From a virus: a stretch of 64,000 bases of DNA. The translations under genes and the position numbers were made by a program. A model generated the notes under the pieces. It worked only from the letters and a program-made list of their open reading frames with translations, ran no database searches and had not been told where the DNA came from. The stretch covers positions 1-64,000 of IMG/VR virus record IMGVR_UViG_3300009008_000005; one strand, given 5' to 3'. Within the stretch, counting starts at the first letter, position 1, and each line of letters starts with the position of its first letter. Positions 1 through 64,000 of this stretch are shown piece after piece.

Positions 1-10
1 ACCCGGTTCA

Positions 11-979
11 TTACACTTCCTGGGACATCTGGGCGAGCATCAACTGTGTTGGTTTGGGTAGGCTTTCAAATACGGTACAGGGACTCTTCTCGAACTCCTT
101 GGCGAAGTCCGAAGACAGGCGGTCAGCAATTCCTGGGTCTTTGGCTAGACGGATGATGTCGGTGGAGGTCACTGCAATCTGCCCAAGATGGTAGAGCTTG
201 GGCTTCTCCTCCTTACCGTCCTTCTCTGTCGTAGTCTTGGGTGCAGCAGTCTTCGGCCGACCGTAGACGGTGTCGTACGGATTGGGGACAGTTGAGTCCC
301 ATAGACCAGTGACTCCGATCTTGTGGTCCATATCTTCGATGGCACCCACTAGGCCCGCTGGATCCATAGCGAACTTCGACATCTCTGAGAACATACCGGA
401 GCGGTCACCCTCAGGAACATGCATCATCCGGATCATTAGACCCTTCTGCAGGCTGTCCTGGTCTACGGACCTACCGAACCCGGGCGAAGCAGTCTTATAG
501 AACTCCATCCTGTCCTTCGGGGACAATGACATCGGATCTACAGCCCCTAGTCGGACCTCGGCTTCCTGTGCTTTGTCGGATGCGACCTTGGTCATCTTAG
601 CCTCCACTCCAGCAGGGATGGGAATTCTTGCCACCTCACCCATCGCAATTTTCTCCAAGGTAGGGAACTCCTCCACCCCGAAGTTCTTGCAGGATTCTTG
701 GATAGCACGAGCGGCAGTCTTCCGCAAACCTTCAGGTAGCTGGTGGCCTGTGCGAGAGAAATAGAACCCACTCAGCCAAGCATCAGCTCTGCTAGAGCAG
801 GCGAACTTCTTCAGCTCTGCCACACCGTCGTTGTAGTCAAGTGCCCAACCTTGTGAAGATGCTTCCGGGAATTGAGCCGTCTTCACGAACCCCGGCACCC
901 CACTGGAGGTAGGGAAGGACGCACGGAGAAGGCTTCCTCCATCGTCCGAGATATCGTAACAGGCGAATCTCCAATCCAT
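11..979 (-). CDS. Unknown phage protein, 322 aa
   Basis: Unrecognised soluble protein with no signal peptide or membrane segment. The ATG is preceded by a good SD (GAGAGGTGA), and a sigma70-like leftward promoter lies just upstream at 1001-1030. The tripeptide K-T-A occurs four times, and similar E-K-T-A strings appear near the C-terminus of the acetyltransferase (42494) and in the polyvalent protein (44445). The middle is rich in Asp, Met and Pro, and a Lys/Glu-rich linker lies around residues 245-265. It is transcribed away from the replication operon. A virion or packaging role is possible because the leftward genes of this window are mostly structural, but nothing in the sequence proves it. 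Confidence 0.75.
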   Translation of the reverse strand: MDWRFACYDISDDGGSLLRASFPTSSGVPGFVKTAQFPEASSQGWALDYNDGVAELKKFACSSRADAWLSGFYFSRTGHQLPEGLRKTAARAIQESCKNFGVEEFPTLEKIAMGEVARIPIPAGVEAKMTKVASDKAQEAEVRLGAVDPMSLSPKDRMEFYKTASPGFGRSVDQDSLQKGLMIRMMHVPEGDRSGMFSEMSKFAMDPAGLVGAIEDMDHKIGVTGLWDSTVPNPYDTVYGRPKTAAPKTTTEKDGKEEKPKLYHLGQIAVTSTDIIRLAKDPGIADRLSSDFAKEFEKSPCTVFESLPKPTQLMLAQMSQEV

Positions 980-1000
980 AACTTCACCTCTCTGCCTTAT

Positions 1001-1030
1001 ATGTTAGGGTGTTCGCACCTCCAGTGTCAA
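1001..1030 (-). promoter_or_regulatory. Leftward sigma70-like promoter for the 11-979 gene
   Basis: Read on the minus strand, TTGACA (1025-1030) is followed after 18 nt by TAACAT (1001-1006). The SD and ATG of the leftward gene follow within about 25 nt. The -35 lies in an 18-bp sequence that recurs at 48872-48889. Confidence 0.6.
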
Positions 1031-1033
1031 GGT
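1016..1033. repeat. 18-bp motif shared with 48872-48889
   Basis: CACCTCCAGTGTCAAGGT here and CACCTCCAGCGTCAAGGT at 48872 differ at one base. Both lie in the intergenic space between a leftward and a rightward gene. The ends (ACCT/AGGT) form a partial dyad. Here the motif contains the -35 of the leftward promoter. Confidence 0.6.
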
Positions 1034-1093
1034 GAGCCGGGTACTACTAAATCTAGGGGCTAGGCTTAGCCCACCCTACGGACCCCACCTACT

Positions 1094-1114
1094 CTACTAA
1101 GGGAACCTTAGTAG
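1094..1114. promoter_or_regulatory. Perfect 9-bp inverted repeat upstream of the replication operon promoter
   Basis: CTACTAAGG and CCTTAGTAG flank GAA. The dyad lies 22 bp upstream of the -35 of the rightward promoter at 1137. The position suits an operator. It could also form an RNA hairpin, but no T-run follows. Confidence 0.5.
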
Positions 1115-1136
1115 TTTGGTGAAGGCCTAAAATGTC

Positions 1137-1164
1137 TTGCAGTCGGACCTTTTCCTGGTATAAC
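1137..1164 (+). promoter_or_regulatory. Promoter of the replication operon
   Basis: TTGCAG (1137-1142), 16-nt spacer, TATAAC (1159-1164). The same TTGCA-N16-TATAAC layout is found at 61789-61816 before a regulator gene. Transcription should begin near 1171, downstream of the first available ATG (1132), so the first gene must use a later start. Confidence 0.6.
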
Positions 1165-1203
1165 GGAGAGTGTAGACTAAAACCACGTACTCAGGAGGAT
1201 TGC

Positions 1204-1416
1204 TTGGAGCAGATCGGACTAGGGCGTTTTATCGCCTCAATCGTGATTGAAGCCCTCGGGGCTGGCCTAGAGAAGGCCAAAGACATCGTCGAAGATGAGG
1301 ATGTCGAGCTGAATTTCAGTCGCAGGAAGGCTGAGGAACCTGAAGAAGAGATAGCGACGCTCGAAGAAGAGCTGGACGAAGAAGAGGTCGATGAGGACGG
1401 TGAAGAAGAGGCCTGA
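1204..1416 (+). CDS. Small acidic protein, first gene of the replication operon
   Basis: About 70 aa from a TTG start at 1204. The start is chosen because AGGAGG lies at 1193-1198, five bases upstream, and because the promoter at 1137-1164 would place the ATG at 1132 upstream of the transcript. Residues 1-25 could form an amphipathic helix (I-G-L-G-R-F-I-A-S-I-V-I-E-A). The C-terminal half is almost entirely Glu and Asp, resembling DNA-mimic or chaperone-like acidic tails. No family is recognised. It overlaps the helicase gene by 26 bp, implying coupled translation. If the ATG at 1132 is used the protein has 94 aa. Confidence 0.6.
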   Translation: MEQIGLGRFIASIVIEALGAGLEKAKDIVEDEDVELNFSRRKAEEPEEEIATLEEELDEEEVDEDGEEEA

Positions 1417-2806
1417 AGCTCTTCCTCCAGAGGAGCTTGAACCGGGAACTACTTACGTATCGTCATTCCTTTGGCTCCCACGGGCCAAGGTGAATGAGGC
1501 TGCTGTCCGATCTATCGCCACCTTCATGGTGGAGAACAAGAGGGCCCAGCAGCAGGAAGAGTTGACCCTGGTCGAGACTACACCGACGCATCTAGTGGTT
1601 CCTAGGGAGCTGTTCGAAGATGAGCAGCTCCCGGAACCCGTTGTTAGGTATCAGAGCAAAGCTCCAGACGTGAAGTTCGAGGAGAACATTGAACTCTGGC
1701 CTAACCAGAGGAACGGATGGAGGGCTCTGCGCAAGGCAGACAAGGGAATCCTGAACCTGGCTTGCGGTCGTGGGAAGACTGTGCTGGCGCTGAAGAAGAT
1801 CGCCTACGAAGGGAAGCCAGCAGCGATCGTAGTAGACAAGACAGCACTCCTTGAGCAGTGGAAGCTGGAAGCTACAAAGCACCTCGGCATCAAGGAAAGA
1901 GACATCGGGATCATCCAGGAGGACAGGTTCGAGTGGGACCGTCCCTTCGTGATCGCATCTATCCACTCTCTCGTGAATAGGGTGAAAGCTGGTGAGGTCC
2001 CGTGGGCGATGCGGGAACACTTCGGTATCGTCGTTTTCGATGAGGTGCACCACCTGTCTGCACCGACCTTCATTCTTACTGCACCCCTCTTCTTGAACTC
2101 ACGCATAGGTCTCAGTGCTACACCCACCCGACAGGATGGTCTGGAAGTACTGTACATGTCCCACCTGGGTGAGGTGTTCCACTCCGATCTCAGGCAACAG
2201 CTTACCCCGAACATCTTCTTCATTGAGACGGATACACAGATCCGGACCATCGATGACCAGAAGGACGTGCAGGACTGCACCGGGGAGCTGAACATCCCTA
2301 GGATGCGGAACTGGATGGGTAAGCAGATGTCCCGCAACAGGCTGATCCTTGCACAGATCAAGGAAGCTATGGATAAGGGACGCAACATCCTGGCCCTCAG
2401 TCACTCTAAGGATCAGGTAGAACTCCTGAACTCACTGGTACCCAGGTCCGGTATCATCACCAGTGACATCAGGCAGAAGGATAGGCTTCAGATGCTTCGT
2501 GATAGGCAGGTCACTTTTGCTATCACGGACATTGCAAAGGAGGGCCTCGACCACAAGGACCTGGACACCGTATTTTTCCTAACCCCGTTCTCCGACGAGA
2601 ACATGCTCCAGCAGGGTATAGGAAGGGCGTTACGAAAGAAGGCAGGAAAGAAAACTCCAGTGGTTGTATTCTTCTGGGACAGGCAGATCCGCCCAGCAGA
2701 CCACATGTGTAAAAGCCTTATGAGGGAGATGAAACGCCGTGACTGGAAGTATAGAAAGTTGCTCGCCGGGAAAAAGCCCCGCAGAGCTGGTCAAAGACCT
2801 ACATAG
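1391..2806 (+). CDS. SF2 DNA helicase (UvsW/RAD25-like)
   Basis: A 471-aa ATP-dependent helicase that probably unwinds branched DNA during replication or recombination. Visible motifs in order: a Q-x-x-G-W region near residue 105, Walker A A-C-G-R-G-K-T (about 124-130), Walker B in DEVH form V-V-F-D-E-V-H-H (about 215-222), motif III G-L-S-A-T-P-T-R-Q-D-G (about 238-248), and motif VI Q-G-I-G-R-A-L-R-K (about 408-416). Length and arrangement fit phage SF2 helicases such as T4 UvsW and the type III restriction ResIII group. It is the second gene of the replication operon and overlaps both neighbours. All catalytic motifs are intact. Confidence 0.92.
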   Translation: MRTVKKRPEALPPEELEPGTTYVSSFLWLPRAKVNEAAVRSIATFMVENKRAQQQEELTLVETTPTHLVVPRELFEDEQLPEPVVRYQSKAPDVKFEENIELWPNQRNGWRALRKADKGILNLACGRGKTVLALKKIAYEGKPAAIVVDKTALLEQWKLEATKHLGIKERDIGIIQEDRFEWDRPFVIASIHSLVNRVKAGEVPWAMREHFGIVVFDEVHHLSAPTFILTAPLFLNSRIGLSATPTRQDGLEVLYMSHLGEVFHSDLRQQLTPNIFFIETDTQIRTIDDQKDVQDCTGELNIPRMRNWMGKQMSRNRLILAQIKEAMDKGRNILALSHSKDQVELLNSLVPRSGIITSDIRQKDRLQMLRDRQVTFAITDIAKEGLDHKDLDTVFFLTPFSDENMLQQGIGRALRKKAGKKTPVVVFFWDRQIRPADHMCKSLMREMKRRDWKYRKLLAGKKPRRAGQRPT

Positions 2807-3389
2807 GGATTGGTCCGCCTGTTCGAGGTGTATCTACGCCACGAAGCGAATCTCGGTAGTCCTTGGTGAAGGACCCGTCCCTTGTCCAATAGCCATTGTA
2901 GGCGAAGCCCCTGGGCGTGAAGAGAACGTGCAGGGTAAACCCTTCGTCGGGTCCCACGGAGAGATCCTGGACCTGATGTTATCCGCTGCCGACCGTACGA
3001 GAGAAGACGTCTTCCTGACCAACACCGTATGCTGCAAGACTCCGGACAGCGAGGACCCCGTAAAGGAAGCCTTGGCTGCATGTAGGCCACGGATGATGGA
3101 AGAGATATACCTCGTCGACCCTGTCGTGATTATCACGCTGGGGAAGGTGGCCACAACCTACTTCTTAGGGAAGCACCGGCTCCCCGATGTAGTAGGGAAG
3201 ATGTACCCCGTGGAACTCCCTGGGAGGGTCACGCCGTGGAAGACAACAGTTCTTCCGACGTGGCACCCGGAGAAGATTCTCCGTGAGGGTATGTCGGCTG
3301 CGCTAGCCGACGATGTTTTCAGGCATATGTGCCTTGGTTTCGAAACCGCAGACATACACCGGGAGGTAGCTTATGAAGAAATTGACTGA
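2739..3389 (+). CDS. Uracil-DNA glycosylase, family 4-like
   Basis: A 216-aa protein of the uracil-DNA glycosylase superfamily, closest to the Fe-S family 4/SPO1-type enzymes, which remove uracil from DNA. Motif I is I-V-G-E-A-P-G-R-E-E-N-V-Q-G-K-P-F-V-G, with the usual G-x-L and T-N-x-V-x-C-K continuation. The closing motif is T-W-H-P-E-K-I-L. Cysteines at C-S-R-C near residue 28, a cysteine after T-N-T-V and another at A-A-C-R could bind an Fe-S cluster. The start is GTG, with GGGAG about 12 nt upstream inside the helicase gene. It lies within the replication operon, so it may act in repair or in excluding uracil DNA. Fe-S ligation is inferred. Confidence 0.85.
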   Translation: MTGSIESCSPGKSPAELVKDLHRDWSACSRCIYATKRISVVLGEGPVPCPIAIVGEAPGREENVQGKPFVGSHGEILDLMLSAADRTREDVFLTNTVCCKTPDSEDPVKEALAACRPRMMEEIYLVDPVVIITLGKVATTYFLGKHRLPDVVGKMYPVELPGRVTPWKTTVLPTWHPEKILREGMSAALADDVFRHMCLGFETADIHREVAYEEID

Positions 3390-3783
3390 GATCTCGTGGG
3401 CCCAATTCGATAAGGCCCAGAAGGACCTGAAGGACTTCGAGGAGAACCATCCAAAACTCCTTGTGATTCTAAGGGCCCTGGTTGAAGAGTACAACAAGGC
3501 CATCGTGAACATGGATCACGCCCTTCGTAGCGAGGTAAGCGGAAGGTCTGAAACTGGTCCGTTCTCCACGCATGCCAGGACTGTCACGAAGATCGATCTG
3601 GACACCTTGATCCTCAAGGCCCCGAAGGTTCTTCTGGAGCCGGGTGTGGTGTCCAGGGTGAACCCCGGTAACACCATCGCTGCGTGCGAACGGACTAAGC
3701 TGAAGAGGTTGGTGGGTGAGATCGCTACGAAGTCCACTGGTCTGGCCATCTCCAAGCCCGATAAGCTGAACTTGGAATGGTAG
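3373..3783 (+). CDS. Unknown protein, 136 aa
   Basis: Unrecognised soluble protein. The ATG at 3373 has SD GGGAGG and overlaps the end of the glycosylase gene. The N-terminal half is helical and charged (K-A-Q-K-D-L-K-D-F-E-E-N-H-P-K), possibly a short coiled coil. The C-terminal half is basic. Its conserved position in the operon suggests an accessory role in replication, without direct evidence. Confidence 0.75.
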   Translation: MKKLTEISWAQFDKAQKDLKDFEENHPKLLVILRALVEEYNKAIVNMDHALRSEVSGRSETGPFSTHARTVTKIDLDTLILKAPKVLLEPGVVSRVNPGNTIAACERTKLKRLVGEIATKSTGLAISKPDKLNLEW

Positions 3784-3809
3784 GCGCAGCTGTAACAAGG
3801 AGGGCGCAA

Positions 3810-4160
3810 GTGTCATCTAACCAGAAACAAGATCTGTCCGCAGAGTGGAGGGCCAAGAGGAATGAACTCCTCACCGAACTTGCAGACGGTGAAGCCGACG
3901 TGAACGTCCGAGCAGGCAGTGTGACCACACGGAAGTACTACGTGAAGAACCAGTTCGGCCAGACGGATGACGTCTTCGTGCGGGTCGAGTACTCCGCTGC
4001 AGTAACCTTGAAATGCCCCCAGACCGACGATGGTATTGCTCAGGCCAAGACCATTGCATCTGAGCTGGCCATGAAACACCACGTCCAGTGTATGGAAGAA
4101 CTGGAGGTCAACGTAATGGCCTACCTCAAGGGTGAGGGTGTGGACGTAGACGATGCGTAA
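3810..4160 (+). CDS. Unknown protein, 116 aa
   Basis: The GTG start at 3810 is preferred over the in-frame ATG at 3777 because AAGGAGG lies at 3797-3803. The N-terminal 30 residues are charged and helical. They are followed by a region with alternating beta character (K-Y-Y-V-K-N ... V-F-V-R-V-E-Y). Family not recognised. It overlaps the next gene by 8 bp. Confidence 0.75.
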   Translation: MSSNQKQDLSAEWRAKRNELLTELADGEADVNVRAGSVTTRKYYVKNQFGQTDDVFVRVEYSAAVTLKCPQTDDGIAQAKTIASELAMKHHVQCMEELEVNVMAYLKGEGVDVDDA

Positions 4161-4539
4161 AGCACGCATAGGGGATGTCTCTGTACGGGTAACGGAGCTG
4201 ACGCTGACGAGCGGCTCCGTTCCCGGCTCTTACCACGGGAGGGTGAAGTACGCCGTAGCGCCAGACAGGGGCACAGAGGTGATGATCACTGAGCAGCCCG
4301 TACCGCCTGAGATCTACAAGTACGTGGAGAAGCTCATTGAGATGTTGGAGGAACGCTTTGTGGAGGGGGGAAACCTCTTCCGACTTACGGAGGTCGGCAA
4401 GGAGCCGGAAGACGTAGAAACCTTTGGGGAACTAAGCTTCCTCATTCCAGTTGAAGATGAAGGGGATGCCGATGAGTGCATGGGGACTACAGCTGATCAG
4501 CTCGATCCTGACAGCGGAGGACCCGAAGGCGGCGTATGA
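4153..4539 (+). CDS. Unknown protein, 128 aa
   Basis: Unrecognised. The N-terminal half has beta character with many Val and Thr, followed by a helix (Y-K-Y-V-E-K-L-I-E-M-L-E-E-R-F). The C-terminal 35 residues are acidic and probably disordered. The last 68 bases overlap the start of the DnaB-like helicase gene. This suggests translational coupling, and the gene could encode a helicase partner or loader. That role is inference from position only. Confidence 0.7.
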   Translation: MRKARIGDVSVRVTELTLTSGSVPGSYHGRVKYAVAPDRGTEVMITEQPVPPEIYKYVEKLIEMLEERFVEGGNLFRLTEVGKEPEDVETFGELSFLIPVEDEGDADECMGTTADQLDPDSGGPEGGV

Positions 4540-5899
4540 CCTCGCCGTAAAGGCAGGCATCTCCCCAAGGGTCCTACTAAATTTTGAAGCAAGAGCTGCT
4601 CTACAGAAGATAAAGGACTTCCACGACCGGCCTACGCAGTTCGGTCGAATCCCTTCAGTCGAGAGGCTAATGGTGGACTGTCCTCGTCTCGTACTACCAC
4701 AGGCGAAGGACACCATCGAGGATCTGTGTGAGTCAGTCCAATCAGAATACTTGAAAGCAAGCATCAGGGACTTCCGGGACAAGCTGGATGAATCCATCGT
4801 CGATACGGACCCACGAGAAGTTATCGACATGATGCGTAACGAAGTCCTGACCCTGGCCAAGGAACTCGTCACAGAAAGTGATGAGGACTTCGGCGCAGGT
4901 TTCCAGGATGGTCTAGCAGAGCACATACACGCCATGTCTTCTGCGGATGGACTGTTGGGTATCCCATGGCCCTGGGAAGAGATGAATGAAGCGACCCAGG
5001 GGATCTGCCCAGGTGACCTAATCCTGTGGTATGGGATCCCGAAGAGCATGAAGACATGGATCGGACTGTACGTCTGCACGTGGCTCTTCCTAAAGGGCTA
5101 CAAGGTGTTGGTGTACTCCAGGGAAATGACCTACAGGATCATGAGGCTGCGCTGCGGATCGATCCTGGCCTCTGTGGACTACACAAGGCTGAAGAGAAAC
5201 CAGCTTACTCCATTGGAGTGGGCTCGCATAGACAAGGCGATCCAGCTTCTGGAACACCCCGAGTGCGGGCACATGATGTTCACACGGAACAGTAACCCCG
5301 ATGGATCCGCTGCTGGTGTCCAGGCTCTCCGCATGAAGGTAGACGCCTACGAGCCAGACTTCATCATGCTGGACAGCGCCTACCTGATGTCAAACGACCG
5401 CACAGGTGAGTCCAGCATGAAGTGGAATGACCTTTCGGCTATCAGCCAAGATGTGAAGCAGATGATCCTGGCCTCCAACATCCCCACGATGTTGGTCTGG
5501 CAGGAGTCCGAACGACTCTCCATGAAGTATGGGAAGGCTGGACGTGGTACAGCCTCTCTCGCCCTCGCAACACAACTGGTCTACGACGCAGACCTTGCAG
5601 TCAAGATCGTCTACAACCACGGCCTGAGTAAGGCATCACTGCACCTAGCGGCTGCGAGGGAGACCGAGTTTGACGGACTCACCATCAACGCATGTGCAGG
5701 CTACGACTTCACCTTCTCCAGCCTCGACCTACTCCACAACGGGGAGGAAGAGTCTGTCGGTGGAGGACTACCAGAAACGAAACCGTCGTCCCAACAGATG
5801 GCGGAGCTACAGAACATGTTCAGGAACTCGGTCGCACTCCAAGGTAGAGGTGCGGCGGAACCTGTAGAAGAGGTAGAAGAAGATGAGCCTGAGGAGTGA
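4472..5899 (+). CDS. Replicative DNA helicase, DnaB-like
   Basis: A 475-aa replicative helicase of the DnaB/RecA-fold group that unwinds the fork ahead of the polymerase. The N-terminal 150 residues are helical, as in DnaB. The ATPase domain begins near residue 170 (G-L-L-G-I-P-W-P-W-E-E-M-N). The P-loop reads Y-G-I-P-K-S-M-K-T, so the glycine before Lys-Thr in the usual GxxxxGK[ST] is methionine. Walker B is D-F-I-M-L-D-S. The acidic C-terminus (V-E-E-V-E-E-D-E-P-E-E) is a likely protein-binding tail. The ATG at 4472 is chosen over TTG 4451 because AAGGGG sits six bases upstream. The primase gene follows with a 17-bp overlap. Confidence 0.87.
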   Translation: MSAWGLQLISSILTAEDPKAAYDLAVKAGISPRVLLNFEARAALQKIKDFHDRPTQFGRIPSVERLMVDCPRLVLPQAKDTIEDLCESVQSEYLKASIRDFRDKLDESIVDTDPREVIDMMRNEVLTLAKELVTESDEDFGAGFQDGLAEHIHAMSSADGLLGIPWPWEEMNEATQGICPGDLILWYGIPKSMKTWIGLYVCTWLFLKGYKVLVYSREMTYRIMRLRCGSILASVDYTRLKRNQLTPLEWARIDKAIQLLEHPECGHMMFTRNSNPDGSAAGVQALRMKVDAYEPDFIMLDSAYLMSNDRTGESSMKWNDLSAISQDVKQMILASNIPTMLVWQESERLSMKYGKAGRGTASLALATQLVYDADLAVKIVYNHGLSKASLHLAAARETEFDGLTINACAGYDFTFSSLDLLHNGEEESVGGGLPETKPSSQQMAELQNMFRNSVALQGRGAAEPVEEVEEDEPEE

Positions 5900-6860
5900 C
5901 ATCGTACACGTCGCCTCCCAGTTCATGAGAATCGGGGGGAGCCCTAATGGGAACAACGTCCCCTTCCATTGCCCCTTCCACAAGGGTGGACGGGAAACCA
6001 AGCCGTCGTTCTATCTCTACGTTGGGCCACCTGATGGCCGTAGGTCCCCAGGTATGGGGTTCTGCCACACGTGCAACGAGGGCTGGACGCTAAAGACAAT
6101 CCTAAGGAATCTGAGAGTACCGGGTAACCTGATCGATGAGATCGTGAAGGATCTACCTGTGGTAGCGCCGAAGAGAACTGTGGTCTCACAGGTTCGAAGA
6201 CTCAACTTCGACAACCCTCACCTCCCTGAAGAGCTACTGGGTATCTATGACTGGTGTCCTACCTCGATGCTGAACATAGGGTTCCCTAAGGAACTCCTGC
6301 ACGAGTATGAGATCGGGTTTGACAAGTCGATGCGCCGTATCACATTCCCCCTCCGGGACCACATGGGTAACCTCATTGGGATCTCCGGTAGAGCAATGTC
6401 TGAGTATGCGCACCCCAAGTACTACTTCTACACGGACGAAGAACTAGGAGAGGCCTGCCCTGGGTACAAGCTACACAAGGGACGGTCGATGTGGAACTTC
6501 CATCGGTTCTATGCCACCAGCCTGGAGATGGATGTGCCGTACCTAGTTATCGTGGAGGGTTTCAAGCAGGCTCTTTGGCTGGTGAAGGCTGGGTACAAGA
6601 ATGTCGTAAGCGTCATGGGATCCTACCTGACCGAGGAGCAGGCAACTCTGCTGCTCAGGACAGGGGCGAAACTCTACCTCTTCCTGGACAATGACCTGCC
6701 GGGTAGGAAGGCAACGAAGAAGGTCGTGAGTATGCTAAGAAAGCAGACTCCCGAGGTATATGAAGTGCAGTACCCAGAAGGTACTGACGGGCTGTCTCCG
6801 GATGATTTTCCGGAAGATGAACTACAAAACATTCTTATGGAGGCAATCAATGGCTCGTAA
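5883..6860 (+). CDS. DNA primase, DnaG-like
   Basis: A 325-aa primase that makes RNA primers for the lagging strand. An N-terminal zinc-binding domain of CHC2 type is visible (C-P-F-H-K-G-G, then F-C-H-T-C-N-E-G-W). A TOPRIM domain follows: V-I-V-E-G-F-K-Q-A with its catalytic Glu near residue 224, and L-F-L-D-N-D-L-P-G-R-K-A near 265 with the metal-binding D-x-D. It is shorter than bacterial DnaG because the C-terminal helicase-binding domain is absent. It overlaps the upstream helicase gene by 17 bp and the next gene by 11 bp. Confidence 0.92.
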   Translation: MSLRSDIVHVASQFMRIGGSPNGNNVPFHCPFHKGGRETKPSFYLYVGPPDGRRSPGMGFCHTCNEGWTLKTILRNLRVPGNLIDEIVKDLPVVAPKRTVVSQVRRLNFDNPHLPEELLGIYDWCPTSMLNIGFPKELLHEYEIGFDKSMRRITFPLRDHMGNLIGISGRAMSEYAHPKYYFYTDEELGEACPGYKLHKGRSMWNFHRFYATSLEMDVPYLVIVEGFKQALWLVKAGYKNVVSVMGSYLTEEQATLLLRTGAKLYLFLDNDLPGRKATKKVVSMLRKQTPEVYEVQYPEGTDGLSPDDFPEDELQNILMEAINGS

Positions 6861-7920
6861 ACCCTATGACATGCGTGCGTTCCGAGACAAGTACCAGCAG
6901 GAGTCGGCCCGGATCCAGGCACGTAGACCCCAAAGTGGCAAGTTCGAGATTCCTGCCTGGAAGATGCGAATGGACAAGCTGCGGCTGGACAAAGAAGGGA
7001 CCTTGGTTCACATCTTCGCAGGGAACTACGAAGGGTGGCCGTTCTTCGAGTTCTGGGAGGCCTGGATAAAGGTGAAAGGTCGGCCCCGCCAGATCCTCTG
7101 CAACTGCGCAGGTGGCTCCACGGACAAGAACTGTGTCCTCTGCCACTATGAGAGGGAAGAGGAGAACCCTGCCTACATCCCGAAGCTCAGGGTGGCTGTC
7201 AACGCCATCGAACTGGCCACCTTCCACAAGGTGCAGCGTACGGCCAAGAGCGGTCGTCCCTACACCGTACTAGAGAAATGTAAGGGAACTAACGAGCTGG
7301 GGCACAATCGGTGCGAGTACTGCGACAGCCGTACACCCACGACCTTCGGACGGAAGGTGTTCCTGAGCCTGGGGAAGGGGTACTGGGAAAGCCTGAACGG
7401 CATCTCTGAGCAGATCAGCCGTATCTGCAAGAACTGTGGAGGGAAGATCTTCGTCCTGAAGTACAGCTGCGGTGAGTGCGGAGAGGTCTTCGCAGATCCT
7501 TCGGCCAAGACCGTGTCGGACGAAGAGTTCGCCATGTTCGAGAGCGAGAAGATCTCCTGTCCCAACTGTGGGCACACAGACTACGCCGACAAGGAAGAGC
7601 AGTGCTACAAGCGTGGCGAAGATGCGAAGCTCGTTCCGTCATGTGACAACACGGAAGCCTGCAACCTCTTCGACATGCCCATCCAGTTGGGTATCGCTGG
7701 AGACGGTCCTACTAGCAGCATGGTCCTCCAGACCAAGGAAGAGGACCTGAAATTCCAGGCCATGGACCCGAGAGTGGTCGACATGGCGCATCCCTATGAC
7801 TTCGACAAGTTCCTGGGCAGTATGCCCTGCGAGGAGCAGGCGGAGATCATGGACAAGCCGAACCCCTTTGAGGGTAAGGAAGATGACTCTGGAGACGGAG
7901 AGGACGTTGAGATCTACTAA
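6850..7920 (+). CDS. Cysteine-rich zinc-ribbon protein, possible ssDNA-binding protein
   Basis: A 356-aa protein. The start at 6850 is set by GGAGG six bases upstream; a longer frame from 6760 lies inside the primase gene. Several cysteine pairs are visible: C-N-C-A-G-G with C-V-L-C-H, C-E-Y-C, C-K-N-C-G-G with C-G-E-C-G, and C-P-N-C-G-H with two later Cys. Together these suggest three or four zinc ribbons. The N-terminal 80 residues contain aromatic residues (W-P-F-F-E-F-W-E-A-W). The C-terminus is acidic, as in ssDNA-binding proteins. Lying between primase and polymerase, a single-strand-binding role is the best guess. The family is not recognised with certainty. Confidence 0.75.
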   Translation: MARKPYDMRAFRDKYQQESARIQARRPQSGKFEIPAWKMRMDKLRLDKEGTLVHIFAGNYEGWPFFEFWEAWIKVKGRPRQILCNCAGGSTDKNCVLCHYEREEENPAYIPKLRVAVNAIELATFHKVQRTAKSGRPYTVLEKCKGTNELGHNRCEYCDSRTPTTFGRKVFLSLGKGYWESLNGISEQISRICKNCGGKIFVLKYSCGECGEVFADPSAKTVSDEEFAMFESEKISCPNCGHTDYADKEEQCYKRGEDAKLVPSCDNTEACNLFDMPIQLGIAGDGPTSSMVLQTKEEDLKFQAMDPRVVDMAHPYDFDKFLGSMPCEEQAEIMDKPNPFEGKEDDSGDGEDVEIY

Positions 7921-7921
7921 G

Positions 7922-7940
7922 AGTATTTCGTTGAAATACT
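7922..7940 (+). repeat. Palindrome copy 1 (AGTATTTC-GTT-GAAATACT)
   Basis: Perfect 8-bp arms around a 3-nt centre. It starts one base after the TAA of the upstream gene and ends just before the SD of the polymerase gene, so it could affect polA expression at DNA or RNA level. Confidence 0.85.
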
Positions 7941-7953
7941 TTGAGGCAGCGTG

Positions 7954-9837
7954 ATGCTAGACGTATCACGTCTGCTGCCAAAGCCGATCACCATCCGTAC
8001 GGATGAGGAAGCGGAGAAGCTGCTGCTGGACCTGGAGGAGCTGGAGGTCGTCGCCTATGACACGGAGACGACAGGCCTCTCCAGGATCAGTGACATCGCT
8101 CTCTTCCTCGCACTGTCGGATGGTGTTAGGCGTTGGTGTGTAGGTCCGGAACAGATAGGTAAGTTCAAGCACGCTCTAATGCGGCCTGATCTCAAGCTTG
8201 TCGCACACAACTCCAACTACGACGCCTGGATGATGCACAACATCGGCATCCCTCTGCACCACACGAGGAACAGAAGGTTCGATACCGCCGTAATGCATCT
8301 CCTCTACGACGATGACGCTCCTCACGACTTGGAGTTCATCGCTCAGGACCTTCTAGGTATTCGTAAGCTCTCTTTCTCCAAGATGTTCAAGCTGAAGAAG
8401 GGTGACAAGGTCGGCGAAGTTCTGATGAAGTACTGGGACAGCGGGGACTGGGAGAAGGTATCCCACTACGCCTCCCTGGATGCATACGCAACCATGCTCA
8501 TCTTCGACCGCCTGCGTGATCTTCTTATGGAAGAGGACATCGACGAGGAGAACACCCTCTGGGACTACTACCTGAACTACGAACTCCCCTACGGCGATGT
8601 ACTGTTCCAGCTAGAGCTGAACGGTATCGAAGTAGACATGGACAACCTGCTGGAGCTGATCCCTCAGTTCGAGACCAGGGAGCACGAACTTGCGAAGTGG
8701 TTCGCACGAGAAGCTGGGGAACTTTGCAAGACCACAGGTAAGACCGTACACCGATTATTCTTCGAGACACTCCAGAAGGAACCTCTGGGCTACACGGACA
8801 CTAACCAGCCACAGCTGAACAAGGACTGTCTTGGTAGGTGGGCTGCGCAGGGATGCGAACACTCCGCAAAACTCCTGGAGTGGAGACAGACCAAGGACTT
8901 CTTAGGTAAGTACCTTCGGAACATCGTTGGCTTCGCAAAGCTGGGTAACGGGAGGGTGCATCCCACCTACAACCAGCACATCGTCAGGTCCGGGAGGCTG
9001 AGTAGTGCCGACCCAAACATGCAGAACCAGCACCCTGAAATCAAGCACGCCTACGTGCCTGGTAAGGGTAAGGTCTTCATGTGCTCGGACTACGCCCAGA
9101 TGGAGTGGCGTGTAGCAGCGCACCTGTCCGGGGATCCCAAGATGATCGCTGATATCCTGGATGGTCGTGACGCCCACGCATCCACAGCAGCAGCGGTCTT
9201 CAATGTCCCCTATGACGACATCATAGCAGCGAAGAAAAGAGGTGAAGAAGGTACTGCAACTGAAGAGGACATGGCTCTACTGAAGCTACGTTCGAATGCA
9301 AAGACCCTGAACTTCGGCGTCCTCTTCGGAGAGGGTGCACAGGGTGTGGCGCATAGCCTTGGTATCTCACTCGAAGAAGCACAGCAGATGCTATACACCT
9401 TCCGAGATACCTACAAGGTACTACACAAGTACTTCTGGAGGATCATCGGAGAGGCGGAAGAAACTGGTGTGTGCTGGACGATGTTGGGGAGGCCTAGGCG
9501 TCTCCGTCACATCGGATCCGGTAGAAGGTCGAAGGCCGCAGAGGACGAGAGGAAGGCGAAGAATAGTCCTATCCAAGGCAGTGCATCAGATCTCATGAAG
9601 GTCGTGATGATGCAGCTACATGACCTGGATGAGTTCCAGGAGGGTAGGGCGAAGATGGTTGCGCAAGTGCACGATGAGATCCTGCTGCAACTGGACGAAG
9701 AGCTACGGCATGATGAGAGCTTCGTCAACACAGTGCTGACTATCATGCGGAACCCACTAGGGCCTGACACCCTGTGCGTACCTCTCCCTGTAGATACGGG
9801 ATGGGGCACCACATGGAAGGAAGCCAAAGGAGCCTGA
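7954..9837 (+). CDS. polA: DNA polymerase I family (family A) with 3'-5' exonuclease
   Basis: The replicative phage polymerase, about 627 aa. ATG 7954 is preferred because GAGG sits seven bases upstream; GTG 7951 is possible. The exonuclease domain has ExoI Y-D-T-E-T-T-G-L (about 36-43), ExoII A-H-N-S-N-Y-D (about 87-93) and ExoIII Y-A-S-L-D-A-Y (about 171-177), all catalytic acids present. Polymerase motif A is C-S-D-Y-A-Q-M-E-W-R (Asp near 379). Motif B is R-S-N-A-K-T-L-N-F-G-V-L-F-G (about 447-460). Motif C is V-H-D-E (near 572). The residue matching E. coli Phe762 is Phe; that matching Tyr766 is Phe. No 5' nuclease domain is present. Confidence 0.95.
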   Translation: MLDVSRLLPKPITIRTDEEAEKLLLDLEELEVVAYDTETTGLSRISDIALFLALSDGVRRWCVGPEQIGKFKHALMRPDLKLVAHNSNYDAWMMHNIGIPLHHTRNRRFDTAVMHLLYDDDAPHDLEFIAQDLLGIRKLSFSKMFKLKKGDKVGEVLMKYWDSGDWEKVSHYASLDAYATMLIFDRLRDLLMEEDIDEENTLWDYYLNYELPYGDVLFQLELNGIEVDMDNLLELIPQFETREHELAKWFAREAGELCKTTGKTVHRLFFETLQKEPLGYTDTNQPQLNKDCLGRWAAQGCEHSAKLLEWRQTKDFLGKYLRNIVGFAKLGNGRVHPTYNQHIVRSGRLSSADPNMQNQHPEIKHAYVPGKGKVFMCSDYAQMEWRVAAHLSGDPKMIADILDGRDAHASTAAAVFNVPYDDIIAAKKRGEEGTATEEDMALLKLRSNAKTLNFGVLFGEGAQGVAHSLGISLEEAQQMLYTFRDTYKVLHKYFWRIIGEAEETGVCWTMLGRPRRLRHIGSGRRSKAAEDERKAKNSPIQGSASDLMKVVMMQLHDLDEFQEGRAKMVAQVHDEILLQLDEELRHDESFVNTVLTIMRNPLGPDTLCVPLPVDTGWGTTWKEAKGA

Positions 9838-9838
9838 G

Positions 9839-10021
9839 ATGAAGAAGTATGGTGTGGACCAGACCGGGTACTCAAAGACAAAGACAGCAGATCCTTCGGA
9901 GGATACTCCCAAGTGTCCTGAGTGCGAGAAGCCTACAGAGGACGACTCCAACTCTCTGGTGTGTCCTACCCACGGGACCAAGCCCTTCGAGGTGAAGAAG
10001 GATGGCAAAGAAGAAGACTAA
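9839..10021 (+). CDS. Small zinc-binding protein, 60 aa
   Basis: Starts one base after the polymerase stop with SD AAAGGAG. C-P-E-C near residue 26 and C-P-T-H near residue 42 would make one zinc ribbon. The rest is polar and charged. It overlaps the RecA-like gene by 20 bp. Possible polymerase or recombination accessory; function unknown. Confidence 0.75.
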   Translation: MKKYGVDQTGYSKTKTADPSEDTPKCPECEKPTEDDSNSLVCPTHGTKPFEVKKDGKEED

Positions 10022-11153
10022 GAAAGAGAAGCCTAGTGAGCTGGTGGAGAAGCTGCGGGCCCGTATGAAGGGCAAGGCTGAGTTCAGAACCGCAGCAGAG
10101 GTCGCACCTACATACTCCCTCCGCAGGCCCTTCGGTATCCCCTCACTGGACATCGATCTCCGTGGAGGCATGCCAGCAGGGACCGTGGCGCAGATGTATG
10201 GGAAGGATGGCTCAGGTAAAAACTACCTGACGAATTGTGCGATCAAGAAGCTACAGGACAACTACGGGGATGCGGCCAAGGTCTTCATCCTGTCTTTCGG
10301 CTATGAGATCGACAAGACTGCGATGCTCATGGCGGGCGTGCACATGCCCTACACGAAGGACATCAAGGAAGCCGGGATCAAGGAAGACGACCCCAAGTAC
10401 GCACACCTCTTCGAACCGAAGGGGGAACTGATCATCATCTCCACGGGTATGGACAAGCGTTCAAAGTCCCACCCTGCGGAGAGCATGATGGAGGCCGTAC
10501 TCGCCTGCGTGGAGACTGGAGAGTTCCAGCTCGGAATCGTGGACGAGATGCCTGCGGCTATGACTGCACACAGCAGAGCCATCAAGCACTTCGGAGACAA
10601 GGGACAACCTGGTGGAGTTGCATCTCTACTGTCGGACTTCCAGCGCAACTATCACAGAGCGATGGAAGAGGTTACTGGTAACGAGACGAACCTCGTGATC
10701 ATCAACCAGATGCGTGCAAGGATCGGTAGAGGGCAGGGACCTACAACTACTCAAGGTCTCGGCTGGGCCCTCAGACACCTGAAGGCTGTAGACATTCACC
10801 TGAAGCCTGTCGGTCAACTCAAGGTCGCAGAGCAGAAGATCGGGAAGCGTATCCACTACCTCGTGGATAAGGGTAAGTGCGGACTCAGCGAGGGTGGAGA
10901 AGGGGAGTACAACTTCCTCTTCTACCACGGGGCTGACATCCACTTCGACATCCTCAACCTGGGGGCAGACCTAGGTGTGATAGAGAAGCGGGGAACAAGC
11001 TACTACTACTTCCATGATGTTGACGGAGAAGTGCAGAAGGTTCAGGGGCTGAGCCAGTTCAAGAACTATTGCGACGAGAATCCAGATGCATTGCAGTACT
11101 TCTATGACCAGGTCATGGTCGCTGCAGGGCTATCGGGGGTTAGGTACGTGTAA
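10002..11153 (+). CDS. RecA-like recombinase ATPase with unusual P-loop
   Basis: A 383-aa RecA/UvsX-family protein for strand exchange or replication restart. The N-terminus is basic (A-K-K-K-T-K-K-E-K). The core begins near residue 40 (F-G-I-P-S-L-D-I-D-L-R-G-G-M-P-A-G), a typical RecA entry. The P-loop is Y-G-K-D-G-S-G-K-N-Y, with Asn where Thr or Ser normally coordinates magnesium. Walker B is probably F-Q-L-G-I-V-D-E-M. A loop-like segment follows (L-V-I-I-N-Q-M-R-A-R-I-G-R-G-Q-G-P). The fold assignment is strong; active ATP hydrolysis is less certain because of the Asn. The gene sits between polymerase and nuclease genes. Confidence 0.87.
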   Translation: MAKKKTKKEKPSELVEKLRARMKGKAEFRTAAEVAPTYSLRRPFGIPSLDIDLRGGMPAGTVAQMYGKDGSGKNYLTNCAIKKLQDNYGDAAKVFILSFGYEIDKTAMLMAGVHMPYTKDIKEAGIKEDDPKYAHLFEPKGELIIISTGMDKRSKSHPAESMMEAVLACVETGEFQLGIVDEMPAAMTAHSRAIKHFGDKGQPGGVASLLSDFQRNYHRAMEEVTGNETNLVIINQMRARIGRGQGPTTTQGLGWALRHLKAVDIHLKPVGQLKVAEQKIGKRIHYLVDKGKCGLSEGGEGEYNFLFYHGADIHFDILNLGADLGVIEKRGTSYYYFHDVDGEVQKVQGLSQFKNYCDENPDALQYFYDQVMVAAGLSGVRYV

Positions 11154-11602
11154 TGGGGGACACCTCACGCAGAGAACGGAAAGTGGCTCGTGAGCATGGG
11201 GGCAGGGCCGTACCTGCCTCTGGTGCTATACCTGGGCTCAAGCGTGATGTTCGATCCGTTGGGCGGTTCCTTATGGAGCACAAGGAAGTCGGTGGCGACT
11301 GGTACAGGTTCGACATCAGGGACTTCAACTACCTATGCAGACAGTGCAACGAACCTCTGCCTGTGTACCTCGTGGAGTTCATACATGACCGACACTATCC
11401 GGTCTACGTACTCCCGGCCTGGGCAGTAGAGGACAAACCTGAGAAGACGATACGTGTCGATAGCTGGACCACTCGTCTTCGTCCTGGACGCTTGTACGGA
11501 AACCTGATGCACTTCGAGAAGACCAACACGACGGTCTACATTACGGACTTCGAAACGTACGAAAAGATCTTGGAGAGGGTGGTGGCCGATGGCGAGAAGT
11601 AA
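11153..11602 (+). CDS. Unknown protein, 149 aa
   Basis: Overlaps the RecA-like gene stop by one base. The N-terminus is basic (S-R-R-E-R-K-V-A-R-E-H). A C-R-Q-C pair lies near residue 62, and aromatic residues are frequent in the centre (W-Y-R-F-D ... V-Y-V-L-P-A-W). Not recognised. Its location between a recombinase and a nuclease suggests a recombination mediator or another DNA-handling role, by context only. Confidence 0.7.
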   Translation: MGDTSRRERKVAREHGGRAVPASGAIPGLKRDVRSVGRFLMEHKEVGGDWYRFDIRDFNYLCRQCNEPLPVYLVEFIHDRHYPVYVLPAWAVEDKPEKTIRVDSWTTRLRPGRLYGNLMHFEKTNTTVYITDFETYEKILERVVADGEK

Positions 11603-12365
11603 GGATACGAAACACATCTACATCGAGCCCCGCCTGGAAGTGGATAGCCGATGCTGGAGAGGGGACATCCCGAAGCATCATGGGGACTTCTCTGCAAAGA
11701 AGTTGATTGATGGATTCCTCCTGAGCGAGATCGGGAACGAAGATCGCACAGGTGGGTGGATCCGGCCCTCCGGCATTGGCTTCTGCTTCCGCTCCATGTT
11801 CTATGACAAGTTGGACATCTGTGGCGCTGAGAACAACCGCCCGACAGACCGTAAGCTCATGGGTGTCGGCACCGTAATCCATGAACTCTACCAGGGGTGG
11901 ATGGGTGAGGCGCTAGGTAAGGACAACAAAGATCTCTACGTAGACGAGCTTCCCATCAGGTACAAGGCCTTCCAGGTGTCGGGTCGAGTAGACGGTGTCT
12001 TCAAGATCTATGACTGGCTCTGGGAGATCAAGACCGTCAGCGACAAGGCCTTCGCCAAGCTGACAGCCCCACGGGAGAAGGACCTACTCCAGCTTCACGT
12101 CTACATGTGGGTGCTGGACATCCCCCGTGGAGTGCTCCACTACATCAACCGGAACGACGGCGAAGACATGGAGTTCCGTGTGAACTTCGATCGGAAAATA
12201 TGGAATAAGGTGGAACGAATGCTGAGGCAGATCCAGTGGCATGAGAAAAACAACTCTGTTCCACCACGCCTGTCCTCTGATTATTGGTGCAACACCTGCA
12301 AATACAACGCCCACTGCATGCAAGACCAGGAGGGAATGGATGCTCCCGAAGCTGCCATCGGATGA
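11589..12365 (+). CDS. Cas4/RecB-like PD-(D/E)xK nuclease with Fe-S cysteines
   Basis: A 258-aa nuclease of the RecB/Cas4 superfamily. Motifs: G-T-V-I-H-E-L-Y-Q (motif I, His), G-R-V-D-G-V-F (motif II Asp), W-L-W-E-I-K-T-V (motif III, E-x-K), and L-Q-L-H-V-Y-M-W (Q-x-x-x-Y motif). One cysteine near the N-terminal third (I-G-F-C-F-R-S-M-F-Y) and three at the C-terminus (W-C-N-T-C-K-Y-N-A-H-C) match the 4Fe-4S ligand pattern of Cas4 and AddB-type nucleases. It probably makes or resects single-stranded ends for the RecA-like protein. No other CRISPR component is present, so a phage recombination exonuclease is more likely than spacer acquisition. Confidence 0.87.
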   Translation: MARSKDTKHIYIEPRLEVDSRCWRGDIPKHHGDFSAKKLIDGFLLSEIGNEDRTGGWIRPSGIGFCFRSMFYDKLDICGAENNRPTDRKLMGVGTVIHELYQGWMGEALGKDNKDLYVDELPIRYKAFQVSGRVDGVFKIYDWLWEIKTVSDKAFAKLTAPREKDLLQLHVYMWVLDIPRGVLHYINRNDGEDMEFRVNFDRKIWNKVERMLRQIQWHEKNNSVPPRLSSDYWCNTCKYNAHCMQDQEGMDAPEAAIG

Positions 12366-12891
12366 AGACCTCCTAACAGGGGTCAAGGAGTACATGGATG
12401 TCCGGGAGAGGATTGTCGATCACCTGCAGCAGACAGGTATGCCGAAGGAGATGCCTCTCCCCGCAAACGAAGAACCTGACATTCCCTCTGGGGTAACCAC
12501 CCTGGAGCTGAATGCGCTGGGTGATCTCTATGATAGCCTGACAAGCTGGTATGACACGGTCAGCTATCACATCGCCCTAGCTGAGACGAACAAAGGTACG
12601 GCTGAAGAGCAGAAGAAATTCGTGGCTGCTGCGCTGCACTTGAAGATGAAGCAAGCGAACCCGGGTACATCCGTCGCAGATGTGGATCGCCTGGTCCTGG
12701 TAGACCCTACCTACCTCGAAGCCTCCAGAGCCTATCAGTTCTACAGGGGACTCCTCAACGCTCAGAAGTGCAGGCTGTCCAGTATTGCGCAGAAGCGGGA
12801 TAGGATTTTTAGAGAGCTGAAGAGGAGGGAGAACCAGGAGGATAAGATGCGCTTCCGTCCGCTGGAGCGTCGCCTGAAGGATAAAGAATGA
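12340..12891 (+). CDS. Unknown helical protein, 183 aa
   Basis: The start at 12340 is set by AGGAGGG five bases upstream; the longer frame from 12241 lies in the nuclease gene. The protein is largely helical and charged. Its C-terminal third (R-I-F-R-E-L-K-R-R-E-N-Q-E-D-K) looks like a basic coiled coil. The segment around residues 50-100 (L-G-D-L-Y-D-S-L-T-S-W-Y-D) resembles helical-bundle accessory proteins encoded beside phage nucleases. No family is claimed. Confidence 0.72.
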   Translation: MLPKLPSDEDLLTGVKEYMDVRERIVDHLQQTGMPKEMPLPANEEPDIPSGVTTLELNALGDLYDSLTSWYDTVSYHIALAETNKGTAEEQKKFVAAALHLKMKQANPGTSVADVDRLVLVDPTYLEASRAYQFYRGLLNAQKCRLSSIAQKRDRIFRELKRRENQEDKMRFRPLERRLKDKE

Positions 12892-13316
12892 GGTGCCTTC
12901 AGGCCACGGCACCCCTACAGACTGCAGACCTGGGTAAGCTCTCCGTGAACAAGCTCTACGTTCAACGTAGGCAGGGCGGGAGGGCCCTCAGCAAGACAGG
13001 GGATAAGTACCAGCGCCTCGTGATGATGATGCTCGTGAAGGAGTGGGCAATGCTTGCGGCCTGCGACCCGCAAAGCGCATATGCTCTGGAGCTGGTCTTC
13101 TTCCTACCTCGTGTCTACACGAAGGGGTACCCAAAGAAGGCAAAGAACAAGTACGTAGCTATCGACGCCTACAACTTTGGAAAGTTCTTTCAGGACTGTG
13201 TGGCCAAAGTGTCTGGCGTAGACGATGCGAACCACCTTGATGTGATCATCCGCAAAAGGGAGGACCGTGAGAACCCCAGGGTAGAGATAACCCTCCAGGA
13301 GATCGAAGATGTCTGA
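12888..13316 (+). CDS. RusA-like Holliday-junction resolvase
   Basis: A 142-aa protein whose central part matches RusA-type resolvases: basic K-G-Y-P-K-K-A-K-N-K, then A-I-D-A-Y-N-F-G-K-F-F-Q-D-C-V-A-K-V-S-G-V-D-D-A. Spaced aspartates corresponding to the RusA catalytic triad can be picked out, followed by K-R-E-D-R-E-N-P-R-V-E-I-T-L. RusA enzymes cut four-way DNA junctions as dimers. The location after RecA-like and exonuclease genes fits. The N-terminal 40 residues are not typical of RusA. Confidence 0.7.
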   Translation: MRCLQATAPLQTADLGKLSVNKLYVQRRQGGRALSKTGDKYQRLVMMMLVKEWAMLAACDPQSAYALELVFFLPRVYTKGYPKKAKNKYVAIDAYNFGKFFQDCVAKVSGVDDANHLDVIIRKREDRENPRVEITLQEIEDV

Positions 13317-13629
13317 CGAGTACATCAACCAGAGCGAACTCGTAGCCATCTGTATCCTGAACGGCTACAAGGTAGACCGCACTACTCCGGGAATGGAGAT
13401 CGCAAGACTCCTATCAGGGGAAGGGCATGAAGCTGTGCCCGGTGCTGCTTCCGCTCAGGTAGAGAAGCTCGCAGAGTTCGTGAGAACCCATAGGTACCAA
13501 CTGAATCTGGAGTGCGACGCAGTGTGCGGAGAATGCTCCTATGGTCTAAACATCTGGTGCTCTGCGCAACTGCCGAGGGCAAAGGAGGTCATGAATGGCC
13601 AAGAAGAAACTGACGAAGAAACTAGCTGA
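13309..13629 (+). CDS. Unknown protein with a cysteine cluster, 106 aa
   Basis: ATG overlaps the resolvase stop, with SD AGGAG. Four cysteines are clustered at C-D-A-V-C-G-E-C-S-Y-G-L-N-I-W-C (about residues 69-84), likely binding zinc. The N-terminal part is helical. The C-terminus is acidic and overlaps the next gene by 35 bp. Function unknown. Confidence 0.7.
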   Translation: MSDEYINQSELVAICILNGYKVDRTTPGMEIARLLSGEGHEAVPGAASAQVEKLAEFVRTHRYQLNLECDAVCGECSYGLNIWCSAQLPRAKEVMNGQEETDEETS

Positions 13630-14350
13630 CCAGATGGATGCTGCGGAGCTAAGGGTGCTCCTGCGGCAGGTCGTCAAGATCCCATCGCTGGAGCTTCTGC
13701 AGACACATCTGCCTGCGGACCTCATCGTCCTGCTCATGCAGAACCAGGAGATGCTCCACGACGCAGAGTTCGATGATGCGGTATTCGATGAGCTAGATCC
13801 TGACCTTGCTGGGTGGCTCCGGGAGGTGCAGAAGTACCTCATCGGGGAGATCCCTAAGTGTCCAGGACGTGCTGCCATGGCCGCAGCAAAGGGAATCTCT
13901 CCGTGGGAGGGATTTGAAGAAGACGGAGACAAGGCCGGTGAAGAAGCCGAGCCTGTCGCAGAGCCTGAACCAAAAACTGAGGAGGAACCTGACGTGCCGA
14001 AGAAGAAGACCGAAGACAAGAAGCCTAAGACCCTGCGGACCCGTAAGCTTGGAGCCGCCAAGGAAGCCCCGGCCGAGCCAGAGCCGGAGACCCCTGAGGC
14101 TCCCGCATTCGACGTAGAGAGTCTGCAGACCTTCATCAAGGAAGAGATCGCTGCGGGTGTCCAGGCACTGCAGTCGACTCTGAAGGAGCACGAAGGTGAC
14201 GCCAGTGATCTTCTCGGGAAGATCGATGACATCTGCACGGTTCTCCTGTTCGTCGTGAATGAGGCTGTCCTGGAGGATGAGGACGAGGAGGGGAATCCGC
14301 AGGATCCCATCGAGTCCTTCGATGAACTCGTCTCTGCCCTGAAGGGTTAG
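13595..14350 (+). CDS. Acidic linker-rich protein, last gene of the replication operon
   Basis: A 251-aa protein with SD AAGGAGG upstream. Residues 1-90 are helical. Residues 100-175 are a low-complexity Glu/Pro/Lys linker (E-P-E-P-K-T-E-E-E-P). Residues 178-251 form another helical acidic domain (F-I-K-E-E-I-A-A-G-V-Q-A-L-Q-S-T-L-K-E-H). Not recognised. Two helical domains joined by a disordered linker suggest a scaffold or bridging protein. It is followed directly by a strong terminator. Confidence 0.75.
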   Translation: MAKKKLTKKLADQMDAAELRVLLRQVVKIPSLELLQTHLPADLIVLLMQNQEMLHDAEFDDAVFDELDPDLAGWLREVQKYLIGEIPKCPGRAAMAAAKGISPWEGFEEDGDKAGEEAEPVAEPEPKTEEEPDVPKKKTEDKKPKTLRTRKLGAAKEAPAEPEPETPEAPAFDVESLQTFIKEEIAAGVQALQSTLKEHEGDASDLLGKIDDICTVLLFVVNEAVLEDEDEEGNPQDPIESFDELVSALKG

Positions 14351-14368
14351 TAGACGGAGTGAGAAGAG

Positions 14369-14389
14369 GGGGCCTGCGGGCCCCTTTTT
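14369..14389. terminator. Rho-independent terminator between convergent operons
   Basis: GGGGCC-TGCG-GGCCCC followed by TTTTT. It ends the rightward replication operon. It may also stop leftward transcription from the fibre gene, whose stop codon is at 14392; the tail in that direction is C/T-rich. Confidence 0.9.
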
Positions 14390-14391
14390 AC

Positions 14392-17300
14392 TTAGAGGTC
14401 GTTGTTCACGTCCTCAATCTGGACGGTCGTGGCAGCACCTGTCGGAGGCATACTCGTCACATGGATAAGATAGCCGTTGTTCCCGAACTGGTTCCCAACA
14501 ACGATGGCCTCCCCTCCGCTCTCGTGTAGAGCATTCGAGGCGTTCCCCTCGTTCAGAGCGGAGTTCCCTGAGATGACAGTGCGAGGAGCATCAATACGGA
14601 AAGCCGCTTGCTGTAGGTATGTCGCACTGTTCGCATACGTGATGACCTTGTTCCCAGTAACGTGGCACATGTCTGCATGCGTAGCTCCCACGGCCTGTAA
14701 CACAAAGGAATCCCCTTGTGTTTCGATCACCAGGTTGTTTTCGAGTTGGATACCCACGTCGTATGTGCACAAGGCACGGTAGAGGCTGGTCGAGCGGAAT
14801 GTGTTCCCCTTGACCTTCGCCGCAACACCCTCGCCCAAGAAGACGCCCTGGCCCATTGAGCCAAAGCGATTGTCCTGGATCGTGAGAGTGCTCATGGAGG
14901 AGCCGTCGAGAGGGTACATGATACCGATTCCCATCTCTTCAGGTAAACCACTATCCCCGATACCCTCGAACTCGCAGTTTTCAATCGTTGCGTGGTTACC
15001 CTGTACCATGACGCCTACAGCGTTGCGAATTCCCCAGGAGATGTTTCCGTTACGTCCGTCTCCCGCAACCCATGTAGCATGCGTGGACTGCGCCGCAGGT
15101 GTTCCCGACACAGAGGTGATCAGGAATACACCCGTGTTCGCAAGACCGACAGTATCGAATACATGCAAGTACTTAGCTGCATCCGTACCTGCGATAGGCG
15201 TACCTGGGGACGAGAACTCTACGGGGGCCCCCAAGAAGGAGCCATCGGTATCCGTCTTCTGTGCGACAGAGCCCCAATCGTATAGGCGGGAACCACGAAG
15301 AGTGCAATACGCCCCATCGAGCAGATAAGCACCTAGGCTTCCGAACCTGGCCGTACCAGCCTCCATCTGACACCCGTCAGCCACACAGTAGTTACCGTCT
15401 AACCGGATCTGGCCTTCGTAGTCAGTGTCTGCAACAAAGGCGAGGCCCGTTAGGTCCACCTGGCAGTTCAGTACATGCACACCGTTACCTGTTGCATTCA
15501 CAGAGTAACCTTCGGGTACATCAAAGAACCTGCACTTCGAGACAATCCCGTGCGCCGACGCTACCGTCACAACTCCCGATGGAGAGACTGCGGGAGAGAA
15601 GGAAGAGGCGTAGAAGTCGCACCCCTCGATCTCCACCTGGCCGGAGCCAAAGATGTTCATGTGGATGTCTGTGCAATTCTCGAAGAGGAGATTGCGGAAC
15701 TTGTAATCTGCTGCGGAGATAACAGACACACCTGTGACCCACCCATCGAACTTGGAGTTGGCCAGAACTACCATAGGGTTGATCGTAGGAGTGCCCTGGA
15801 TGTCGAAGGCAATTCCGGACCCTGGGCCTCCAGCGGCAGTGAACTCACAGCCATCCACGTAGAAGTGCGTCACATCATAAGGTTGCGCCCCAGACATGTC
15901 GACGATGTTATCCGCCTCGAAAGCGCAGCCTTCCATGATCAGGCTACCCAGGCTGAGACCTGCAACGACGTTGAACCTAATGAAGGAGGGGCACGACGTT
16001 CCAGTGTGTGTGAACGTACAGTTCCTAAATACCAGCTCATCCATGAAAGATTCGATACTGATGAACGGCTCAACACCGCCTAGAGCAGAGATCCAGCTGA
16101 ACTCTACGTTCTCGAAGGTAATACTTAGGTCTGCATCTCCTCCGAAGGCAAACATAGGTTCATCTAAGGCCTGCATGAAGACGCAGTTCGTACCGGTTGT
16201 GTTCTTACCAACGATGCGGACATTCTTGATGCCGGAGGCTACAGTAATAGTGCCTGTCGCCCCGGTCAGGTTGCCCGTTAGCTGAATCTCTGCGGGGAAT
16301 GAAATCTTCAAGTCATTCCACGTAGTATTCATGAAGTGGAAGGCTTCTTCTAGGGTGCCGAAGTTTGCATCCCCGGTATTCCCGACTACAAGGGGGAGCA
16401 TGTGCTCAAGGTTCTGGAACTCCCGTGCACCCGTGACGTAGTTCGCCTGGTCTGGTCCAATGTCATTTGCATGTACGATAGCCAGCAGCACAAAACCTGC
16501 TACAGGGTAGTCGTTCACTCCCCCGGGGAGATCTCTTCTCGTCGGAAGAGCGGTGTCTACGGCTACGACTTCGAGTGCGGTGTCGTAGAACACAAACCAA
16601 GTTGCTGGTGCGCCACCCCATCCCGGACCCGGCCGGATAGACCCGGCGGGAATTTCCTTGATCAAGCCAGCGACCGTGAATGTAAGTGTGTTCCACACCA
16701 CAGAGTTTGCCGGGGCAGGTGCGTCCAACCCCAGTGTGTCTGCGAATAGAAGCCTAGGCGTGTTGCAGGAGAAGTTAATGGCCTGTAGCTGTGACAACTG
16801 CGCCATCAGGTTTCCGTTCTCTGTACGGAAATACTCGTATGGGGCCTGTGCATTCGGGTCAGCCGAGATGACGTTCCCGTATAGCACGCTTCCAGTCTCG
16901 TCGAACCCTGCTGTTAGAGCCGCCGTAGAGTCAGCCACCCACTGCTGGGCATCCCCTGAATCCGAGGGGTGGGCTACTGTCCTGACCTTCGTGTCATTGT
17001 TGGGACCGGCTTCCGTCACACGATGCAAGTCCTGTGACGTCCTAGAGGGGAGACTGCTCTCCTGATTCGTGGGTGCGTAATTTGTAGTTCGTCCACCAAC
17101 ACTGTAGCTGGAGGTCATGTAGTCCCCAGCCATGTCCATGACGCCAAACCCCATCCCGAGGTCCACAGGTGAACTCGGAAGGGCCGTCAGACCCCCTGCA
17201 ATAATGAGGTGTGCCGTTGTCGCAGCCACGGCATTCCAGCCAATAGGCAGGAACCCAGGAGGAGCGTATGAGTAGACCGACGTTGTCGAGGTGTCACCGA

Positions 17301-18414
17301 TGTCGAAGATAAGATCCTCACCCATCTCGTCCACGGTCAGGACAGTACCGAAGGTGGCACCCACCAGGATATCTGCCGACAGGTGGAGTACAGTGGCTGC
17401 ACCAATGTCCGTGACATCGTTAGCTTTGTGGAGCTGTGCAGCAGTTGTCTGATCCAGGACAGGAGACCCTAACCACGGGTGCAACCAAATCTCGCCTGTT
17501 ACGACATCGTAGTCCATAACATAGAAGAACCTACCGGAGTTCAGGACCTCCAACCTCCACCCGAAATCCATGCCAGCACCAGCGAGGGCTACTACGTCCA
17601 AGGGATCCATAGTGATGCGCTTCGCTGCGGAGCGGGTGAGGATAGCTTTCGTATCATTGGCTGTGATCTCAGTGATCTGGTACCAGCCAGGATTCTTCGC
17701 ACCCGTGACCTTGATGAAGCTTCCAGGCACAGCACCCATGCCGTACCACCCACCCACCATACGGATCCCGTCAACATCGAAGATGTCGGTGGCTACGCCA
17801 TAGGTGATTGAGTTCATAAGGCAGAGAGGACTTCCTGCCCCACCAGTGGTTACCTCTAAGGGCAGGTCATCCACGAGACCAATGTCAGAACCTACACCAG
17901 CAGTGGACCACATACTGTTTCCACCATACTGGACGTCAGTAACAACATCCGGAATCGTGTGCAGATTCTTCGGATGTGTGATGTCCGAGTAGTATAGGAA
18001 GAAGGGAGCACCCCGATTATGATCCGCAGGGCTACTGACCCCGACGTACATGAAGAGCGGAGACTCTCCTGCATTGAAAGCCTCCAGATCAATCTGGGTA
18101 GCTCCATGGGGCTGCTGATTCAGTCCTACACCTGCACCCAGACCCGAAAACCAGGCAGAGTCGAACCCAAAACCTGCAATCTGTGCAGAGGTGAACATGC
18201 CACGGATGATGTCGAGGTTCTCACCCAGAGCACCAAGGGCCCGGTTCCACTGGTCTGACGAACCACCTTCTCTATGACCGATGAAGGCTGTACCGGCAGG
18301 CTGGGGCTGACCCGGATAAGCACCACCCCAGTTGTTGGGGACAGTGGTATCGTCGATAACGTCTTTTGTCCCGGTGTAGCCTGAGAGCGTTCCGAGAGTC
18401 CTGTAATTCTTCAT
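14392..18414 (-). CDS. Large tail fibre or spike protein with parallel beta-helix, 1340 aa
   Basis: The last gene of the long leftward structural block. Residues 1-90 may be the attachment region. Residues 90-690 are mixed beta domains. From about residue 700 to 1330 roughly sixteen beta-helix rungs are visible, each with an N/G-C or N-x-F turn (R-N-C-T-F, E-G-C-A-F, D-G-C-E-F, E-N-C-E-F, Q-D-N-R-F, T-G-N-K-V). This is the pectate-lyase-like fold of phage receptor-binding and depolymerase spikes. Catalytic residues cannot be assigned. SD AGGAG precedes the ATG, and the terminator at 14369 follows. It probably binds or degrades host surface glycans. Confidence 0.85.
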   Translation of the reverse strand: MKNYRTLGTLSGYTGTKDVIDDTTVPNNWGGAYPGQPQPAGTAFIGHREGGSSDQWNRALGALGENLDIIRGMFTSAQIAGFGFDSAWFSGLGAGVGLNQQPHGATQIDLEAFNAGESPLFMYVGVSSPADHNRGAPFFLYYSDITHPKNLHTIPDVVTDVQYGGNSMWSTAGVGSDIGLVDDLPLEVTTGGAGSPLCLMNSITYGVATDIFDVDGIRMVGGWYGMGAVPGSFIKVTGAKNPGWYQITEITANDTKAILTRSAAKRITMDPLDVVALAGAGMDFGWRLEVLNSGRFFYVMDYDVVTGEIWLHPWLGSPVLDQTTAAQLHKANDVTDIGAATVLHLSADILVGATFGTVLTVDEMGEDLIFDIGDTSTTSVYSYAPPGFLPIGWNAVAATTAHLIIAGGLTALPSSPVDLGMGFGVMDMAGDYMTSSYSVGGRTTNYAPTNQESSLPSRTSQDLHRVTEAGPNNDTKVRTVAHPSDSGDAQQWVADSTAALTAGFDETGSVLYGNVISADPNAQAPYEYFRTENGNLMAQLSQLQAINFSCNTPRLLFADTLGLDAPAPANSVVWNTLTFTVAGLIKEIPAGSIRPGPGWGGAPATWFVFYDTALEVVAVDTALPTRRDLPGGVNDYPVAGFVLLAIVHANDIGPDQANYVTGAREFQNLEHMLPLVVGNTGDANFGTLEEAFHFMNTTWNDLKISFPAEIQLTGNLTGATGTITVASGIKNVRIVGKNTTGTNCVFMQALDEPMFAFGGDADLSITFENVEFSWISALGGVEPFISIESFMDELVFRNCTFTHTGTSCPSFIRFNVVAGLSLGSLIMEGCAFEADNIVDMSGAQPYDVTHFYVDGCEFTAAGGPGSGIAFDIQGTPTINPMVVLANSKFDGWVTGVSVISAADYKFRNLLFENCTDIHMNIFGSGQVEIEGCDFYASSFSPAVSPSGVVTVASAHGIVSKCRFFDVPEGYSVNATGNGVHVLNCQVDLTGLAFVADTDYEGQIRLDGNYCVADGCQMEAGTARFGSLGAYLLDGAYCTLRGSRLYDWGSVAQKTDTDGSFLGAPVEFSSPGTPIAGTDAAKYLHVFDTVGLANTGVFLITSVSGTPAAQSTHATWVAGDGRNGNISWGIRNAVGVMVQGNHATIENCEFEGIGDSGLPEEMGIGIMYPLDGSSMSTLTIQDNRFGSMGQGVFLGEGVAAKVKGNTFRSTSLYRALCTYDVGIQLENNLVIETQGDSFVLQAVGATHADMCHVTGNKVITYANSATYLQQAAFRIDAPRTVISGNSALNEGNASNALHESGGEAIVVGNQFGNNGYLIHVTSMPPTGAATTVQIEDVNNDL

Positions 18415-18426
18415 GCTTCTAAACTC

Positions 18427-19179
18427 CTAGGCGAACGAGATTTCCCAGACAACTTCAAGACTTACGGAAGGTGTCTTGATCAAGGGCTCATTGATCCCGT
18501 AAGCGATGATACCCGGAACGTCATTACCTGAATATGAGTCGATGTGCGGTGCTAGGAAAGGATCCGCCGCTGAGGTGAACAGACCTACCTCAGTGATGGG
18601 TACAGAGGTCCCGTAGATATTGCCCAGGTAGTCCCTGGATGCTGTACCCGCACCGTTCAGGTAGGAGATCTCGTCCTCTGCGAAGAGCCTCCGGAAGACA
18701 ATGGTCCCATCCTCTGGGAAGTCTAGAGCTGCATTTGCAGGCACACCCTGGACATCAACCTCTCCCATCCACTCGAAGGTCTTGGCTGGGATAGTGGAGT
18801 CCTTCACCGTAACCGGATTCTCCAGCCCAGCCACAGATGTGATCTCCGACTGCATCATGGCTCCGGGTGGAGTGTATACCTGTAGGGCACCGCCTACACC
18901 AACGCCGATCCACCTAACCCTATATGTGTAGTAGTTAGCGGGGTTGGACCAGCTCTCCGTCAGGGAATAGGTCGAGCTTGCAGCCGAACCTAGGTGCGTG
19001 TCCCGCATATGGGCTTCGGACGTGAGCGTAGGGTAGGCCCTGGACCCGATGAGGTTCCTGAGCCAGTTACGCCCTGTCATCACGAAGACATTGTGCTTCT
19101 CACGCTCGTCCACAACCTTGGTTCCATCGAGGAGCCTCAGGTTGAGGTTGACATTCAGTGCAATAGGGTCGCCTGGCAT
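18427..19179 (-). CDS. Structural protein, tail fibre region, 250 aa
   Basis: SD AAGGAG precedes the ATG. Mostly beta-rich, with G-N-D-V-P-G-I-I-A-Y-G-I-N-E-P-L-I-K-T-P-S near the C-terminus. The central segment D-G-T-I-V-F-R-R-L-F-A-E-D-E-I-S-Y-L and the phrase V-P-I-T-E-V-G-L-F resemble phage tail proteins that connect fibres to the baseplate. It lies between two beta-helix proteins, so a fibre adaptor or collar role is likely. Confidence 0.65.
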   Translation of the reverse strand: MPGDPIALNVNLNLRLLDGTKVVDEREKHNVFVMTGRNWLRNLIGSRAYPTLTSEAHMRDTHLGSAASSTYSLTESWSNPANYYTYRVRWIGVGVGGALQVYTPPGAMMQSEITSVAGLENPVTVKDSTIPAKTFEWMGEVDVQGVPANAALDFPEDGTIVFRRLFAEDEISYLNGAGTASRDYLGNIYGTSVPITEVGLFTSAADPFLAPHIDSYSGNDVPGIIAYGINEPLIKTPSVSLEVVWEISFA

Positions 19180-19242
19180 GTGCGTCTCCTTCGTCTCGTA
19201 CCTATGATACCCGCCTACCCAACTCTGTGGGAAGGGGTACTG

Positions 19243-19262
19243 GATATTTCACTGAAATACTC
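19243..19262 (-). repeat. Palindrome copy 2
   Basis: Core TATTTC-ACT-GAAATA (19245-19259). On the minus strand it reads T-GAGTATTTC with the TGA stop of the 19261-20868 gene overlapping GAG. It lies between that gene and the next leftward gene. Confidence 0.8.
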
Positions 19263-20868
19263 AAGGCTCATCCCACGTATCTCCAGTGTACGTAATCACA
19301 TTGCTGCCCACGGTAACACGCACATAGTAGGAGTGCCCACTCACCAAGGATGGAACAGCCCCGGAGACCGTGATGTTCAGGATCCTCCCCGCACAGTTGA
19401 AAGGGTCGGGAATGTAGTCTTCGTCCAAGTTCTCGTCGAAAAGATACCATACCCAGCTACCCGAGAACTGATCTTCCTCAATGTCTGGAGTAACTTGTAG
19501 GTTCGTGGGACTGAGGACTCGAATTCTGTGCCAGCCTCTAGCTCCTGACTCGCAGCCATAGATGTATAGCAGGTGCCCATCAAACCCAGACCAGAAAGGA
19601 ACTGGTGGGGCCGGTGACGTGAATTCGCTAGCACTTACGAAAGCCCCATCTGTCCCGGACCACAGCATCAGGGCGGAAGTCGACAGGTCATCTATACCTG
19701 CACCTCCATTCGGCATACTGTGGACCGTCTGGTCACCAGCATCGATCAGATCGATGGTTGCCGTTGAGGGTATTCCCCTACCACTCAAGACGATGCGACC
19801 TGGGACTGCTGCTACCTCGAAGGCACCAATGTCCCAGTTGGGTCCCTGCGGACGAGCTGTGCCTGCAAAGTCCTCATCAACTACACCAGGTAGAGACTTA
19901 CCATTATCTTGCAGGGGTGACCCTGTAGCGAAGATGAAATTCCCTGCGACGGGATCTAGAAATAGCGGATCTCCAGACTGCGGGCTGATGCACGCAGGGT
20001 AGTCATCGATGTCCGCTGAGGTACAGTTATAGAAGTGGCAGTTCTCAGGGGCGGGCGTGGAACCATGTGCAATGCTGCCATTGATCCCGTAATTGCAGTC
20101 CATGAATGTACAGTTGTAGATAGCGCTGGCATAGGCGAGAGGTGCGACTGAGATACCCGACACATTTACGTCGTAGAACGTACAGTTGTAGATCTCCGCC
20201 GTTGTCACCCCTGCGCCGATGGCTACGCCAGAGGCGTTCATCTCCTTCACGATGCAATTCTTGAACACATCGCCGTCAGCTACGGTTCCAGCCGAATAGC
20301 GGAAGACACAACGCTCCCAGGTGTTTCCACCCCCCGAGGTACCGGCGAAGGAAGAGACTGCGTAGAACTCGCAGTCATAAACATCCATACCGGTCGCCCC
20401 GGTCTGCACGATAGCTGCGCTGGAAAGCGTGACTCCATCATCAAAGCTGCACTCACCGATCTCCCATCCGCTGGTATTATTTATGTCCAACACTTTGGCC
20501 GGGAAACCGATGAAGTCACACCTGAGAACCGTACCGTCAGATGGACCTCCCCAGGCTAGTAGGGCAGCATCGGTCATGCCGTACCCATTGTCATCGAATA
20601 TGAGGTCCTGGACGGTCGGTCGATCTCCCCAGAACTTCCATTGCCTTGCCTTGATCCCGGAGGGCTGAATCGTAATCAGACCTTCGTCGCCAACGGCTGT
20701 GCGGATGATTACGTCGTCCAGCATGATGTCTATGCCGGTAACCTCGCTGATGATCGTTGGGGCACCGCCAGTAGCGTGGTAAACGAACTCGTCCCCATTG
20801 ATCCCGAAGGGAAGAGCCGTAGCAAAGTCTGGGTAGGTCTGGGCTACGCCGATGTCTAGTACTGGCAT
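19261..20868 (-). CDS. Beta-helix surface protein with choice-of-anchor Q-type domain, 535 aa
   Basis: Residues 60-300 are a right-handed parallel beta-helix with repeated C-x-F rungs (G-E-C-S-F, Y-D-C-E-F, W-E-R-C-V-F, Y-N-C-T-F twice, E-N-C-H-F). The helix closes with G-D-P-L-F-L-D-P and D-F-A-G-T-A-R-P-Q-G-P-N-W-D-I-G-A-F-E. That ending is characteristic of choice-of-anchor Q / pectate-lyase-type proteins found in bacterial surface proteins. The C-terminal 170 residues form beta domains ending in a fibronectin-like strand pattern (Y-Y-V-R-V-T-V-G-S-N-V-I-T-Y). It probably forms part of a tail spike. The gene ends at a palindrome copy. Confidence 0.82.
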   Translation of the reverse strand: MPVLDIGVAQTYPDFATALPFGINGDEFVYHATGGAPTIISEVTGIDIMLDDVIIRTAVGDEGLITIQPSGIKARQWKFWGDRPTVQDLIFDDNGYGMTDAALLAWGGPSDGTVLRCDFIGFPAKVLDINNTSGWEIGECSFDDGVTLSSAAIVQTGATGMDVYDCEFYAVSSFAGTSGGGNTWERCVFRYSAGTVADGDVFKNCIVKEMNASGVAIGAGVTTAEIYNCTFYDVNVSGISVAPLAYASAIYNCTFMDCNYGINGSIAHGSTPAPENCHFYNCTSADIDDYPACISPQSGDPLFLDPVAGNFIFATGSPLQDNGKSLPGVVDEDFAGTARPQGPNWDIGAFEVAAVPGRIVLSGRGIPSTATIDLIDAGDQTVHSMPNGGAGIDDLSTSALMLWSGTDGAFVSASEFTSPAPPVPFWSGFDGHLLYIYGCESGARGWHRIRVLSPTNLQVTPDIEEDQFSGSWVWYLFDENLDEDYIPDPFNCAGRILNITVSGAVPSLVSGHSYYVRVTVGSNVITYTGDTWDEP

Positions 20869-20876
20869 CTAGTCTC

Positions 20877-23800
20877 CTACGGGGCCACAGGGATCATTGC
20901 AAGGACAGCGGGGAGGTTCAAGTAGTTCAGGAACTCATACGATGTGAAGCCGTGAGTCCAGTTAGGGATCTTATCTCCGTAGGCTTCCCACCTGAATACT
21001 ACCTGGTCCCTCGCTACGAAGTCCGGGTCTACATTACCCCACTTGAAGTCCTGCCACCATGAGGGCTGGTTTATGAAGGTGACCCCTACCTCCGGGAAAG
21101 CTCCGCCCAAGGGAGCACCTGCAAGAGTTACCGTAGCTCCAACGACATTGGTGACATCCCACATGGCGTTGTTAGCTGCCGTGGCAGAATCAAAGATAAG
21201 GAACTTCTCTCCGATCACAGGAGGAGCACCGGCTGTTACCACGAAGGTCCCTGCGCCTGTGATGTCTCCGGTCTTCACAGCAACCTCTGGAGCCTGCCAG
21301 GTCGAAGGACGTACAACAAAGTCTAGTCCAACCTCATTTACGAAGGGTGCCCCAGCTACAGTAAACTGGTTCGCCCCCAGGTTGATTGCTATGATCCTGT
21401 AGAGGCCGTCATTGGTCAGACCAGAATTATAGATAGCTACGTTCTGACCCACCCAGAAGTTGTTAGCTGCAGCAATGGCACCTGCGTCGCCTGAGTAGTC
21501 GAACACGTTAGGAGCAATGGTCTGCCCGGGATTCCACTCAGACCCTGCAGCTGGACCTGGAGAGTACGCACCAGGTAGAGGGAACTCTACGTCCACGTAG
21601 TCCGTCATAATTGGAGTGTCTACCCACCAGTACTGGCCAAGGTACATGCTGGGGCATGTGTTCTCCTCGCTCAGGTCCAGAGGAGATAAGGTCACTGCAT
21701 CGTGGGGTTGCAGGTCGTCCACCACTAGCCCCTCGTCAACAGCAGCGGAGTGTCCATTGGGCCCGACATAGTAGGAAGTGATGACCCCAGGATTAGATCG
21801 GGGCATCGCACGTCCAATGTCCACCTCGAATACTTCTACGGGGAACCTGTGGGTACTGACCACTGCAATGCGGGCACCGGAGGTTTCCCCCTCCAGTCCG
21901 GCTCCGATTGGGAAGTCTACGTAGTCCGCAGAATCCATACGGATCGGCTCGTCACCTTCGATGTTCCTACGCTGGACAAGCATGAAGCACCGCTGATGGG
22001 TACCCTGGTTTAGGTAATTCGAAATGTACAGGAGACGGGCCCTACCGGGACCTGTCTGGTCAAAAATCCACTCGTTCAACTGGAACCCATCTAGTGCGAT
22101 GTCTCCCTCGATCCAGACGAGGCTCTTCGAATAGTCCTCGTCCCCATCGACCAGGTTCACAGGCTCCACCCGGGACTTCGTCGTGTAGATCTGGTAGACC
22201 GTGCCTGCCCCAACACCTGGGTCCGGGTTCAAGGTTATTTGGGTAGCGGTGTTCGCTGTGATTACACCCGCTGCGGTAGCTGGGTTACCCGTGTATGCGA
22301 CGTCCCCCACCATGGCATTGGGTGTCCAGGTCTTGGTCGAGTCATCGTAGGCGGGCCCCACACCACCGTCAAATACCCCGGAGTCCACGGGCTCCATAGG
22401 AGCATCCGGGTGCCAGCTACCGTCCCCAGAGAAATCGTCTACACGTCCAGCCATGTACCCGGACTCATACACCTCGACGTTGTCCATGACAGTACCGTCT
22501 ACGTCATTGACGATCAGACCTGTCTTCGGGTACCTGTGCGGAAACACCTGCTCAGGTGCATTGCGGATCTCGTAGTCCTCTGTCCCCAATAACGTGAGCC
22601 CTGTGTCCAAAGTAAGAGCGGTGGCAGTGTTAGAAACAACCCTAGCCCATGTCTGGAGCCCTGCTCCCGTAGTAACGAACCGGGCGATGTGACCGGCCCA
22701 CTCATTGATGGTCCAGGCCTTCCCACCATCCGTAGCTACAGGTGAGGCATACGCAGTAAGGGTCCCGTCCTCCAGTACAGGCTGAGTGAACATGGCGTAG
22801 GAGATCGTGTCATGGTGCGCCAGAGAGTAGGAGAAGGTGGGCTTCTCTATGACATCGATGTCCGTCTCGACAACCCGAACATGGATGAAGATCGCCTTGG
22901 AGTACTCCGGCTTGAAGTCATCCACGATCTCTACGAGTTTCTCTAAATCGTCCTCTACGATCGTTCCACCGGACAAGCGAACGGTGAAGGTGTGGAACTT
23001 CTTCAGGTAATCATCACCCTGGAAGTGCTTAGCGAACCATACAGGCCAGGAGACGGCATCCTCGATGTCAATCCCTCCGGCGATAGGCCAGTACTTCTCA
23101 ACCTCGTCCCCTACGGCGTATGGAGCCCCCGTCTTGGGATTCTCCGCCAATCCGAGTGACCGGGTATAGGGGAAGGACAAAATGGTTCCTGTGGCGTCCT
23201 GGACGAAGATACGGCCCTCTGTCGAAGTATAGGTGTCGTTGATGTTTACGACGGTACCTTCGGTCAAGAAGAGCTGTCGGTCCAACAGAGCGTTGGCCAT
23301 CGTCTCCATATTAGAGATCGTGGGCCCGTGCCAGAAGGCGAACCAGATACCAGTGACATCCGACTTGTAGTTATCCTGGTCTACGAGGGGGAAGCCTACC
23401 GCTGCACCGAAGTTCCGATCGATCGTTGGGTCGTTCTCGAACCCAACAAGCTCTGCCCACCAGGTAGATGGGAACGTGGAGTGCTGGGGGACTTCGGCGT
23501 TGAATGTCCCGGCCACAGGAGCTTCATACCCCACTTCCGCAGCAGTCCCATTCCAGTTGTAGGGTGCGAGGACAGTACCGTTATCCAGGTACAGGTAGTC
23601 GACTGGGCCAGCAGGACATGTGATCCGCTTCCCTGCCCAGGATACAGTGGTCGATGTGGTGTTCCACTTTATGTAATGAGCCTCGTCCTTATTCGCAAGC
23701 TCGTAGTCGGAGTACTGGGTATACACCGTCCCGTCAAGTGTGGCGATCTCCTCCTGCAAGTGTGGAACGTCCAAAGCTGAGACGTCTGACCGCAGGTAGG

Positions 23801-26360
23801 TATGTGCTAAGAATTTGGTCAGCTGCGGAGATATTTCGCTGAAATACTCAGTAATGAAGGTCTCGTCTGGATCTTCCTGTGTGAGGATCTGGGACAGGGT
23901 AGCCTTGAACGGAGCAGCATGTGTAGAGTCGGCTACCTGCTCCCCGGTGATGTTGTCGATGATCCACTTACCTACAGGGGCCCAATCCACGAACACGGAG
24001 AAGTCCTCGTAGTTCCACACTGGTACTACGACACTTCCCTCCTCATCACAGATTGTGAACTCCATGGTGGCTAGAGCCCACAAGTGGGGTTTCACAGAGG
24101 ACGTGAACACAGGCTCAAAGATGATGTCTACAAACTCCGTATAGACCTCTAGCACCTGCCAGTCTAGGAAGTCTCCCCAGGCTAGGGTCGTCCCAAGGGT
24201 TCGCTCACAGACATCCACCACGTAGGCCGGGTGTGTACCCGGGACGGGGTCAATGAGTAGAGCTTGCTCACTCTCCGCTTTGATGAGGTAATCCTGATCC
24301 TCGATACGTAGGAGCTTTCCTATGATACCTGAAGGGAAAATGCCTGCATGCAACCTAAACTGCATGCGCTCCTTGCGCTCCTCGATGTAGAACTCGACGT
24401 TGGTGTAGCTCGTAAGCTCCTGCGGTGCCGCAAAATAGGCTGCACCTAGGGCGACGCTGTCGATGGTCCAGGAAGTCCCAGCGTCAGGTCCATTGATTAT
24501 GTGGACCGTGCTGCCCACATCTGCTGCCACGAATGGATACGAGGGCGAACCCATTACATCATCTGTGTGCGGTCCACCGGGATCGTGAACCACCACCCCA
24601 TCGTATCTTCGGAGTGGTACCAGCTCACAGACACCAGTCTTCAGGCCCGATCCAAGTACAGTGTAGGCATCGAGTTCAGTCTCTGCGACGTAGTATGTTG
24701 CGTTCTCGCCTGCGGCCACGCTGTTCACATGGCTCTCGCCGGAGTCCTCGTCTACAAGGAGTGCTTTGAAGGGCCCTCTGACGGGGCGCTCTAGAGGGAG
24801 GAGGTAGGATGATGTGATGTCTGAGTCCCCGTCATCCTGGATCGTACAAGTCAGCCTCTTGTAGCCAGGGTAACCAGAGACCGTAGTAGTCGTATCCTCC
24901 TCGGTGGGAAAACCGACCCATTTCCTCTGGTAGACGGTAGGGATGTCCTGGAGGGTTTTGGCATAGTCGTCCTGCCAGCCCTTGTACAACTCCCCCGTAA
25001 CCGTCTGCATCATTCCAGACCAGATGTGGTCGAAGACCTCCTTGTCTCCCGACACCCTGGTCCAGAAGTCTGGGATGGTCTGCCACATGACGGAACCATC
25101 AGGTACCGTCTCCAGCAGATGTTCAGACGAGGTAGCTACGATCGTTGCTGTTGCCTGGGTACTGTTCTGCGACCCGTCATTCACAGTCAGTCCCAGCACA
25201 TACTGCCCACGGGACATCGGTACGAAGGTGGGCTGTGCCAGGTCGGAGTCGATACCCCCGGAGAGATTCCAGGTGCCAGGAATCACTCCACCAATACCAG
25301 AGTTGGTCAACTCTGAAGTGAATGTATCCGTGATCGTTGCGGAGAATCCGAACTTCAAGGCTTCCTGCATAATGGTGTGCAGGTTCAGGTAACTGGTCGT
25401 CACGGGAGCTACGATCGTTAGGACTGTTCCGATCAACTGAATGCTGAGGACGGGCCCGTGCGAGATGGTGACGGAATAGGTGTTACCGGCAAGTCCGAGG
25501 AATGTGGTGGACACCTTCCACGTGAAGTCTATCGTCGTGTTCGCCTGTACCAGGCCTTCGAGCAGAGGCCTCTCCGCTCCAGAAGGAAACTGCATGATCT
25601 GCCAGGAGTACGTGAGCGCATGCCCGTCTGGGTCATAGCTATCAATACCTGAGAGTTGGGTGGGCTGGCCTGTAACAGCCATGTCCTGGGTAGTGATTAC
25701 AGCTACTGGCTCCGCCGTGGGCAGTAGAGCGTTCGAACTTAGACGGAAGGAGCCTAGGAGGATCTCCCCCTTGCCACACTGGACCTCAACCGCATTCGTG
25801 ACAGACACCAGGGGTTCTGGGGCCGTGATATAGAAGCTCTCAGACAAGGTCGGGGTAGACAGGAACAGATTGATCTTGCTCCCGTCGTTGACCCCCCGTA
25901 CCGTAAGCCACTCGTTGGACTCCAGGAATCTCGAAGTGTCTGAGAGTAGCTGTGGTGTTCCGGACTGAGTCTGGATATGGCCGACACCCTGCTGGCTAAG
26001 GAACAGACGTACTAGGGAACCTTGGGCATCTACCACCCCCAGAAGAATCTTCAGTGGGTCCGACAGGTCAGCAGGGAGAGTCGAGTAGGTACATCGGACG
26101 GTGAACTCGAAGGTGTTCGTAGCCGGGACTACGGACGGATAGAGGATCTGAGATCCCTGCGACAGGAGTAGGTTGTCACCGAAGGTCGTTACCGTACCCG
26201 CCACATAGGAGGTCGGTTGAGTGAGGAATCCGTTCGTGGTATCACTGAGTAAGGCGTCGAAGCTGGTAGGTGTGTCTACCGTTGAGGCTGCACCCGAGAA
26301 CCAGTCGAACAGGTCGAATCCTGCTCCGCCTTCGCTTAGATATGTACGGGGGAGAGCCAT
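20877..26360 (-). CDS. Giant tail/fibre protein with PKD-like domain, 1827 aa
   Basis: The largest gene in the window. The N-terminal 200 residues look like a lectin/laminin-G-like jelly roll (F-E-F-T-V-R-C-T-Y ... S-N-E-W-L-T-V-R-G-V-N-D-G). A PKD/Ig-like domain is near residues 225-260 (G-I-D-S-Y-D-P-D-G-H-A-L-T-Y-S-W). Residues about 587-660 form a beta module that is nearly duplicated in the 797-aa protein at 32646. Similar G-x-Y-x-I repeats occur near the C-terminus. No catalytic motif was seen. SD AGGAG precedes the ATG, which overlaps the start of an opposite-strand zinc-finger gene. A long fibre or wedge-associated protein is the best interpretation. Confidence 0.8.
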   Translation of the reverse strand: MALPRTYLSEGGAGFDLFDWFSGAASTVDTPTSFDALLSDTTNGFLTQPTSYVAGTVTTFGDNLLLSQGSQILYPSVVPATNTFEFTVRCTYSTLPADLSDPLKILLGVVDAQGSLVRLFLSQQGVGHIQTQSGTPQLLSDTSRFLESNEWLTVRGVNDGSKINLFLSTPTLSESFYITAPEPLVSVTNAVEVQCGKGEILLGSFRLSSNALLPTAEPVAVITTQDMAVTGQPTQLSGIDSYDPDGHALTYSWQIMQFPSGAERPLLEGLVQANTTIDFTWKVSTTFLGLAGNTYSVTISHGPVLSIQLIGTVLTIVAPVTTSYLNLHTIMQEALKFGFSATITDTFTSELTNSGIGGVIPGTWNLSGGIDSDLAQPTFVPMSRGQYVLGLTVNDGSQNSTQATATIVATSSEHLLETVPDGSVMWQTIPDFWTRVSGDKEVFDHIWSGMMQTVTGELYKGWQDDYAKTLQDIPTVYQRKWVGFPTEEDTTTTVSGYPGYKRLTCTIQDDGDSDITSSYLLPLERPVRGPFKALLVDEDSGESHVNSVAAGENATYYVAETELDAYTVLGSGLKTGVCELVPLRRYDGVVVHDPGGPHTDDVMGSPSYPFVAADVGSTVHIINGPDAGTSWTIDSVALGAAYFAAPQELTSYTNVEFYIEERKERMQFRLHAGIFPSGIIGKLLRIEDQDYLIKAESEQALLIDPVPGTHPAYVVDVCERTLGTTLAWGDFLDWQVLEVYTEFVDIIFEPVFTSSVKPHLWALATMEFTICDEEGSVVVPVWNYEDFSVFVDWAPVGKWIIDNITGEQVADSTHAAPFKATLSQILTQEDPDETFITEYFSEISPQLTKFLAHTYLRSDVSALDVPHLQEEIATLDGTVYTQYSDYELANKDEAHYIKWNTTSTTVSWAGKRITCPAGPVDYLYLDNGTVLAPYNWNGTAAEVGYEAPVAGTFNAEVPQHSTFPSTWWAELVGFENDPTIDRNFGAAVGFPLVDQDNYKSDVTGIWFAFWHGPTISNMETMANALLDRQLFLTEGTVVNINDTYTSTEGRIFVQDATGTILSFPYTRSLGLAENPKTGAPYAVGDEVEKYWPIAGGIDIEDAVSWPVWFAKHFQGDDYLKKFHTFTVRLSGGTIVEDDLEKLVEIVDDFKPEYSKAIFIHVRVVETDIDVIEKPTFSYSLAHHDTISYAMFTQPVLEDGTLTAYASPVATDGGKAWTINEWAGHIARFVTTGAGLQTWARVVSNTATALTLDTGLTLLGTEDYEIRNAPEQVFPHRYPKTGLIVNDVDGTVMDNVEVYESGYMAGRVDDFSGDGSWHPDAPMEPVDSGVFDGGVGPAYDDSTKTWTPNAMVGDVAYTGNPATAAGVITANTATQITLNPDPGVGAGTVYQIYTTKSRVEPVNLVDGDEDYSKSLVWIEGDIALDGFQLNEWIFDQTGPGRARLLYISNYLNQGTHQRCFMLVQRRNIEGDEPIRMDSADYVDFPIGAGLEGETSGARIAVVSTHRFPVEVFEVDIGRAMPRSNPGVITSYYVGPNGHSAAVDEGLVVDDLQPHDAVTLSPLDLSEENTCPSMYLGQYWWVDTPIMTDYVDVEFPLPGAYSPGPAAGSEWNPGQTIAPNVFDYSGDAGAIAAANNFWVGQNVAIYNSGLTNDGLYRIIAINLGANQFTVAGAPFVNEVGLDFVVRPSTWQAPEVAVKTGDITGAGTFVVTAGAPPVIGEKFLIFDSATAANNAMWDVTNVVGATVTLAGAPLGGAFPEVGVTFINQPSWWQDFKWGNVDPDFVARDQVVFRWEAYGDKIPNWTHGFTSYEFLNYLNLPAVLAMIPVAP
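23830..23849 (-). repeat. Palindrome copy 3, inside a coding sequence
   Basis: Core TATTTC-GCT-GAAATA (23832-23846). Read with the gene it is GAGTATTTC-AGC-GAAATATC and encodes E-Y-F-S-E-I-S in the 1827-aa fibre protein. Confidence 0.8.
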
Positions 26361-26622
26361 GGGTAAAACTCCTAGCCTAAGTCAAGATCAGATGCGAGAG
26401 CTGTTGGACGGTGTGGAGGACGTACTCACTCCGCTGGCTGACAAGCTGCAGCTTCCTGCCAAGGACTGTAGCGCCTGCGGTACCCCCATGATCTCCTCTA
26501 TCAACTCAGTCGCACCCTTCGTAGCTGGGGAACTTCTCCCGCAGCCTATCTACCAGTGCCCGGTGTGTGGTCTCACCGTAACACCCTCAGGATCCATTAC
26601 AACGCCGTCTTTGTTAGATTGA
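26359..26622 (+). CDS. Small zinc-finger protein on the opposite strand, 87 aa
   Basis: Starts at ATG 26359 with GGGGGA upstream; the longer frame from 26221 lies antisense to the fibre gene. C-S-A-C near residue 34 and C-P-V-C near residue 71 form a probable zinc ribbon. The first 30 residues are helical (S-Q-D-Q-M-R-E-L-L-D-G-V-E-D-V-L). It fills a gap of 236 bp between two leftward giant genes and overlaps both by 3 and 26 bp. That fit and the paired cysteines support it as real. It could be a regulator or an anti-host factor; this is inference. Confidence 0.7.
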   Translation: MGKTPSLSQDQMRELLDGVEDVLTPLADKLQLPAKDCSACGTPMISSINSVAPFVAGELLPQPIYQCPVCGLTVTPSGSITTPSLLD

Positions 26623-29600
26623 CCTCAATGTTCATGAAGGCGTTGTGTACGGGGAGCGCAAGCAACTCCTCCACGTGCGTGAAGGTGTACGTGCGATCCT
26701 TCGCTATTGTCGTTACAAAGACCGTGGGCTGAGCCTGGATAGAGATCCCATCCTTCTTCAGCTGTGAGATCATCGCACGGATAGAGAACCTCTCCCCGAT
26801 CCCCAAGCTACGGATGTACTCCTCTACCTTCACCTCTGCATCTGCCACTTCTTGGAGTCCGTAGTACGTGGCGGAGATATAGATAGAAGCAGGAATGGAC
26901 ACGCAAGCCAGGGGATTACAGACCACAGTTCTGTAGTAATCGGTCTGCATCATGTAGTGCACATCAGTCACGGGAGGTGCGAAGTTCGCCTTCACAGACA
27001 TCCCATAGCCGATCACAGGATGCGGTGTGTCGTCACGGTAAACCGTGGGAATAACCACCTTGATAGGCTCCGCTGGGCTGAAAGAGTACTCCTCCTCCGT
27101 GGAGTAGGAGAACCCATTAGCTGTCGCATAAGCCACGGACATGTCCGCACGAGATCGTACAAGATGGTCGGGTCCCGGGTAGTAGGAGGACACATCAAGG
27201 TCCACGTAGTGCAGGGTATTCGAGTTGATCATAGCCGTGGACTCGAAGATCTGAGTGCCTGGGCGAACCACCTTGGCATGAAGGAAGGAGAGCGCAGTCA
27301 ACCCTACTGCAGGAGTATCGGGTGCCGTGTTGTACTCGATCAACTCAATCTGAGCCCTGTTGGTAGCCGAGAGTGGAGGGTAGTCGTTCTCTATCCACAC
27401 ACCGTCACGAGGGATCCTGAAAGGTCCCCTGCGAGCTGCGGACAGCACATTGGTTGCGCCCACAGTTAAGAACATTGCCGACACTGCTGTGCCGTACCCG
27501 ACCTCTACATCACTAGAGGAGTTGATGACAAAAATCTCGAACCCACTACCACCTGGGTCGTCCTCTACTGTAATCGTCACAGCCGGGATAGCCTTGTTCA
27601 CTGCGTCAGCTACTTCTTGTGGCGTGAGGTTGTTCTCCACGAAGGTGTAGGTGACTTCCCGGTTGTCTATAAGTAGGACTAGGTTCCGGCCGTCAAGGTT
27701 GAACAAAGGTGTGGCTAAGCCGAAGTCTCCACTCTGGATACCTGCGTGCAGTAGATACACGAGATCCGAATCCCCTGCGTACCCCATGTCTACCTGACTA
27801 CAAGCACGGATATCCTTGGCCCCGAAGTCCACTGACTCACTCTTCAGGAACCAGTCAGTACCACCTACAAGGTCTGTGACCAGATCACTACCTGCGGTCT
27901 CGTCCTTCCAGATCTCTGCGGCGGTGTCCGGGTCTGGGATGAAGACCTTCCCTTCATCGTCCGTGATCCTAACGTCAGGTCCGAACTCCACACGGGTGGG
28001 AGACTTGAAGTAACACCGGGCTGTGCCCTGTGGTGCAGGCCCGATCTCGTATTCCAGAGCCGTCTCGGAAGTAGTCACCAACAAGCCATGCGCAATGACG
28101 TAGGTCGCCTGGACTTCTGTGATTGTGTAGGCTCCCGCAACCAAACCTTCCTTAATATACAGGATGTCTCCTGCTGTGACCCCAGAAGCCTGGAAGTCGC
28201 CTACAAGGTCATAGAAGTTGTATGGGTTGGCCACGTCTACGGAGCCATCCGTCGCAGACTCCCCAGCAGCGGGAAGTGTGAGGGTATTCCCTCTCATTGA
28301 AGCAGCTTCCACACGAGCGCCCATAGGATTCCCGTAAGGAAGAGCCATCTTGGAAGGAACTTCGCCTGCGGTGAGAAGCGTGAGGTTGGCTATCTCCCCA
28401 CAAGGGAATCCGACCTGCCCCTGGTTCTTATACACCGTGAAGTGTAGGGAAGACTCCCCTCCTTGCAGAGTACTGGCCAGGACCAGAGAGTTGTTCTTCA
28501 CAGAGTTGATGATGTGGGTTCCGATATCTACACCCTCCAAGATCTGGAGCGTATCGGCAGGCTGTACTCCGGCGGCGACGAAGTCGAAACCAAGGCTCAC
28601 GACGACAGACGAATTTACGTTCGTGGTGAGGTCGTCCCCATTGCGGATCCTATACCACTTGTTGGGTGCCAGTGAGGCCGTAACCTTGTTCACGATCACG
28701 AACTCAAGCTGTGTCTCTCCACCAGGGTTGAAGGGCGGATAGACCCTCAGCTCCGAGGCTGATGCCGGATTCTGCCCAATGATCAGGAAGCTCTTGAAGT
28801 AGTCAGCACTCTCTGGTGGACCAGTAATGATCAGAAGATCCCCAGGTGTCCAAAGGTATGAGGATAGCTCCGGAGAGAAGAACTTACCGTCCTCTGCAGG
28901 GAAAGCCCCGAAAACTCCGGATACGCCTTGTCCTCCGGATGTACCGTTGAACGGGGACGGGTGGACGACATCATCATTGTCGAAGGATGCGAACGGTGTT
29001 ATCGAGATATTCACGTCTGCAAGCTCGGAGGGCTTGCAATATACATCCATCATCCCGCCTACGTGGATCGTATTATCGGTGACCTCCATGGGCCCTGCAT
29101 ACTGCGGGACCTGACCCAGTAGAATCCTGCCTGCTCCGTCCTCCTGGGTCATGAGCTTCGCAGCACTCCAGTCAAAGGCCATGTCCTCCAGCTCATAGGT
29201 ATTAGCCGATGCACCAAATCCTATGTCATTGATGTCCGGTAAGCCGAAGGTGTAGTAGGACCCGTAGAACCTGATGGGGAACGAATCGTCAGCGCCCAGA
29301 TACAAAGGGTCATCTAAGGTAAGCATCCCGAAGGGGAAAGGGTTTCCCTTGGAGGGCGTAGCCGGAACAGCCCAATCGTCAATGTCGAACGCAGGTAGTC
29401 TACTAGAGGGTACACGAATGATCGCCCAGTTCGTTCCAGCCCATGCTTTATGCGCATGGTTACCTGAAGCGACCGTATTCGGACGTACCTCGGGGTAGTT
29501 CTCTCCTACGTGGCAGTTAGCCCCGGTGAACGTGTACAACCCGAAAGTAGTCCATGCGGGGAGGAATGACGAGGGCCACGATACCGCAGTGAAGGGGCCC

Positions 29601-31669
29601 GTCTGTCCTGTGCCTGTTCCCTTCCTAATAGTCCAGTAGTACCTGTAGTTATTGATGTTGACCAGCGTCGGTGCAACCATCGCTGGAATCTGTGCATTGA
29701 TACCGGCTAGAGGGGTGGGGGTATCCATGTACCCACCGGCCACATTGATAGCTGTGACTGTAAGCTCGAACCAGACAGGGATCTGGTGTGCAGTTGTTCC
29801 GTGAGTATGGCCAACCACTGTGCACAGAGTAATCGTGTCCCCAGGCTCGATGTTGTAGAGGCCCAGGTCCAGGTTGGTGCAGGCATGGAGTCTGAGGAAA
29901 CCTGTCCCTACGTTGTCCTCAATGGATATACCCGTTCCAGACTGACCTACGAGCATCCAGTTCGCAGCGTCTGCCTGGATGTCAGGTCCGCCCCCTCCGA
30001 TAGTGCGGATCTCCCCACCAAGGTAGTGCTCGTTCCTGCTCCCAACACGAATCGTATCGGTGTACATCTCCTTGATGGGGAAGTACTTAGCTCGCATGTA
30101 CCCAGTACCAGCCACCGGGCTGTTGTTGTCCTGGACCATCAGGAAGTCTGTATCAGAGTCCAGGGAAGAGTTCAGGTGTCCTGCTGTTAGTCCGGATACC
30201 TTGAGCTGATTCGTGCAGAACAGCGGGGCTGAGGTCAGATAGTTGTTAGAATCTATGTCACTGTGGAAGTAGACCTCAGTGTCTCCCTTGAAGCTGGTAC
30301 TGTCGCTAGACGCAATGACGTCCAGGGCACCACGTACACCACCGTCTGCAGGCTGGGCATAGACCTGAGCTACTTCATACTCCTTCCCGTCGCAACGGAT
30401 GAGATCCGCTAGGCCAAAGGATTCCAGCCACCAGTCGATGGCATCCTCACCAGCACCCAGGTTAACCACAGCAGAGTGCAGCGGGAACATGGAGTCCATG
30501 CTGTTGTAGGCGGTGTAGTTCTCGGTCCCCGCCAGGTCAAGGTCCCGGTACAAGGTAAAGTCGTTCCCTGCGGTTCCTGTGATGTAGGACCACACTACGA
30601 AAGAGTCCGCAGTGTCGAACACTACGAAGTCTCCGGGATTCACTAAGTGCCCAGCAGCTACAGTGCACACCCTCGTGGCCGCTACATAACCGGTAAGGAC
30701 GCCTGAATCTGTAGATGCGGTCCACCACGTCGGAAAGTTGTCAGGCAAGGCCAAGGTGGCATTCCGGCCACCCGCATAGGCTCTTCCGTAGGCTGCGTCA
30801 GGCTCCCATAAGAACTCACCCTGCAGGACGTCCCTGTACATCTCATCATCACCGAAGCCGACAGTGACTACGTCCAGCACGTACTCGTTGTCTTCGAGGA
30901 TCGTAGTCTTCACGCCCCTAGAGTTCACGAGGGAGCGCTCGGTGATGGCAACCTCTACGTTCCTTAGGAACTCCTCGGCCGTGCTCTCTGTGCTACCACC
31001 CGTGAAAGCAGCTTTGTTCGTCATCTTCACGGCGTTGGGGATACCGTTCGAAGCTGAGATGGAGCCCTTCTCGATGTTGGCGTCGGTGGTGGACAGAGCT
31101 GCAACCAGATCGATGTCTGCGTAGTAGAGACTGTTCTCCACATTCGCACGCATCGTGTCCTGGTCGAACTGCTGCACCCCGTCCACGAAGAAAAGCTGGT
31201 TGTTCGTAGCTGTGAAAGTGATCGTGGGATCTACGTACAGATCAATGGGAGATGCGAAGTAGACCCTGACCTTTCCGTAGGCCTTCGTCCCCTGATTCCT
31301 GTAGGCGAATACGTTGGAAGCCAGAGCCTCAAGCTCTGCAATGGACATCGAGTCCGACTGTGAGATCGTCTGGGAATTCCTGATGGCCTGGAGTTCCTGC
31401 TTGAAGGACTCCAAGATCAAGGTCATCGGACCTACGAACACATCGTTGATGATCGACCCTGCGCTGTCCACGTCCAGGCTTGGGAAGTTCTCCCGTACAC
31501 GCTGCTTGATGAACTCCTGGATGTCTGTCTCGAAGGGGTCGCTCCCCAGCCTAATGATGATAGGTTGGACTACCTCGCTGTAGAAGTCCGAGTCAGTGTC
31601 CGTATCCAGCGTCGGGAAGAACTGCGCCATGCGCTCGACGATGAATTCTGCAAGAGTTGTCCGTGGCAT
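26597..31669 (-). CDS. Baseplate J/gp47-like giant protein, 1690 aa
   Basis: The N-terminal 250 residues match baseplate J-type wedge proteins: a helical start (T-L-A-E-F-I-V-E-R-M-A-Q-F-F-P), L-A-S-N-V-F-A-Y-R-N-Q-G-T-K-A-Y-G, a beta segment with T-F-T-A-T-N-N-Q-L-F-F, then N-K-A-A-F-T-G-G-S-T-E-S and E-F-L-R-N-V-E-V-A-I. The C-terminus (Y-I-S-A-T-Y-Y-G-L-Q-E-V-A-D-A-E-V-K-V-E-E-Y) also fits wedge proteins. About 1100 extra residues lie between them, made of repeated beta modules. Ordinary J proteins have 300-500 residues, so this is a strongly enlarged relative. It directly follows the W-like gene, the normal baseplate order. Confidence 0.8.
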   Translation of the reverse strand: MPRTTLAEFIVERMAQFFPTLDTDTDSDFYSEVVQPIIIRLGSDPFETDIQEFIKQRVRENFPSLDVDSAGSIINDVFVGPMTLILESFKQELQAIRNSQTISQSDSMSIAELEALASNVFAYRNQGTKAYGKVRVYFASPIDLYVDPTITFTATNNQLFFVDGVQQFDQDTMRANVENSLYYADIDLVAALSTTDANIEKGSISASNGIPNAVKMTNKAAFTGGSTESTAEEFLRNVEVAITERSLVNSRGVKTTILEDNEYVLDVVTVGFGDDEMYRDVLQGEFLWEPDAAYGRAYAGGRNATLALPDNFPTWWTASTDSGVLTGYVAATRVCTVAAGHLVNPGDFVVFDTADSFVVWSYITGTAGNDFTLYRDLDLAGTENYTAYNSMDSMFPLHSAVVNLGAGEDAIDWWLESFGLADLIRCDGKEYEVAQVYAQPADGGVRGALDVIASSDSTSFKGDTEVYFHSDIDSNNYLTSAPLFCTNQLKVSGLTAGHLNSSLDSDTDFLMVQDNNSPVAGTGYMRAKYFPIKEMYTDTIRVGSRNEHYLGGEIRTIGGGGPDIQADAANWMLVGQSGTGISIEDNVGTGFLRLHACTNLDLGLYNIEPGDTITLCTVVGHTHGTTAHQIPVWFELTVTAINVAGGYMDTPTPLAGINAQIPAMVAPTLVNINNYRYYWTIRKGTGTGQTGPFTAVSWPSSFLPAWTTFGLYTFTGANCHVGENYPEVRPNTVASGNHAHKAWAGTNWAIIRVPSSRLPAFDIDDWAVPATPSKGNPFPFGMLTLDDPLYLGADDSFPIRFYGSYYTFGLPDINDIGFGASANTYELEDMAFDWSAAKLMTQEDGAGRILLGQVPQYAGPMEVTDNTIHVGGMMDVYCKPSELADVNISITPFASFDNDDVVHPSPFNGTSGGQGVSGVFGAFPAEDGKFFSPELSSYLWTPGDLLIITGPPESADYFKSFLIIGQNPASASELRVYPPFNPGGETQLEFVIVNKVTASLAPNKWYRIRNGDDLTTNVNSSVVVSLGFDFVAAGVQPADTLQILEGVDIGTHIINSVKNNSLVLASTLQGGESSLHFTVYKNQGQVGFPCGEIANLTLLTAGEVPSKMALPYGNPMGARVEAASMRGNTLTLPAAGESATDGSVDVANPYNFYDLVGDFQASGVTAGDILYIKEGLVAGAYTITEVQATYVIAHGLLVTTSETALEYEIGPAPQGTARCYFKSPTRVEFGPDVRITDDEGKVFIPDPDTAAEIWKDETAGSDLVTDLVGGTDWFLKSESVDFGAKDIRACSQVDMGYAGDSDLVYLLHAGIQSGDFGLATPLFNLDGRNLVLLIDNREVTYTFVENNLTPQEVADAVNKAIPAVTITVEDDPGGSGFEIFVINSSSDVEVGYGTAVSAMFLTVGATNVLSAARRGPFRIPRDGVWIENDYPPLSATNRAQIELIEYNTAPDTPAVGLTALSFLHAKVVRPGTQIFESTAMINSNTLHYVDLDVSSYYPGPDHLVRSRADMSVAYATANGFSYSTEEEYSFSPAEPIKVVIPTVYRDDTPHPVIGYGMSVKANFAPPVTDVHYMMQTDYYRTVVCNPLACVSIPASIYISATYYGLQEVADAEVKVEEYIRSLGIGERFSIRAMISQLKKDGISIQAQPTVFVTTIAKDRTYTFTHVEELLALPVHNAFMNIEVNLTKTAL

Positions 31670-32337
31670 TAGCTTACCCCCACATGAACCACAGCACCTG
31701 TGAGCTGGGTCTGGAACTCCATCTTCACGTCCACAGAAGCTGTGGCAGAATCATAGGAGATATCGATTGGATAGACCCCCAGGATGCGCTCCTCCCCAGG
31801 TATGTTCAAGTACCTCTGGGAGTTTCGCAGGTCTCTCGTACACTTCTTGATACCCAGCTGTATCCTGGACACGATACCCTGGACACCCGAGCTGTCCATA
31901 TTTGCCCCGGCGAGGTGGGCAATGTCTCCACCTTCAGATGGTCTGAAGGCATTGGTACCTGTAGTAGTCATGAGGATCTTGACGAATTGCTGGAGCACCT
32001 TGGAGATCCCGGATACAGGTCTCAGAGCAGTCAGGTCAAACTCGATCTTCGTGTTCTCCGTCAGCGTCTGTGTATCCCCAAGGACTACGACTCTCTCGAT
32101 GACCGTCTCCCACAGAAGCTCGGGAACGTCGATCAAGATGTTGTTGTCCGAGATGATGGTGAATCCATAGGCCGAGCCTGCTGTGGCCTTCGGGAAGAGC
32201 TGGGTGGCGTTGATGTACACCGAGGTTGCGTTCATGAATCCCGCACCCTTCAGCTCTACTTGGAAGGGGAGCACCGAGATGAGGTCGATGTTCGTAACGG
32301 GTAGGATGTCGATGGCGTTGATGATCCGTATATCCAT
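31669..32337 (-). CDS. Baseplate wedge protein, W/gp25-like
   Basis: A 222-aa protein. The C-terminal half resembles the gp25/W family (L-Q-Q-F-V-K-I-L-M-T-T-T-G-T-N-A-F-R-P-S-E-G-G-D-I). It ends in beta strands (V-D-V-K-M-E-F-Q-T-Q-L-T-G). An N-terminal Ig/IPT-like segment (G-A-G-F-M-N-A-T-S-V-Y-I-N) is not part of classical gp25. Stop and start overlap with the J-like gene, as expected for paired wedge proteins of contractile tails. The family assignment is moderate. Confidence 0.68.
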   Translation of the reverse strand: MDIRIINAIDILPVTNIDLISVLPFQVELKGAGFMNATSVYINATQLFPKATAGSAYGFTIISDNNILIDVPELLWETVIERVVVLGDTQTLTENTKIEFDLTALRPVSGISKVLQQFVKILMTTTGTNAFRPSEGGDIAHLAGANMDSSGVQGIVSRIQLGIKKCTRDLRNSQRYLNIPGEERILGVYPIDISYDSATASVDVKMEFQTQLTGAVVHVGVS

Positions 32338-32594
32338 CAGTCTTCCTTTACCTCATCGATCAGCTTATCTAGCTCCTCCCGCATAGCCTTCAAGCGGTCG
32401 ATCTGGGTAGGTCCGAACTCTGTCTCGAAGCCGAAGTATGTCGTGGCTTCAGAGTCCCCTCCAAGCAGAGCCAGGTATTCGTCAACAGCCGTGGTCAGGG
32501 AGTACTTTTCGACGAGATCCCGGTTGATGATGATGCCCAGGAGGCTCTCGTATATGCCCGAAAGTGTAGACCTCTGCTTGTCTGTCAGCGCCAT
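32337..32594 (-). CDS. Small structural-block protein, 85 aa
   Basis: SD GGGAGG upstream of the ATG. Helical and acidic (L-K-A-M-R-E-E-L-D-K-L-I-D-E-V-K-E-D at the C-terminus). It lies between the W-like gene and the 797-aa protein, and its stop overlaps the next start. Possibly a baseplate chaperone or small subunit. Not recognised. Confidence 0.7.
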   Translation of the reverse strand: MALTDKQRSTLSGIYESLLGIIINRDLVEKYSLTTAVDEYLALLGGDSEATTYFGFETEFGPTQIDRLKAMREELDKLIDEVKED

Positions 32595-32645
32595 AACCGC
32601 CTCCCGAGAGAATATCTTACCACAGCATCTTAGGCTAAGGGATGG

Positions 32646-35039
32646 TTACAGGAGAAGGTCTCGGGTCTTCTTGGACGCTTTGTCAGCCCTTGATGCCTCC
32701 TCCACAAGCAGCCTTAGGAAGGTATCTACCTCCCCTCTCTGGACAATGTCAGCCGCCTGGTCAAACCCTGATTCCGCTAGGGATTCCACGAAGGAAGCTA
32801 TCCGATCCGTGGTGCCATCCAAGTCTCGGAAGTCTGTGGCTAGCTGTGCGATGGCGTCCATATACTGCTGCAGAGAAGTAGTCAGGGACTCCCACCCAGA
32901 AGCGTCGAGCTGATTCTTGAACTTCTCAATTTGGGTCCGTATTGCGTCAAGAGCGGTGCTTGGCTCAGAGAGAATCTCTGGGATCTCTACACCAAGGATG
33001 CCCTTCTGCAAACCTGAGATGATGTCCACATCTGTGTCGGCTACAGATATTGGGTCCTCTACCTTCACAGGGGTAGTAGAGCGAAGCTTAGTGCTCGTGG
33101 TTTCCGTCCCGGACAGAGAGCTGGTAACCGCATCCTCGTCCCTGAGAGGGGCGTCGCTAGACACATCTCCACCTAGGGTCAGTGTCGTGCCACTTGCATA
33201 GGAATGGATCGGATACACAGCTGGGGGCACTGGAGGAGCGATCCCGATCTCAGGGGCTGCAGGTGCATTCACACCTAGGTAGTAGTCATCCCACAGAGTT
33301 CTGTCTTCCCTATTGATGTCCACCCGGACACTTTCCACCTCGTCTATGTAGAAGTTGACGAGTGGTGCTGTGACGAGTTCCTGGGGAGGGTCGAAGTAGG
33401 CCACTCCGACAGCTACAGCGTCAATGGTGAAGGACAGTCCAGCATCTGGCCCGGAAGTTATGGCTACAACCTTCCCCACATCCCCCGCTACGAACGGGTA
33501 GAGCTGGGAAGTCAGAGAGTCGTTGACTCCTGGATTGGGCCCGCCCGCATCGTCGTGAACCACATCCCCTATGTAGCGGTTCGTAAAAGGAACTCCGTCG
33601 AAGTACAGAGGATCCGGAGTTGTCGGGTCACCATCGGCACAGGGAGTCAAGGTAAGCGTATGCAGTCCGCCACCTGTAGCGACAGAGAAGACCCTATAAC
33701 CACAGTCCAGAGCAGTAGTGGAACCTGTATACCGCACTGCTATTGCGTCACCTGCCTGGACATCGAAGGTATCTGCAATCTCGATCGTTCCGTTCCCACG
33801 CAGGTCTGCAGCCTCGTCGTCGGCGACAAACGTATACTCCGTACGGAGGGGTGGTGAATCCTCCTTGGGTAGCTCTGCAGTAGCTCCACCGTTCCAGGGT
33901 CCAGCTAACTGTAAGTACTCGTTTATATTAGCTGTGTCACCTGCCCCCGCTAGAACGATAAGTTCATCGAACTGGATCTGCATACCTTCTACAGCGTGAT
34001 CTCCGTCTAGGTCGACTTTGATATAGCTCGAAGGGCCCGCAGAGAAGGTAATACCTGCAGGTAGACCCACTATACCATTGAGGGACACTGCCAAAGTACT
34101 CGTGCTGACGGGTGGTACTCCAGCTGGGGTTACCCCAGAGAACACATAAAATGTGTTGTTCAGCCTGAAGGACAAGGTATAGGGAGGGGCTGTAAGAGGT
34201 GGGGCTAGTGCGAAGGTCCACTGATCCTCTGCAGTATTTCCGCTATCTCCTAGGACACTAGCGGGCGTACTTGCAGGAATGTCCCACAAGAATCCTGTAG
34301 GTACGGTCCCAGAGTCGTAGTCTACAGTAATGTCTGTTGGGATTCGGTAAGGCCCGCAAGGGATCTCAATCTCAGCCGGATTCTCCGGGAGCACAGTGAA
34401 GGCTCCAGAATACTTCGCCAGTGTGTCGCCAGCCTTGAAGTCCTGGTCATAAGCATTGACTGAGTCGAGGACATAGTTCACTACACCTAAGGACTCCACA
34501 GACTCCACGGCGTTAGGATCGGATGCGGCCTTGTCCAGAAGGGACTGGATCATCTCCTGGGCTCCGCCCTTGTACCAAAGCACCTTGTATGAACCTAGGA
34601 TCTTGACGCTACGTACAGCCCGGAGCACGTCTCTAAACTTTCGCTGGAGCCTGTCGAGGTGGGTTAGGGGATCGACGTTGGAGACATTCCTGGGCCCGTA
34701 AGCCCCAATCTTCTCCTTCACAACCGCACCTAGTGTATCTGGGAAGGCTGACACCTCTTCCCCAATGTTCTTCTGGAAGGTGGGGGTCGTGCCCACAGCT
34801 TTGTCGGACTTCATGTAAGCGTCTAGGTCTGCAATAAGGGCGTCTACGTCCGTGTTACTGCGTAGGTAAGACTTAGCAGCCAGCAGTCCGCTCTCCCACA
34901 AGACATCCTTATCGAACACACATAAGGAGCATAAGAGGAGCTTCATTCGATTGAAGCGCTTCTCCTTGTCCTCCCCCAGATCCGCACGATCTGTGGTGGC
35001 CATAGAGTTGAAGAAATCAGTGAGAGCGTTAGTGAACAT
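32646..35039 (-). CDS. Large structural protein, 797 aa
   Basis: The N-terminal 180 residues are helical (A-D-L-G-E-D-K-E-K-R-F-N-R-M-K-L-L-L-C-S-L-C-V). The middle (200-600) is beta-rich. It contains, at about residues 493-566, a module closely similar to one in the 1827-aa fibre protein (V-V-H-D-D-A-G-G-P; P-F-V-A-G-D-V-G; S-G-P-D-A-G; P-P-Q-E-L). The C-terminal 150 residues are a helical bundle with heptad-like spacing. Probably a baseplate or tail component. It is separated from the 85-aa gene by 51 bp without a clear promoter. Confidence 0.75.
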   Translation of the reverse strand: MFTNALTDFFNSMATTDRADLGEDKEKRFNRMKLLLCSLCVFDKDVLWESGLLAAKSYLRSNTDVDALIADLDAYMKSDKAVGTTPTFQKNIGEEVSAFPDTLGAVVKEKIGAYGPRNVSNVDPLTHLDRLQRKFRDVLRAVRSVKILGSYKVLWYKGGAQEMIQSLLDKAASDPNAVESVESLGVVNYVLDSVNAYDQDFKAGDTLAKYSGAFTVLPENPAEIEIPCGPYRIPTDITVDYDSGTVPTGFLWDIPASTPASVLGDSGNTAEDQWTFALAPPLTAPPYTLSFRLNNTFYVFSGVTPAGVPPVSTSTLAVSLNGIVGLPAGITFSAGPSSYIKVDLDGDHAVEGMQIQFDELIVLAGAGDTANINEYLQLAGPWNGGATAELPKEDSPPLRTEYTFVADDEAADLRGNGTIEIADTFDVQAGDAIAVRYTGSTTALDCGYRVFSVATGGGLHTLTLTPCADGDPTTPDPLYFDGVPFTNRYIGDVVHDDAGGPNPGVNDSLTSQLYPFVAGDVGKVVAITSGPDAGLSFTIDAVAVGVAYFDPPQELVTAPLVNFYIDEVESVRVDINREDRTLWDDYYLGVNAPAAPEIGIAPPVPPAVYPIHSYASGTTLTLGGDVSSDAPLRDEDAVTSSLSGTETTSTKLRSTTPVKVEDPISVADTDVDIISGLQKGILGVEIPEILSEPSTALDAIRTQIEKFKNQLDASGWESLTTSLQQYMDAIAQLATDFRDLDGTTDRIASFVESLAESGFDQAADIVQRGEVDTFLRLLVEEASRADKASKKTRDLLL

Positions 35040-35382
35040 TTCCGCCCAGACCTATCTTGCGTAGTCCACGTAGATTCGCTTCGCCGATGAGATCCAACCG
35101 ATCTACTATCTTGTTACCCTCTATCCCTAGAAGGAAGCAGATGGACCGGAAGGATGTAATCGCATCCTCGTCGTCGGAGTTGAACCACTCCAGGAGAACC
35201 TGCATGTCTTTCTTGCTAGAGGGATCATCTGATCCCTGGAGTAGTGCATAGTCCTGGAGGGCCCTCTGGAGTACAGCTAACCATAGCTTAGTAGTTTTTT
35301 CTGTGCTATCTGTGGTGTCAAACAGACTTCGTGTGGAGTAGAACCTAAAGACCTGTCCTGGGAATAGCGTGTCTTGAATCAT
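35029..35382 (-). CDS. Unknown protein of the structural block, 117 aa
   Basis: Helical protein with no recognised domain (K-T-T-K-L-W-L-A-V-L-Q-R-A-L-Q-D-Y-A-L-L-Q; a late segment S-I-C-F-L-L-G-I-E-G-N-K-I-V-D-R-L). Its start overlaps the stop of the 309-aa gene and its end overlaps the start of the 797-aa gene, so translation is probably coupled. Possibly a small tail or baseplate subunit. Confidence 0.75.
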   Translation of the reverse strand: MIQDTLFPGQVFRFYSTRSLFDTTDSTEKTTKLWLAVLQRALQDYALLQGSDDPSSKKDMQVLLEWFNSDDEDAITSFRSICFLLGIEGNKIVDRLDLIGEANLRGLRKIGLGGNVH

Positions 35383-36311
35383 CAGGTCACCGTGATCTCT
35401 AGGGTTGCGTTCACAGTATTTACATGAGCACTTTGTTCCGGCGTAAGCAAGGCATAATCTGTGGGCATGAAATTTTCTGCAGTTACGTTAGTCGTCCCTG
35501 GAGCGATCCCGGTGATAGTAAACACGGTCCCGTCCATCAAGCCAGTAGCTACAGCATGGTCATCAGTGTCAGTAGCCACACAACCTGAGATATCATCCAT
35601 CACGGCCCACCCGTAGGTGTAAAGCTTCGGGTACAGCTCAATTGTCGCACCTGTGGCTACAGTCACCGTCTCCGTGAGAGATGTGTGCTCTGCGTCGGTG
35701 TAGAACTTCAGATGTCCTGGGACAGGGAAGATAACTGCCGGAAGATTCGCCCCTATAGTCTCAGGTGTGCGAACCTCCCAAGCCGTGTCCTGTAGGCCCG
35801 GGAACCATACGTGCACCAACATATCTCTGGGTAGATCGAGCTGGGCGTATCCATCAGAGTCCAGAACTACCTCCACGGACTTGTTAGATAGGCCGATGAT
35901 CTCATCATTACTCGCAAGAGCTACAGGCGAGTCCTTCTTGACGAAGTAGAACTTCATACCCTCCGGAGGTTCCCCAGATATTTCGGTGAAATACCCCGAG
36001 AGACGGGAATACCTAGCATCGTCGGAAGCAGGTTGCACCGGGCTGTAAACCGTGATCTCCACTACAGGGCTTTCTCCGACCCCGATGTTCACCTCAAACG
36101 TAGAGGGGAGACCAACGGTGGCCCCTAAGATTCCAGGAGCACAGCGCAGGTAATACGTACCTAGTGCTAGACCGATGAACTCCACCTCCCCAGTAGCCGC
36201 TGTGATCTGTGTAGACTGGTGAACCATAATAGATGAGTAGAGCTTTACGTAGGCGTTCTCTATGGGGTCTGACGCAACTGAGTCGAGAACCCTTACGATC
36301 ATATCAGGCAT
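35382..36311 (-). CDS. Ig-like structural protein, 309 aa
   Basis: Three or more beta-sandwich domains. The first resembles carboxypeptidase regulatory-like domains (I-E-N-A-Y-V-K-L-Y ... A-T-G-E-V-E-F-I-G-L-A-L-G-T-Y-Y-L). The last resembles Ig-like group 2 folds (F-T-I-T-G-I-A-P-G-T-T-N-V-T-A). Such domains decorate phage tails and capsids and bind carbohydrate weakly. A palindrome copy lies within the gene and encodes G-Y-F-T-E-I-S at about residues 106-112. Probable accessory tail protein. Confidence 0.78.
   Translation of the reverse strand: MPDMIVRVLDSVASDPIENAYVKLYSSIMVHQSTQITAATGEVEFIGLALGTYYLRCAPGILGATVGLPSTFEVNIGVGESPVVEITVYSPVQPASDDARYSRLSGYFTEISGEPPEGMKFYFVKKDSPVALASNDEIIGLSNKSVEVVLDSDGYAQLDLPRDMLVHVWFPGLQDTAWEVRTPETIGANLPAVIFPVPGHLKFYTDAEHTSLTETVTVATGATIELYPKLYTYGWAVMDDISGCVATDTDDHAVATGLMDGTVFTITGIAPGTTNVTAENFMPTDYALLTPEQSAHVNTVNATLEITVT
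35977..35996 (-). repeat. Palindrome copy 4, inside a coding sequence
   Basis: Core TATTTC-GGT-GAAATA (35979-35993). In the direction of the gene it reads GGGTATTTC-ACC-GAAATATC and encodes Y-F-T-E-I-S, the same frame as copy 3. Confidence 0.8.
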
Positions 36312-36314
36312 GGT

Positions 36315-38567
36315 CTAGCCTCCGTACAAGGCATCTAGCTCATTGTTCATCTTACTATCCGACTTGGGAATCCTACTAGTAGCAGGTCCCTTGCGGTTAT
36401 TTGCTGGGGCTGGAATGGCTCCGGGCGGATTACCACCACCTACTACAAACGAGCCTGACCTGGGAGCTGCCCCTGTGTCACGCTTGTTGTTCCACTCCAT
36501 GGCCTCGTTCTCTTCCCGGAAAGCTTCGGCTCTGAGCTTTCGCATAGCCCGGTCCCTATCAGACACTCCGGGACCTTCCGGAAGGGGCTTGGCATAACCT
36601 GGGAGTTCCACAGGCTCTTGTCGCTGCTGCTCCTGCCTGAGGCGGTCGGCCTCGTTCGGAGTCTGTGCCACAGGTTGTCCGGAGGAATCAGCCAAGACAG
36701 GTTTCGCTCTGTCACCACCCTGTGCTTCGTAGTAGTCCTCACCCGGGGCACGGCCTCCGGTACCTTCACCTATAAGCTTTGACCCCACTACCAGACCTCC
36801 CGCTGTGAGGAGACCAGCACCTATTAGTTTGGGCGCAGCGCCTAAGGCTCTGCTACCAGCAGCCGCCATGCGTCCACCAAGGCCAACAGCCTGTCCGCCT
36901 GGGGAAGGTACGGGCGGTGGGACATTACTTGGAGGTACATTCGGCGGGGGCTTGGCTGCACCACGGCCTATGTTAGCTGCAGGGTTCGCATTCGGTGAAG
37001 CTGTATCATCTACAAAGGTGGCAGTCCTAGGCTGCTTCTTGACTGGGGTTGTAGGTCTTGGGGGAGGATTCGCCGGGTCATACCGAGGAATCCTTGAACT
37101 CTGAGACGGTGGCGTAGCGCTAGGTGGGGGTGGGTTGTCAAAGATCGACTTGGGTGTTCCTTGTACAGGAGTCTTCGACGCAGGTACAGCTCCTGCAGGC
37201 TCCTTCTTAGTCGTCAAGCGCTGCCACATATTCGGTTCTTCCCTACCGTAGCGCTCCTTGTTGCTCCGCCTAATAGCCTCTTCAGAGGGGCCCTTAGACT
37301 TTGCGGGTTTAGTCTTCAGTTGCTTCTTCGTCAGATCTCTACTGACTGCTTCAACTTCTGCCCTTGCCTCTGCGGATAGAGGGACCTTACCTGAGCGATC
37401 CAGAGCTTTCCGCTCCGCTACTGCTTTGGCGATACCGTCAGCGTCAGGCTTTACTTTCGTCCCTGGACCAGGCGTTGGTTTTACGTGACTCGTACCCGAA
37501 CCTAAGTCCGCAGTGCTACTAGCGGCCGATGTTCCCTTGGGACTCTTCGTTGGGTTCGGGGCAGGTGCCCTAGGAACGCCACCTCCGCCACCTCCAGCTC
37601 CTACCCTTACGGGGACTGGGGGGCGCTTCATGGTCTCAGCACCACGTAAGGCATCGTCCCAAAGACCCTTAGCCTTACCCGCTACGTTCTTGACCGCCTG
37701 TACAGGGCTCGAAGATATACCGGATCTCGCAAGCCTAGATACGCCGGGGGCCACCACCATGGATGCGTCCAGAGCTTGCCCAGCTGTTGCACCCAGAGTG
37801 GCGGGCCTCTCCCTGAACTTCTTTACTTGATCGTCAGTTACATTAGGGTCGAGCGCCTGTGCAATCTCCGGAGCGGCGAAGAATGATCTGTCCTGGCCCT
37901 TGAAACCCGGATGGAATGTCCGCTCTTGTCCTGTACGCTTCAGCTTCGCTTTGTACGCCGTGTCCTGCTTAGTGTCGCCGAACTCCTTCTCTCGCATCGT
38001 ATTGACATAACCACCCGGGCCGTCCACGTTCATCCCAGTGGCCCGGATAGGAGCCGTTACAAAATCACGCACAAACTTCTTAGATCGCTTCGCACCCCGG
38101 TCCATAACACGATCGTGGGCTCCAGCTAAGCCGCCACCCTGCGAATGAGCGCTCTCATTGAAGCGCTTCGCACCGGCCCGATTACGTGCCCGCACACGCT
38201 TGAACTTGTCTGCAGCTCCCTGATATGCGCCCTGGACCTTAGACCCGAGATTTTTACCGAGAGCGACCTGCAATCCTGTGGCCTTGGGAGGGGGCGCTTT
38301 ATAGTCCAGCTTTGACTTGAATCCTTTTTGGTGCCAGGGCTGATTCAAAGGAGGGTTCACAGCCTTTGTTGAGTCCTTCGGCCCATAATCAGCTGTGACC
38401 GGGTCCTTGAACGTAGCTGTAGATGACCTTCCGCTGGGTGAGGGCAGTGTCCGCTGGAGCTTTGGATCGACCTTGGTCTTAGGTTTGGGTGCAGTCGTCT
38501 GCCCAAAACCTTTTAGCTGCGGGTCGAAGGCCAGCTTACGTAGGTGCTCCTCTAATCTCTGTCTCAT
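36315..38567 (-). CDS. Long disordered basic/proline-rich protein, 750 aa
   Basis: Most of the chain is low complexity: Lys, Pro, Gly and Ala with many short basic motifs (K-P-K-T-K-V-D-P-K; P-P-P-P-S-A-T-P-P-S; K-S-K-G-P-S-E-E-A). The only clearly hydrophobic stretch is near residues 570-600 (A-A-A-G-S-R-A-L-G-A-A-P-K-L-I-G-A-G-L-L-T-A-G), which could insert in a membrane. Together with the next gene it forms a pair of disordered, positively charged proteins. Proteins of this type in phage structural blocks are often internal virion or ejected proteins. That role is inferred. Confidence 0.75.
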   Translation of the reverse strand: MRQRLEEHLRKLAFDPQLKGFGQTTAPKPKTKVDPKLQRTLPSPSGRSSTATFKDPVTADYGPKDSTKAVNPPLNQPWHQKGFKSKLDYKAPPPKATGLQVALGKNLGSKVQGAYQGAADKFKRVRARNRAGAKRFNESAHSQGGGLAGAHDRVMDRGAKRSKKFVRDFVTAPIRATGMNVDGPGGYVNTMREKEFGDTKQDTAYKAKLKRTGQERTFHPGFKGQDRSFFAAPEIAQALDPNVTDDQVKKFRERPATLGATAGQALDASMVVAPGVSRLARSGISSSPVQAVKNVAGKAKGLWDDALRGAETMKRPPVPVRVGAGGGGGGVPRAPAPNPTKSPKGTSAASSTADLGSGTSHVKPTPGPGTKVKPDADGIAKAVAERKALDRSGKVPLSAEARAEVEAVSRDLTKKQLKTKPAKSKGPSEEAIRRSNKERYGREEPNMWQRLTTKKEPAGAVPASKTPVQGTPKSIFDNPPPPSATPPSQSSRIPRYDPANPPPRPTTPVKKQPRTATFVDDTASPNANPAANIGRGAAKPPPNVPPSNVPPPVPSPGGQAVGLGGRMAAAGSRALGAAPKLIGAGLLTAGGLVVGSKLIGEGTGGRAPGEDYYEAQGGDRAKPVLADSSGQPVAQTPNEADRLRQEQQRQEPVELPGYAKPLPEGPGVSDRDRAMRKLRAEAFREENEAMEWNNKRDTGAAPRSGSFVVGGGNPPGAIPAPANNRKGPATSRIPKSDSKMNNELDALYGG

Positions 38568-39913
38568 GGCCGCCCCATCCTTGGAGGCTTCGGGACCCGG
38601 GTCTTCATGGGCTTAGGCATACCTCGCATCGTATTCCTACGCTGTCCACCTGCTCTGTGCTGACCGATTTGTGTCATTCGACCGGGCTTCGCCAACCCTC
38701 CACGACCTGCGCCTCCGTAAGGGTTGACGTTGCCCTTAGTGTAGCCCGAGAAGTGCAACTTCTTAGGTCCACGCTGGCTTATAGGTAGCGCTGACCTACG
38801 CTTAGCCGCTGCTCCGGCTGCAGCCGCTGACTGCTGGTAGGAAGGTACCTTAGGTTTACTCCTAGGCGACGGGACACGAGGCTTCTTATCATAAACATCT
38901 GCAGAAGCTACAGGCTTACGTGTATCCGTATCTCTGTGCGGACCGAAGGGCTTGTTCGTCTTAGGATCAACCTGCTGGAACGTGGTCTTTGACGTGGTAT
39001 ATTTACCCTTCCACTTAGAACCTTTGGGAGCTTCACCGGGCAGACGCCCAGGATCTGGCTTCGCAGGCAGGCCTCTACCTGTCCTGAACTTTTCAAGCCT
39101 TTTCTGACGAGCACCTGGATATAACTTATCTTCGGCCGTCCCTGCTCGGCCCAGATTCACCCTCATACCTTTGAGGGGGTCCATACCAGTCTTGCCAGTG
39201 ACCGCCAGCCCCTTGTCCATAGTGGCCAAGAATTTCTGGTCCATGGGATCCTTGCTACGCTTCATGAGAGCTGCGCCATGCGCCCTGAAGTCCGCCATGA
39301 ACTTAGCTGGATCTTCTCCCTTATCGATAGCTCCTTGGACCTGAGTCAGTAGGGTGTCTCTAGTTAGTGCCTTATCCGGATTCTTCGCATCCAGCTGCCA
39401 CTGCGCACCTACGCCCGTACCTGTCTCAAAACCCGGCTTCTGGTAGAACCTGGAGTTAGGATCCTTTCTCGCCGCCTCCAGAGGGGAAGGACTGGTCCCA
39501 GAACCACGGAGTACATGTTGCGGTGCTTCTGCTTGTGGTGCGGGTGCAGCAGGCTGCTGGGCATTACCGTCTGGCCACTGGTCATTACCTTCTGGCCAAT
39601 TCTCAAAGAACCTCGGAATCTTCGCTGGTTCCGTCGGAGCAGGAGCCGCTGCTGGGGTTACTTCGGGAGAGGGAGGTCCTCCTTGCCAGCCACCCGTAGG
39701 TCCTGTAGGTGGAGGAGCCGGTACCTGGGTCATGCCTGTAGTCGTGCCACTCAGGTTCTCCTGGGCCTGTGCCCCAGCAGGTTGACCTGCACCCGGGAAC
39801 CAATTCCTAACCCTCGCCATTCCTGCCCGGGCTCTTTCAACAGCAGCTTGTGCGTCCTGGAGCGCTGGAGGCTGGAACGAGGCTGTGAAGCCCTGGGCTA
39901 TCTTCTTTCTCAT
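38564..39913 (-). CDS. Disordered basic protein, 449 aa
   Basis: Rich in Pro, Gly, Lys, Arg and Gln. The first 150 residues are Pro/Ala/Gln-rich (A-P-A-P-Q-A-E-A-P-Q). The middle has one predicted helical domain (A-I-D-K-G-E-D-P-A-K-F-M-A-D-F-R-A-H-G-A), and the end is highly basic (R-T-I-.. type strings; P-K-P-M-K-T-R-V-P-K-P-P-R-M-G-R-P). SD AGGAG precedes the ATG. It overlaps the 750-aa gene by 4 bp. A DNA-binding internal virion protein is possible but unproven. Confidence 0.75.
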   Translation of the reverse strand: MRKKIAQGFTASFQPPALQDAQAAVERARAGMARVRNWFPGAGQPAGAQAQENLSGTTTGMTQVPAPPPTGPTGGWQGGPPSPEVTPAAAPAPTEPAKIPRFFENWPEGNDQWPDGNAQQPAAPAPQAEAPQHVLRGSGTSPSPLEAARKDPNSRFYQKPGFETGTGVGAQWQLDAKNPDKALTRDTLLTQVQGAIDKGEDPAKFMADFRAHGAALMKRSKDPMDQKFLATMDKGLAVTGKTGMDPLKGMRVNLGRAGTAEDKLYPGARQKRLEKFRTGRGLPAKPDPGRLPGEAPKGSKWKGKYTTSKTTFQQVDPKTNKPFGPHRDTDTRKPVASADVYDKKPRVPSPRSKPKVPSYQQSAAAAGAAAKRRSALPISQRGPKKLHFSGYTKGNVNPYGGAGRGGLAKPGRMTQIGQHRAGGQRRNTMRGMPKPMKTRVPKPPRMGRP

Positions 39914-41451
39914 GGGAGGTCACTCCTATTCGCATCGACGGTAGCTATGCGGAGAATTCCAAAGGTGTCGTCTGTGTCCAGGTCCAGGGTGGCGAACAAG
40001 TCGAAGGTGGCTGCGTCGGGCGTCGTAAACGTCCTACGAATAGAAGTCCCCTCGATTGCAACGACGATCTCTACCTCTCGCAGAAGCTCTACCTCCAGGA
40101 AACCACGAGCATCAGAGGTGGCCAGGATATTCCTGCCCATGACGCCCAGGGTATCCCCAGAGGATCCTGTAACCGTGAACGGGGTGAAGTTATTGGAGAT
40201 GCAAAGGGTGACACTCTGGATGGGTTGACCTCGTAGGTCTACGAAACGGGCTGACATTGTGGTCAACTGCTCGTCGGTTACGTACTCCTCTACGTCGAAC
40301 TGCGGAACGACTACACCTGTGACGAGGGTGTAGGAGTTCGTGAATAGGGAGCTACCTTCGTCCTCAACGCCGACCCGGAAGTTGTTGTATGTGAAGACCT
40401 CGGTCCCCCGCCGAAGGGTTACCACATAGTCACCGGGGGCTAGAGGGACGCTGAAAGCTCCTGTGATATCTGTGATCTCCTGGGTTACGAACTCACCCGT
40501 GGACTTCACCACAGAGGCCGTAACTCCGACGAAGGGACTTGTGTCCGCATCATCATCTACGACTACGAAGGTCGCAATGGGCTGGTCATAAGGCTCGTAG
40601 ACCCAGATGTCCTCAAGGGGACCTACAGCACCAACGCTGGAGCTGTACCAGAACAGAAGATAGTTCCCTTCAGCTAGCTTGATCGGGTACGTAGTCTGGA
40701 AGAAGCCCTCATCATCCGATACGGCTGCGGGAGAGTCCAGGACTGCCGGTGTATAAGTTCCAGCGGTCAGGAAGAGTGTAGCCAGGTCTGCGCCAACCAG
40801 GACGATCTGGCTACCCTCAGAGCTAGAATCTGAGTAGAACTTGATGGCCCCGCCTGCATTCACAGCCCTGCCGTCGATGATGGACAGGTTGATGGACTCC
40901 ACCACTTCGAACAGGTTTGCGTGTACGCCAGCAGCGATATTTACAGCCTGCGCAGCGCCTCCGTCGAAAGCCACGGTGAATGCTACGGGAACCGCTATAG
41001 GGAACACTACGGGAGCGGTTCCTGTCACCTCTGCCCTTGTGGGAGGCACCACACATTCCGTTACTACTGCGCCGTCTTGGTCAAGGATGTAGAGGAAATT
41101 GATAGCGTCCGCAGGCTCTGAGCCCAGAGCTATGTAACCTGGGATCTCAGGCTGAAGTTCTGCCTGAGGGGTAGCCTCTACCACAATCTCGTCGGTGCTA
41201 ACGACCACAGCGGTATCATCATCATACCAGTGTCCATAGTAGGTCCCAACCTCATCGAATGTGTAGGCCTCATCGGTCTGGTACAGGACTCCAATAGCTG
41301 CAGGGACTGCTAGAGGGTTCACGTCGATGGTGTCGAGGAGAGTTCCCTCATCATCATACAGACGGAACTCTACAGGCCCTACGAGTACGCCAATGTTGGC
41401 TGTAAAAAGCTTAGCCTCGTCCAGCTTCACTCTGTATGCAGTATCGCTCAT
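39910..41451 (-). CDS. Beta-rich structural protein with Ig-like domains, 513 aa
   Basis: Several Ig/fibronectin-like segments are visible. One at about 285-345 has the form of a carboxypeptidase regulatory domain (I-T-D-I-T-G-A-F-S-V-P-L-A-P-G-D-Y-V-V-T-L). The N-terminus (D-E-V-G-T-Y-Y-G-H-W-Y-D-D) resembles Ig domains of phage tail and head proteins. No catalytic motif. It lies between disordered proteins and the sigma factor. Likely a virion decoration or tail protein. Confidence 0.75.
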   Translation of the reverse strand: MSDTAYRVKLDEAKLFTANIGVLVGPVEFRLYDDEGTLLDTIDVNPLAVPAAIGVLYQTDEAYTFDEVGTYYGHWYDDDTAVVVSTDEIVVEATPQAELQPEIPGYIALGSEPADAINFLYILDQDGAVVTECVVPPTRAEVTGTAPVVFPIAVPVAFTVAFDGGAAQAVNIAAGVHANLFEVVESINLSIIDGRAVNAGGAIKFYSDSSSEGSQIVLVGADLATLFLTAGTYTPAVLDSPAAVSDDEGFFQTTYPIKLAEGNYLLFWYSSSVGAVGPLEDIWVYEPYDQPIATFVVVDDDADTSPFVGVTASVVKSTGEFVTQEITDITGAFSVPLAPGDYVVTLRRGTEVFTYNNFRVGVEDEGSSLFTNSYTLVTGVVVPQFDVEEYVTDEQLTTMSARFVDLRGQPIQSVTLCISNNFTPFTVTGSSGDTLGVMGRNILATSDARGFLEVELLREVEIVVAIEGTSIRRTFTTPDAATFDLFATLDLDTDDTFGILRIATVDANRSDLP

Positions 41452-41452
41452 A

Positions 41453-41653
41453 TCAATCCTCTTCCAGGAAGACGGACAGGTCGGAGTCGATGTGATTCTC
41501 CATGTTAGGGAGCAGCGTATTCATCGAACCTACTGCGCCCTTGAGCTTCAACTCCTTCAAGAAATCCCGCTCTCTGGTGGCCTTCTCTTCCTCTACATCC
41601 AACCACTCGTCCAGGATGTCTCGTAGCTCCTCAAGCTTTTCCTTAGTTGCCAC
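41453..41653 (-). CDS. Small helical protein, 66 aa
   Basis: GTG start at 41653, inside the end of the sigma factor gene (11-bp overlap). Two charged helices (K-E-K-L-E-E-L-R-D-I-L-D-E-W and E-E-E-K-A-T-R-E-R-D-F-L-K-E-L) suggest a coiled coil. Being coupled to a sigma gene, it could be a partner of the sigma factor, though it equally fits a small structural protein. Confidence 0.65.
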   Translation of the reverse strand: MATKEKLEELRDILDEWLDVEEEKATRERDFLKELKLKGAVGSMNTLLPNMENHIDSDLSVFLEED

Positions 41654-42491
41654 TAGCTATACCTGCCCGCTTCAAATGCTCGCCTAGCTGTGAGGCTACG
41701 TTCTTCCTGATACGGTAGATCTTATGGGTAGTCATGCCCGTCTTCTTTGAGATCACCTTCACGTCCGTAGTCCTGGGTCTCCCTAGGCCTGTTAGGTAAC
41801 GGTATACCTCCTGCTCGTCCTCCTTCAGCTCGTACAGAAACAGCTTCATGATCTCCATCTCCTTAGGAGGAGAGACCGCTGTAGGATCAGATTCAAACTG
41901 AGATGTGGTGAGGTCCTTCCGAAGCTCTGTGCGAAGGAGTGTTACCTGCTTCACTGGCCACTTCAAACCATGAGCCAGTTCCCCATCCGTGGGTAGCCGA
42001 CCCAGCTTATCTGTGAGGCGCTGCCTCTTCATCTCGTAGGTGCGGATCTTGTCGATCCTCTCCTCCGGGATGCGGGCTGCATTCTGGTAGGTCTTGATGT
42101 ACCTTCCTGTCTTCCGCATATACCACGTAGCGAAGGTGGACAGACTCGCACCCTTTGCTGGATCGTAACGCTTCAAGCCCTCGATCAGATGCTTGGTGAA
42201 CTCTGTCCGTATCGCCTCTGGAGGAAGCTGTACGTTCCCGATGTACTCGTTGGCTGCTCTGTTGATAAGTGGTTGGAAGGACTCGACCAGGGGTCGCATG
42301 TCTTCAGGGCGCTCTCCGCTAGTCTTCCACTTGAGCCAGAGAGCCATCTCCCTCTGGCGGCTCTTCTGTAGCGGGGCCTTTTCGGGCTTCTTCTCCTCTA
42401 CATCTTCGGTACGAGTATGGCCCTTGACCAGGACCTTCTTCCCGTCCTCCGTACGATAGTACGGCTTTACTGGAACCTTACGAGTAGCCAT
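41643..42491 (-). CDS. Phage sigma factor of the sigma70 group
   Basis: A 282-aa transcription initiation factor. Region 2-like: L-V-E-S-F-Q-P-L-I-N-R-A-A-N-E-Y then F-T-K-H-L-I-E-G-L-K-R-Y-D-P-A-K-G-A-S-L-S-T-F-A-T-W-Y-M-R, with the classical F-x-T-x-A-x-W-x-x-R signature. Region 3-like: I-P-E-E-R-I-D-K-I, G-R-L-P-T-D-G-E-L-A. Region 4-like: L-K-E-D-E-Q-E-V-Y-R-Y-L-T-G followed by an HTH (T-D-V-K-V-I-S-K-K-T-G-M-T-T-H-K-I). It would direct host RNA polymerase to phage promoters, perhaps late ones. The leading 60 residues are basic and lack a sigma counterpart. Confidence 0.88.
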   Translation of the reverse strand: MATRKVPVKPYYRTEDGKKVLVKGHTRTEDVEEKKPEKAPLQKSRQREMALWLKWKTSGERPEDMRPLVESFQPLINRAANEYIGNVQLPPEAIRTEFTKHLIEGLKRYDPAKGASLSTFATWYMRKTGRYIKTYQNAARIPEERIDKIRTYEMKRQRLTDKLGRLPTDGELAHGLKWPVKQVTLLRTELRKDLTTSQFESDPTAVSPPKEMEIMKLFLYELKEDEQEVYRYLTGLGRPRTTDVKVISKKTGMTTHKIYRIRKNVASQLGEHLKRAGIASGN

Positions 42492-42493
42492 AT

Positions 42494-43057
42494 CTAGGCC
42501 CCCGGAATCTTCAGCTTGCGAAGACCTGAGTATATGCCATAGCGGAAGCCTGCTGTCTTCTCCATGTTCTCGAAGATCCCGTGCTTGACGGGGTTCTTGA
42601 ACCCCATCTTGTTTCCGAGCTTCCTGCTGCCTTTATTCGTGTGGACGTACTGCCACTTCCAGCGCTTCACTTCAGGGTGCTTCTTCATAAGGAAGGAAAC
42701 GGCTTTCTCACCAAGACCCTGCCTACGGTATTTCGGCGAAATACCTACGCCAACGAAAGCGGATTTGCTGGAATAAACCTTCTGCTTCTTGTAAGGCCTC
42801 GTAAGCTCTACGAAGCCCATCCACTTCCCTCCATCATATAACCCGTAACCCGTCCGGGCACCTTTAGGTGGGGCTGGGATCGTACCATGACCTGGGAAGT
42901 TTCCTGACTTTACCTTTAGGGCGGAAGCTTTCTTCCTGTCATAGGGGCCTATGCGAATCACGTAAAGTCCTCCGTTCTCAGGCTCTATTATGCAAAACAG
43001 TTCAGTGGGTTGTCCACAAAACTCCCAGACTTCCCGGTAGAAGAACTTCGGACCCAT
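42494..43057 (-). CDS. GNAT N-acetyltransferase
   Basis: About 187 aa from ATG 43057. The frame stays open to 43390, but that extension is antisense to a rightward gene (43077) and a terminator, so the shorter start is preferred. Motif A is V-G-V-G-I-S-P-K-Y-R-R-Q-G-L-G-E-K-A, the acetyl-CoA binding signature. C-terminal G-N-K-M-G-F and a nearby H-T-N-K-G-S-R-K fit the fold. The substrate is unknown; it could modify a host or phage protein. A perfect palindrome copy encodes the G-I-S-P-K-Y part of motif A. It is the first gene of the leftward block and precedes the sigma gene. Confidence 0.82.
   Translation of the reverse strand: MGPKFFYREVWEFCGQPTELFCIIEPENGGLYVIRIGPYDRKKASALKVKSGNFPGHGTIPAPPKGARTGYGLYDGGKWMGFVELTRPYKKQKVYSSKSAFVGVGISPKYRRQGLGEKAVSFLMKKHPEVKRWKWQYVHTNKGSRKLGNKMGFKNPVKHGIFENMEKTAGFRYGIYSGLRKLKIPGA
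42727..42745 (-). repeat. Palindrome copy 5, inside the acetyltransferase motif A
   Basis: Perfect GGTATTTC-GGC-GAAATACC. It encodes G-I-S-P-K-Y, in a different frame from copies 3 and 4. Confidence 0.75.
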
Positions 43058-43076
43058 CCATACCAAGGAGGAAAGT

Positions 43077-43265
43077 ATGGAAGATTTCAAGATGCCGAAG
43101 AATGGCTTTGTGCTTGTAGTAACGCCGGAAGGTGTACGCACCAGCTGCCGTGGGCACCTGGGGCAGGCATGCAAAAGGAAGCTCCTAGGGAAGCATATTC
43201 CCAACTCCAGGGCCTTCTCCCATGAGGTGTCGAAGCGAGTCGACAACAGGAGCTTCAGGAAGTAG
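43077..43265 (+). CDS. Small basic protein, 62 aa (cassette 1)
   Basis: SD AAGGAGG lies seven bases before the ATG. The protein is basic (R-G-H-L-G-Q-A-C-K-R-K-L-L-G-K-H), with two cysteines. A terminator follows at 43285. It lies between a leftward operon and two other rightward cassettes. Not recognised. Confidence 0.75.
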   Translation: MEDFKMPKNGFVLVVTPEGVRTSCRGHLGQACKRKLLGKHIPNSRAFSHEVSKRVDNRSFRK

Positions 43266-43284
43266 CCCAGAGGACCTAATGGAG

Positions 43285-43309
43285 AACCAGGCTGCGGCCT
43301 GGTTTTCTT
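43285..43309 (+). terminator. Terminator of cassette 1
   Basis: AACCAGGC-TGCG-GCCTGGTT followed by TTCTT. Same TGCG loop as the terminators at 14369 and 43809. Confidence 0.85.
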
Positions 43310-43321
43310 ACCCCCTGAAAA

Positions 43322-43365
43322 GTGCAAAAAACGGCCCACTACCTGAGATAAGAATAGTGAACCCC
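43322..43365 (+). promoter_or_regulatory. Promoter/leader of cassette 2, duplicated at 43848
   Basis: GTGCAAAAA (43322-43330), then a 21-base block (43345-43365) containing TAAGAAT as a likely -10, then an SD region with GTAC repeats flanking GGAGG. The same order and sequence occur before cassette 3. The -35 is not classical, so recognition by the phage sigma factor is possible. Confidence 0.65.
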
Positions 43366-43388
43366 AACCACGTACTAGGAGGTACATC

Positions 43389-43784
43389 ATGGGTGACCAG
43401 ACGAAAAAGGCGAAGATCTATGAGGCGAAGCGCTCCTGCCGGATCGACATCCAGCTGCAGAAGGGCATCATGAAGCTGGCCCGCAAGGCGCTCACCGTGG
43501 ACTTCAAGATCTGGCGGGCGTCTCGCAAGGCGCAGCGCAAGGGCGAGATCTTCGAGGCGAAGGGCAAGACCGCCGAGGCGGCGGCTCTGGCGACGGCGAC
43601 CGAGAAGGCCACCGAGGAGATCAAGGCCAAGGTCGACGAGAAGTTCGCTGCGAAGCGGGCGAAGCTCGACGAGAAGGTGGCGAAGGCCCGGGGGAAGATG
43701 GACGAGAAGATCGCCAAGATCATGACCGTCAAGGAGGAGACTCCGGCCCCGACCCTCGTCCCGGACCCCGAGCCCGCCAAGTAG
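43389..43784 (+). CDS. Lys/Ala-rich basic helical protein, 131 aa (cassette 2)
   Basis: ATG follows AGGAGG by seven bases. The protein is helical, rich in Ala, Lys and Glu (K-A-K-V-D-E-K-F-A-A-K-R-A-K-L-D-E-K), with a Pro-rich end (P-A-P-T-L-V-P-D-P-E-P-A-K), resembling histone-H1-like or coiled-coil nucleoid proteins. Codons end overwhelmingly in G or C, unlike the neighbouring genes. This may reflect high expression or a different origin. It has its own promoter and terminator. A DNA-associated, highly made protein is a reasonable guess. Confidence 0.8.
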   Translation: MGDQTKKAKIYEAKRSCRIDIQLQKGIMKLARKALTVDFKIWRASRKAQRKGEIFEAKGKTAEAAALATATEKATEEIKAKVDEKFAAKRAKLDEKVAKARGKMDEKIAKIMTVKEETPAPTLVPDPEPAK

Positions 43785-43808
43785 AGCGGTTCGACGAGAG
43801 ACACGATT

Positions 43809-43846
43809 GGGACAGGGGGCTGCGGCCCCCGTCCCCGTGTCTTCTT
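43809..43846 (+). terminator. Terminator of cassette 2
   Basis: GGGAC-A-GGGGGC, TGCG loop, GCCCCC-GTCCC, then a T/C-rich tail (GTGTCTTCTT). One bulged A. Confidence 0.8.
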
Positions 43847-43847
43847 A

Positions 43848-43890
43848 GTGCAAAAACTAGCCAAAAAAAGAGATAAGAATAGTGAACCCC
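43848..43890 (+). promoter_or_regulatory. Promoter/leader of cassette 3, duplicate of 43322-43365
   Basis: GTGCAAAAA at 43848-43856 and a 21-base block at 43870-43890 identical to cassette 2, with a spacer one base shorter. Downstream GTACC-TGGA-GGTAC could fold over part of the SD. Confidence 0.65.
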
Positions 43891-43911
43891 TAGCGTACCT
43901 GGAGGTACATC

Positions 43912-44388
43912 ATGAAAGAGTCAACGAAAAATTTCTGGAATGGCGTTGGTAGCGTCCTGGGCGGAGCCCTCAGCATGGCAGCTAAGGTCAACCGTGAGGT
44001 CGGTCGGCAGGAAGGGATGCGGACCGTCCGCAACACCCACACCACCGTCCACCACACCACTCCCGTGATCGAGCAGCGCACCGTCATCGTGGGTGGTGGC
44101 CTGGGCTCTGACCTGGCCATGATCATGCAGGCCCGCCAGGACAACATGCGGTCCATCGGCCGGATGTGGGAGGACTCCTGGAGCCACGACTCCGCCCGCC
44201 ACCTGATGCGGGATTCGGCCACCGACCTCAAGGCCCTCCTGCAGAGCCGCCCCGAGTGCAACGCTCTTCTGGCCACCATCAAGGTGCAGGAGATGGATGC
44301 GCTGATCGAGGGTTACGAATCGGCGGGTGGTGACTGGAGCCACGAGAAGCAGTCGCTGCGTCGGTTGTACGAGCGCTGCCACCGGTAG
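43912..44388 (+). CDS. Unknown protein, 158 aa (cassette 3)
   Basis: SD GGAGG upstream. The N-terminus has an amphipathic or membrane-seeking helix (F-W-N-G-V-G-S-V-L-G-G-A-L-S-M-A-A-K-V). Next comes a Thr/His/Val region (T-H-T-T-V-H-H-T-T-P-V). The C-terminal 90 residues are helical with D-L-K-A-L-L-Q-S-R-P-E-C-N-A-L-L. Codon use is G/C-ending, like cassette 2. Not recognised. The matched control regions suggest co-expression with cassette 2 at a high level. Confidence 0.8.
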   Translation: MKESTKNFWNGVGSVLGGALSMAAKVNREVGRQEGMRTVRNTHTTVHHTTPVIEQRTVIVGGGLGSDLAMIMQARQDNMRSIGRMWEDSWSHDSARHLMRDSATDLKALLQSRPECNALLATIKVQEMDALIEGYESAGGDWSHEKQSLRRLYERCHR

Positions 44389-44401
44389 AGAGGGACCCGG
44401 G

Positions 44402-44441
44402 TGGGGAACGGGGGTGGGCGAAAGCCCTTCCCCCTTCCCTT
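44402..44441. terminator. Strong GNRA-loop terminator between convergent genes
   Basis: GGGGAACGGGGGTGGGC, GAAA loop, then GCCCTTCCCCCTTCCC and TTT. One mismatch and one bulge. It ends cassette 3 and lies right at the end of the leftward 44445 gene, so it can serve both directions. Confidence 0.8.
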
Positions 44442-44444
44442 TAC

Positions 44445-46913
44445 CTAGATGGCATCCCCAAGGGCTTTGTCCACACCTGTAGTCTTGGCCATAGAACGTA
44501 TGGCACGGACTCTCTTGAATCTCTTTATCCGATCCATGAGGGTCTTCTTGGAGAGGAGGGGCTCCTTCCGTTTCTTTAGAGCTGAGTGCACGAAGGGGAT
44601 AGCCGCTGCGCCTGCGGCTGCGGGGAGCGTGTACTTACGGAGCTTCCGTAGGCCCTTGAGCTTCTTGGCTGCACCTCCAGCCGAAGCGAAGTCGACGACT
44701 TTACCCTTGGACTTTGACTTCAAGGATCTCTTGGCCAGGGCCTCTGCACCGAACTGTGCTCCTGCACCGGCCCCACCGATAGCTGCTCCCGTAGCGAGAT
44801 TTTTCTTGAGTGTTTTCTTCTGCTCGGGAGAGGCCTTACGGACCTTCTTCAGGACCTTCTTACCGCCCTTCACTCCCAGGTAACCACCGTACGAACCTGC
44901 CAGGGCCCCGCCCATGGCTCCAAGGGTGGCTCCGCCCACGGTAGGAATCTTTCCTTTCTTGGCCCTGTTCTCCATTACCTTCAAGGCGGTCAATGCACCT
45001 GCAAGGGAACCACCAGTGGCTCCGAACTGCTCACCAAGAGTCGGGTCTGGGGGGCTGGCGGCTGTCTTCTCTAGTGGGAGAAGGCGTGTGGGTCGCCTAC
45101 GAGACGGGTCAAAGTTGGAGAGGGCCTTATTCGACCAACTTTTGAAAGATGACCGGGGGACCAAAATTTCGTTTACCAAACCATCCCCACCACCGAGAAT
45201 CTTGTTCCTTGGAACATTGAATGAGAGAGTACCGCCCCCGGGACGTTGGCCGTATGGAGCGCTGTGGTGGAAAGCATACCCTTTCTTTGGGTTCGCCTCA
45301 AAGGCGTATAGACCGCCCTGGGCAGCACGAGTTTGTCCAGGAATTACATGCTGGGAAGTAAACCTGGTGCCCGGTGTAGATGTCCCAGCTAAACGCAGGT
45401 CTGAGGCTTCGCCACCAGAGACAACACGGACGGGCTCCTTAGAACGTGAGTACGAGCGAGCACTCGGACTGTAAGGACTACCAACCCCGGTGCCCTCTAA
45501 CTCCGGTACCTTCCCTGTTCTTTTCCACGTCTTGTAGGATTCAAGTCTTTGCTTCAACGGTACATAGGGATCGGATTTTGCGTTGACTCTTCTGGTGCGC
45601 CGAACCAGTTTTTTCAGCTTAGGTAAATCCCTCTCCGCTATTACCTTCTTAGCTTGGTGTTGCGTCATAGGGGACGGGGCAGACTTACGTAGCGTGGAGA
45701 CCAAACTGTCAAATAAGTTGAACGCAGCCCTGGGGGCCTTTGCTAGGGAAGCAATCTTGACCTTCTTCCCACGCTTCCGTCCATCATGGACCCAGCGCCA
45801 GAACTGGCCAATGTTCATCACAGAGTGGTCTTGGTAAAATCCTCGGCTGTTGTACTGCTTTCGGTAGGCTTTGAGCGCAGTCTGGACATCATTGAAGCCC
45901 AGCATGACCTTGTCTTCGTCATACTTTTTGGTCTTGGGGTCTTGCTGATGTACAACCACCACAAGGGGCGAATCTGCATTCTTCCCGACGTAGACGTCGA
46001 GCTTGTCCCCATCCTTGCCTTCCGTACCCCGGATCTCACCATAGTGGTGATGCATGAAGGTCTTCCAAGGTTTTCCATCAGGATCCTTTCCGGAGCGTGA
46101 GGAACCACGCTTGTTCTCAACGTCGATCTTCAGTCCTTGGAAATCTACGTAGCCCTGGAAGGGCCACTTCTTCCTCTTGGCTTTTGGCGGAGCAAGAGGC
46201 ACACGTGAGTTACCGGTGGGGACCTTCACAGCAGAGGACTCCTTCTTGAGGAGATTAGCCTTCAGGTCGCTCACTCCCTTCCCTACGAGTGCGGACCCCC
46301 CAGCAAGACCAGCTATGCCTGCACCGAACCTACCCGGCTTCCTCTTGATGTACTTCGGTAGGCCCTTGGCTAGTTCCTTCACGAGACCAAGGCGCTTACG
46401 ATGCTTCGACTTATGGATGTACTTAGGGTCGATAGTTTCCGTCGTAGTAGCTGCGATGTTCTTCCGGACCGACTTGGGAATATCATTAGGAGGTCTCATG
46501 TCCTGATCAAGCTTGAACTTTTCCCACCGGGAGTCCGGTATCGTAGCCGTTATGACTCTCTTATTTGCGGTGGGGTCAAAAGCCTTGAGCAAAGGGAGTT
46601 TGTCCGTAGATTTCTCCTTTTTGAGCTTTTCCGTCAGTCCAGCGAACATCCTAGCAAGGGTTTTGCTCTTGGTTACGTGGACTTTCCCCTTGCTCCTATC
46701 CTTGAAGTACTCGTCTATTGTGGCCGCTCCTGTACCGCCCTTGGCAGGGCTTAGACCCTCAGACAGGATAGAAGGAATGTTCTTACCATCACCCGTACCA
46801 TGATACACCTTGTGCGCCCCTACCGTACGTCGTAAGGACGACGGTAGGAGAGCCGCTCCTGTACCTAAGGCAACAGCGCTGCCTGGAAGGCCTAAACGAT
46901 CCCTCTCGGCCAT
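44445..46913 (-). CDS. Polyvalent protein: InPase-like and ART-like domains, 822 aa
   Basis: Multi-domain protein of the kind injected with phage DNA (polyvalent proteins). Residues about 36-90 (V-Y-H-G-T-G-D ... I-L-S-E-G-L-S-P) resemble an ADP-ribosyltransferase/KptA-like N-terminus. Residues about 240-385 match the inorganic-pyrophosphatase-like domain of polyvalent proteins (H-H-H-Y-G-E-I-R-G-T-E-G-K-D-G-D-K-L-D-V-Y-V-G, then F-N-D-V-Q-T-A-L-K-A-Y). Residues about 498-585 could be a second ART-like unit ending in N-E-I-L-V-P. The last 200 residues carry glycine-rich membrane segments. ART assignments are tentative. Confidence 0.75.
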   Translation of the reverse strand: MAERDRLGLPGSAVALGTGAALLPSSLRRTVGAHKVYHGTGDGKNIPSILSEGLSPAKGGTGAATIDEYFKDRSKGKVHVTKSKTLARMFAGLTEKLKKEKSTDKLPLLKAFDPTANKRVITATIPDSRWEKFKLDQDMRPPNDIPKSVRKNIAATTTETIDPKYIHKSKHRKRLGLVKELAKGLPKYIKRKPGRFGAGIAGLAGGSALVGKGVSDLKANLLKKESSAVKVPTGNSRVPLAPPKAKRKKWPFQGYVDFQGLKIDVENKRGSSRSGKDPDGKPWKTFMHHHYGEIRGTEGKDGDKLDVYVGKNADSPLVVVVHQQDPKTKKYDEDKVMLGFNDVQTALKAYRKQYNSRGFYQDHSVMNIGQFWRWVHDGRKRGKKVKIASLAKAPRAAFNLFDSLVSTLRKSAPSPMTQHQAKKVIAERDLPKLKKLVRRTRRVNAKSDPYVPLKQRLESYKTWKRTGKVPELEGTGVGSPYSPSARSYSRSKEPVRVVSGGEASDLRLAGTSTPGTRFTSQHVIPGQTRAAQGGLYAFEANPKKGYAFHHSAPYGQRPGGGTLSFNVPRNKILGGGDGLVNEILVPRSSFKSWSNKALSNFDPSRRRPTRLLPLEKTAASPPDPTLGEQFGATGGSLAGALTALKVMENRAKKGKIPTVGGATLGAMGGALAGSYGGYLGVKGGKKVLKKVRKASPEQKKTLKKNLATGAAIGGAGAGAQFGAEALAKRSLKSKSKGKVVDFASAGGAAKKLKGLRKLRKYTLPAAAGAAAIPFVHSALKKRKEPLLSKKTLMDRIKRFKRVRAIRSMAKTTGVDKALGDAI

Positions 46914-46918
46914 GGGGC

Positions 46919-47350
46919 CTAATCCTTCTTGAAACGGTCGATGTACTTCTTCTTCGCTTCAGGCGTGACCTTGCTACGGAATGGGCCCATCTGGATTCCC
47001 TTCTCCGCCAGGAGGTTACGATCTGTGAGGTACTGGCCTACGCCAGCGCCTCCGGACATCCCGAGAAGGCCACCTAGGATTGCACCAACAGCTCCACCCT
47101 TCCCGGAGCCCTTCCCGATTACTGAACCGAGACCGGCACCACCGAGGGCACCTAGGCCCATACCCCCAAAGGTACCCTTGAGTCGTCGCAGGTAGACCTC
47201 TGGGGAAACTACCACCTTCCCGAGACCCTTATCACCAGCACGCATGGCTCTGTTACTAGACAGGAACGAATCCTTTAGTCCTAGCTGCTCCATGTCCTTG
47301 CGGTTCTTCAACTCTTTGTAGGCTTTCGATGCGAGTTTCAGCTTGCTCAT
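46919..47350 (-). CDS. Glycine-zipper membrane-type protein, 143 aa
   Basis: Start at 47350 after SD GAGGAGG; the longer frame to 47383 lies in the ligase gene. Residues about 60-112 form a long Gly/Ala/Leu-rich segment (G-G-M-G-L-G-A-L-G-G-A-G-L-G, then A-V-G-A-I-L-G-G-L-L-G-M) typical of glycine-zipper membrane helices. Ends are charged. The C-terminal region of the neighbouring polyvalent protein has similar segments. Could be a pore or channel used during DNA ejection; this is inference. Confidence 0.78.
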   Translation of the reverse strand: MSKLKLASKAYKELKNRKDMEQLGLKDSFLSSNRAMRAGDKGLGKVVVSPEVYLRRLKGTFGGMGLGALGGAGLGSVIGKGSGKGGAVGAILGGLLGMSGGAGVGQYLTDRNLLAEKGIQMGPFRSKVTPEAKKKYIDRFKKD

Positions 47351-47360
47351 GAGATCCTCC

Positions 47361-48782
47361 TCACTTGATGTTCTTCTCCACATGCCAATCCGAGAAGCTC
47401 GCCTTCGACAAAGCCCCGGACTCGTACTGCTTCTCTGCAGTCACTCGGGCCACTAGACCCACATACCGCTTCTTATTCTGCCATAGATCTTCACGCAATG
47501 CATCATTCAGCCCTGTGCCTACCTTCCCCACAATAGGTCCATGACGGGTCAGGGAATAAGAGAATCCTCCTGCTGCCTTGCCTGCATATTTACCACCACC
47601 TGGGAAGATCTCCCGTACATAGACATCGTGCTCATACCTGAGCTTCGACTTCACAGGACCCTTATCTGTCCAGAGGACAACACCTTCTCTCGTAAGGGGG
47701 TGCTTCCCTGAACCGATGGAATCTAATAGCTTCGACTTGTCCTTCGGTGAGGTAGCTACAGGGGCAACACCTAGGACAGGGTATTTCGCTGAAATAGTAT
47801 GTAGAAGCTGCAGCCTTTCCTTATACGGTAACTTCGTAACATCGTGGCCATTGATCTTCACTGCGTCGAAAAGGAAGATCTTCGTCTTGGCCTTAGCCTC
47901 TGCTTGGATGTGGAGGCTGTTGATGACGGTAGCGTTCAACATACCTCCCACCTTCTCAGGAGGCAGAGGGACTCCGTCTGGACCTATGGCCAGAACCTCC
48001 CCACGGAGGATAGTTGGACCCTTCCCACCCTTGGCCTTCGTAGCGTATAAGTCCTTGATCTTGTGGGTATATTCTAAAAGGTCACCGGTCTTGGACTCCC
48101 TGGTGGAGAAGGCCCGTATCCGCTTCCCAGGTCGCATTAGGACAAGGGCATGCGCCCCATCGAGTTTGGCTCCGACGATGACGTCATCCCTGTTGACGAT
48201 CTCGTCACGCTGAGGTGTCTTCCACCCGATCTCCTTGTACTTCGGCCTGCCCCTAGGGGTTTCCTTCTTGGGGGCCGTCATGTTCACAAGGATCCAATTC
48301 TTCTTCCCTATATGGAGCAGTGCGAAGTCTTCCGTGCTCTTCCCACGGGTCACGGAGAACACGACCTTCTTCTCATCGGACGAATGTATGATGGCGTGGG
48401 AGTACTGCTTCAGGAATACCTTGCCTTGGCCGTACCCTGTCTCAAGCCTCCCCTCGAAGGGCATGTAGTCGTTCTTGTGCGTGAACGTCTGCATGACCAA
48501 TGTGCTCTTCCCTGGGGGAGGGAGAGTGAAGTCCTTCCCCTTCAGGGAGTGCCAGCTATGCGCCTTACCTGAAGGGTCACCCAAACGAAGGTCGAAGTGC
48601 TTCCCGGACTTCTTGGCATGGTGCTCCTGGAGCCCGAAAAGCCACACTTCTCCCCTCGCTGTCGGGATGGGGTGTGTGGTCTTGCTGTAGGGCCCTTCCT
48701 TTAGGTCACGGGTATGCGGCCGGACGTAGACGGTCTTGCCTTTGAGCTTCCGGCTATGCCCATCTACTTGTGTGCGGCCCAT
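47361..48782 (-). CDS. ATP-dependent DNA ligase fused to a LigD-type 3'-phosphoesterase
   Basis: About 473 aa from ATG 48782 (GGGGG upstream; TTG 48818 also open). Residues about 45-150 form a LigD phosphoesterase domain: F-G-L-Q-E-H-H-A-K, K-H-F-D-L-R-L-G, H-S-W-H-S-L-K-G, F-E-G-R-L, with the metal-binding His, Asp and Arg present. The ligase follows: motif I G-A-K-L-D-G-A-H-A (Lys near 207), L-R-G-E-V-L-A, E-G-V-V-L-W (near 365) and K-S-K-L-R-Y. The usual Arg after K-x-D-G-x is His. It would clean 3' ends and seal nicks. It is encoded outside the replication operon, between tail and polyvalent genes. Confidence 0.88.
   Translation of the reverse strand: MGRTQVDGHSRKLKGKTVYVRPHTRDLKEGPYSKTTHPIPTARGEVWLFGLQEHHAKKSGKHFDLRLGDPSGKAHSWHSLKGKDFTLPPPGKSTLVMQTFTHKNDYMPFEGRLETGYGQGKVFLKQYSHAIIHSSDEKKVVFSVTRGKSTEDFALLHIGKKNWILVNMTAPKKETPRGRPKYKEIGWKTPQRDEIVNRDDVIVGAKLDGAHALVLMRPGKRIRAFSTRESKTGDLLEYTHKIKDLYATKAKGGKGPTILRGEVLAIGPDGVPLPPEKVGGMLNATVINSLHIQAEAKAKTKIFLFDAVKINGHDVTKLPYKERLQLLHTISAKYPVLGVAPVATSPKDKSKLLDSIGSGKHPLTREGVVLWTDKGPVKSKLRYEHDVYVREIFPGGGKYAGKAAGGFSYSLTRHGPIVGKVGTGLNDALREDLWQNKKRYVGLVARVTAEKQYESGALSKASFSDWHVEKNIK
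47781..47797 (-). repeat. Palindrome copy 6, inside the ligase gene
   Basis: Core TATTTC-GCT-GAAATA (47782-47796). On the gene strand it encodes T-I-S-A-K-Y, the same frame as copy 5. The GGGTATTTC arm faces against transcription here. Confidence 0.7.
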
Positions 48783-48803
48783 TTCTACCCCCAGGATCCA
48801 TCG

Positions 48804-48832
48804 ATTATAGCTCTGCAACTACGTATGGACAA
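48804..48832 (-). promoter_or_regulatory. Promoter of the ligase-polyvalent operon
   Basis: On the minus strand: TTGTCC (48827-48832), 17-nt spacer, perfect TATAAT (48804-48809). The ATG at 48782 follows about 15 nt after the expected start of transcription. Confidence 0.75.
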
Positions 48833-48871
48833 GGTGGTATAAGGATATTGCAAGCGAACGGTGATGCTTGT

Positions 48872-48889
48872 CACCTCCAGCGTCAAGGT
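48872..48889. repeat. Second copy of the 18-bp motif of 1016-1033
   Basis: CACCTCCAGCGTCAAGGT, one mismatch to the first copy. It lies about 40 bp upstream of the leftward ligase promoter. A -35-like TTGACG is present on the minus strand but no matching -10 was found, favouring a binding site over a promoter here. Confidence 0.6.
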
Positions 48890-48939
48890 TCCGTCCGCTT
48901 GCACACATCCTCCAAGGCAGGAGGGGTTCACTGTGCGGA

Positions 48940-48981
48940 GAGGTCCAGGGTTGATTCGCCTCTAGGCGTCCCCTGGACCTC
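48940..48981. ncRNA. 42-nt compound stem-loop in the divergent intergenic region
   Basis: Outer arms GAGGTCCAGGG and CCCTGGACCTC (11 bp, perfect) enclose an inner hairpin CGCC-TCTA-GGCG. On the plus strand TTCTT follows closely. No coding frame was supported here. It may be a terminator, an RNA structure or a DNA cruciform; whether it is an RNA gene is unknown. Confidence 0.4.
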
Positions 48982-49029
48982 TTCTTACCTGGTGTCCGGA
49001 TACCCCTTTCGGCTTCACTATTGCTGTAG

Positions 49030-49035
49030 TATAAT
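49030..49035 (+). promoter_or_regulatory. -10 element of the 49068-51697 operon
   Basis: Perfect TATAAT, about 32 nt before the ATG at 49068. A -35 is weak (TTTCGG at 17 nt). An activator or the phage sigma factor might be needed. Confidence 0.5.
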
Positions 49036-49067
49036 TGACCCCGACCTCGTACCCGAAGGAGAAAGAA

Positions 49068-49499
49068 ATGACAGAGAGGATCCGTCTTCCCGATGAAAGG
49101 TCTGCGGTTGTAAAGAAGCTCAAGTTCGGAGAAGAACTGCATCTATATCTGATCATCGGCCTGTACGAAGACGGAAGTCCTGGCGAAATTCTTATCCGAG
49201 GGTTGAAGGAAGGGTCCATAGTGTCTGGACTCCTGAACACCTTCGCTCGTGTGTTCAGTACAGCACTACAGTTTGGTGTTCCCCTGGAGCAACTCCTCTC
49301 CAGCATCAAACATCTAAGATTCGAGCCTATGGGAATGACTGGTGATCCGGAGACCCCTATGGCCTTCTCTGTGGTCGACTACATAGCTCGATACATGTCG
49401 AGGAAGTTCCTTCCTCAGGAGAATACAAATGATCAAGGAAGCGAGGTTACTAGCCCTGGGACCGTTCCGGAAGGATCTGACGAGGTTCCTACCCCATAA
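49068..49499 (+). CDS. Unknown protein, 143 aa
   Basis: ATG 49068 with SD AAGGAG. TTG 49035 is in frame but lies on the -10. The protein has a beta N-terminus and helical middle (S-G-L-L-N-T-F-A-R-V-F-S-T-A-L-Q-F-G-V-P-L-E-Q-L-L), and a polar disordered end. First of six rightward genes set between tail-type blocks. Not recognised. Confidence 0.75.
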   Translation: MTERIRLPDERSAVVKKLKFGEELHLYLIIGLYEDGSPGEILIRGLKEGSIVSGLLNTFARVFSTALQFGVPLEQLLSSIKHLRFEPMGMTGDPETPMAFSVVDYIARYMSRKFLPQENTNDQGSEVTSPGTVPEGSDEVPTP

Positions 49500-49743
49500 G
49501 TCAGCCTACTATACCAATGCGAAGGAAGGCCTGCTCGTAGAGACCGAACTTTTTGTCTGTACCACAGCACAAGCCAGCCTAGATCTTGCGGAGCTGCTGA
49601 ACGTGGACCCAACAGATTGTAGCACGCACGAGATATCCCCTATGGCTGTCGACGTCCGGGACCTGGGTAAGTTCGAGGACGAGATCGAGAAGTTCATCAA
49701 ACTTGTAGGGGCGGAGTTCTCCTTCGTCTTTTCCTTCCGATGA
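49429..49743 (+). CDS. Unknown protein, 104 aa
   Basis: Overlaps the previous gene by 71 bp. SD CAGGAG precedes the ATG. Mixed alpha/beta with F-V-C-T-T-A-Q-A-S-L-D-L-A-E-L-L. Ends in F-S-F-V-F-S-F-R and overlaps the next start by 4 bp. Function unknown. Confidence 0.72.
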   Translation: MIKEARLLALGPFRKDLTRFLPHKSAYYTNAKEGLLVETELFVCTTAQASLDLAELLNVDPTDCSTHEISPMAVDVRDLGKFEDEIEKFIKLVGAEFSFVFSFR

Positions 49744-50183
49744 GCGTGTATGTAGAGGCCTTCGATAGTGAGGAGACCTGGAACGGATTCCGATTCCCCC
49801 TTCAAAGCTACAGCGTATCCAGACCCCTAACAAGAACACTAATGTCCCACAGATCCCAAAAAGCTACTTTAGGTTTTGCACCGATGTCCCTGTCCGCCCA
49901 TGATGCCATGGCAAACACCTTCATGAATAAGGTATATGCAATACGTATCGTGGATGAAGACCAACCCCTGGGGATCTACCTGCGTGGAGTAACCCCAGTT
50001 AGTGCTAGCGCTCAAAACGTCTATGAGTTCTACGTAGACCAGATCTCCACGTATGAACTTCCGGTGCGCACCGAGTCTGCGGAAGTACCTGAACCACCTG
50101 AACCTGTGCCACCTACTAGGCTCGAACGCTTGCGAAGAAGGAGAGAAGGTCATGGGGAGGCTAGAGAGACTAAAGAGACGTAA
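49740..50183 (+). CDS. Unknown protein, 147 aa
   Basis: A beta-rich N-terminal domain (about 1-105) is followed by a Pro/Glu-rich linker (V-P-E-P-P-E-P-V-P-P) and a basic tail (R-L-E-R-L-R-R-R-R-E-G). Start overlaps the previous stop. The linker-tail pattern suggests a protein that bridges partners. Not recognised. Confidence 0.72.
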   Translation: MSVYVEAFDSEETWNGFRFPLQSYSVSRPLTRTLMSHRSQKATLGFAPMSLSAHDAMANTFMNKVYAIRIVDEDQPLGIYLRGVTPVSASAQNVYEFYVDQISTYELPVRTESAEVPEPPEPVPPTRLERLRRRREGHGEARETKET

Positions 50184-50688
50184 CGACCCTTCTGTGTCCT
50201 CTATCCTCAGGGAAGGTAGAAAGAAAGACACACGGCCTACAGAGAAGCAGTTCCATGCAAACGCCCAACTTGAACACTTTGACGATAACTTCCGTGTGAC
50301 CTGCATACGGACGAGAACCCAATTCATTGGGGACACCTACCAGGCCAGGGTTACTCTGTACGAATCCGTGCGTCCCACGTTGTACATGCACCTCCCTGGG
50401 GTTACGTCAGGATTCCTGGTGGAAAGCCTTCACGGGAACAAGATGGGCTTTATCTACACCACACGACCTATCCCCAATGGAAGTGGTAAGGGCTTGTCCA
50501 ACCGGATGCTGTGGTGGGGGAAGTACATCGGGAGAGCAATGCATACATCCATACCCTACTCAAACCAGTACGCACAGGCTTCCCCCGGTAAAGAGCGGGA
50601 GGAAATCCTGGATGACTTTTTGCTGCACCTATCGGATCAAGGTATCTACCCACCCGTACCTATGGACGCTCGACAAACCACCGTGTAA
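50152..50688 (+). CDS. Unknown protein, 178 aa
   Basis: Start 50152 follows SD GAAGGAG; the longer frame from 50053 is inside the previous gene. The N-terminus is basic (R-L-E-R-L-K-R-R-N-D-P-S-V), and the protein has a beta core with many aromatic residues. Palindrome copy 7 lies just after its stop. Function unknown. Confidence 0.74.
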   Translation: MGRLERLKRRNDPSVSSILREGRKKDTRPTEKQFHANAQLEHFDDNFRVTCIRTRTQFIGDTYQARVTLYESVRPTLYMHLPGVTSGFLVESLHGNKMGFIYTTRPIPNGSGKGLSNRMLWWGKYIGRAMHTSIPYSNQYAQASPGKEREEILDDFLLHLSDQGIYPPVPMDARQTTV

Positions 50689-50698
50689 CCTTCCACCG

Positions 50699-50717
50699 AG
50701 TATTTCGACGAAATACT
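50699..50717 (+). repeat. Palindrome copy 7 (perfect AGTATTTC-GAC-GAAATACT)
   Basis: It begins ten bases after the stop of the previous gene and ends just before the SD of the next. Very like copy 1. Confidence 0.85.
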
Positions 50718-50732
50718 TTATGAGGAGCTTTG

Positions 50733-51014
50733 ATGAAAGCCAACTGGATATTCATGGACCCCAAGTCGCTACAAGAACTCTTCGGAACAGACGACCTGTG
50801 GGCCCTAGCTCAAACCTGCATAGACAATGAGGAGCTTCCTCCGGTTGGTCTGGTGCAGGACCTAACCTCACCCGACGAGGTGAGCGGGTGGCACATAGGT
50901 GTCGTAGACGCTCTGCAGGAATCTGCTGCCCGTGCGAACTACCGTGCTGTGGACAGTAAGAAGAAGTTGCGGGCGATGAAGACGAAGCTTCTTGGGAAGC
51001 TGAAGGATAAGTAA
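50733..51014 (+). CDS. Unknown protein, 93 aa
   Basis: ATG 50733 with GAGGAG upstream, shortly after palindrome copy 7. N-terminal helix with aromatic residues (N-W-I-F-M-D-P-K-S-L-Q-E-L-F). The C-terminus is strongly basic (D-S-K-K-K-L-R-A-M-K-T-K-L-L-G-K-L-K-D-K), which could bind nucleic acid. Its stop overlaps the next start. Confidence 0.74.
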   Translation: MKANWIFMDPKSLQELFGTDDLWALAQTCIDNEELPPVGLVQDLTSPDEVSGWHIGVVDALQESAARANYRAVDSKKKLRAMKTKLLGKLKDK

Positions 51015-51697
51015 TGGAGACGGTGTACAAAGCAGTCCTAGAGGACTCATCCGGCGGCGTATGGTCGATGATGAGTGGAGTGTACAAGTACTACAAGAAC
51101 CGCTGGATGATAGCCCCCATCGGTGGTTTCCTGTGCTACTCTTCTCTGGAAGCTGCACAGATGTTCTGGCTCCCCAACAGCACAATCTGGGAGTGTAGGG
51201 CAGAGGAAGAGCTAGATCTTCCTGTACGCATCACCAACTTCGGGGTCGTATCGGAACCGGATGTGGTCGAGGCAGCATGGGACCCGATGCTACATGACGA
51301 GCTGTCCAATGATCTCCTATACAAGAACCCCAGGATCTGGGAAGAAGGGACAGTAGCCTACAAGAGGCTGATCCTGACCAAAAAGGTGTTCCCACCCGAG
51401 GGTGACCACCCAGTCATTGCAGACTTGTACGAAAGGTTCGACAAGAATCCGGAACTTAGTACAACTGACATGACGATGTCTCTGACCTTCACGCTCCTGG
51501 ATGAGGTGGTGAACAACACGGTCGCCTCCTATCTCGCAGAGAGTAGGGATGTCCTAGGACGAACAGTGTCCGACCTCACGAAAAGGCTCATAGCTGGACT
51601 GACCCAGTGGCGGAATGTTCGACGAGAGATTCTTCACATGGAGAACTCAACAGGAGACGACAGCAACGTCGTCCAACTGATCACTCCCGACTCGTAG
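51014..51697 (+). CDS. Unknown protein, 227 aa
   Basis: Last of the rightward group. N-terminal half with many Trp and Tyr (V-W-S-M-M-S-G-V-Y-K-Y-Y-K-N-R-W). The C-terminal half is helical (S-D-L-T-K-R-L-I-A-G-L-T-Q-W-R-N-V-R-R-E). It overlaps the convergent hub-like gene by 17 bp with no terminator between them. Function unknown. Confidence 0.74.
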   Translation: METVYKAVLEDSSGGVWSMMSGVYKYYKNRWMIAPIGGFLCYSSLEAAQMFWLPNSTIWECRAEEELDLPVRITNFGVVSEPDVVEAAWDPMLHDELSNDLLYKNPRIWEEGTVAYKRLILTKKVFPPEGDHPVIADLYERFDKNPELSTTDMTMSLTFTLLDEVVNNTVASYLAESRDVLGRTVSDLTKRLIAGLTQWRNVRREILHMENSTGDDSNVVQLITPDS

Positions 51698-54600
51698 GCT
51701 CCATAGGAGAGGCGGACCAGCTTCCTGTAGTGGTGAATCCCACTTCAGACAAGCTGCCGATGTAACGGAGGATTGCCTCATGGCGTTCCTTCCTCGGATC
51801 CAGGTCGCCTGGGATCCGCCTCTCCTCACCCTCACCGTCGTACATTCTTAGCTTAGGGTGGTCGAGGATCACCATAGGGTTGTACGAACCACAGGCCCTA
51901 CTATGGAATCCTTCCTCCGCAACCGGGATAGCATTCACACCATCAGTGAATACAGGTGCTGCGGCGCTTCCTTCATCGGGTGTGGTCTTCGTTGCGATGG
52001 GTTGTCTGTACGGGGGACCGAAGATGTCCTCGAAGGTAGCGACCTCCCGCCCAGTGAACTCCCTCACGAACTCGTACAGGAGGCTCTTGTCCCCTGTGGT
52101 CTTGTGCTGGATGTACTGCTTTATTACGTTCATGGCGGACTGCTTCATCGTGAAGCCTCCCATGATGTCCTCCACGAAACGGAGCACCTTGGGTGCCATC
52201 GAGTCATCTGCGCCCTTGAGGAGAGGTATGGGACCCTCCTCCGCCGTGTACAGGGAGAACCACTCAGGATGCGTCGCTAGTTGCCTTACGTACCCGATGT
52301 AGGTGTCAAGTGAGAAGTTGTCGAGCCTATCACAGATGCTGCTGCAGCCGAACATGTTCTGGTAAAAATCCTGCCCGATGCGGAGGTTTGTGAACGTGGG
52401 GCCCATCCAAGGTGGCCGTACGATGTACTCGAAGGGTACGTCTAAAGTCTCCTCCACGTAGATCGGCTTCTTCTCAGTGATCCGCATCTTGGCGGTACCA
52501 CTGGTCAACTCCATGACCTGCCTGTTGTCTTTGGTCACGTAGTCCCCTGTGAGAGCACCTGGGCCGCAGCCGGGATTCTCCGGGTCTATCCCCACGTCTA
52601 GGAACTCCATGGACTCAATCTCATGGCCATTAGGCCCAATCCACTTGTTCCCCCGCTCCGTGACCTTCACCTTCGCCTTGGACCAGGTCCCATCACTGGA
52701 CTGTGAGGAAGCGATGTACTGCGCAGCCCCTACAGGATTTCCCTTGTCGTCTCTGTAGGTATCCAACTTGTCGTTGAACTGCTGCTCGGAGACGTTGGCT
52801 ACGTGTTTCTTCTCTCCTGCTGGGGTCCCCTCTGGGTAGGAGTGGCCTTCCTCGAAGGAAGGTATATCCACAGAGGTATCCGTGATGGAGGGGTCCATCA
52901 GCACACCATTGAGCATTACTTGTGTGACAGTCTCAACAGTCTCGTGACCCACGACACGTCTAATCGTAGGACTGGTAATTCCAGGTATCTCTTCTTTCGT
53001 CGGGAACCATACGTGGGAAACCACATAGCTCGTAACACCACCTTGCTGACTGATCGAGTGCGTCACAGAGGCAATCATCCCTGAGTAAACCATAGGGAGA
53101 TTCTCTGTCTTCAACTGGTCTGCGAACTTCCCTAACTGCCCCAGTGTCGAGGCGGGGTCGTTCGTCATGTTCCGGACTAGCTCGTCACAGTCCTCCAGAC
53201 CCATGGATTTCAGGGCCTGCTCCTGAGTGGCTGTAGGCATCTTCGGGAGGATCAGCGTAGGCATACCCGTGGCGATCGTGGGGTTGAACCTACCCTGGAT
53301 GTTCAAGGAGCGGACTCCTAGCCGAGCCTTCAAGAAGAGGAAGTTCGCCATCTTCTGCATGTACCCGACCTTGGTGGAGGTGATCAGGTTCTGGTCGCTC
53401 TTCTCCTTCTTCAAGTCCTTCTGGATACTCTGGTAGGCTGGCGCATCCATCATCTGGTCAATGATCGGCACGATCCCGGTGAACTTCTCGTGAGGGAACA
53501 GATAGGTCTCCCCCTTCTTCGTCTTCTTGGACGGGTCCATTCCGAACAACGCCTCGATGTCCGGGGCGATATACGTGGACTTATGGCTCTGCTGGACTCC
53601 CTTGCCGTCCCACTCCTTCCTTGAGGTCAGGTGCAGCCTTGTGGTCTCGGCCAAGTAGTTCCTGGACATGGACAGGGATACAATGTGCTCTGGGAAGAGG
53701 ACGTTGCATCGAGGCGGTGGGCACAGGAAGATCTCAGGGTTGAATACATGCGTGTAGAGTCTAGGCAGTTGTAGGACATCTACACGAATCTTCTTCGAAG
53801 ATGTCTTCGTGGCTCTGCGCTTGTAGGCATCGATAGCGGAGTTCGTAGCATCTTTTAGATGCTGTGCAGATATGTTATCGATGTTCGGATAGTAAGGCTG
53901 CTCGTTCGAGCCCATAAGGACAGCGGTTCCTGGTGGATACGGATCAGACTGGGCAGTCTCTTTATGGGTCATAGAGGCCAGCTTATCAATAACCTTCTGC
54001 TCCTCATAAGCTGCCTGAGCGAAGTCCTTATCCTCCTTCAATGCGTCTACTTCAGGACTAACGCCCCCCGGGGAGTCTTGGGAGTAGTCGTACTCCAACG
54101 AGGGGCCCAGCTTCGTGTGTGTATCCTGGTGGGCACGTACAGGGTCTACACCCGCCCTCTCCAGCTTGACGTGACTCTCACCCTTACCAGAGAGGATCTC
54201 GTCGGTTGCATCCCGGATCCCCTCCAGCCGCTTGATACGACGCTTCACAGCATCATTGTCAATGCGAGAGGATGAGCTAACAGTGACCTCGACATCCTCC
54301 ACCAGCTCTTGCTTGGCGAAGTACGGAGCGAGAACAGAGGCGTAGTTATGCTGGATCCTCTGTAGGGACATCGACATGACATCCCTGAAGGAGAGGGTGT
54401 TCGACCTGGCTGTGATCGCCTTCTGGAGCATCTTCTTGAAGCCATAACTCCCCAGGAGCTTCACAGCGGAATCATCCTTCCGTGCGGAGCCCAGCATCCT
54501 GGACATGTGGAGACGCAGCTCCGCCTGGCTGAAGAAGTCGTTCAGACCTCGGAAGGTCTTCTTACCTACGTAGACTCCTCCCATCGTCTCTAGGAGCAGT

Positions 54601-55124
54601 AGGAGGCCACCCATCAGACCTTCGACATCCGGGTGGCCCACAGACTTTCCGGTAAGCATCCTGAGCAGAACATCGGCCGGACTACGAGAGGTCTTGGCCT
54701 GTCCATAGTAGGAGGCGGCTCCAGTGAAGGAAGCGATCTGTGTCTGGGATCCAACAGAGCCTTGTGTCTGTGTCGTGGTGAGACCATCGTCAGTCTTACC
54801 AAAGAAGTTCAGGCGGGCCGTATCCCAGTAGGAAGAGAAGTCCAGGCACTTCAACACTGCAACACGCTGCGTGTGCGACTGCACATAGTCCACAGCTACC
54901 AGCTCCCCTGTGAAGAGGAGCCTGTACTTGTGTGGATCCGCATCGGAATCGAAGTAGAAGATGTGGACTAGGGAGCGTGGAAGGAGATCCATCACCTCGT
55001 CAGTAGGTACGATCTGAGCTGTCGCTGAGCCCGCAGTATTGATACCGCCCGTGCAGATAGCGGACACAACTGGGATCTCGATCCCTTCTACGGTGAGACG
55101 TATCTGAAGAGGTTTCGCTTCCAT
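51681..55124 (-). CDS. Baseplate hub-like protein, 1147 aa
   Basis: The N-terminus (L-Q-I-R-L-T-V-E-G-I-E-I-P-V-V-S-A ... S-A-T-A-Q-I-V-P-T) has the shape of phage hub proteins of the gpD/gp27 group: short beta domains that begin the tail hub. Extra domains fill the rest, including a beta region near 780-900 (G-N-K-W-I-G-P-N-G-H-E-I-E-S-M-E-F-L-D-V-G). No lytic motif was assigned. It is the last gene of the tape-measure operon, where a hub gene is normally found. The family match is by shape and position. Confidence 0.68.
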   Translation of the reverse strand: MEAKPLQIRLTVEGIEIPVVSAICTGGINTAGSATAQIVPTDEVMDLLPRSLVHIFYFDSDADPHKYRLLFTGELVAVDYVQSHTQRVAVLKCLDFSSYWDTARLNFFGKTDDGLTTTQTQGSVGSQTQIASFTGAASYYGQAKTSRSPADVLLRMLTGKSVGHPDVEGLMGGLLLLLETMGGVYVGKKTFRGLNDFFSQAELRLHMSRMLGSARKDDSAVKLLGSYGFKKMLQKAITARSNTLSFRDVMSMSLQRIQHNYASVLAPYFAKQELVEDVEVTVSSSSRIDNDAVKRRIKRLEGIRDATDEILSGKGESHVKLERAGVDPVRAHQDTHTKLGPSLEYDYSQDSPGGVSPEVDALKEDKDFAQAAYEEQKVIDKLASMTHKETAQSDPYPPGTAVLMGSNEQPYYPNIDNISAQHLKDATNSAIDAYKRRATKTSSKKIRVDVLQLPRLYTHVFNPEIFLCPPPRCNVLFPEHIVSLSMSRNYLAETTRLHLTSRKEWDGKGVQQSHKSTYIAPDIEALFGMDPSKKTKKGETYLFPHEKFTGIVPIIDQMMDAPAYQSIQKDLKKEKSDQNLITSTKVGYMQKMANFLFLKARLGVRSLNIQGRFNPTIATGMPTLILPKMPTATQEQALKSMGLEDCDELVRNMTNDPASTLGQLGKFADQLKTENLPMVYSGMIASVTHSISQQGGVTSYVVSHVWFPTKEEIPGITSPTIRRVVGHETVETVTQVMLNGVLMDPSITDTSVDIPSFEEGHSYPEGTPAGEKKHVANVSEQQFNDKLDTYRDDKGNPVGAAQYIASSQSSDGTWSKAKVKVTERGNKWIGPNGHEIESMEFLDVGIDPENPGCGPGALTGDYVTKDNRQVMELTSGTAKMRITEKKPIYVEETLDVPFEYIVRPPWMGPTFTNLRIGQDFYQNMFGCSSICDRLDNFSLDTYIGYVRQLATHPEWFSLYTAEEGPIPLLKGADDSMAPKVLRFVEDIMGGFTMKQSAMNVIKQYIQHKTTGDKSLLYEFVREFTGREVATFEDIFGPPYRQPIATKTTPDEGSAAAPVFTDGVNAIPVAEEGFHSRACGSYNPMVILDHPKLRMYDGEGEERRIPGDLDPRKERHEAILRYIGSLSEVGFTTTGSWSASPMEPTSRE

Positions 55125-55125
55125 G

Positions 55126-56538
55126 CTACACCGGGAAAAGTCCGCCCGCCCCAGGGATTGTCATCCCGGAGAAGCCAGCAGAGAAGGTTCCTGTAAGCGC
55201 ACCAATACCAAGGATGACTCCCATACTCAAGCCTAGAGCGCCGAAGATCGCAAGAGTGAGTGGACCTGCCTTGCCTCCCATCGCCTTGATGAAGTTGTCC
55301 GGGGTGTAGAAGATCGAATACACCCACTGGGGGATACCCTCCTCAAAGGCGTACTGGTCAATGGTCTTCAGGAGCTTAGTCCCCCAAGCACCTACAGTCT
55401 TCCACCACTCCTCTACGATAACCTCCCCGGACAAGGAGTATGGACGACACTGGTCGTCCATGCCTACATTCATTCCTGACGCACGGGCGATCATTCTATA
55501 GATGGAGTCTGATGCGAACTCTCCGATCTGGCCGATGAAGTCCTTTCCCCTGGACTCCAAGGTATTGGTCTTACCCTGAGCGCCTTCGCCAATAATGGCC
55601 GCTACAGCATCAAAACTCCCTGCAGCCAACATGGAGCCTACGATACCTAGCTTGGCGAGCCTCTGCCTCTGTCGCATACCGATGGAGGAGATCATCACGG
55701 ACTTGCCGTTCGATACCTCAAGCTGCCCGGTGGGCATGTACTCCATGGCTCCACGGACACTCCGAGAAGGCTCCAGCTGCTCCATGATGTTGAAGCTGCG
55801 ATGCATACCAAGGGACACATAGTCCGAGACGAGGAAGGCGAAGTTGAAGTTCACGATGTCGGGCTGACCCGCAGTCTCCGAAGCTTCAGCGTTCAGGATA
55901 TACCCCTCTACGATGATATCGTCCCACCCGAAGTGAGCGGTAGCACCCATCTCGATGAGTCTAGACCCCCGCAAATAACGCTCATAATTCTCCCAGAACT
56001 GCGTGCGCCAGTCGAAGTCCCTAGAGTTGAACAGATGTCCGGTTACTCCAATGATCCTTGGTCTGGAGCCTGTGGCATAGAAGTAACCCTCACCGAAGGT
56101 CTCTACGATCTGGTACTTCTCTGCTCTCTGCTCGGTGACAGATGTGACGATGAAGTCCGTGTAATACTCTGACTTACCTAGGGACTTCTTCTCGCCAGGT
56201 GAGTCCTTCTGGTTGAAGGCGGGAGGCATCACTCCACCGATGCCATTGTACATCGGAATTGGGAGACCCTGCTTGTCATAGATACGGAGGAAGGCCACAC
56301 GCTTCCCCTTCATCTCTAGACCCCACAAAGGTCTACGGACGAACTGTGGACCAGGGTACTTGTCCCTCCAGGCCGGTCCCTTGGCCAGGGTGCAGTCCCC
56401 TCCACGGTCCCAGTTACCGAAGAGCTTCTCCAACAGGGTCTTCTTTGCGAAGGACCCAGCCTTCTTTACCTGGGAGGACACAAACATCTTCGGATTGTTC
56501 GCTGCTCCCTTTGGGATGCTGCCTAGAGAAACTCCCAT
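55126..56538 (-). CDS. Tail/baseplate protein with C-terminal membrane segment, 470 aa
   Basis: The N-terminal half is mixed beta (G-E-G-Y-F-Y-A-T-G-S-R-P-R-I-I-G-V-T-G-H-L), resembling tail proteins encoded between tape measure and hub. The last 60 residues are hydrophobic with two glycine-rich helices (G-P-L-T-L-A-I-F-G-A-L-G-L-S-M-G-V-I-L-G-I-G-A-L-T). An ejection role at the host membrane is possible. The SD before the ATG is AGAGG. It ends 2 bp before the hub gene. Confidence 0.7.
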   Translation of the reverse strand: MGVSLGSIPKGAANNPKMFVSSQVKKAGSFAKKTLLEKLFGNWDRGGDCTLAKGPAWRDKYPGPQFVRRPLWGLEMKGKRVAFLRIYDKQGLPIPMYNGIGGVMPPAFNQKDSPGEKKSLGKSEYYTDFIVTSVTEQRAEKYQIVETFGEGYFYATGSRPRIIGVTGHLFNSRDFDWRTQFWENYERYLRGSRLIEMGATAHFGWDDIIVEGYILNAEASETAGQPDIVNFNFAFLVSDYVSLGMHRSFNIMEQLEPSRSVRGAMEYMPTGQLEVSNGKSVMISSIGMRQRQRLAKLGIVGSMLAAGSFDAVAAIIGEGAQGKTNTLESRGKDFIGQIGEFASDSIYRMIARASGMNVGMDDQCRPYSLSGEVIVEEWWKTVGAWGTKLLKTIDQYAFEEGIPQWVYSIFYTPDNFIKAMGGKAGPLTLAIFGALGLSMGVILGIGALTGTFSAGFSGMTIPGAGGLFPV

Positions 56539-56541
56539 CTC

Positions 56542-56754
56542 TTACCTCTTCTGCAGTAGCCGATCTTTCACGTCTCGGCTAATAGGGAGATCGTCGGCTT
56601 CGTCCTCTAGATGAAGGTAGAGGATCTGCTGCCTGACCAGGTGCTCCAAGGCCAGTTCAGGTGACGCCCCAATGGGGTAGAACCTAAGCTCAATCTCGGA
56701 GTCCGCCATGTGCGGCACATTGGCCACCTTCTCGTACGTAGATCTCTCTCGCAT
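56542..56754 (-). CDS. Small protein after the tape measure, 70 aa
   Basis: Mostly helical and charged (L-A-L-E-H-L-V-R-Q-Q-I-L-Y-L-H-L-E-D-E-A). SD AGGTG precedes the ATG. Lies 8 bp downstream of the tape measure and 4 bp before the next gene. Small tail subunits commonly occupy this place. Not recognised. Confidence 0.75.
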   Translation of the reverse strand: MRERSTYEKVANVPHMADSEIELRFYPIGASPELALEHLVRQQILYLHLEDEADDLPISRDVKDRLLQKR

Positions 56755-56761
56755 CTTACAC

Positions 56762-59700
56762 CTAGCGCTCTGACTTCATGTTGGCCATGATCTTGAGGGC
56801 AGCAGTGGCCCCCTCCACACCCTTCGTGAACTCTTCCATATCCGGTCCACCACCTGAGCCCTTGCCTGTTCCACCAGGCTTTTGGGTCATGGCAGCATAC
56901 TTCTCCATGAGCATCTGACCCTCGTCCCCGCTTACCTCTCCGTCCTGCATCGCCTTGTAGTACTCGGCTACGAAGGAGTTCGCACTGGAGTCCTCGTAGT
57001 TCATGGAGTTTAGCATTTGCTTCAGCTTGGAGGTCATGTAGTGGTCTACTTTACCCTCCTTGATCTGCTTCCCGAACCTCTTCTCGAAGCGCTGGTAGCC
57101 CTCTGCTCCGCCGAACATCTCTCTGGAAAGGGATAGATTATCCTTGCTGGACAAGGTCCCTCCACCCGACGTGAAGTTGGCGAAGTCCCCGTCCTCTGCT
57201 CCTGTAGCTCTACCCCACCGACCACGAAGTGTAGCCACCCTGCGAGTCATACCGAAGAAGGCCTCTGTACCCTCCGGACCACGCATAGCCCCAATGTCTT
57301 GGAGTTCGGGTAGGGGAATTGACGACAGCCGGTCGATCAAGCCTGTGCCACCCTCGTCCCCGAGGATATGCTCACGCCGCTGAGTCTGACTCATGAGCCA
57401 CCAGCCAACAGACTTCTTGATGTCATCGGACAGGCGTGCTCCCTGGCCACCACCTACAGCACCAAACTGGTTGGTCAATCCGGCGTTGTTCGCCCACCTG
57501 TAGGCCTCTTCCTTCACAGGCGCTAGGGCTGTCTCCAAGCGCTGCCGCACAGGGGCGAGCATCCATTTCTGAGACTCTACGAACCTAGCAGCGCCTGAAG
57601 CAGCCCCACCAGAGAACATCTTCTTTACGAAGTCCGGAGCATCTGCACTCTCTGCACCAAGGACTTCATTCTGCATCTGCTCTGCTAATGCATACCATCG
57701 AGGCGTCCCGGCCTTCTCGCCAGCGAGATGCATAGCTGTCTTTGACGTGTAAACACCTGGGAGGTTGCCCGTGCTGGCTATCCTCTCCATGTCCTCCATG
57801 TCATCTTCACCGATGCCTGCGGGCAACGCTGTCCTGGCGTACGCAGCGGGTCCGCCACTCTCCTCCCCCTTCAGGCCACCTATGTACCCTTCAATACCAG
57901 TGCCTGAGAATTTCTTCTGTAGGTAGTCAACGCCTACATTCCAGCCACGGGTTGCGACGTCGCCTGCCAGTGTCCCAAAGCTCATCTTACCGTCTTCAGC
58001 ACTTCGGACATCCTGGATGTTAATGAACCCTTCTTCGTCCATGAAGTTCCCCATATCCTCTTCGGCTACGCCAGCGGCTATGAGAAGTCCGTGCCTCCTT
58101 GCCTGTCGGGAGTCCCTGTACTTCCTATTAATGGACCGAGCGTCACGCAGGGTCACATCTGTTGCGTAACCCCCAACTCCCATCAGAGCAGCCATGCCTC
58201 CAAGGCCCCTCTTGGTGAACGCATCCGCAGCTCTACCATAACCAGATTCCCGCATGTTCTCTAAGAGATCCTCAGTCATGCGAGTCTCATACTCACCCGG
58301 TCGTAGGCCTCCGTACCTACCGCTGCTCCGCATACCTCCGACCATGCCCCTGATGGCATTGGCCTCTGCTGTGGACAGGTCGTCCTCCATAGTACTCATA
58401 GGCTCCAGGAGACCACGGGTTACGTCGTTGACTGCTTGGTTCGCTGTCTCTCTGGAGGAGAAACCAATCTGGTAACCACCCCCAGACGTATGGCGGGCTC
58501 CGGGCATCAAGTCACCAAGAGAGTCCAACCAGTTCTGCCTACCATAAGAAGTCTCTACGCCAATGTAGCTTCCCTTATTGGCTGGATCGTAGGATCCCAT
58601 ACCTGCATGGGAGAAGGCTTGTGTCATAGCCCCACCCCTGGAACCCTGCCTGAATCCTTCTAGGAGTCTCGCTGGGGCACCTACGACTTCTGGCTCGGCC
58701 CCAAGCACGTCTCCCGTGTAGGGGGCATTGCGCATTAGGTTCGGCATCACATTGAACGCCAGATCGCCTGCCATCAGATATGGGGCAGCACCACGGAGCG
58801 CCGTGGAGGCACCCCTAGCTAGCCACCCGGCACCCGACAAAGCGCCACCAGCGACCATACCCAGGCCACCACGACGCATCATGGCTCCCCCAAGAGCAGT
58901 CGCTCCATAGCCTGCTCCGTATGCAGCGGAGCGGCCACCGATGATCGGCATGAGTGAAGCTGCAGCAGCGGTGGTACCGGGATTCCACTGAGACGTTGCA
59001 AAGCCCGTAACTCCGCCGAACTCACCACCTCGCATTACTCTCCCAAAACCGGAGCCTGCGTAGGTATCAATAGCACTGCCGATCATTCCACCGGGGCTAC
59101 TAAAGGCACTATAAGGCGCTGCACCGAAACCTGGAGGTGCAGCGGGGAGCCCACCGTACAGGCCACCAGCCGCTCCTGTCTGGTATGCGTTCATCACTCC
59201 CTGGGCGACTGGGGCTACGCCTTGACCACCACCGACCAGAGACTCGACAGCATCGGCCGTCCAGTCCTGCATCTTGCCGAGAACATTCCTACCGAAGTCC
59301 TCTAGCTTACGCTCAATGGGACCTACGAAGGCCTCCCGCATCCGGGCTTTGATCGCATAGATGGATCCAGCCCTGGCACCTCTAGCGTCATCCATTCCCT
59401 TCTGCAGGGCTAGACGACCACGCATCTTGATCTGCCCCTGAAGCTCCGGACCGAACTCAGACAAGCTGTTCAGGATATCCATTTCCTGGGTAGGGATGTG
59501 CCCGAACATCTGCGTAAGGAGTTCTTCCGTCTCCGGCCTTCCACCACCACGAGCGCTGACCTTCCCACGTACCTGGCTGGCCCACCAGCCTGGGCCTAGC
59601 TGCTCATTCATCTGCCCAGCCAACTCCGTGGACCTTGCCCGCAGTAGCTGCCGTGCACCTGGGGAACGCATGTTCTCGTTGTAGGCCTGACCTACTTCGC

Positions 59701-60868
59701 TGTAGGACATCATGCTCAGGCGAGCTGCCTTCGTTGGATCGATAGCACCTGTCTCTGGGTCCAGAGCTGCGCCGAGGGCCCTTTGACCTAGACGGGTCCC
59801 TGAGAACCTCATCCCATATCCCATGAGGCGCTGAGCGAGCTGCGGTGCAGCCTGATCCATACCTACGCCACCGAACATGTCTCGGATCCGATTCGAATTC
59901 AGGAGACCCGAGTTGGCCCCTGCTGCGATCTGGGTAGTAAGGTCGGCCATGGCTGTGGCACCGTGGCTTCTGGACAGTCCAGCCTGGCTCCACATGTCCG
60001 CTCCACCGGACATTGAGTTCATCAGAGATTCGTTGGACATACCCACAGCAGAGGACAAGCCACGCACCGTAGCTGCTACCTGGCCAGCTCCTCCTGCCCC
60101 GTAGAATCCCATCCCCTTGATCTGCTGGGATACACTGTAGGCGTCCTGGAGGGATGTGTTGAAGGTGGTGGCTACCTGTCGGACTTCGTTTACTAGGGTG
60201 CGGAAGGTCTGGGCGAACTGCTGCATGTTGCCAGCGCCCTTGAAAGATCCTCCCTGCAGACCTGCTCCAAGAATACCTGCGATATCCCCGAAGCCTTCAT
60301 AAGGGCTCTGCGCAGCCATCCCCGAAATCATATTCCCGAGCTGCTGCTGACCGCCTACACCAGGAGCGGCCATCATCGGCATCGTACTTCTGTTCCAGGT
60401 GGATCCGATCATGTTGCCGAGGTTCTGCTGTTGCTGAACCCCCTGCATAACCTGCTCGGAGCCCCAGTTGAACATCTTCCCCGCAGCATAGTAAGGGAGC
60501 GCTGCCCCGAGACCATAACCTGCAGCGCCAGCTATACCAGCCTGCCCGAAGCCATGTCTGGCTGCTCCGAGGACAGTGCTGAAGGGATCCATAAACCTTG
60601 GGCCGAACCCGAAGCCTCCCGCCAGGGCAGCTGCCCCTATTGCACCTTGAGCCATTCCGGGCATCATCTGTGCGCCCTGGAAGGCTAGAGCATTCGAGAA
60701 TCTCGGATCGTACCCAGGAGCAGCACCCGAGATAGAGGCCTGAGACGACGGAGTCTTCCTCGTACCATATTGATCTGACAGGAAGTTTCCGTAGGACTGC
60801 ATCGAAGCAGCTTGCGACATCTGCTGCTGCGAGAGCCCCATGATAGTAGTGTGCGGAATGCCTGCCAC
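56762..60868 (-). CDS. Tape measure protein, 1368 aa
   Basis: Starts with GTG at 60868, SD GGGAGG. A very long Gly, Ala and Met-rich protein with alternating helical and glycine-rich hydrophobic stretches (G-A-I-G-A-A-A-L-A-G-G-F-G-F-G; G-M-V-A-G-G-A-L-S-G-A). Size, composition and position first in a tail operon fit tape measure proteins, which set tail length and line the tail tube. At about 1.5 angstrom per residue it implies a tail near 200 nm, a rough estimate. No lytic domain was seen. No tape-measure chaperone gene precedes it here. Confidence 0.82.
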   Translation of the reverse strand: MAGIPHTTIMGLSQQQMSQAASMQSYGNFLSDQYGTRKTPSSQASISGAAPGYDPRFSNALAFQGAQMMPGMAQGAIGAAALAGGFGFGPRFMDPFSTVLGAARHGFGQAGIAGAAGYGLGAALPYYAAGKMFNWGSEQVMQGVQQQQNLGNMIGSTWNRSTMPMMAAPGVGGQQQLGNMISGMAAQSPYEGFGDIAGILGAGLQGGSFKGAGNMQQFAQTFRTLVNEVRQVATTFNTSLQDAYSVSQQIKGMGFYGAGGAGQVAATVRGLSSAVGMSNESLMNSMSGGADMWSQAGLSRSHGATAMADLTTQIAAGANSGLLNSNRIRDMFGGVGMDQAAPQLAQRLMGYGMRFSGTRLGQRALGAALDPETGAIDPTKAARLSMMSYSEVGQAYNENMRSPGARQLLRARSTELAGQMNEQLGPGWWASQVRGKVSARGGGRPETEELLTQMFGHIPTQEMDILNSLSEFGPELQGQIKMRGRLALQKGMDDARGARAGSIYAIKARMREAFVGPIERKLEDFGRNVLGKMQDWTADAVESLVGGGQGVAPVAQGVMNAYQTGAAGGLYGGLPAAPPGFGAAPYSAFSSPGGMIGSAIDTYAGSGFGRVMRGGEFGGVTGFATSQWNPGTTAAAASLMPIIGGRSAAYGAGYGATALGGAMMRRGGLGMVAGGALSGAGWLARGASTALRGAAPYLMAGDLAFNVMPNLMRNAPYTGDVLGAEPEVVGAPARLLEGFRQGSRGGAMTQAFSHAGMGSYDPANKGSYIGVETSYGRQNWLDSLGDLMPGARHTSGGGYQIGFSSRETANQAVNDVTRGLLEPMSTMEDDLSTAEANAIRGMVGGMRSSGRYGGLRPGEYETRMTEDLLENMRESGYGRAADAFTKRGLGGMAALMGVGGYATDVTLRDARSINRKYRDSRQARRHGLLIAAGVAEEDMGNFMDEEGFINIQDVRSAEDGKMSFGTLAGDVATRGWNVGVDYLQKKFSGTGIEGYIGGLKGEESGGPAAYARTALPAGIGEDDMEDMERIASTGNLPGVYTSKTAMHLAGEKAGTPRWYALAEQMQNEVLGAESADAPDFVKKMFSGGAASGAARFVESQKWMLAPVRQRLETALAPVKEEAYRWANNAGLTNQFGAVGGGQGARLSDDIKKSVGWWLMSQTQRREHILGDEGGTGLIDRLSSIPLPELQDIGAMRGPEGTEAFFGMTRRVATLRGRWGRATGAEDGDFANFTSGGGTLSSKDNLSLSREMFGGAEGYQRFEKRFGKQIKEGKVDHYMTSKLKQMLNSMNYEDSSANSFVAEYYKAMQDGEVSGDEGQMLMEKYAAMTQKPGGTGKGSGGGPDMEEFTKGVEGATAALKIMANMKSER

Positions 60869-60933
60869 AGCTATACCTCCCGGAATCGTTCCCCCCTATT
60901 GTATAGGAGGTGGGCCCCGGGGAGAAGGGGTAC

Positions 60934-60950
60934 CCATTTCTTCGAAATAC
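60934..60950. repeat. Palindrome copy 8, degenerate, in a promoter region
   Basis: Core ATTTC-TTC-GAAAT (60936-60948). It falls just upstream of TATAAG at 60953, in the spacer of a likely rightward promoter. Confidence 0.6.
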
Positions 60951-60952
60951 GG

Positions 60953-60958
60953 TATAAG
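60953..60958 (+). promoter_or_regulatory. Tentative -10 for the 60988 gene
   Basis: TATAAG, 30 nt before the ATG. No TTGACA-like -35, so the promoter may depend on a bound factor. Palindrome copy 8 fills the spacer. Confidence 0.4.
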
Positions 60959-60987
60959 GCCGATGTACACCAAAAAGGAGGTACCTA

Positions 60988-61302
60988 ATGGGGCTCAAGA
61001 GAGCTAAAGGACCTGATGACGAACCTACTCTGACCTGTCCGAAATGCGGGGCAGAGGACGAGATCCTGCTTTACCAGCAAGAGAATGCTTACTACTGGGT
61101 TCTCGACATTGACTCCGATGGGTGGGCTGATACCGGGGACGCCTATCCCAAGTATTGGAATGTCGGAGATACACATTTCATCTGCAGGAGCTGTGATGCC
61201 ACCTTGATGGAATCGGACATCCTCAGAAACGGCGTGCCTATACGGGAGGAGATGGAAGATGCGCTAGATGACAACACCTGCTTGGGGAAGCCTAAGAGCT
61301 AG
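60988..61302 (+). CDS. Small zinc-ribbon protein, 104 aa
   Basis: SD AAAGGAGG precedes the ATG. Cysteine pairs C-P-K-C-G near residue 12 and C-R-S-C near residue 70 form a zinc ribbon. The rest is acidic and aromatic. It could be a small regulator or RNA polymerase-associated protein. It overlaps the convergent 61299 gene by 4 bp. Function unknown. Confidence 0.75.
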   Translation: MGLKRAKGPDDEPTLTCPKCGAEDEILLYQQENAYYWVLDIDSDGWADTGDAYPKYWNVGDTHFICRSCDATLMESDILRNGVPIREEMEDALDDNTCLGKPKS

Positions 61303-61763
61303 GGAAGGGAAGCCACCGGGGCCTTGAGCAGATCCGGATTCCGAAGTTCAAGCTCCTTGGCCATCACAGCCTGGGCTTTCTCTATGGAAGATAGGCGGTC
61401 GCAGTTGCTCTTCACTTCCTTCTTGATCTCAGCGGTATCCTCTTTCACTGTCTGGATAGCCTTTAGGTTCTGCTCGTGGTCTTCCTCTATGGCCTTGTGC
61501 AAGGCATCGAACTGCGCTATCTCGTGGTTCTTGTGAGAATCCAGGAGGTCCTTTACAGCACCAGCTTTAGCGGTACTAGTGGTCTCTGCCTGAGCATTCA
61601 CATAAGCCACGATAGCCCAGGTCGCTCCAACGAGAGCGATGGCTACAACGGCGAAAATCTGCCAGTGCGCTACTGGTATCCCTGTGCGGGCTTTCCTCTT
61701 CGATCTAAGCACGGGGACCTCCTTCACACTAGGAAATTGGTCAGTCTGTACTTCGTCCCGCAT
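61299..61763 (-). CDS. Single-pass membrane protein with coiled coil, 154 aa
   Basis: Start ATG 61763, SD GAGGG; GTG 61778 is also in frame. A basic patch (R-S-K-R-K-A-R-T-G) is followed by one membrane helix (about residues 39-57: F-A-V-V-A-I-A-L-V-G-A-T-W-A-I-V-A-Y-V). The rest is a charged helix or coiled coil of about 85 residues (K-A-I-E-E-D-H-E-Q-N-L-K-A-I-Q). The layout resembles spanins and other inner-membrane phage proteins, but no partner lysis gene is in the window. Confidence 0.72.
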   Translation of the reverse strand: MRDEVQTDQFPSVKEVPVLRSKRKARTGIPVAHWQIFAVVAIALVGATWAIVAYVNAQAETTSTAKAGAVKDLLDSHKNHEIAQFDALHKAIEEDHEQNLKAIQTVKEDTAEIKKEVKSNCDRLSSIEKAQAVMAKELELRNPDLLKAPVASLP

Positions 61764-61788
61764 TGTAGTGTCCCTCACAACTAAGCAT

Positions 61789-61816
61789 TTGCACGGCAGC
61801 GTAGAGTAGCTATAAC
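61789..61816 (+). promoter_or_regulatory. Promoter of the XRE-type regulator gene
   Basis: TTGCAC (61789-61794), 16-nt spacer, TATAAC (61811-61816). Same layout as 1137-1164. The ATG at 61833 follows closely. Confidence 0.65.
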
Positions 61817-61832
61817 AGGGGGTGGGGGATTC

Positions 61833-62492
61833 ATGTTAGAGAAAGCTCGGCTCTTCAGGTACGGTGATGCGGCTGAATTCCACACCAATGTCATATACCT
61901 ATCCACGACCGACTGCCTCCGCTACAGAACTTCAGAGCATCCTAAGCTTCACAGAATCTCAGGGCCCGCTGAAGGGCCAGTATGCACAAAGTGCCTAAAA
62001 GCACTGCATGTGCAGTCCGTTCACCTATGGAGTATAGACCCCAAAGGTAGGGACAGGCAAGTCGTCGACAGTGTAATCAACGACCTGGAGAATACAATGG
62101 GACCTAGAGAATTCCGAAGAATTCGGGCGGCTATCAGCCTCACACGAAAGCAACTTGCGGAGGTAACTGGACTTGCGTCGTCCACAATAGCTCGATATGA
62201 ATCGGGCTCCTTTGCAATCCCACGGGGCATCGCACAAGCAGTCATGGCTCTTGAAGGAAAGGTGAATCCTCCTACAGAACGATGGGCAGTTCTGACTGAT
62301 CACGAAATCTCCCAGGTGAATGAATCCGCTGGGTGGTACCGCCGTAAGAAGGGTTGGGTAGCTTACAAGTCCCAGGAGGATGCGGAGACGGCGCACGGCC
62401 TGAAGGGTGGGAACGTCGTCCAGGTCATCGTAAGGAAGTGTATAGAAGAATCCATCTTCCGTGAACGGTGGGATACCCTGAAATTGGCGTAG
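61833..62492 (+). CDS. XRE-type transcription regulator, 219 aa
   Basis: Central HTH at about residues 88-145: F-R-R-I-R-A-A-I-S-L-T-R-K-Q-L-A-E-V-T-G-L, then S-S-T-I-A-R-Y-E-S-G, the classical XRE recognition segment. The N-terminal 80 residues contain cysteines (D-C-L-R-Y; V-C-T-K-C-L-K) that may bind zinc, similar in layout to MqsA-like antitoxins, though this is not claimed. The C-terminal 70 residues are mixed alpha/beta with W-Y-R-R-K-K-G-W. Candidate regulator of the palindromes in this window. Confidence 0.82.
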   Translation: MLEKARLFRYGDAAEFHTNVIYLSTTDCLRYRTSEHPKLHRISGPAEGPVCTKCLKALHVQSVHLWSIDPKGRDRQVVDSVINDLENTMGPREFRRIRAAISLTRKQLAEVTGLASSTIARYESGSFAIPRGIAQAVMALEGKVNPPTERWAVLTDHEISQVNESAGWYRRKKGWVAYKSQEDAETAHGLKGGNVVQVIVRKCIEESIFRERWDTLKLA

Positions 62493-62526
62493 GCCCGGCT
62501 TAGAGCAGAGTGGGAATAAATGAAGA

Positions 62527-62559
62527 CCTGGCCTGAAACGGCCAGAGGAAGAGGCCAGG
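62527..62559 (+). other. Alternative hairpins in the leader of the 62608 gene
   Basis: CTGGCC can pair with GGCCAG at 62540-62545 (loop TGAAAC), or CCTGGCC (62527-62533) can pair with GGCCAGG at 62553-62559. The two foldings exclude each other. They precede the second regulator by about 50 nt. No U-run follows, so attenuation is only a possibility. Confidence 0.35.
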
Positions 62560-62607
62560 CAGGAAGCCGGACCGGGGCCTACCATGAGTGTAAAGGGGGA
62601 ATCAAAT

Positions 62608-62997
62608 ATGAGTCAAGACGTAAGACACGTGCCGCTGCACTTTGTGATAGCGTCAGTGGTTTGGAATAGGCGTAGAGTTGCAAGAATAAAGCAAGCGACT
62701 GTCTGCCGAGTTCTAGGGCTAGGACAGACGGGGTACTCGAAGTTCGAGCGGGGGCGGACTCAGCTCAATGCAACAAAGTTCTTCCTCCTAGACTACGTCC
62801 TAGGTAGGGATCTGCACCGTGACATCTATACATTGCACCAGGAATTGATCGACAGAGGCTACTACATCACACCGAATGGTGACTGCACGAAAGGTGTAGA
62901 GATAGAAGAGGTCCGAGCCATCGCTTCGGCTATGTCTTCTTCGCCGCAGCCTTCTTCTTCGGAGCAGCAACCTTCTTTGCCGCTGGCTTTGTCTTAG
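62608..62997 (+). CDS. Second XRE-type regulator, 129 aa
   Basis: Start ATG 62608 with AAGGGGG upstream; ATG 62584 is in frame but lacks a good SD. HTH at about residues 24-55: R-R-V-A-R-I-K-Q-A-T-V-C-R-V-L-G-L and T-G-Y-S-K-F-E-R-G-R, typical of XRE proteins. The C-terminus is Ser/Pro/Gln-rich. It overlaps the convergent 62930 gene by 68 bp. A second candidate palindrome-binding protein. Confidence 0.8.
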   Translation: MSQDVRHVPLHFVIASVVWNRRRVARIKQATVCRVLGLGQTGYSKFERGRTQLNATKFFLLDYVLGRDLHRDIYTLHQELIDRGYYITPNGDCTKGVEIEEVRAIASAMSSSPQPSSSEQQPSLPLALS

Positions 62998-63250
62998 GAA
63001 CGTCCAGCTTTGCCTGGGCTCTAAGTTCCTGGCTAAGGTTAGTGATCCTGTCGTCGATCTCTTGCATCACCTGTTTGATTGATCCTTCCTGTACCATGGA
63101 ATAGAAGTTGTCTGCCACCTCGATCCCTTTACTCGGTGGACCTAGATCCGTGGTGCAGTAGGTGGCCAGGTGCGAGCGAAGAGTAGACCAGACAGCCCTC
63201 TCATGCTGCAGTCCGATATGTTTGTTCAGGAGTTCTTGCAAGTTAGCCAT
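62930..63250 (-). CDS. Small protein with histone H1-like tail, 106 aa
   Basis: The N-terminal 75 residues are helical. The C-terminal 20 are K-P-A-A-K-K-V-A-A-P-K-K-K-A-A-A-K-K-T, an H1-like Lys/Ala/Pro tail known to bind DNA without specificity. Probably a nucleoid- or DNA-condensing protein. The tail-coding part overlaps the convergent regulator gene, whose Ser/Pro/Gln end is the antisense product of the same bases. Confidence 0.78.
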   Translation of the reverse strand: MANLQELLNKHIGLQHERAVWSTLRSHLATYCTTDLGPPSKGIEVADNFYSMVQEGSIKQVMQEIDDRITNLSQELRAQAKLDVPKTKPAAKKVAAPKKKAAAKKT

Positions 63251-63314
63251 AGTGTTTTCCTCAGCTGATGAGATCGCAATCTAGCACAACCTCCCTTCTA
63301 GTATCACCAAACCT

Positions 63315-63343
63315 TTGGGTAGAACGCAAGGCGGGAGTATAAT
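63315..63343 (+). promoter_or_regulatory. Promoter of the excisionase-like gene
   Basis: TTGGGT (63315-63320), 17-nt spacer, perfect TATAAT (63338-63343). SD GGAGGAG and ATG 63362 follow within 20 nt. Confidence 0.75.
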
Positions 63344-63361
63344 ATAGACCACGGAGGAGCC

Positions 63362-63685
63362 ATGGAGAGCCCAGATTACTATATAACGATCAATGAAGCT
63401 GTGGCCTTGTACGGTGCCGACCCTAAAGCTATGAGGAGGGAGGCTACGAACCGTGGATGGGGCTACGTAAAATACAACGGGGCCCGGGTCGCCTTTGACC
63501 TCGATGAGTTCCAAGACTGGCTCTGGGGTATCGATGAAAAGACCATACGACGTACGGCCCCACGAGAGACCTGCCTATGCTGTGGTGGGAAGGCTAGGTA
63601 CAAGCGCAGATTTTGCTCTGCCTGTATCTATAAGATGCGTGAAGACTTCGCAGGATCCTTCGACGAGCACTCAGTGGCTATATGA
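63362..63685 (+). CDS. Excisionase-like winged HTH with zinc finger, 107 aa
   Basis: The N-terminal 60 residues resemble the MerR/excisionase wHTH (Y-I-T-I-N-E-A-V-A-L-Y-G ... M-R-R-E-A-T-N-R-G-W ... V-A-F-D-L-D-E-F). C-L-C-C-G-G near residue 72 and C-S-A-C near 88 form a zinc finger. The combination is uncommon. No integrase was found, so a transcription role is at least as likely as excision. Palindrome copy 9 overlaps its stop codon. Confidence 0.8.
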   Translation: MESPDYYITINEAVALYGADPKAMRREATNRGWGYVKYNGARVAFDLDEFQDWLWGIDEKTIRRTAPRETCLCCGGKARYKRRFCSACIYKMREDFAGSFDEHSVAI

Positions 63686-63702
63686 GTATTTCGGTGAAAT
63701 AG
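63685..63702 (+). repeat. Palindrome copy 9
   Basis: AGTATTTC-GGT-GAAATAGT. GAG of the motif overlaps the TGA stop of the 63362 gene, the same arrangement as copy 2. Confidence 0.8.
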
Positions 63703-64000
63703 TGGGCGGAATCAACAACAAGCTAGGCTGCGTGACTCTGACCGGGGACGGAACAGGACTGCACATCCCAGATAGCACCTTCTTGGACAACCGGGGTGGC
63801 CGAGCCAAGCTGATATCCATTGGGGATAACGTGACCTTCTCAACCGGAGTCATACTGCTCGTACACGACGCTATGGCGAAGCGTACCGGTGGGAACGTGA
63901 CCTACGGAAGGATCATCATAGAAGACCACGTTTCCATCTCCGCCCGAGTCACTGTCCTCCCCGCTACCAGGATTGGCCGTGGGTCTATTGCAGGTGCGGG
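63702..64000 (+). CDS. Hexapeptide-repeat acetyltransferase, N-terminal part
   Basis: Runs off the window. GTG 63702 is the closest start; GTG 63639 is in frame and would include palindrome copy 9 as Y-E-Y-F-G-E-I. Repeats of the left-handed beta-helix type are visible (I-S-I-G-D-N-V-T-F-S-T-G-V-I-L-L-V-H-D, I-I-I-E-D-H-V-S-I-S-A-R-V-T-V-L, T-R-I-G-R-G-S-I-A-G-A), as in maltose/galactoside O-acetyltransferases. It may modify a sugar on host or phage surface structures. Confidence 0.78.
   Translation, partial: MGGINNKLGCVTLTGDGTGLHIPDSTFLDNRGGRAKLISIGDNVTFSTGVILLVHDAMAKRTGGNVTYGRIIIEDHVSISARVTVLPATRIGRGSIAGA

What the first reader, a model, noticed from the sequence alone, without database searches (positions are those of the whole stretch)
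43322..44388. Tandem expression cassettes with a duplicated control region
Two single genes (131 and 158 aa), each with its own terminator, share a near-identical leader including a 21-base identical block and GTGCAAAAA, while their proteins are unrelated. Both use G/C-ending codons far more than neighbours. They lie between two leftward blocks, together with a third small terminator-bounded gene. This resembles morons, or a pair of very highly expressed phage proteins under one regulator.
Basis: partly seen in the sequence, partly recalled or inferred. Interest (0 to 1): 0.75.

Follow-up and report, generated by a model that had tools for sequence, protein, structure and literature searches.

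The report
Early-promoter gene cassettes in RNAP-carrying phage
The repeated leader in front of these two small genes is a promoter used at some 20-30 places in this 180-kb phage and, in altered forms, across a whole group of phages that encode their own RNA polymerase and sigma factor, so the two genes are probably switched on early in infection by an enzyme the virus carries in with it.

Summary
Two rightward genes (131 and 158 aa) share a 21-nt identical block, AGTGCAAAAA and a 14-nt RBS/start block; their proteins are unrelated, their GC3 is exceptional, and they sit in a leftward structural block.

It is not a private tandem duplication. The block is one form of a promoter, G-N-N-ATAAG(A/T)A, found at 27-30 sites in the 180,825-b phage record. 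All 18 strong copies are on the + strand, intergenic, and mostly 32-44 nt before a start codon; both window leaders match copies 60-74 kb away better than each other. Unbiased k-mer counts find the same ATAAG core upstream of genes in seven of eight divergent phages examined, including Salmonella phage Arash and Vibrio phage D69. All encode an RNA polymerase resembling cellular beta/beta'; nearly all also encode one sigma-70-type factor (26 of 28 contigs searched), which in the window lies 0.8 kb from the cassettes. The core differs from the host extended -10 by one base (T-7 to G). In Arash the RNAP and this sigma are virion proteins (published mass spectrometry).

Best reading: early cassettes inserted, moron-like, into the late block and transcribed by a virion-delivered RNAP-sigma enzyme. 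Promoter nature is well supported; reader enzyme and timing are inferred; protein functions unknown.

The parts
43322..43330 (+). -35-like element GTGCAAAAA of the first cassette promoter
   Evidence: shared with 43848-43856; (A/G)TGCAAAA or close forms recur at the same offset before the core in 7-8 copies of G000; GCAAA/TCAATA-like sequence at about -21 in relatives G022, Arash, D69
43345..43365 (+). extended -10-like core GAGATAAG plus conserved downstream AATAGTGAACCCC, promoter of the 131-aa gene
   Evidence: 21-nt identical block; 10 copies with <=3 mismatches in G000, none in the reversed control
43377..43382 (+). ribosome-binding site AGGAGG of the 131-aa gene
   Evidence: sequence
43389..43784 (+). 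131-aa protein, Lys/Ala/Glu-rich, predicted two long helices; highest GC3 in the genome
   Evidence: no homologue found
43798..43850 (+). terminator-like hairpin after the 131-aa gene, directly before the second promoter
   Evidence: -34.7 kcal/mol, z -5.5
43848..43856 (+). -35-like element GTGCAAAAA of the second cassette promoter
43870..43890 (+). extended -10-like core GAGATAAG plus AATAGTGAACCCC, promoter of the 158-aa gene
43900..43905 (+). ribosome-binding site TGGAGG of the 158-aa gene
   Evidence: sequence
43912..44388 (+). 158-aa protein of unknown function, GC3 rank 18 of 221
   Evidence: no homologue in phages, IMG/VR, 28 relatives or GTDB contigs; fold prediction uninformative, pLDDT 48
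44389..44448 (+). hairpin after the 158-aa gene, weaker evidence as a terminator
   Evidence: -32.8 kcal/mol, z -1.8
43077..43265 (+). third small gene (62 aa) of the same rightward insert, without the ATAAG promoter core
43281..43313 (+). terminator hairpin after the third small gene, directly before the first promoter
   Evidence: -20.5 kcal/mol, z -5.1
41643..42491 (-). sigma-70-family factor, candidate specificity subunit for these promoters
   Evidence: PHROG 351 E 3.5e-15 and Pfam sigma regions 2/3 just below their curated cut-offs; orthologue of Arash gp10 (31% identity), which is found in Arash virions (PMC10585845)

Best explanation
Each leader is a complete sigma-type promoter of a phage lineage that encodes its own multisubunit RNA polymerase: a -35-like GTGCAAAAA, a spacer, an extended -10 element GNNATAAG, and a conserved start region (A/T)A-N-(A/T)GTG(A/T)A. 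The two genes are separately started and separately terminated members of a regulon of about 20-30 early-type transcription units in this phage. They have been inserted against the direction of the late structural operon. The most likely reader is the phage's fused beta-beta' RNA polymerase (170409-176645 of the record) with the sigma factor encoded 0.8 kb away (41643-42491), made late, packaged in the virion and delivered at infection. Shown: repetition, position, strand bias, presence across the lineage, co-occurrence with RNAP and sigma, interruption of a run that is unbroken in relatives. Inferred: that the motif is a promoter in vivo, that this RNAP-sigma pair reads it, that expression is early, and that the proteins act at host takeover.
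For: (1) Motif model: all 18 sites scoring above 20 bits are on the + strand and intergenic; 15 lie 32-44 nt before a start codon. (2) Several copies begin just after a terminator T-run (93046, 68356, 121120), so transcription must restart there. (3) Unbiased k-mer enrichment upstream of genes gives ATAAGAA/GGTATAA in G000, GGTATAAG in Arash, GTTATAAG in D69, GGCATAAG in G001, GGTATAAG in G029, GAGATAAG in G002, ATAAGTA in G022, not among the top in G015, and GGTATAAG/GGCATAAG in a pool of 67 non-redundant RNAP-phage loci: GG[TC]ATAAG 44 intergenic versus 2.2 expected, GG[TC]ATAAT 1 versus 0.98. (4) Base -7 is G at 134 of 174 upstream sites in eight RNAP phages, against 7 T and no G of 8 in Vi01, a phage with T4-type late transcription genes. 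(5) The RNAP has beta and beta' Pfam domains and relatives in 83 IMG/VR contigs; the sigma is found in 26 of 28 contigs searched (some of these were collected through the sigma itself). (6) In Arash and D69 nearly all sites lie on the strand opposite to capsid, portal, tail and terminase genes (18 of 18; 18 of 19), while the structural strand is enriched for another motif, TAAAATA. (7) Arash virions contain RNAP gp206 (most spectra of any protein), gp216 and sigma gp10 (PMC10585845). (8) Six relatives lack any opposite-strand gene close to sigma.
Against: No transcript data. Sigma-RNAP binding and promoter recognition are untested. In Arash 116 proteins were detected in virions, so detection alone does not prove functional packaging, as its authors say. 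The motif resembles a sigma-70 extended -10, so host RNAP could contribute. The -35-like element is present in only some copies. G015 shows only weak enrichment, and the control set is small (one 50-kb stretch of Vi01 plus 13 shorter loci). A sigma homologue was not found in G001, which is a 92-kb fragment that does carry the motif. No host is known for this phage.
Confidence: 0.7

Rival explanations
1. The leaders are promoters read by the host RNA polymerase with its main sigma factor, as extended -10 promoters.
For: GG-N-ATAAG resembles TGnTATAAT; TGnTATAAT is itself enriched (16 versus 0.96) in the RNAP-phage loci, so host-type promoters do occur there; host RNAP is available at once after infection.
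Against: T-7, a key base for sigma-70 (established knowledge), is replaced by G at 134 of 174 sites; no TTGACA-like -35; the same change appears in phages of Salmonella and Vibrio and in metagenomic phages of 41-60% GC; Vi01 shows GGTATAAT, not ATAAG.
Confidence: 0.15
2. The leaders are middle promoters: real phage promoters, but read by RNAP newly made in the cell or by host RNAP with a phage activator, not by a virion enzyme.
For: Some sites precede replication genes (Arash RNase H/primase at 108715-109206); RNAP and sigma could be made in the cell too.
Against: The RNAP and sigma genes lie in late structural operons and Arash beta' gp216 follows the other motif TAAAATA, so supply by new synthesis would come late; both are in Arash virions.
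Confidence: 0.12
3. Classical morons: foreign genes with self-contained foreign promoters and terminators, useful to a lysogen.
For: Single genes, own promoter and terminator, opposite strand, no relatives found, inserted in a run that is continuous in relatives.
Against: The promoter is the phage's own class, present across the record; no tyrosine integrase was found; GC3 matches other genes of the same promoter class.
Confidence: 0.08
4. The conserved block is an RNA leader (translation or stability element) rather than a promoter.
For: It lies 30-40 nt before the start codon and the RBS region is conserved too.
Against: The most constant part, ATAAG, is upstream of the variable part and in several copies follows a terminator within a few bases; distant phages keep ATAAG but not TGAACCC.
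Confidence: 0.04

Closest known systems
Early promoters of virion RNA polymerases of phiKZ/AR9-type jumbo phages (PMC7598289)
   Same: One conserved motif centred near -10, upstream of presumed early operons across the genome; a multisubunit phage RNAP; virion delivery (here by analogy with Arash).
   Different: Those RNAPs are split into several polypeptides and lack recognisable sigma (PMC7598289, PMC7824862, PMC13282480); here beta and beta' are one chain, a sigma-70-family protein is encoded, and the promoter looks sigma-type, with a -35-like part.
RNAP-encoding Caudovirales 'mReC' (Weinheimer and Aylward 2020, PMC7481178)
   Same: Encodes RNAP resembling cellular beta and beta' with NADFDG motif; found in IMG/VR; TerL matches PF03237.
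   Different: The main text of that paper mentions neither sigma nor promoters; the likely capsid protein here did not hit PF07068; the RNAP tree was not built here.
Salmonella phage Arash (PMC10585845) and Vibrio phages D69/D148/D181
   Same: Homologous RNAP (about 30% identity over 99% in the Vibrio phages), sigma, portal, terminase; the GGTATAAG or GTTATAAG upstream motif.
   Different: Arash RNAP lies in two genes; Arash and D69 have a second sigma and a TAAAATA motif on the structural strand, both absent in this phage; neither has an insert at this place.
Sigma-70 extended -10 promoter
   Same: TGnTATAA-like core and two-part layout.
   Different: G instead of T at -7, GCAAAA/TCAATA-like -35, conserved start region AGTGAACCC.
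T4 late promoter with gp55 sigma
   Same: Phage sigma reading a short A/T core with little or no -35 (established knowledge).
   Different: T4 uses host core RNAP and TATAAATA for late genes; here the class lies on the non-structural strand and the phage has its own RNAP.

Membership tests
Virion-RNAP early promoter class | Conserved motif near -10 upstream of many genes | tested here: met
Virion-RNAP early promoter class | Confined to non-structural (early) genes | tested here: met
   By strand: Arash 18/18, D69 18/19, G029 17/17 opposite to the structural strand. In G000 24 of 27 sites are on the + strand, structural genes on the - strand.
Virion-RNAP early promoter class | Phage-encoded RNAP present | tested here: met
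   Fused beta-beta' domains
Virion-RNAP early promoter class | RNAP packaged in the virion | not testable with these tools
   Shown by mass spectrometry only for the relative Arash (PMC10585845)
Virion-RNAP early promoter class | Transcripts start at the motif early in infection | not testable with these tools
   No transcript data
mReC Caudovirales | Encodes both beta and beta' like cellular RNAP | tested here: met
mReC Caudovirales | TerL of PF03237 | tested here: met
   25.7 bits, cut-off 22; PF05876 scores higher
mReC Caudovirales | Major capsid protein of PF07068 | tested here: inconclusive
   Likely capsid protein 149672-150802 (homologue of the Arash capsid) has no Pfam hit at 0.01
mReC Caudovirales | RNAP in the deep mReC clade | not tested
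   No named reference sequences for that clade were at hand
Moron | Extra gene with own promoter and terminator between genes that are adjacent in relatives | tested here: met
   but the relatives are distant (sigma 28-36% identity), so the exact empty site was not seen
Moron | Carried by a temperate phage and expressed in the lysogen | tested here: inconclusive
   No PF00589 integrase in the record; serine recombinases not tested; lifestyle unknown
Sigma-70 promoter | T at position -7 | tested here: not met
   G at both window sites and 134 of 174 upstream sites in eight phages

The most novel reading that the evidence does not exclude
A widespread phage lineage carries a complete sigma-dependent RNA polymerase of its own into the cell: a beta/beta' core (a single chain in this phage) plus a dedicated sigma-70-family factor that has traded T-7 for G-7. 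Host-independent early genes are thereby marked by GNNATAAG promoters. Published surveys treat phage-encoded RNAP and phage-encoded sigma factors as opposite strategies; this lineage would combine both. New genes can join the early regulon by arriving as promoter-gene-terminator cassettes, as at 43322-44448.
Probability: 0.6. Interest if true: 0.85.

Novelty: new variant of a known kind. Interest (0 to 1): 0.72.

Why it matters
It ties an orphan group of RNAP-encoding phages to a concrete promoter code that can be tested. Jumbo-phage surveys state that RNAP-encoding phages lack sigma, and that sigma-encoding phages use host RNAP (PMC7598289, PMC7824862); a lineage with both, and with its own -10 element, would be a natural system for studying how sigma-dependent initiation evolved outside the host enzyme. 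The motif gives an immediate annotation rule for early, takeover-type genes in these phages, most of which have no homologues, and it makes the two cassettes here candidates for takeover factors.

Tried and rejected
Homologues of the 131- and 158-aa proteins: none in Pfam or informative in PHROGs, none in phage records, IMG/VR, GTDB contigs (158 aa only) or 28 relatives (158 aa only). Structures: the 131-aa model is a two-helix hairpin (pLDDT 82) with no viral fold match better than E 0.2; the 158-aa model failed (pLDDT 48). Scan of IMG/VR for ATAAGAANAGTGAACCC: of 35 hits only L049 looked like a promoter; it is a genuine relative, and the others look like chance matches. Local tandem duplication: rejected, since distant copies match better. 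Sigma-70 consensus scan: no hit at the cassette leaders. tRNAs or Rfam elements in the window: none. GC3 as a plain sign of high expression: rejected as sole explanation, since the likely capsid gene is lower and the early strand as a whole is higher. Using Arash virion detection to mark late genes: not usable, since 116 proteins were detected.

Full report
The observation. Genes 43389..43784 and 43912..44388 lie on the + strand between leftward genes (42494..42961 GNAT acetyltransferase and 41643..42491 sigma factor on one side, 44445..46913 on the other). Their leaders share 21 identical bases (43345-43365, 43870-43890), AGTGCAAAAA and GGAGGTACATCATG; the proteins are unrelated. GC3 is 0.944 and 0.821 against a genome mean of 0.658, z = 6.9 and 4.6 after allowing for amino acids. 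Strong hairpins follow the third small gene and the 131-aa gene; the one after the 158-aa gene is less distinct from shuffles.

The leader is genome-wide. The window belongs to a 180,825-b virus record (G000). The 19-nt core occurs ten times with up to three mismatches, all on the + strand, none in the reversed control. A position-weight model finds 18 sites above 20 bits, all + strand and intergenic, 15 of them 32-44 nt before a called start codon. Columns ATAAGAA are invariant among the sites used and AGTGAACCC is strongly conserved. The general core GNNATAAG occurs at 27 intergenic sites within 70 nt of a start, 24 on the + strand. Several sites lie immediately behind a terminator T-run, so a new transcript has to begin there. 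The two window leaders are more similar to copies at 104604 and 117652 than to each other, so this is a regulon, not a private duplication.

The phage. The record encodes 37 tRNAs, a family A DNA polymerase, one sigma-70-family factor in the window (PHROG 351, E 3.5e-15; Pfam regions 2 and 3 slightly below cut-off) and a 2078-aa protein with Rpb2 and Rpb1 domains, i.e. a fused beta-beta' RNA polymerase. Nearest isolates are Vibrio phages D69/D148/D181 and Salmonella phage Arash, about 30-31% identical in RNAP and sigma. 83 IMG/VR contigs encode relatives of the RNAP, and 26 of 28 contigs searched encode the sigma (several of the 28 were collected by the sigma search itself).

The motif is a lineage property. 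With no prior motif, the most enriched words upstream of genes are ATAAGAA and GGTATAA in G000, GGTATAAG in Arash, GTTATAAG (with TAAAATA) in D69, GGCATAAG in the relative G001 (after T-runs), GGTATAAG in G029, GAGATAAG in G002 and ATAAGTA in G022; G015 shows only weak enrichment. In 67 pooled non-redundant RNAP-phage loci (1.3 Mb), GGTATAAG and GGCATAAG (on either strand) lead; GG[TC]ATAAG is intergenic 44 times against 2.2 expected and GG[TC]ATAAT once against 0.98. In 50 kb of phage Vi01, which has a T4-type gp33 gene for late transcription on host RNAP, GGTATAAT leads and GG[TC]ATAAG is absent. Over eight RNAP phages, base -7 is G at 134 of 174 upstream sites. A -35-like element (TGCAAAA in G000, GCAAAT in G022, TCAATA in D69, CCAATA in Arash) sits about 21 nt before the core in part of the sites.

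Timing. In Arash 18 of 18 sites and in D69 18 of 19 lie on the strand opposite to terminase, portal, capsid and tail genes. The structural strand of Arash, D69 and G029 is instead enriched for TAAAATA; Arash beta' gene gp216 follows that motif. RNAP and sigma are thus encoded among late genes. In Arash virions, beta (most spectra of any protein), beta' and sigma gp10 were detected (PMC10585845). The simplest chain, inferred and not shown, is: made late, packaged, injected, used on ATAAG promoters of the next infection. Arash and D69 have a second sigma (gp196, D69_0246) and the TAAAATA motif; G000 has neither.

The cassettes as insertions. Around the sigma gene, six relatives (Arash, D69, G022, G015, G029, G002) have a continuous one-strand run, with homologues of the window's 51681 or 55126 genes on one side and in most cases of its 31669 and 26597 genes on the other, and no opposite-strand gene close to sigma. 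G000 interrupts this run with 43077-44388. In G001 a + strand group including a gene with the same promoter (70159) lies between two leftward genes whose G000 homologues abut. So promoter-gene-terminator units seem to enter structural blocks in this lineage. Anatomically this is moron-like, but with the phage's own early promoter.

Codon use. + strand genes at 66-138 kb average GC3 0.726, structural genes 0.61, the 1-14 kb replication genes 0.66, the likely capsid gene 0.764. Genes behind TGCAAAA-bearing promoters average 0.83. The cassettes therefore share the early-class codon pattern. Whether this reflects expression level, or translation before the phage's 37 tRNAs are made, cannot be told here.

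Novelty. Reviews describe RNAP-encoding jumbo phages as lacking sigma, and sigma-encoding ones as using host RNAP (PMC7598289, PMC7824862, PMC13282480). The main text of the mReC paper mentions neither sigma nor promoters. Searches of the open library found no description of this promoter; subscription papers and preprints were not searchable. I rate it a new variant of the virion-RNAP early-promoter system. The functions of the 131- and 158-aa proteins remain unknown; host-takeover roles are a guess from promoter class only.

Noticed in passing
record positions 7924, 19245, 23832, 35979, 42729, 47782, 50701, 63687 ... 177908 (eight of the exact copies in the window): A perfect palindrome TATTTC-NNN-GAAATA occurs 24 times (plus one with a mismatch) over the whole 180-kb record, inside and between genes; none in Markov controls or in seven relatives. 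It resembles Noc/ParB binding sites (recalled, not tested), and the record encodes a protein with a ParB HTH domain at 134403-135350. Some copies overlap the -35 region of ATAAG promoters (66454, 82406, 113899, 120052).
   Followed up: partly
record 127774-131522 (L012:5774-9522): ThiS-like beta-grasp protein (with the ATAAG motif 83 nt upstream), a 504-aa protein, a protein with a JAB/JAMM-like look by eye (no Pfam hit) and a ThiF/E1-like protein in a row: a possible ubiquitin-like conjugation or sulfur-transfer cluster.
   Followed up: partly
record 170409-176645 (L014:9409-15645): Fused beta-beta' RNA polymerase of 2078 aa; relatives in 83 IMG/VR contigs.
   Followed up: yes
Arash, D69 and G029, structural strand: A second upstream motif TAAAATA(TA) on the structural strand in phages that also carry a second sigma factor; absent in G000, which has one sigma. 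These three may be one clade.
   Followed up: partly
G022 (IMGVR_UViG_3300037483_001478): Another dispersed palindrome: AATGGCCATT-like, 16 copies in this relative.
   Followed up: no
record 72.4-78.2 kb (L009): Cluster of about 36 tRNA genes on the - strand, covering most amino acids.
   Followed up: no
window 44445-46913 and 47361-48782: A large protein with an inorganic-pyrophosphatase-like (PF18823) domain, and an ATP-dependent DNA ligase with a weak LigD phosphoesterase match, inside the structural block next to the cassettes.
   Followed up: no
upstream of 163082-163438 and 163441-163908: A 39-nt identical stretch shared by the upstream regions of two neighbouring - strand genes.
   Followed up: no
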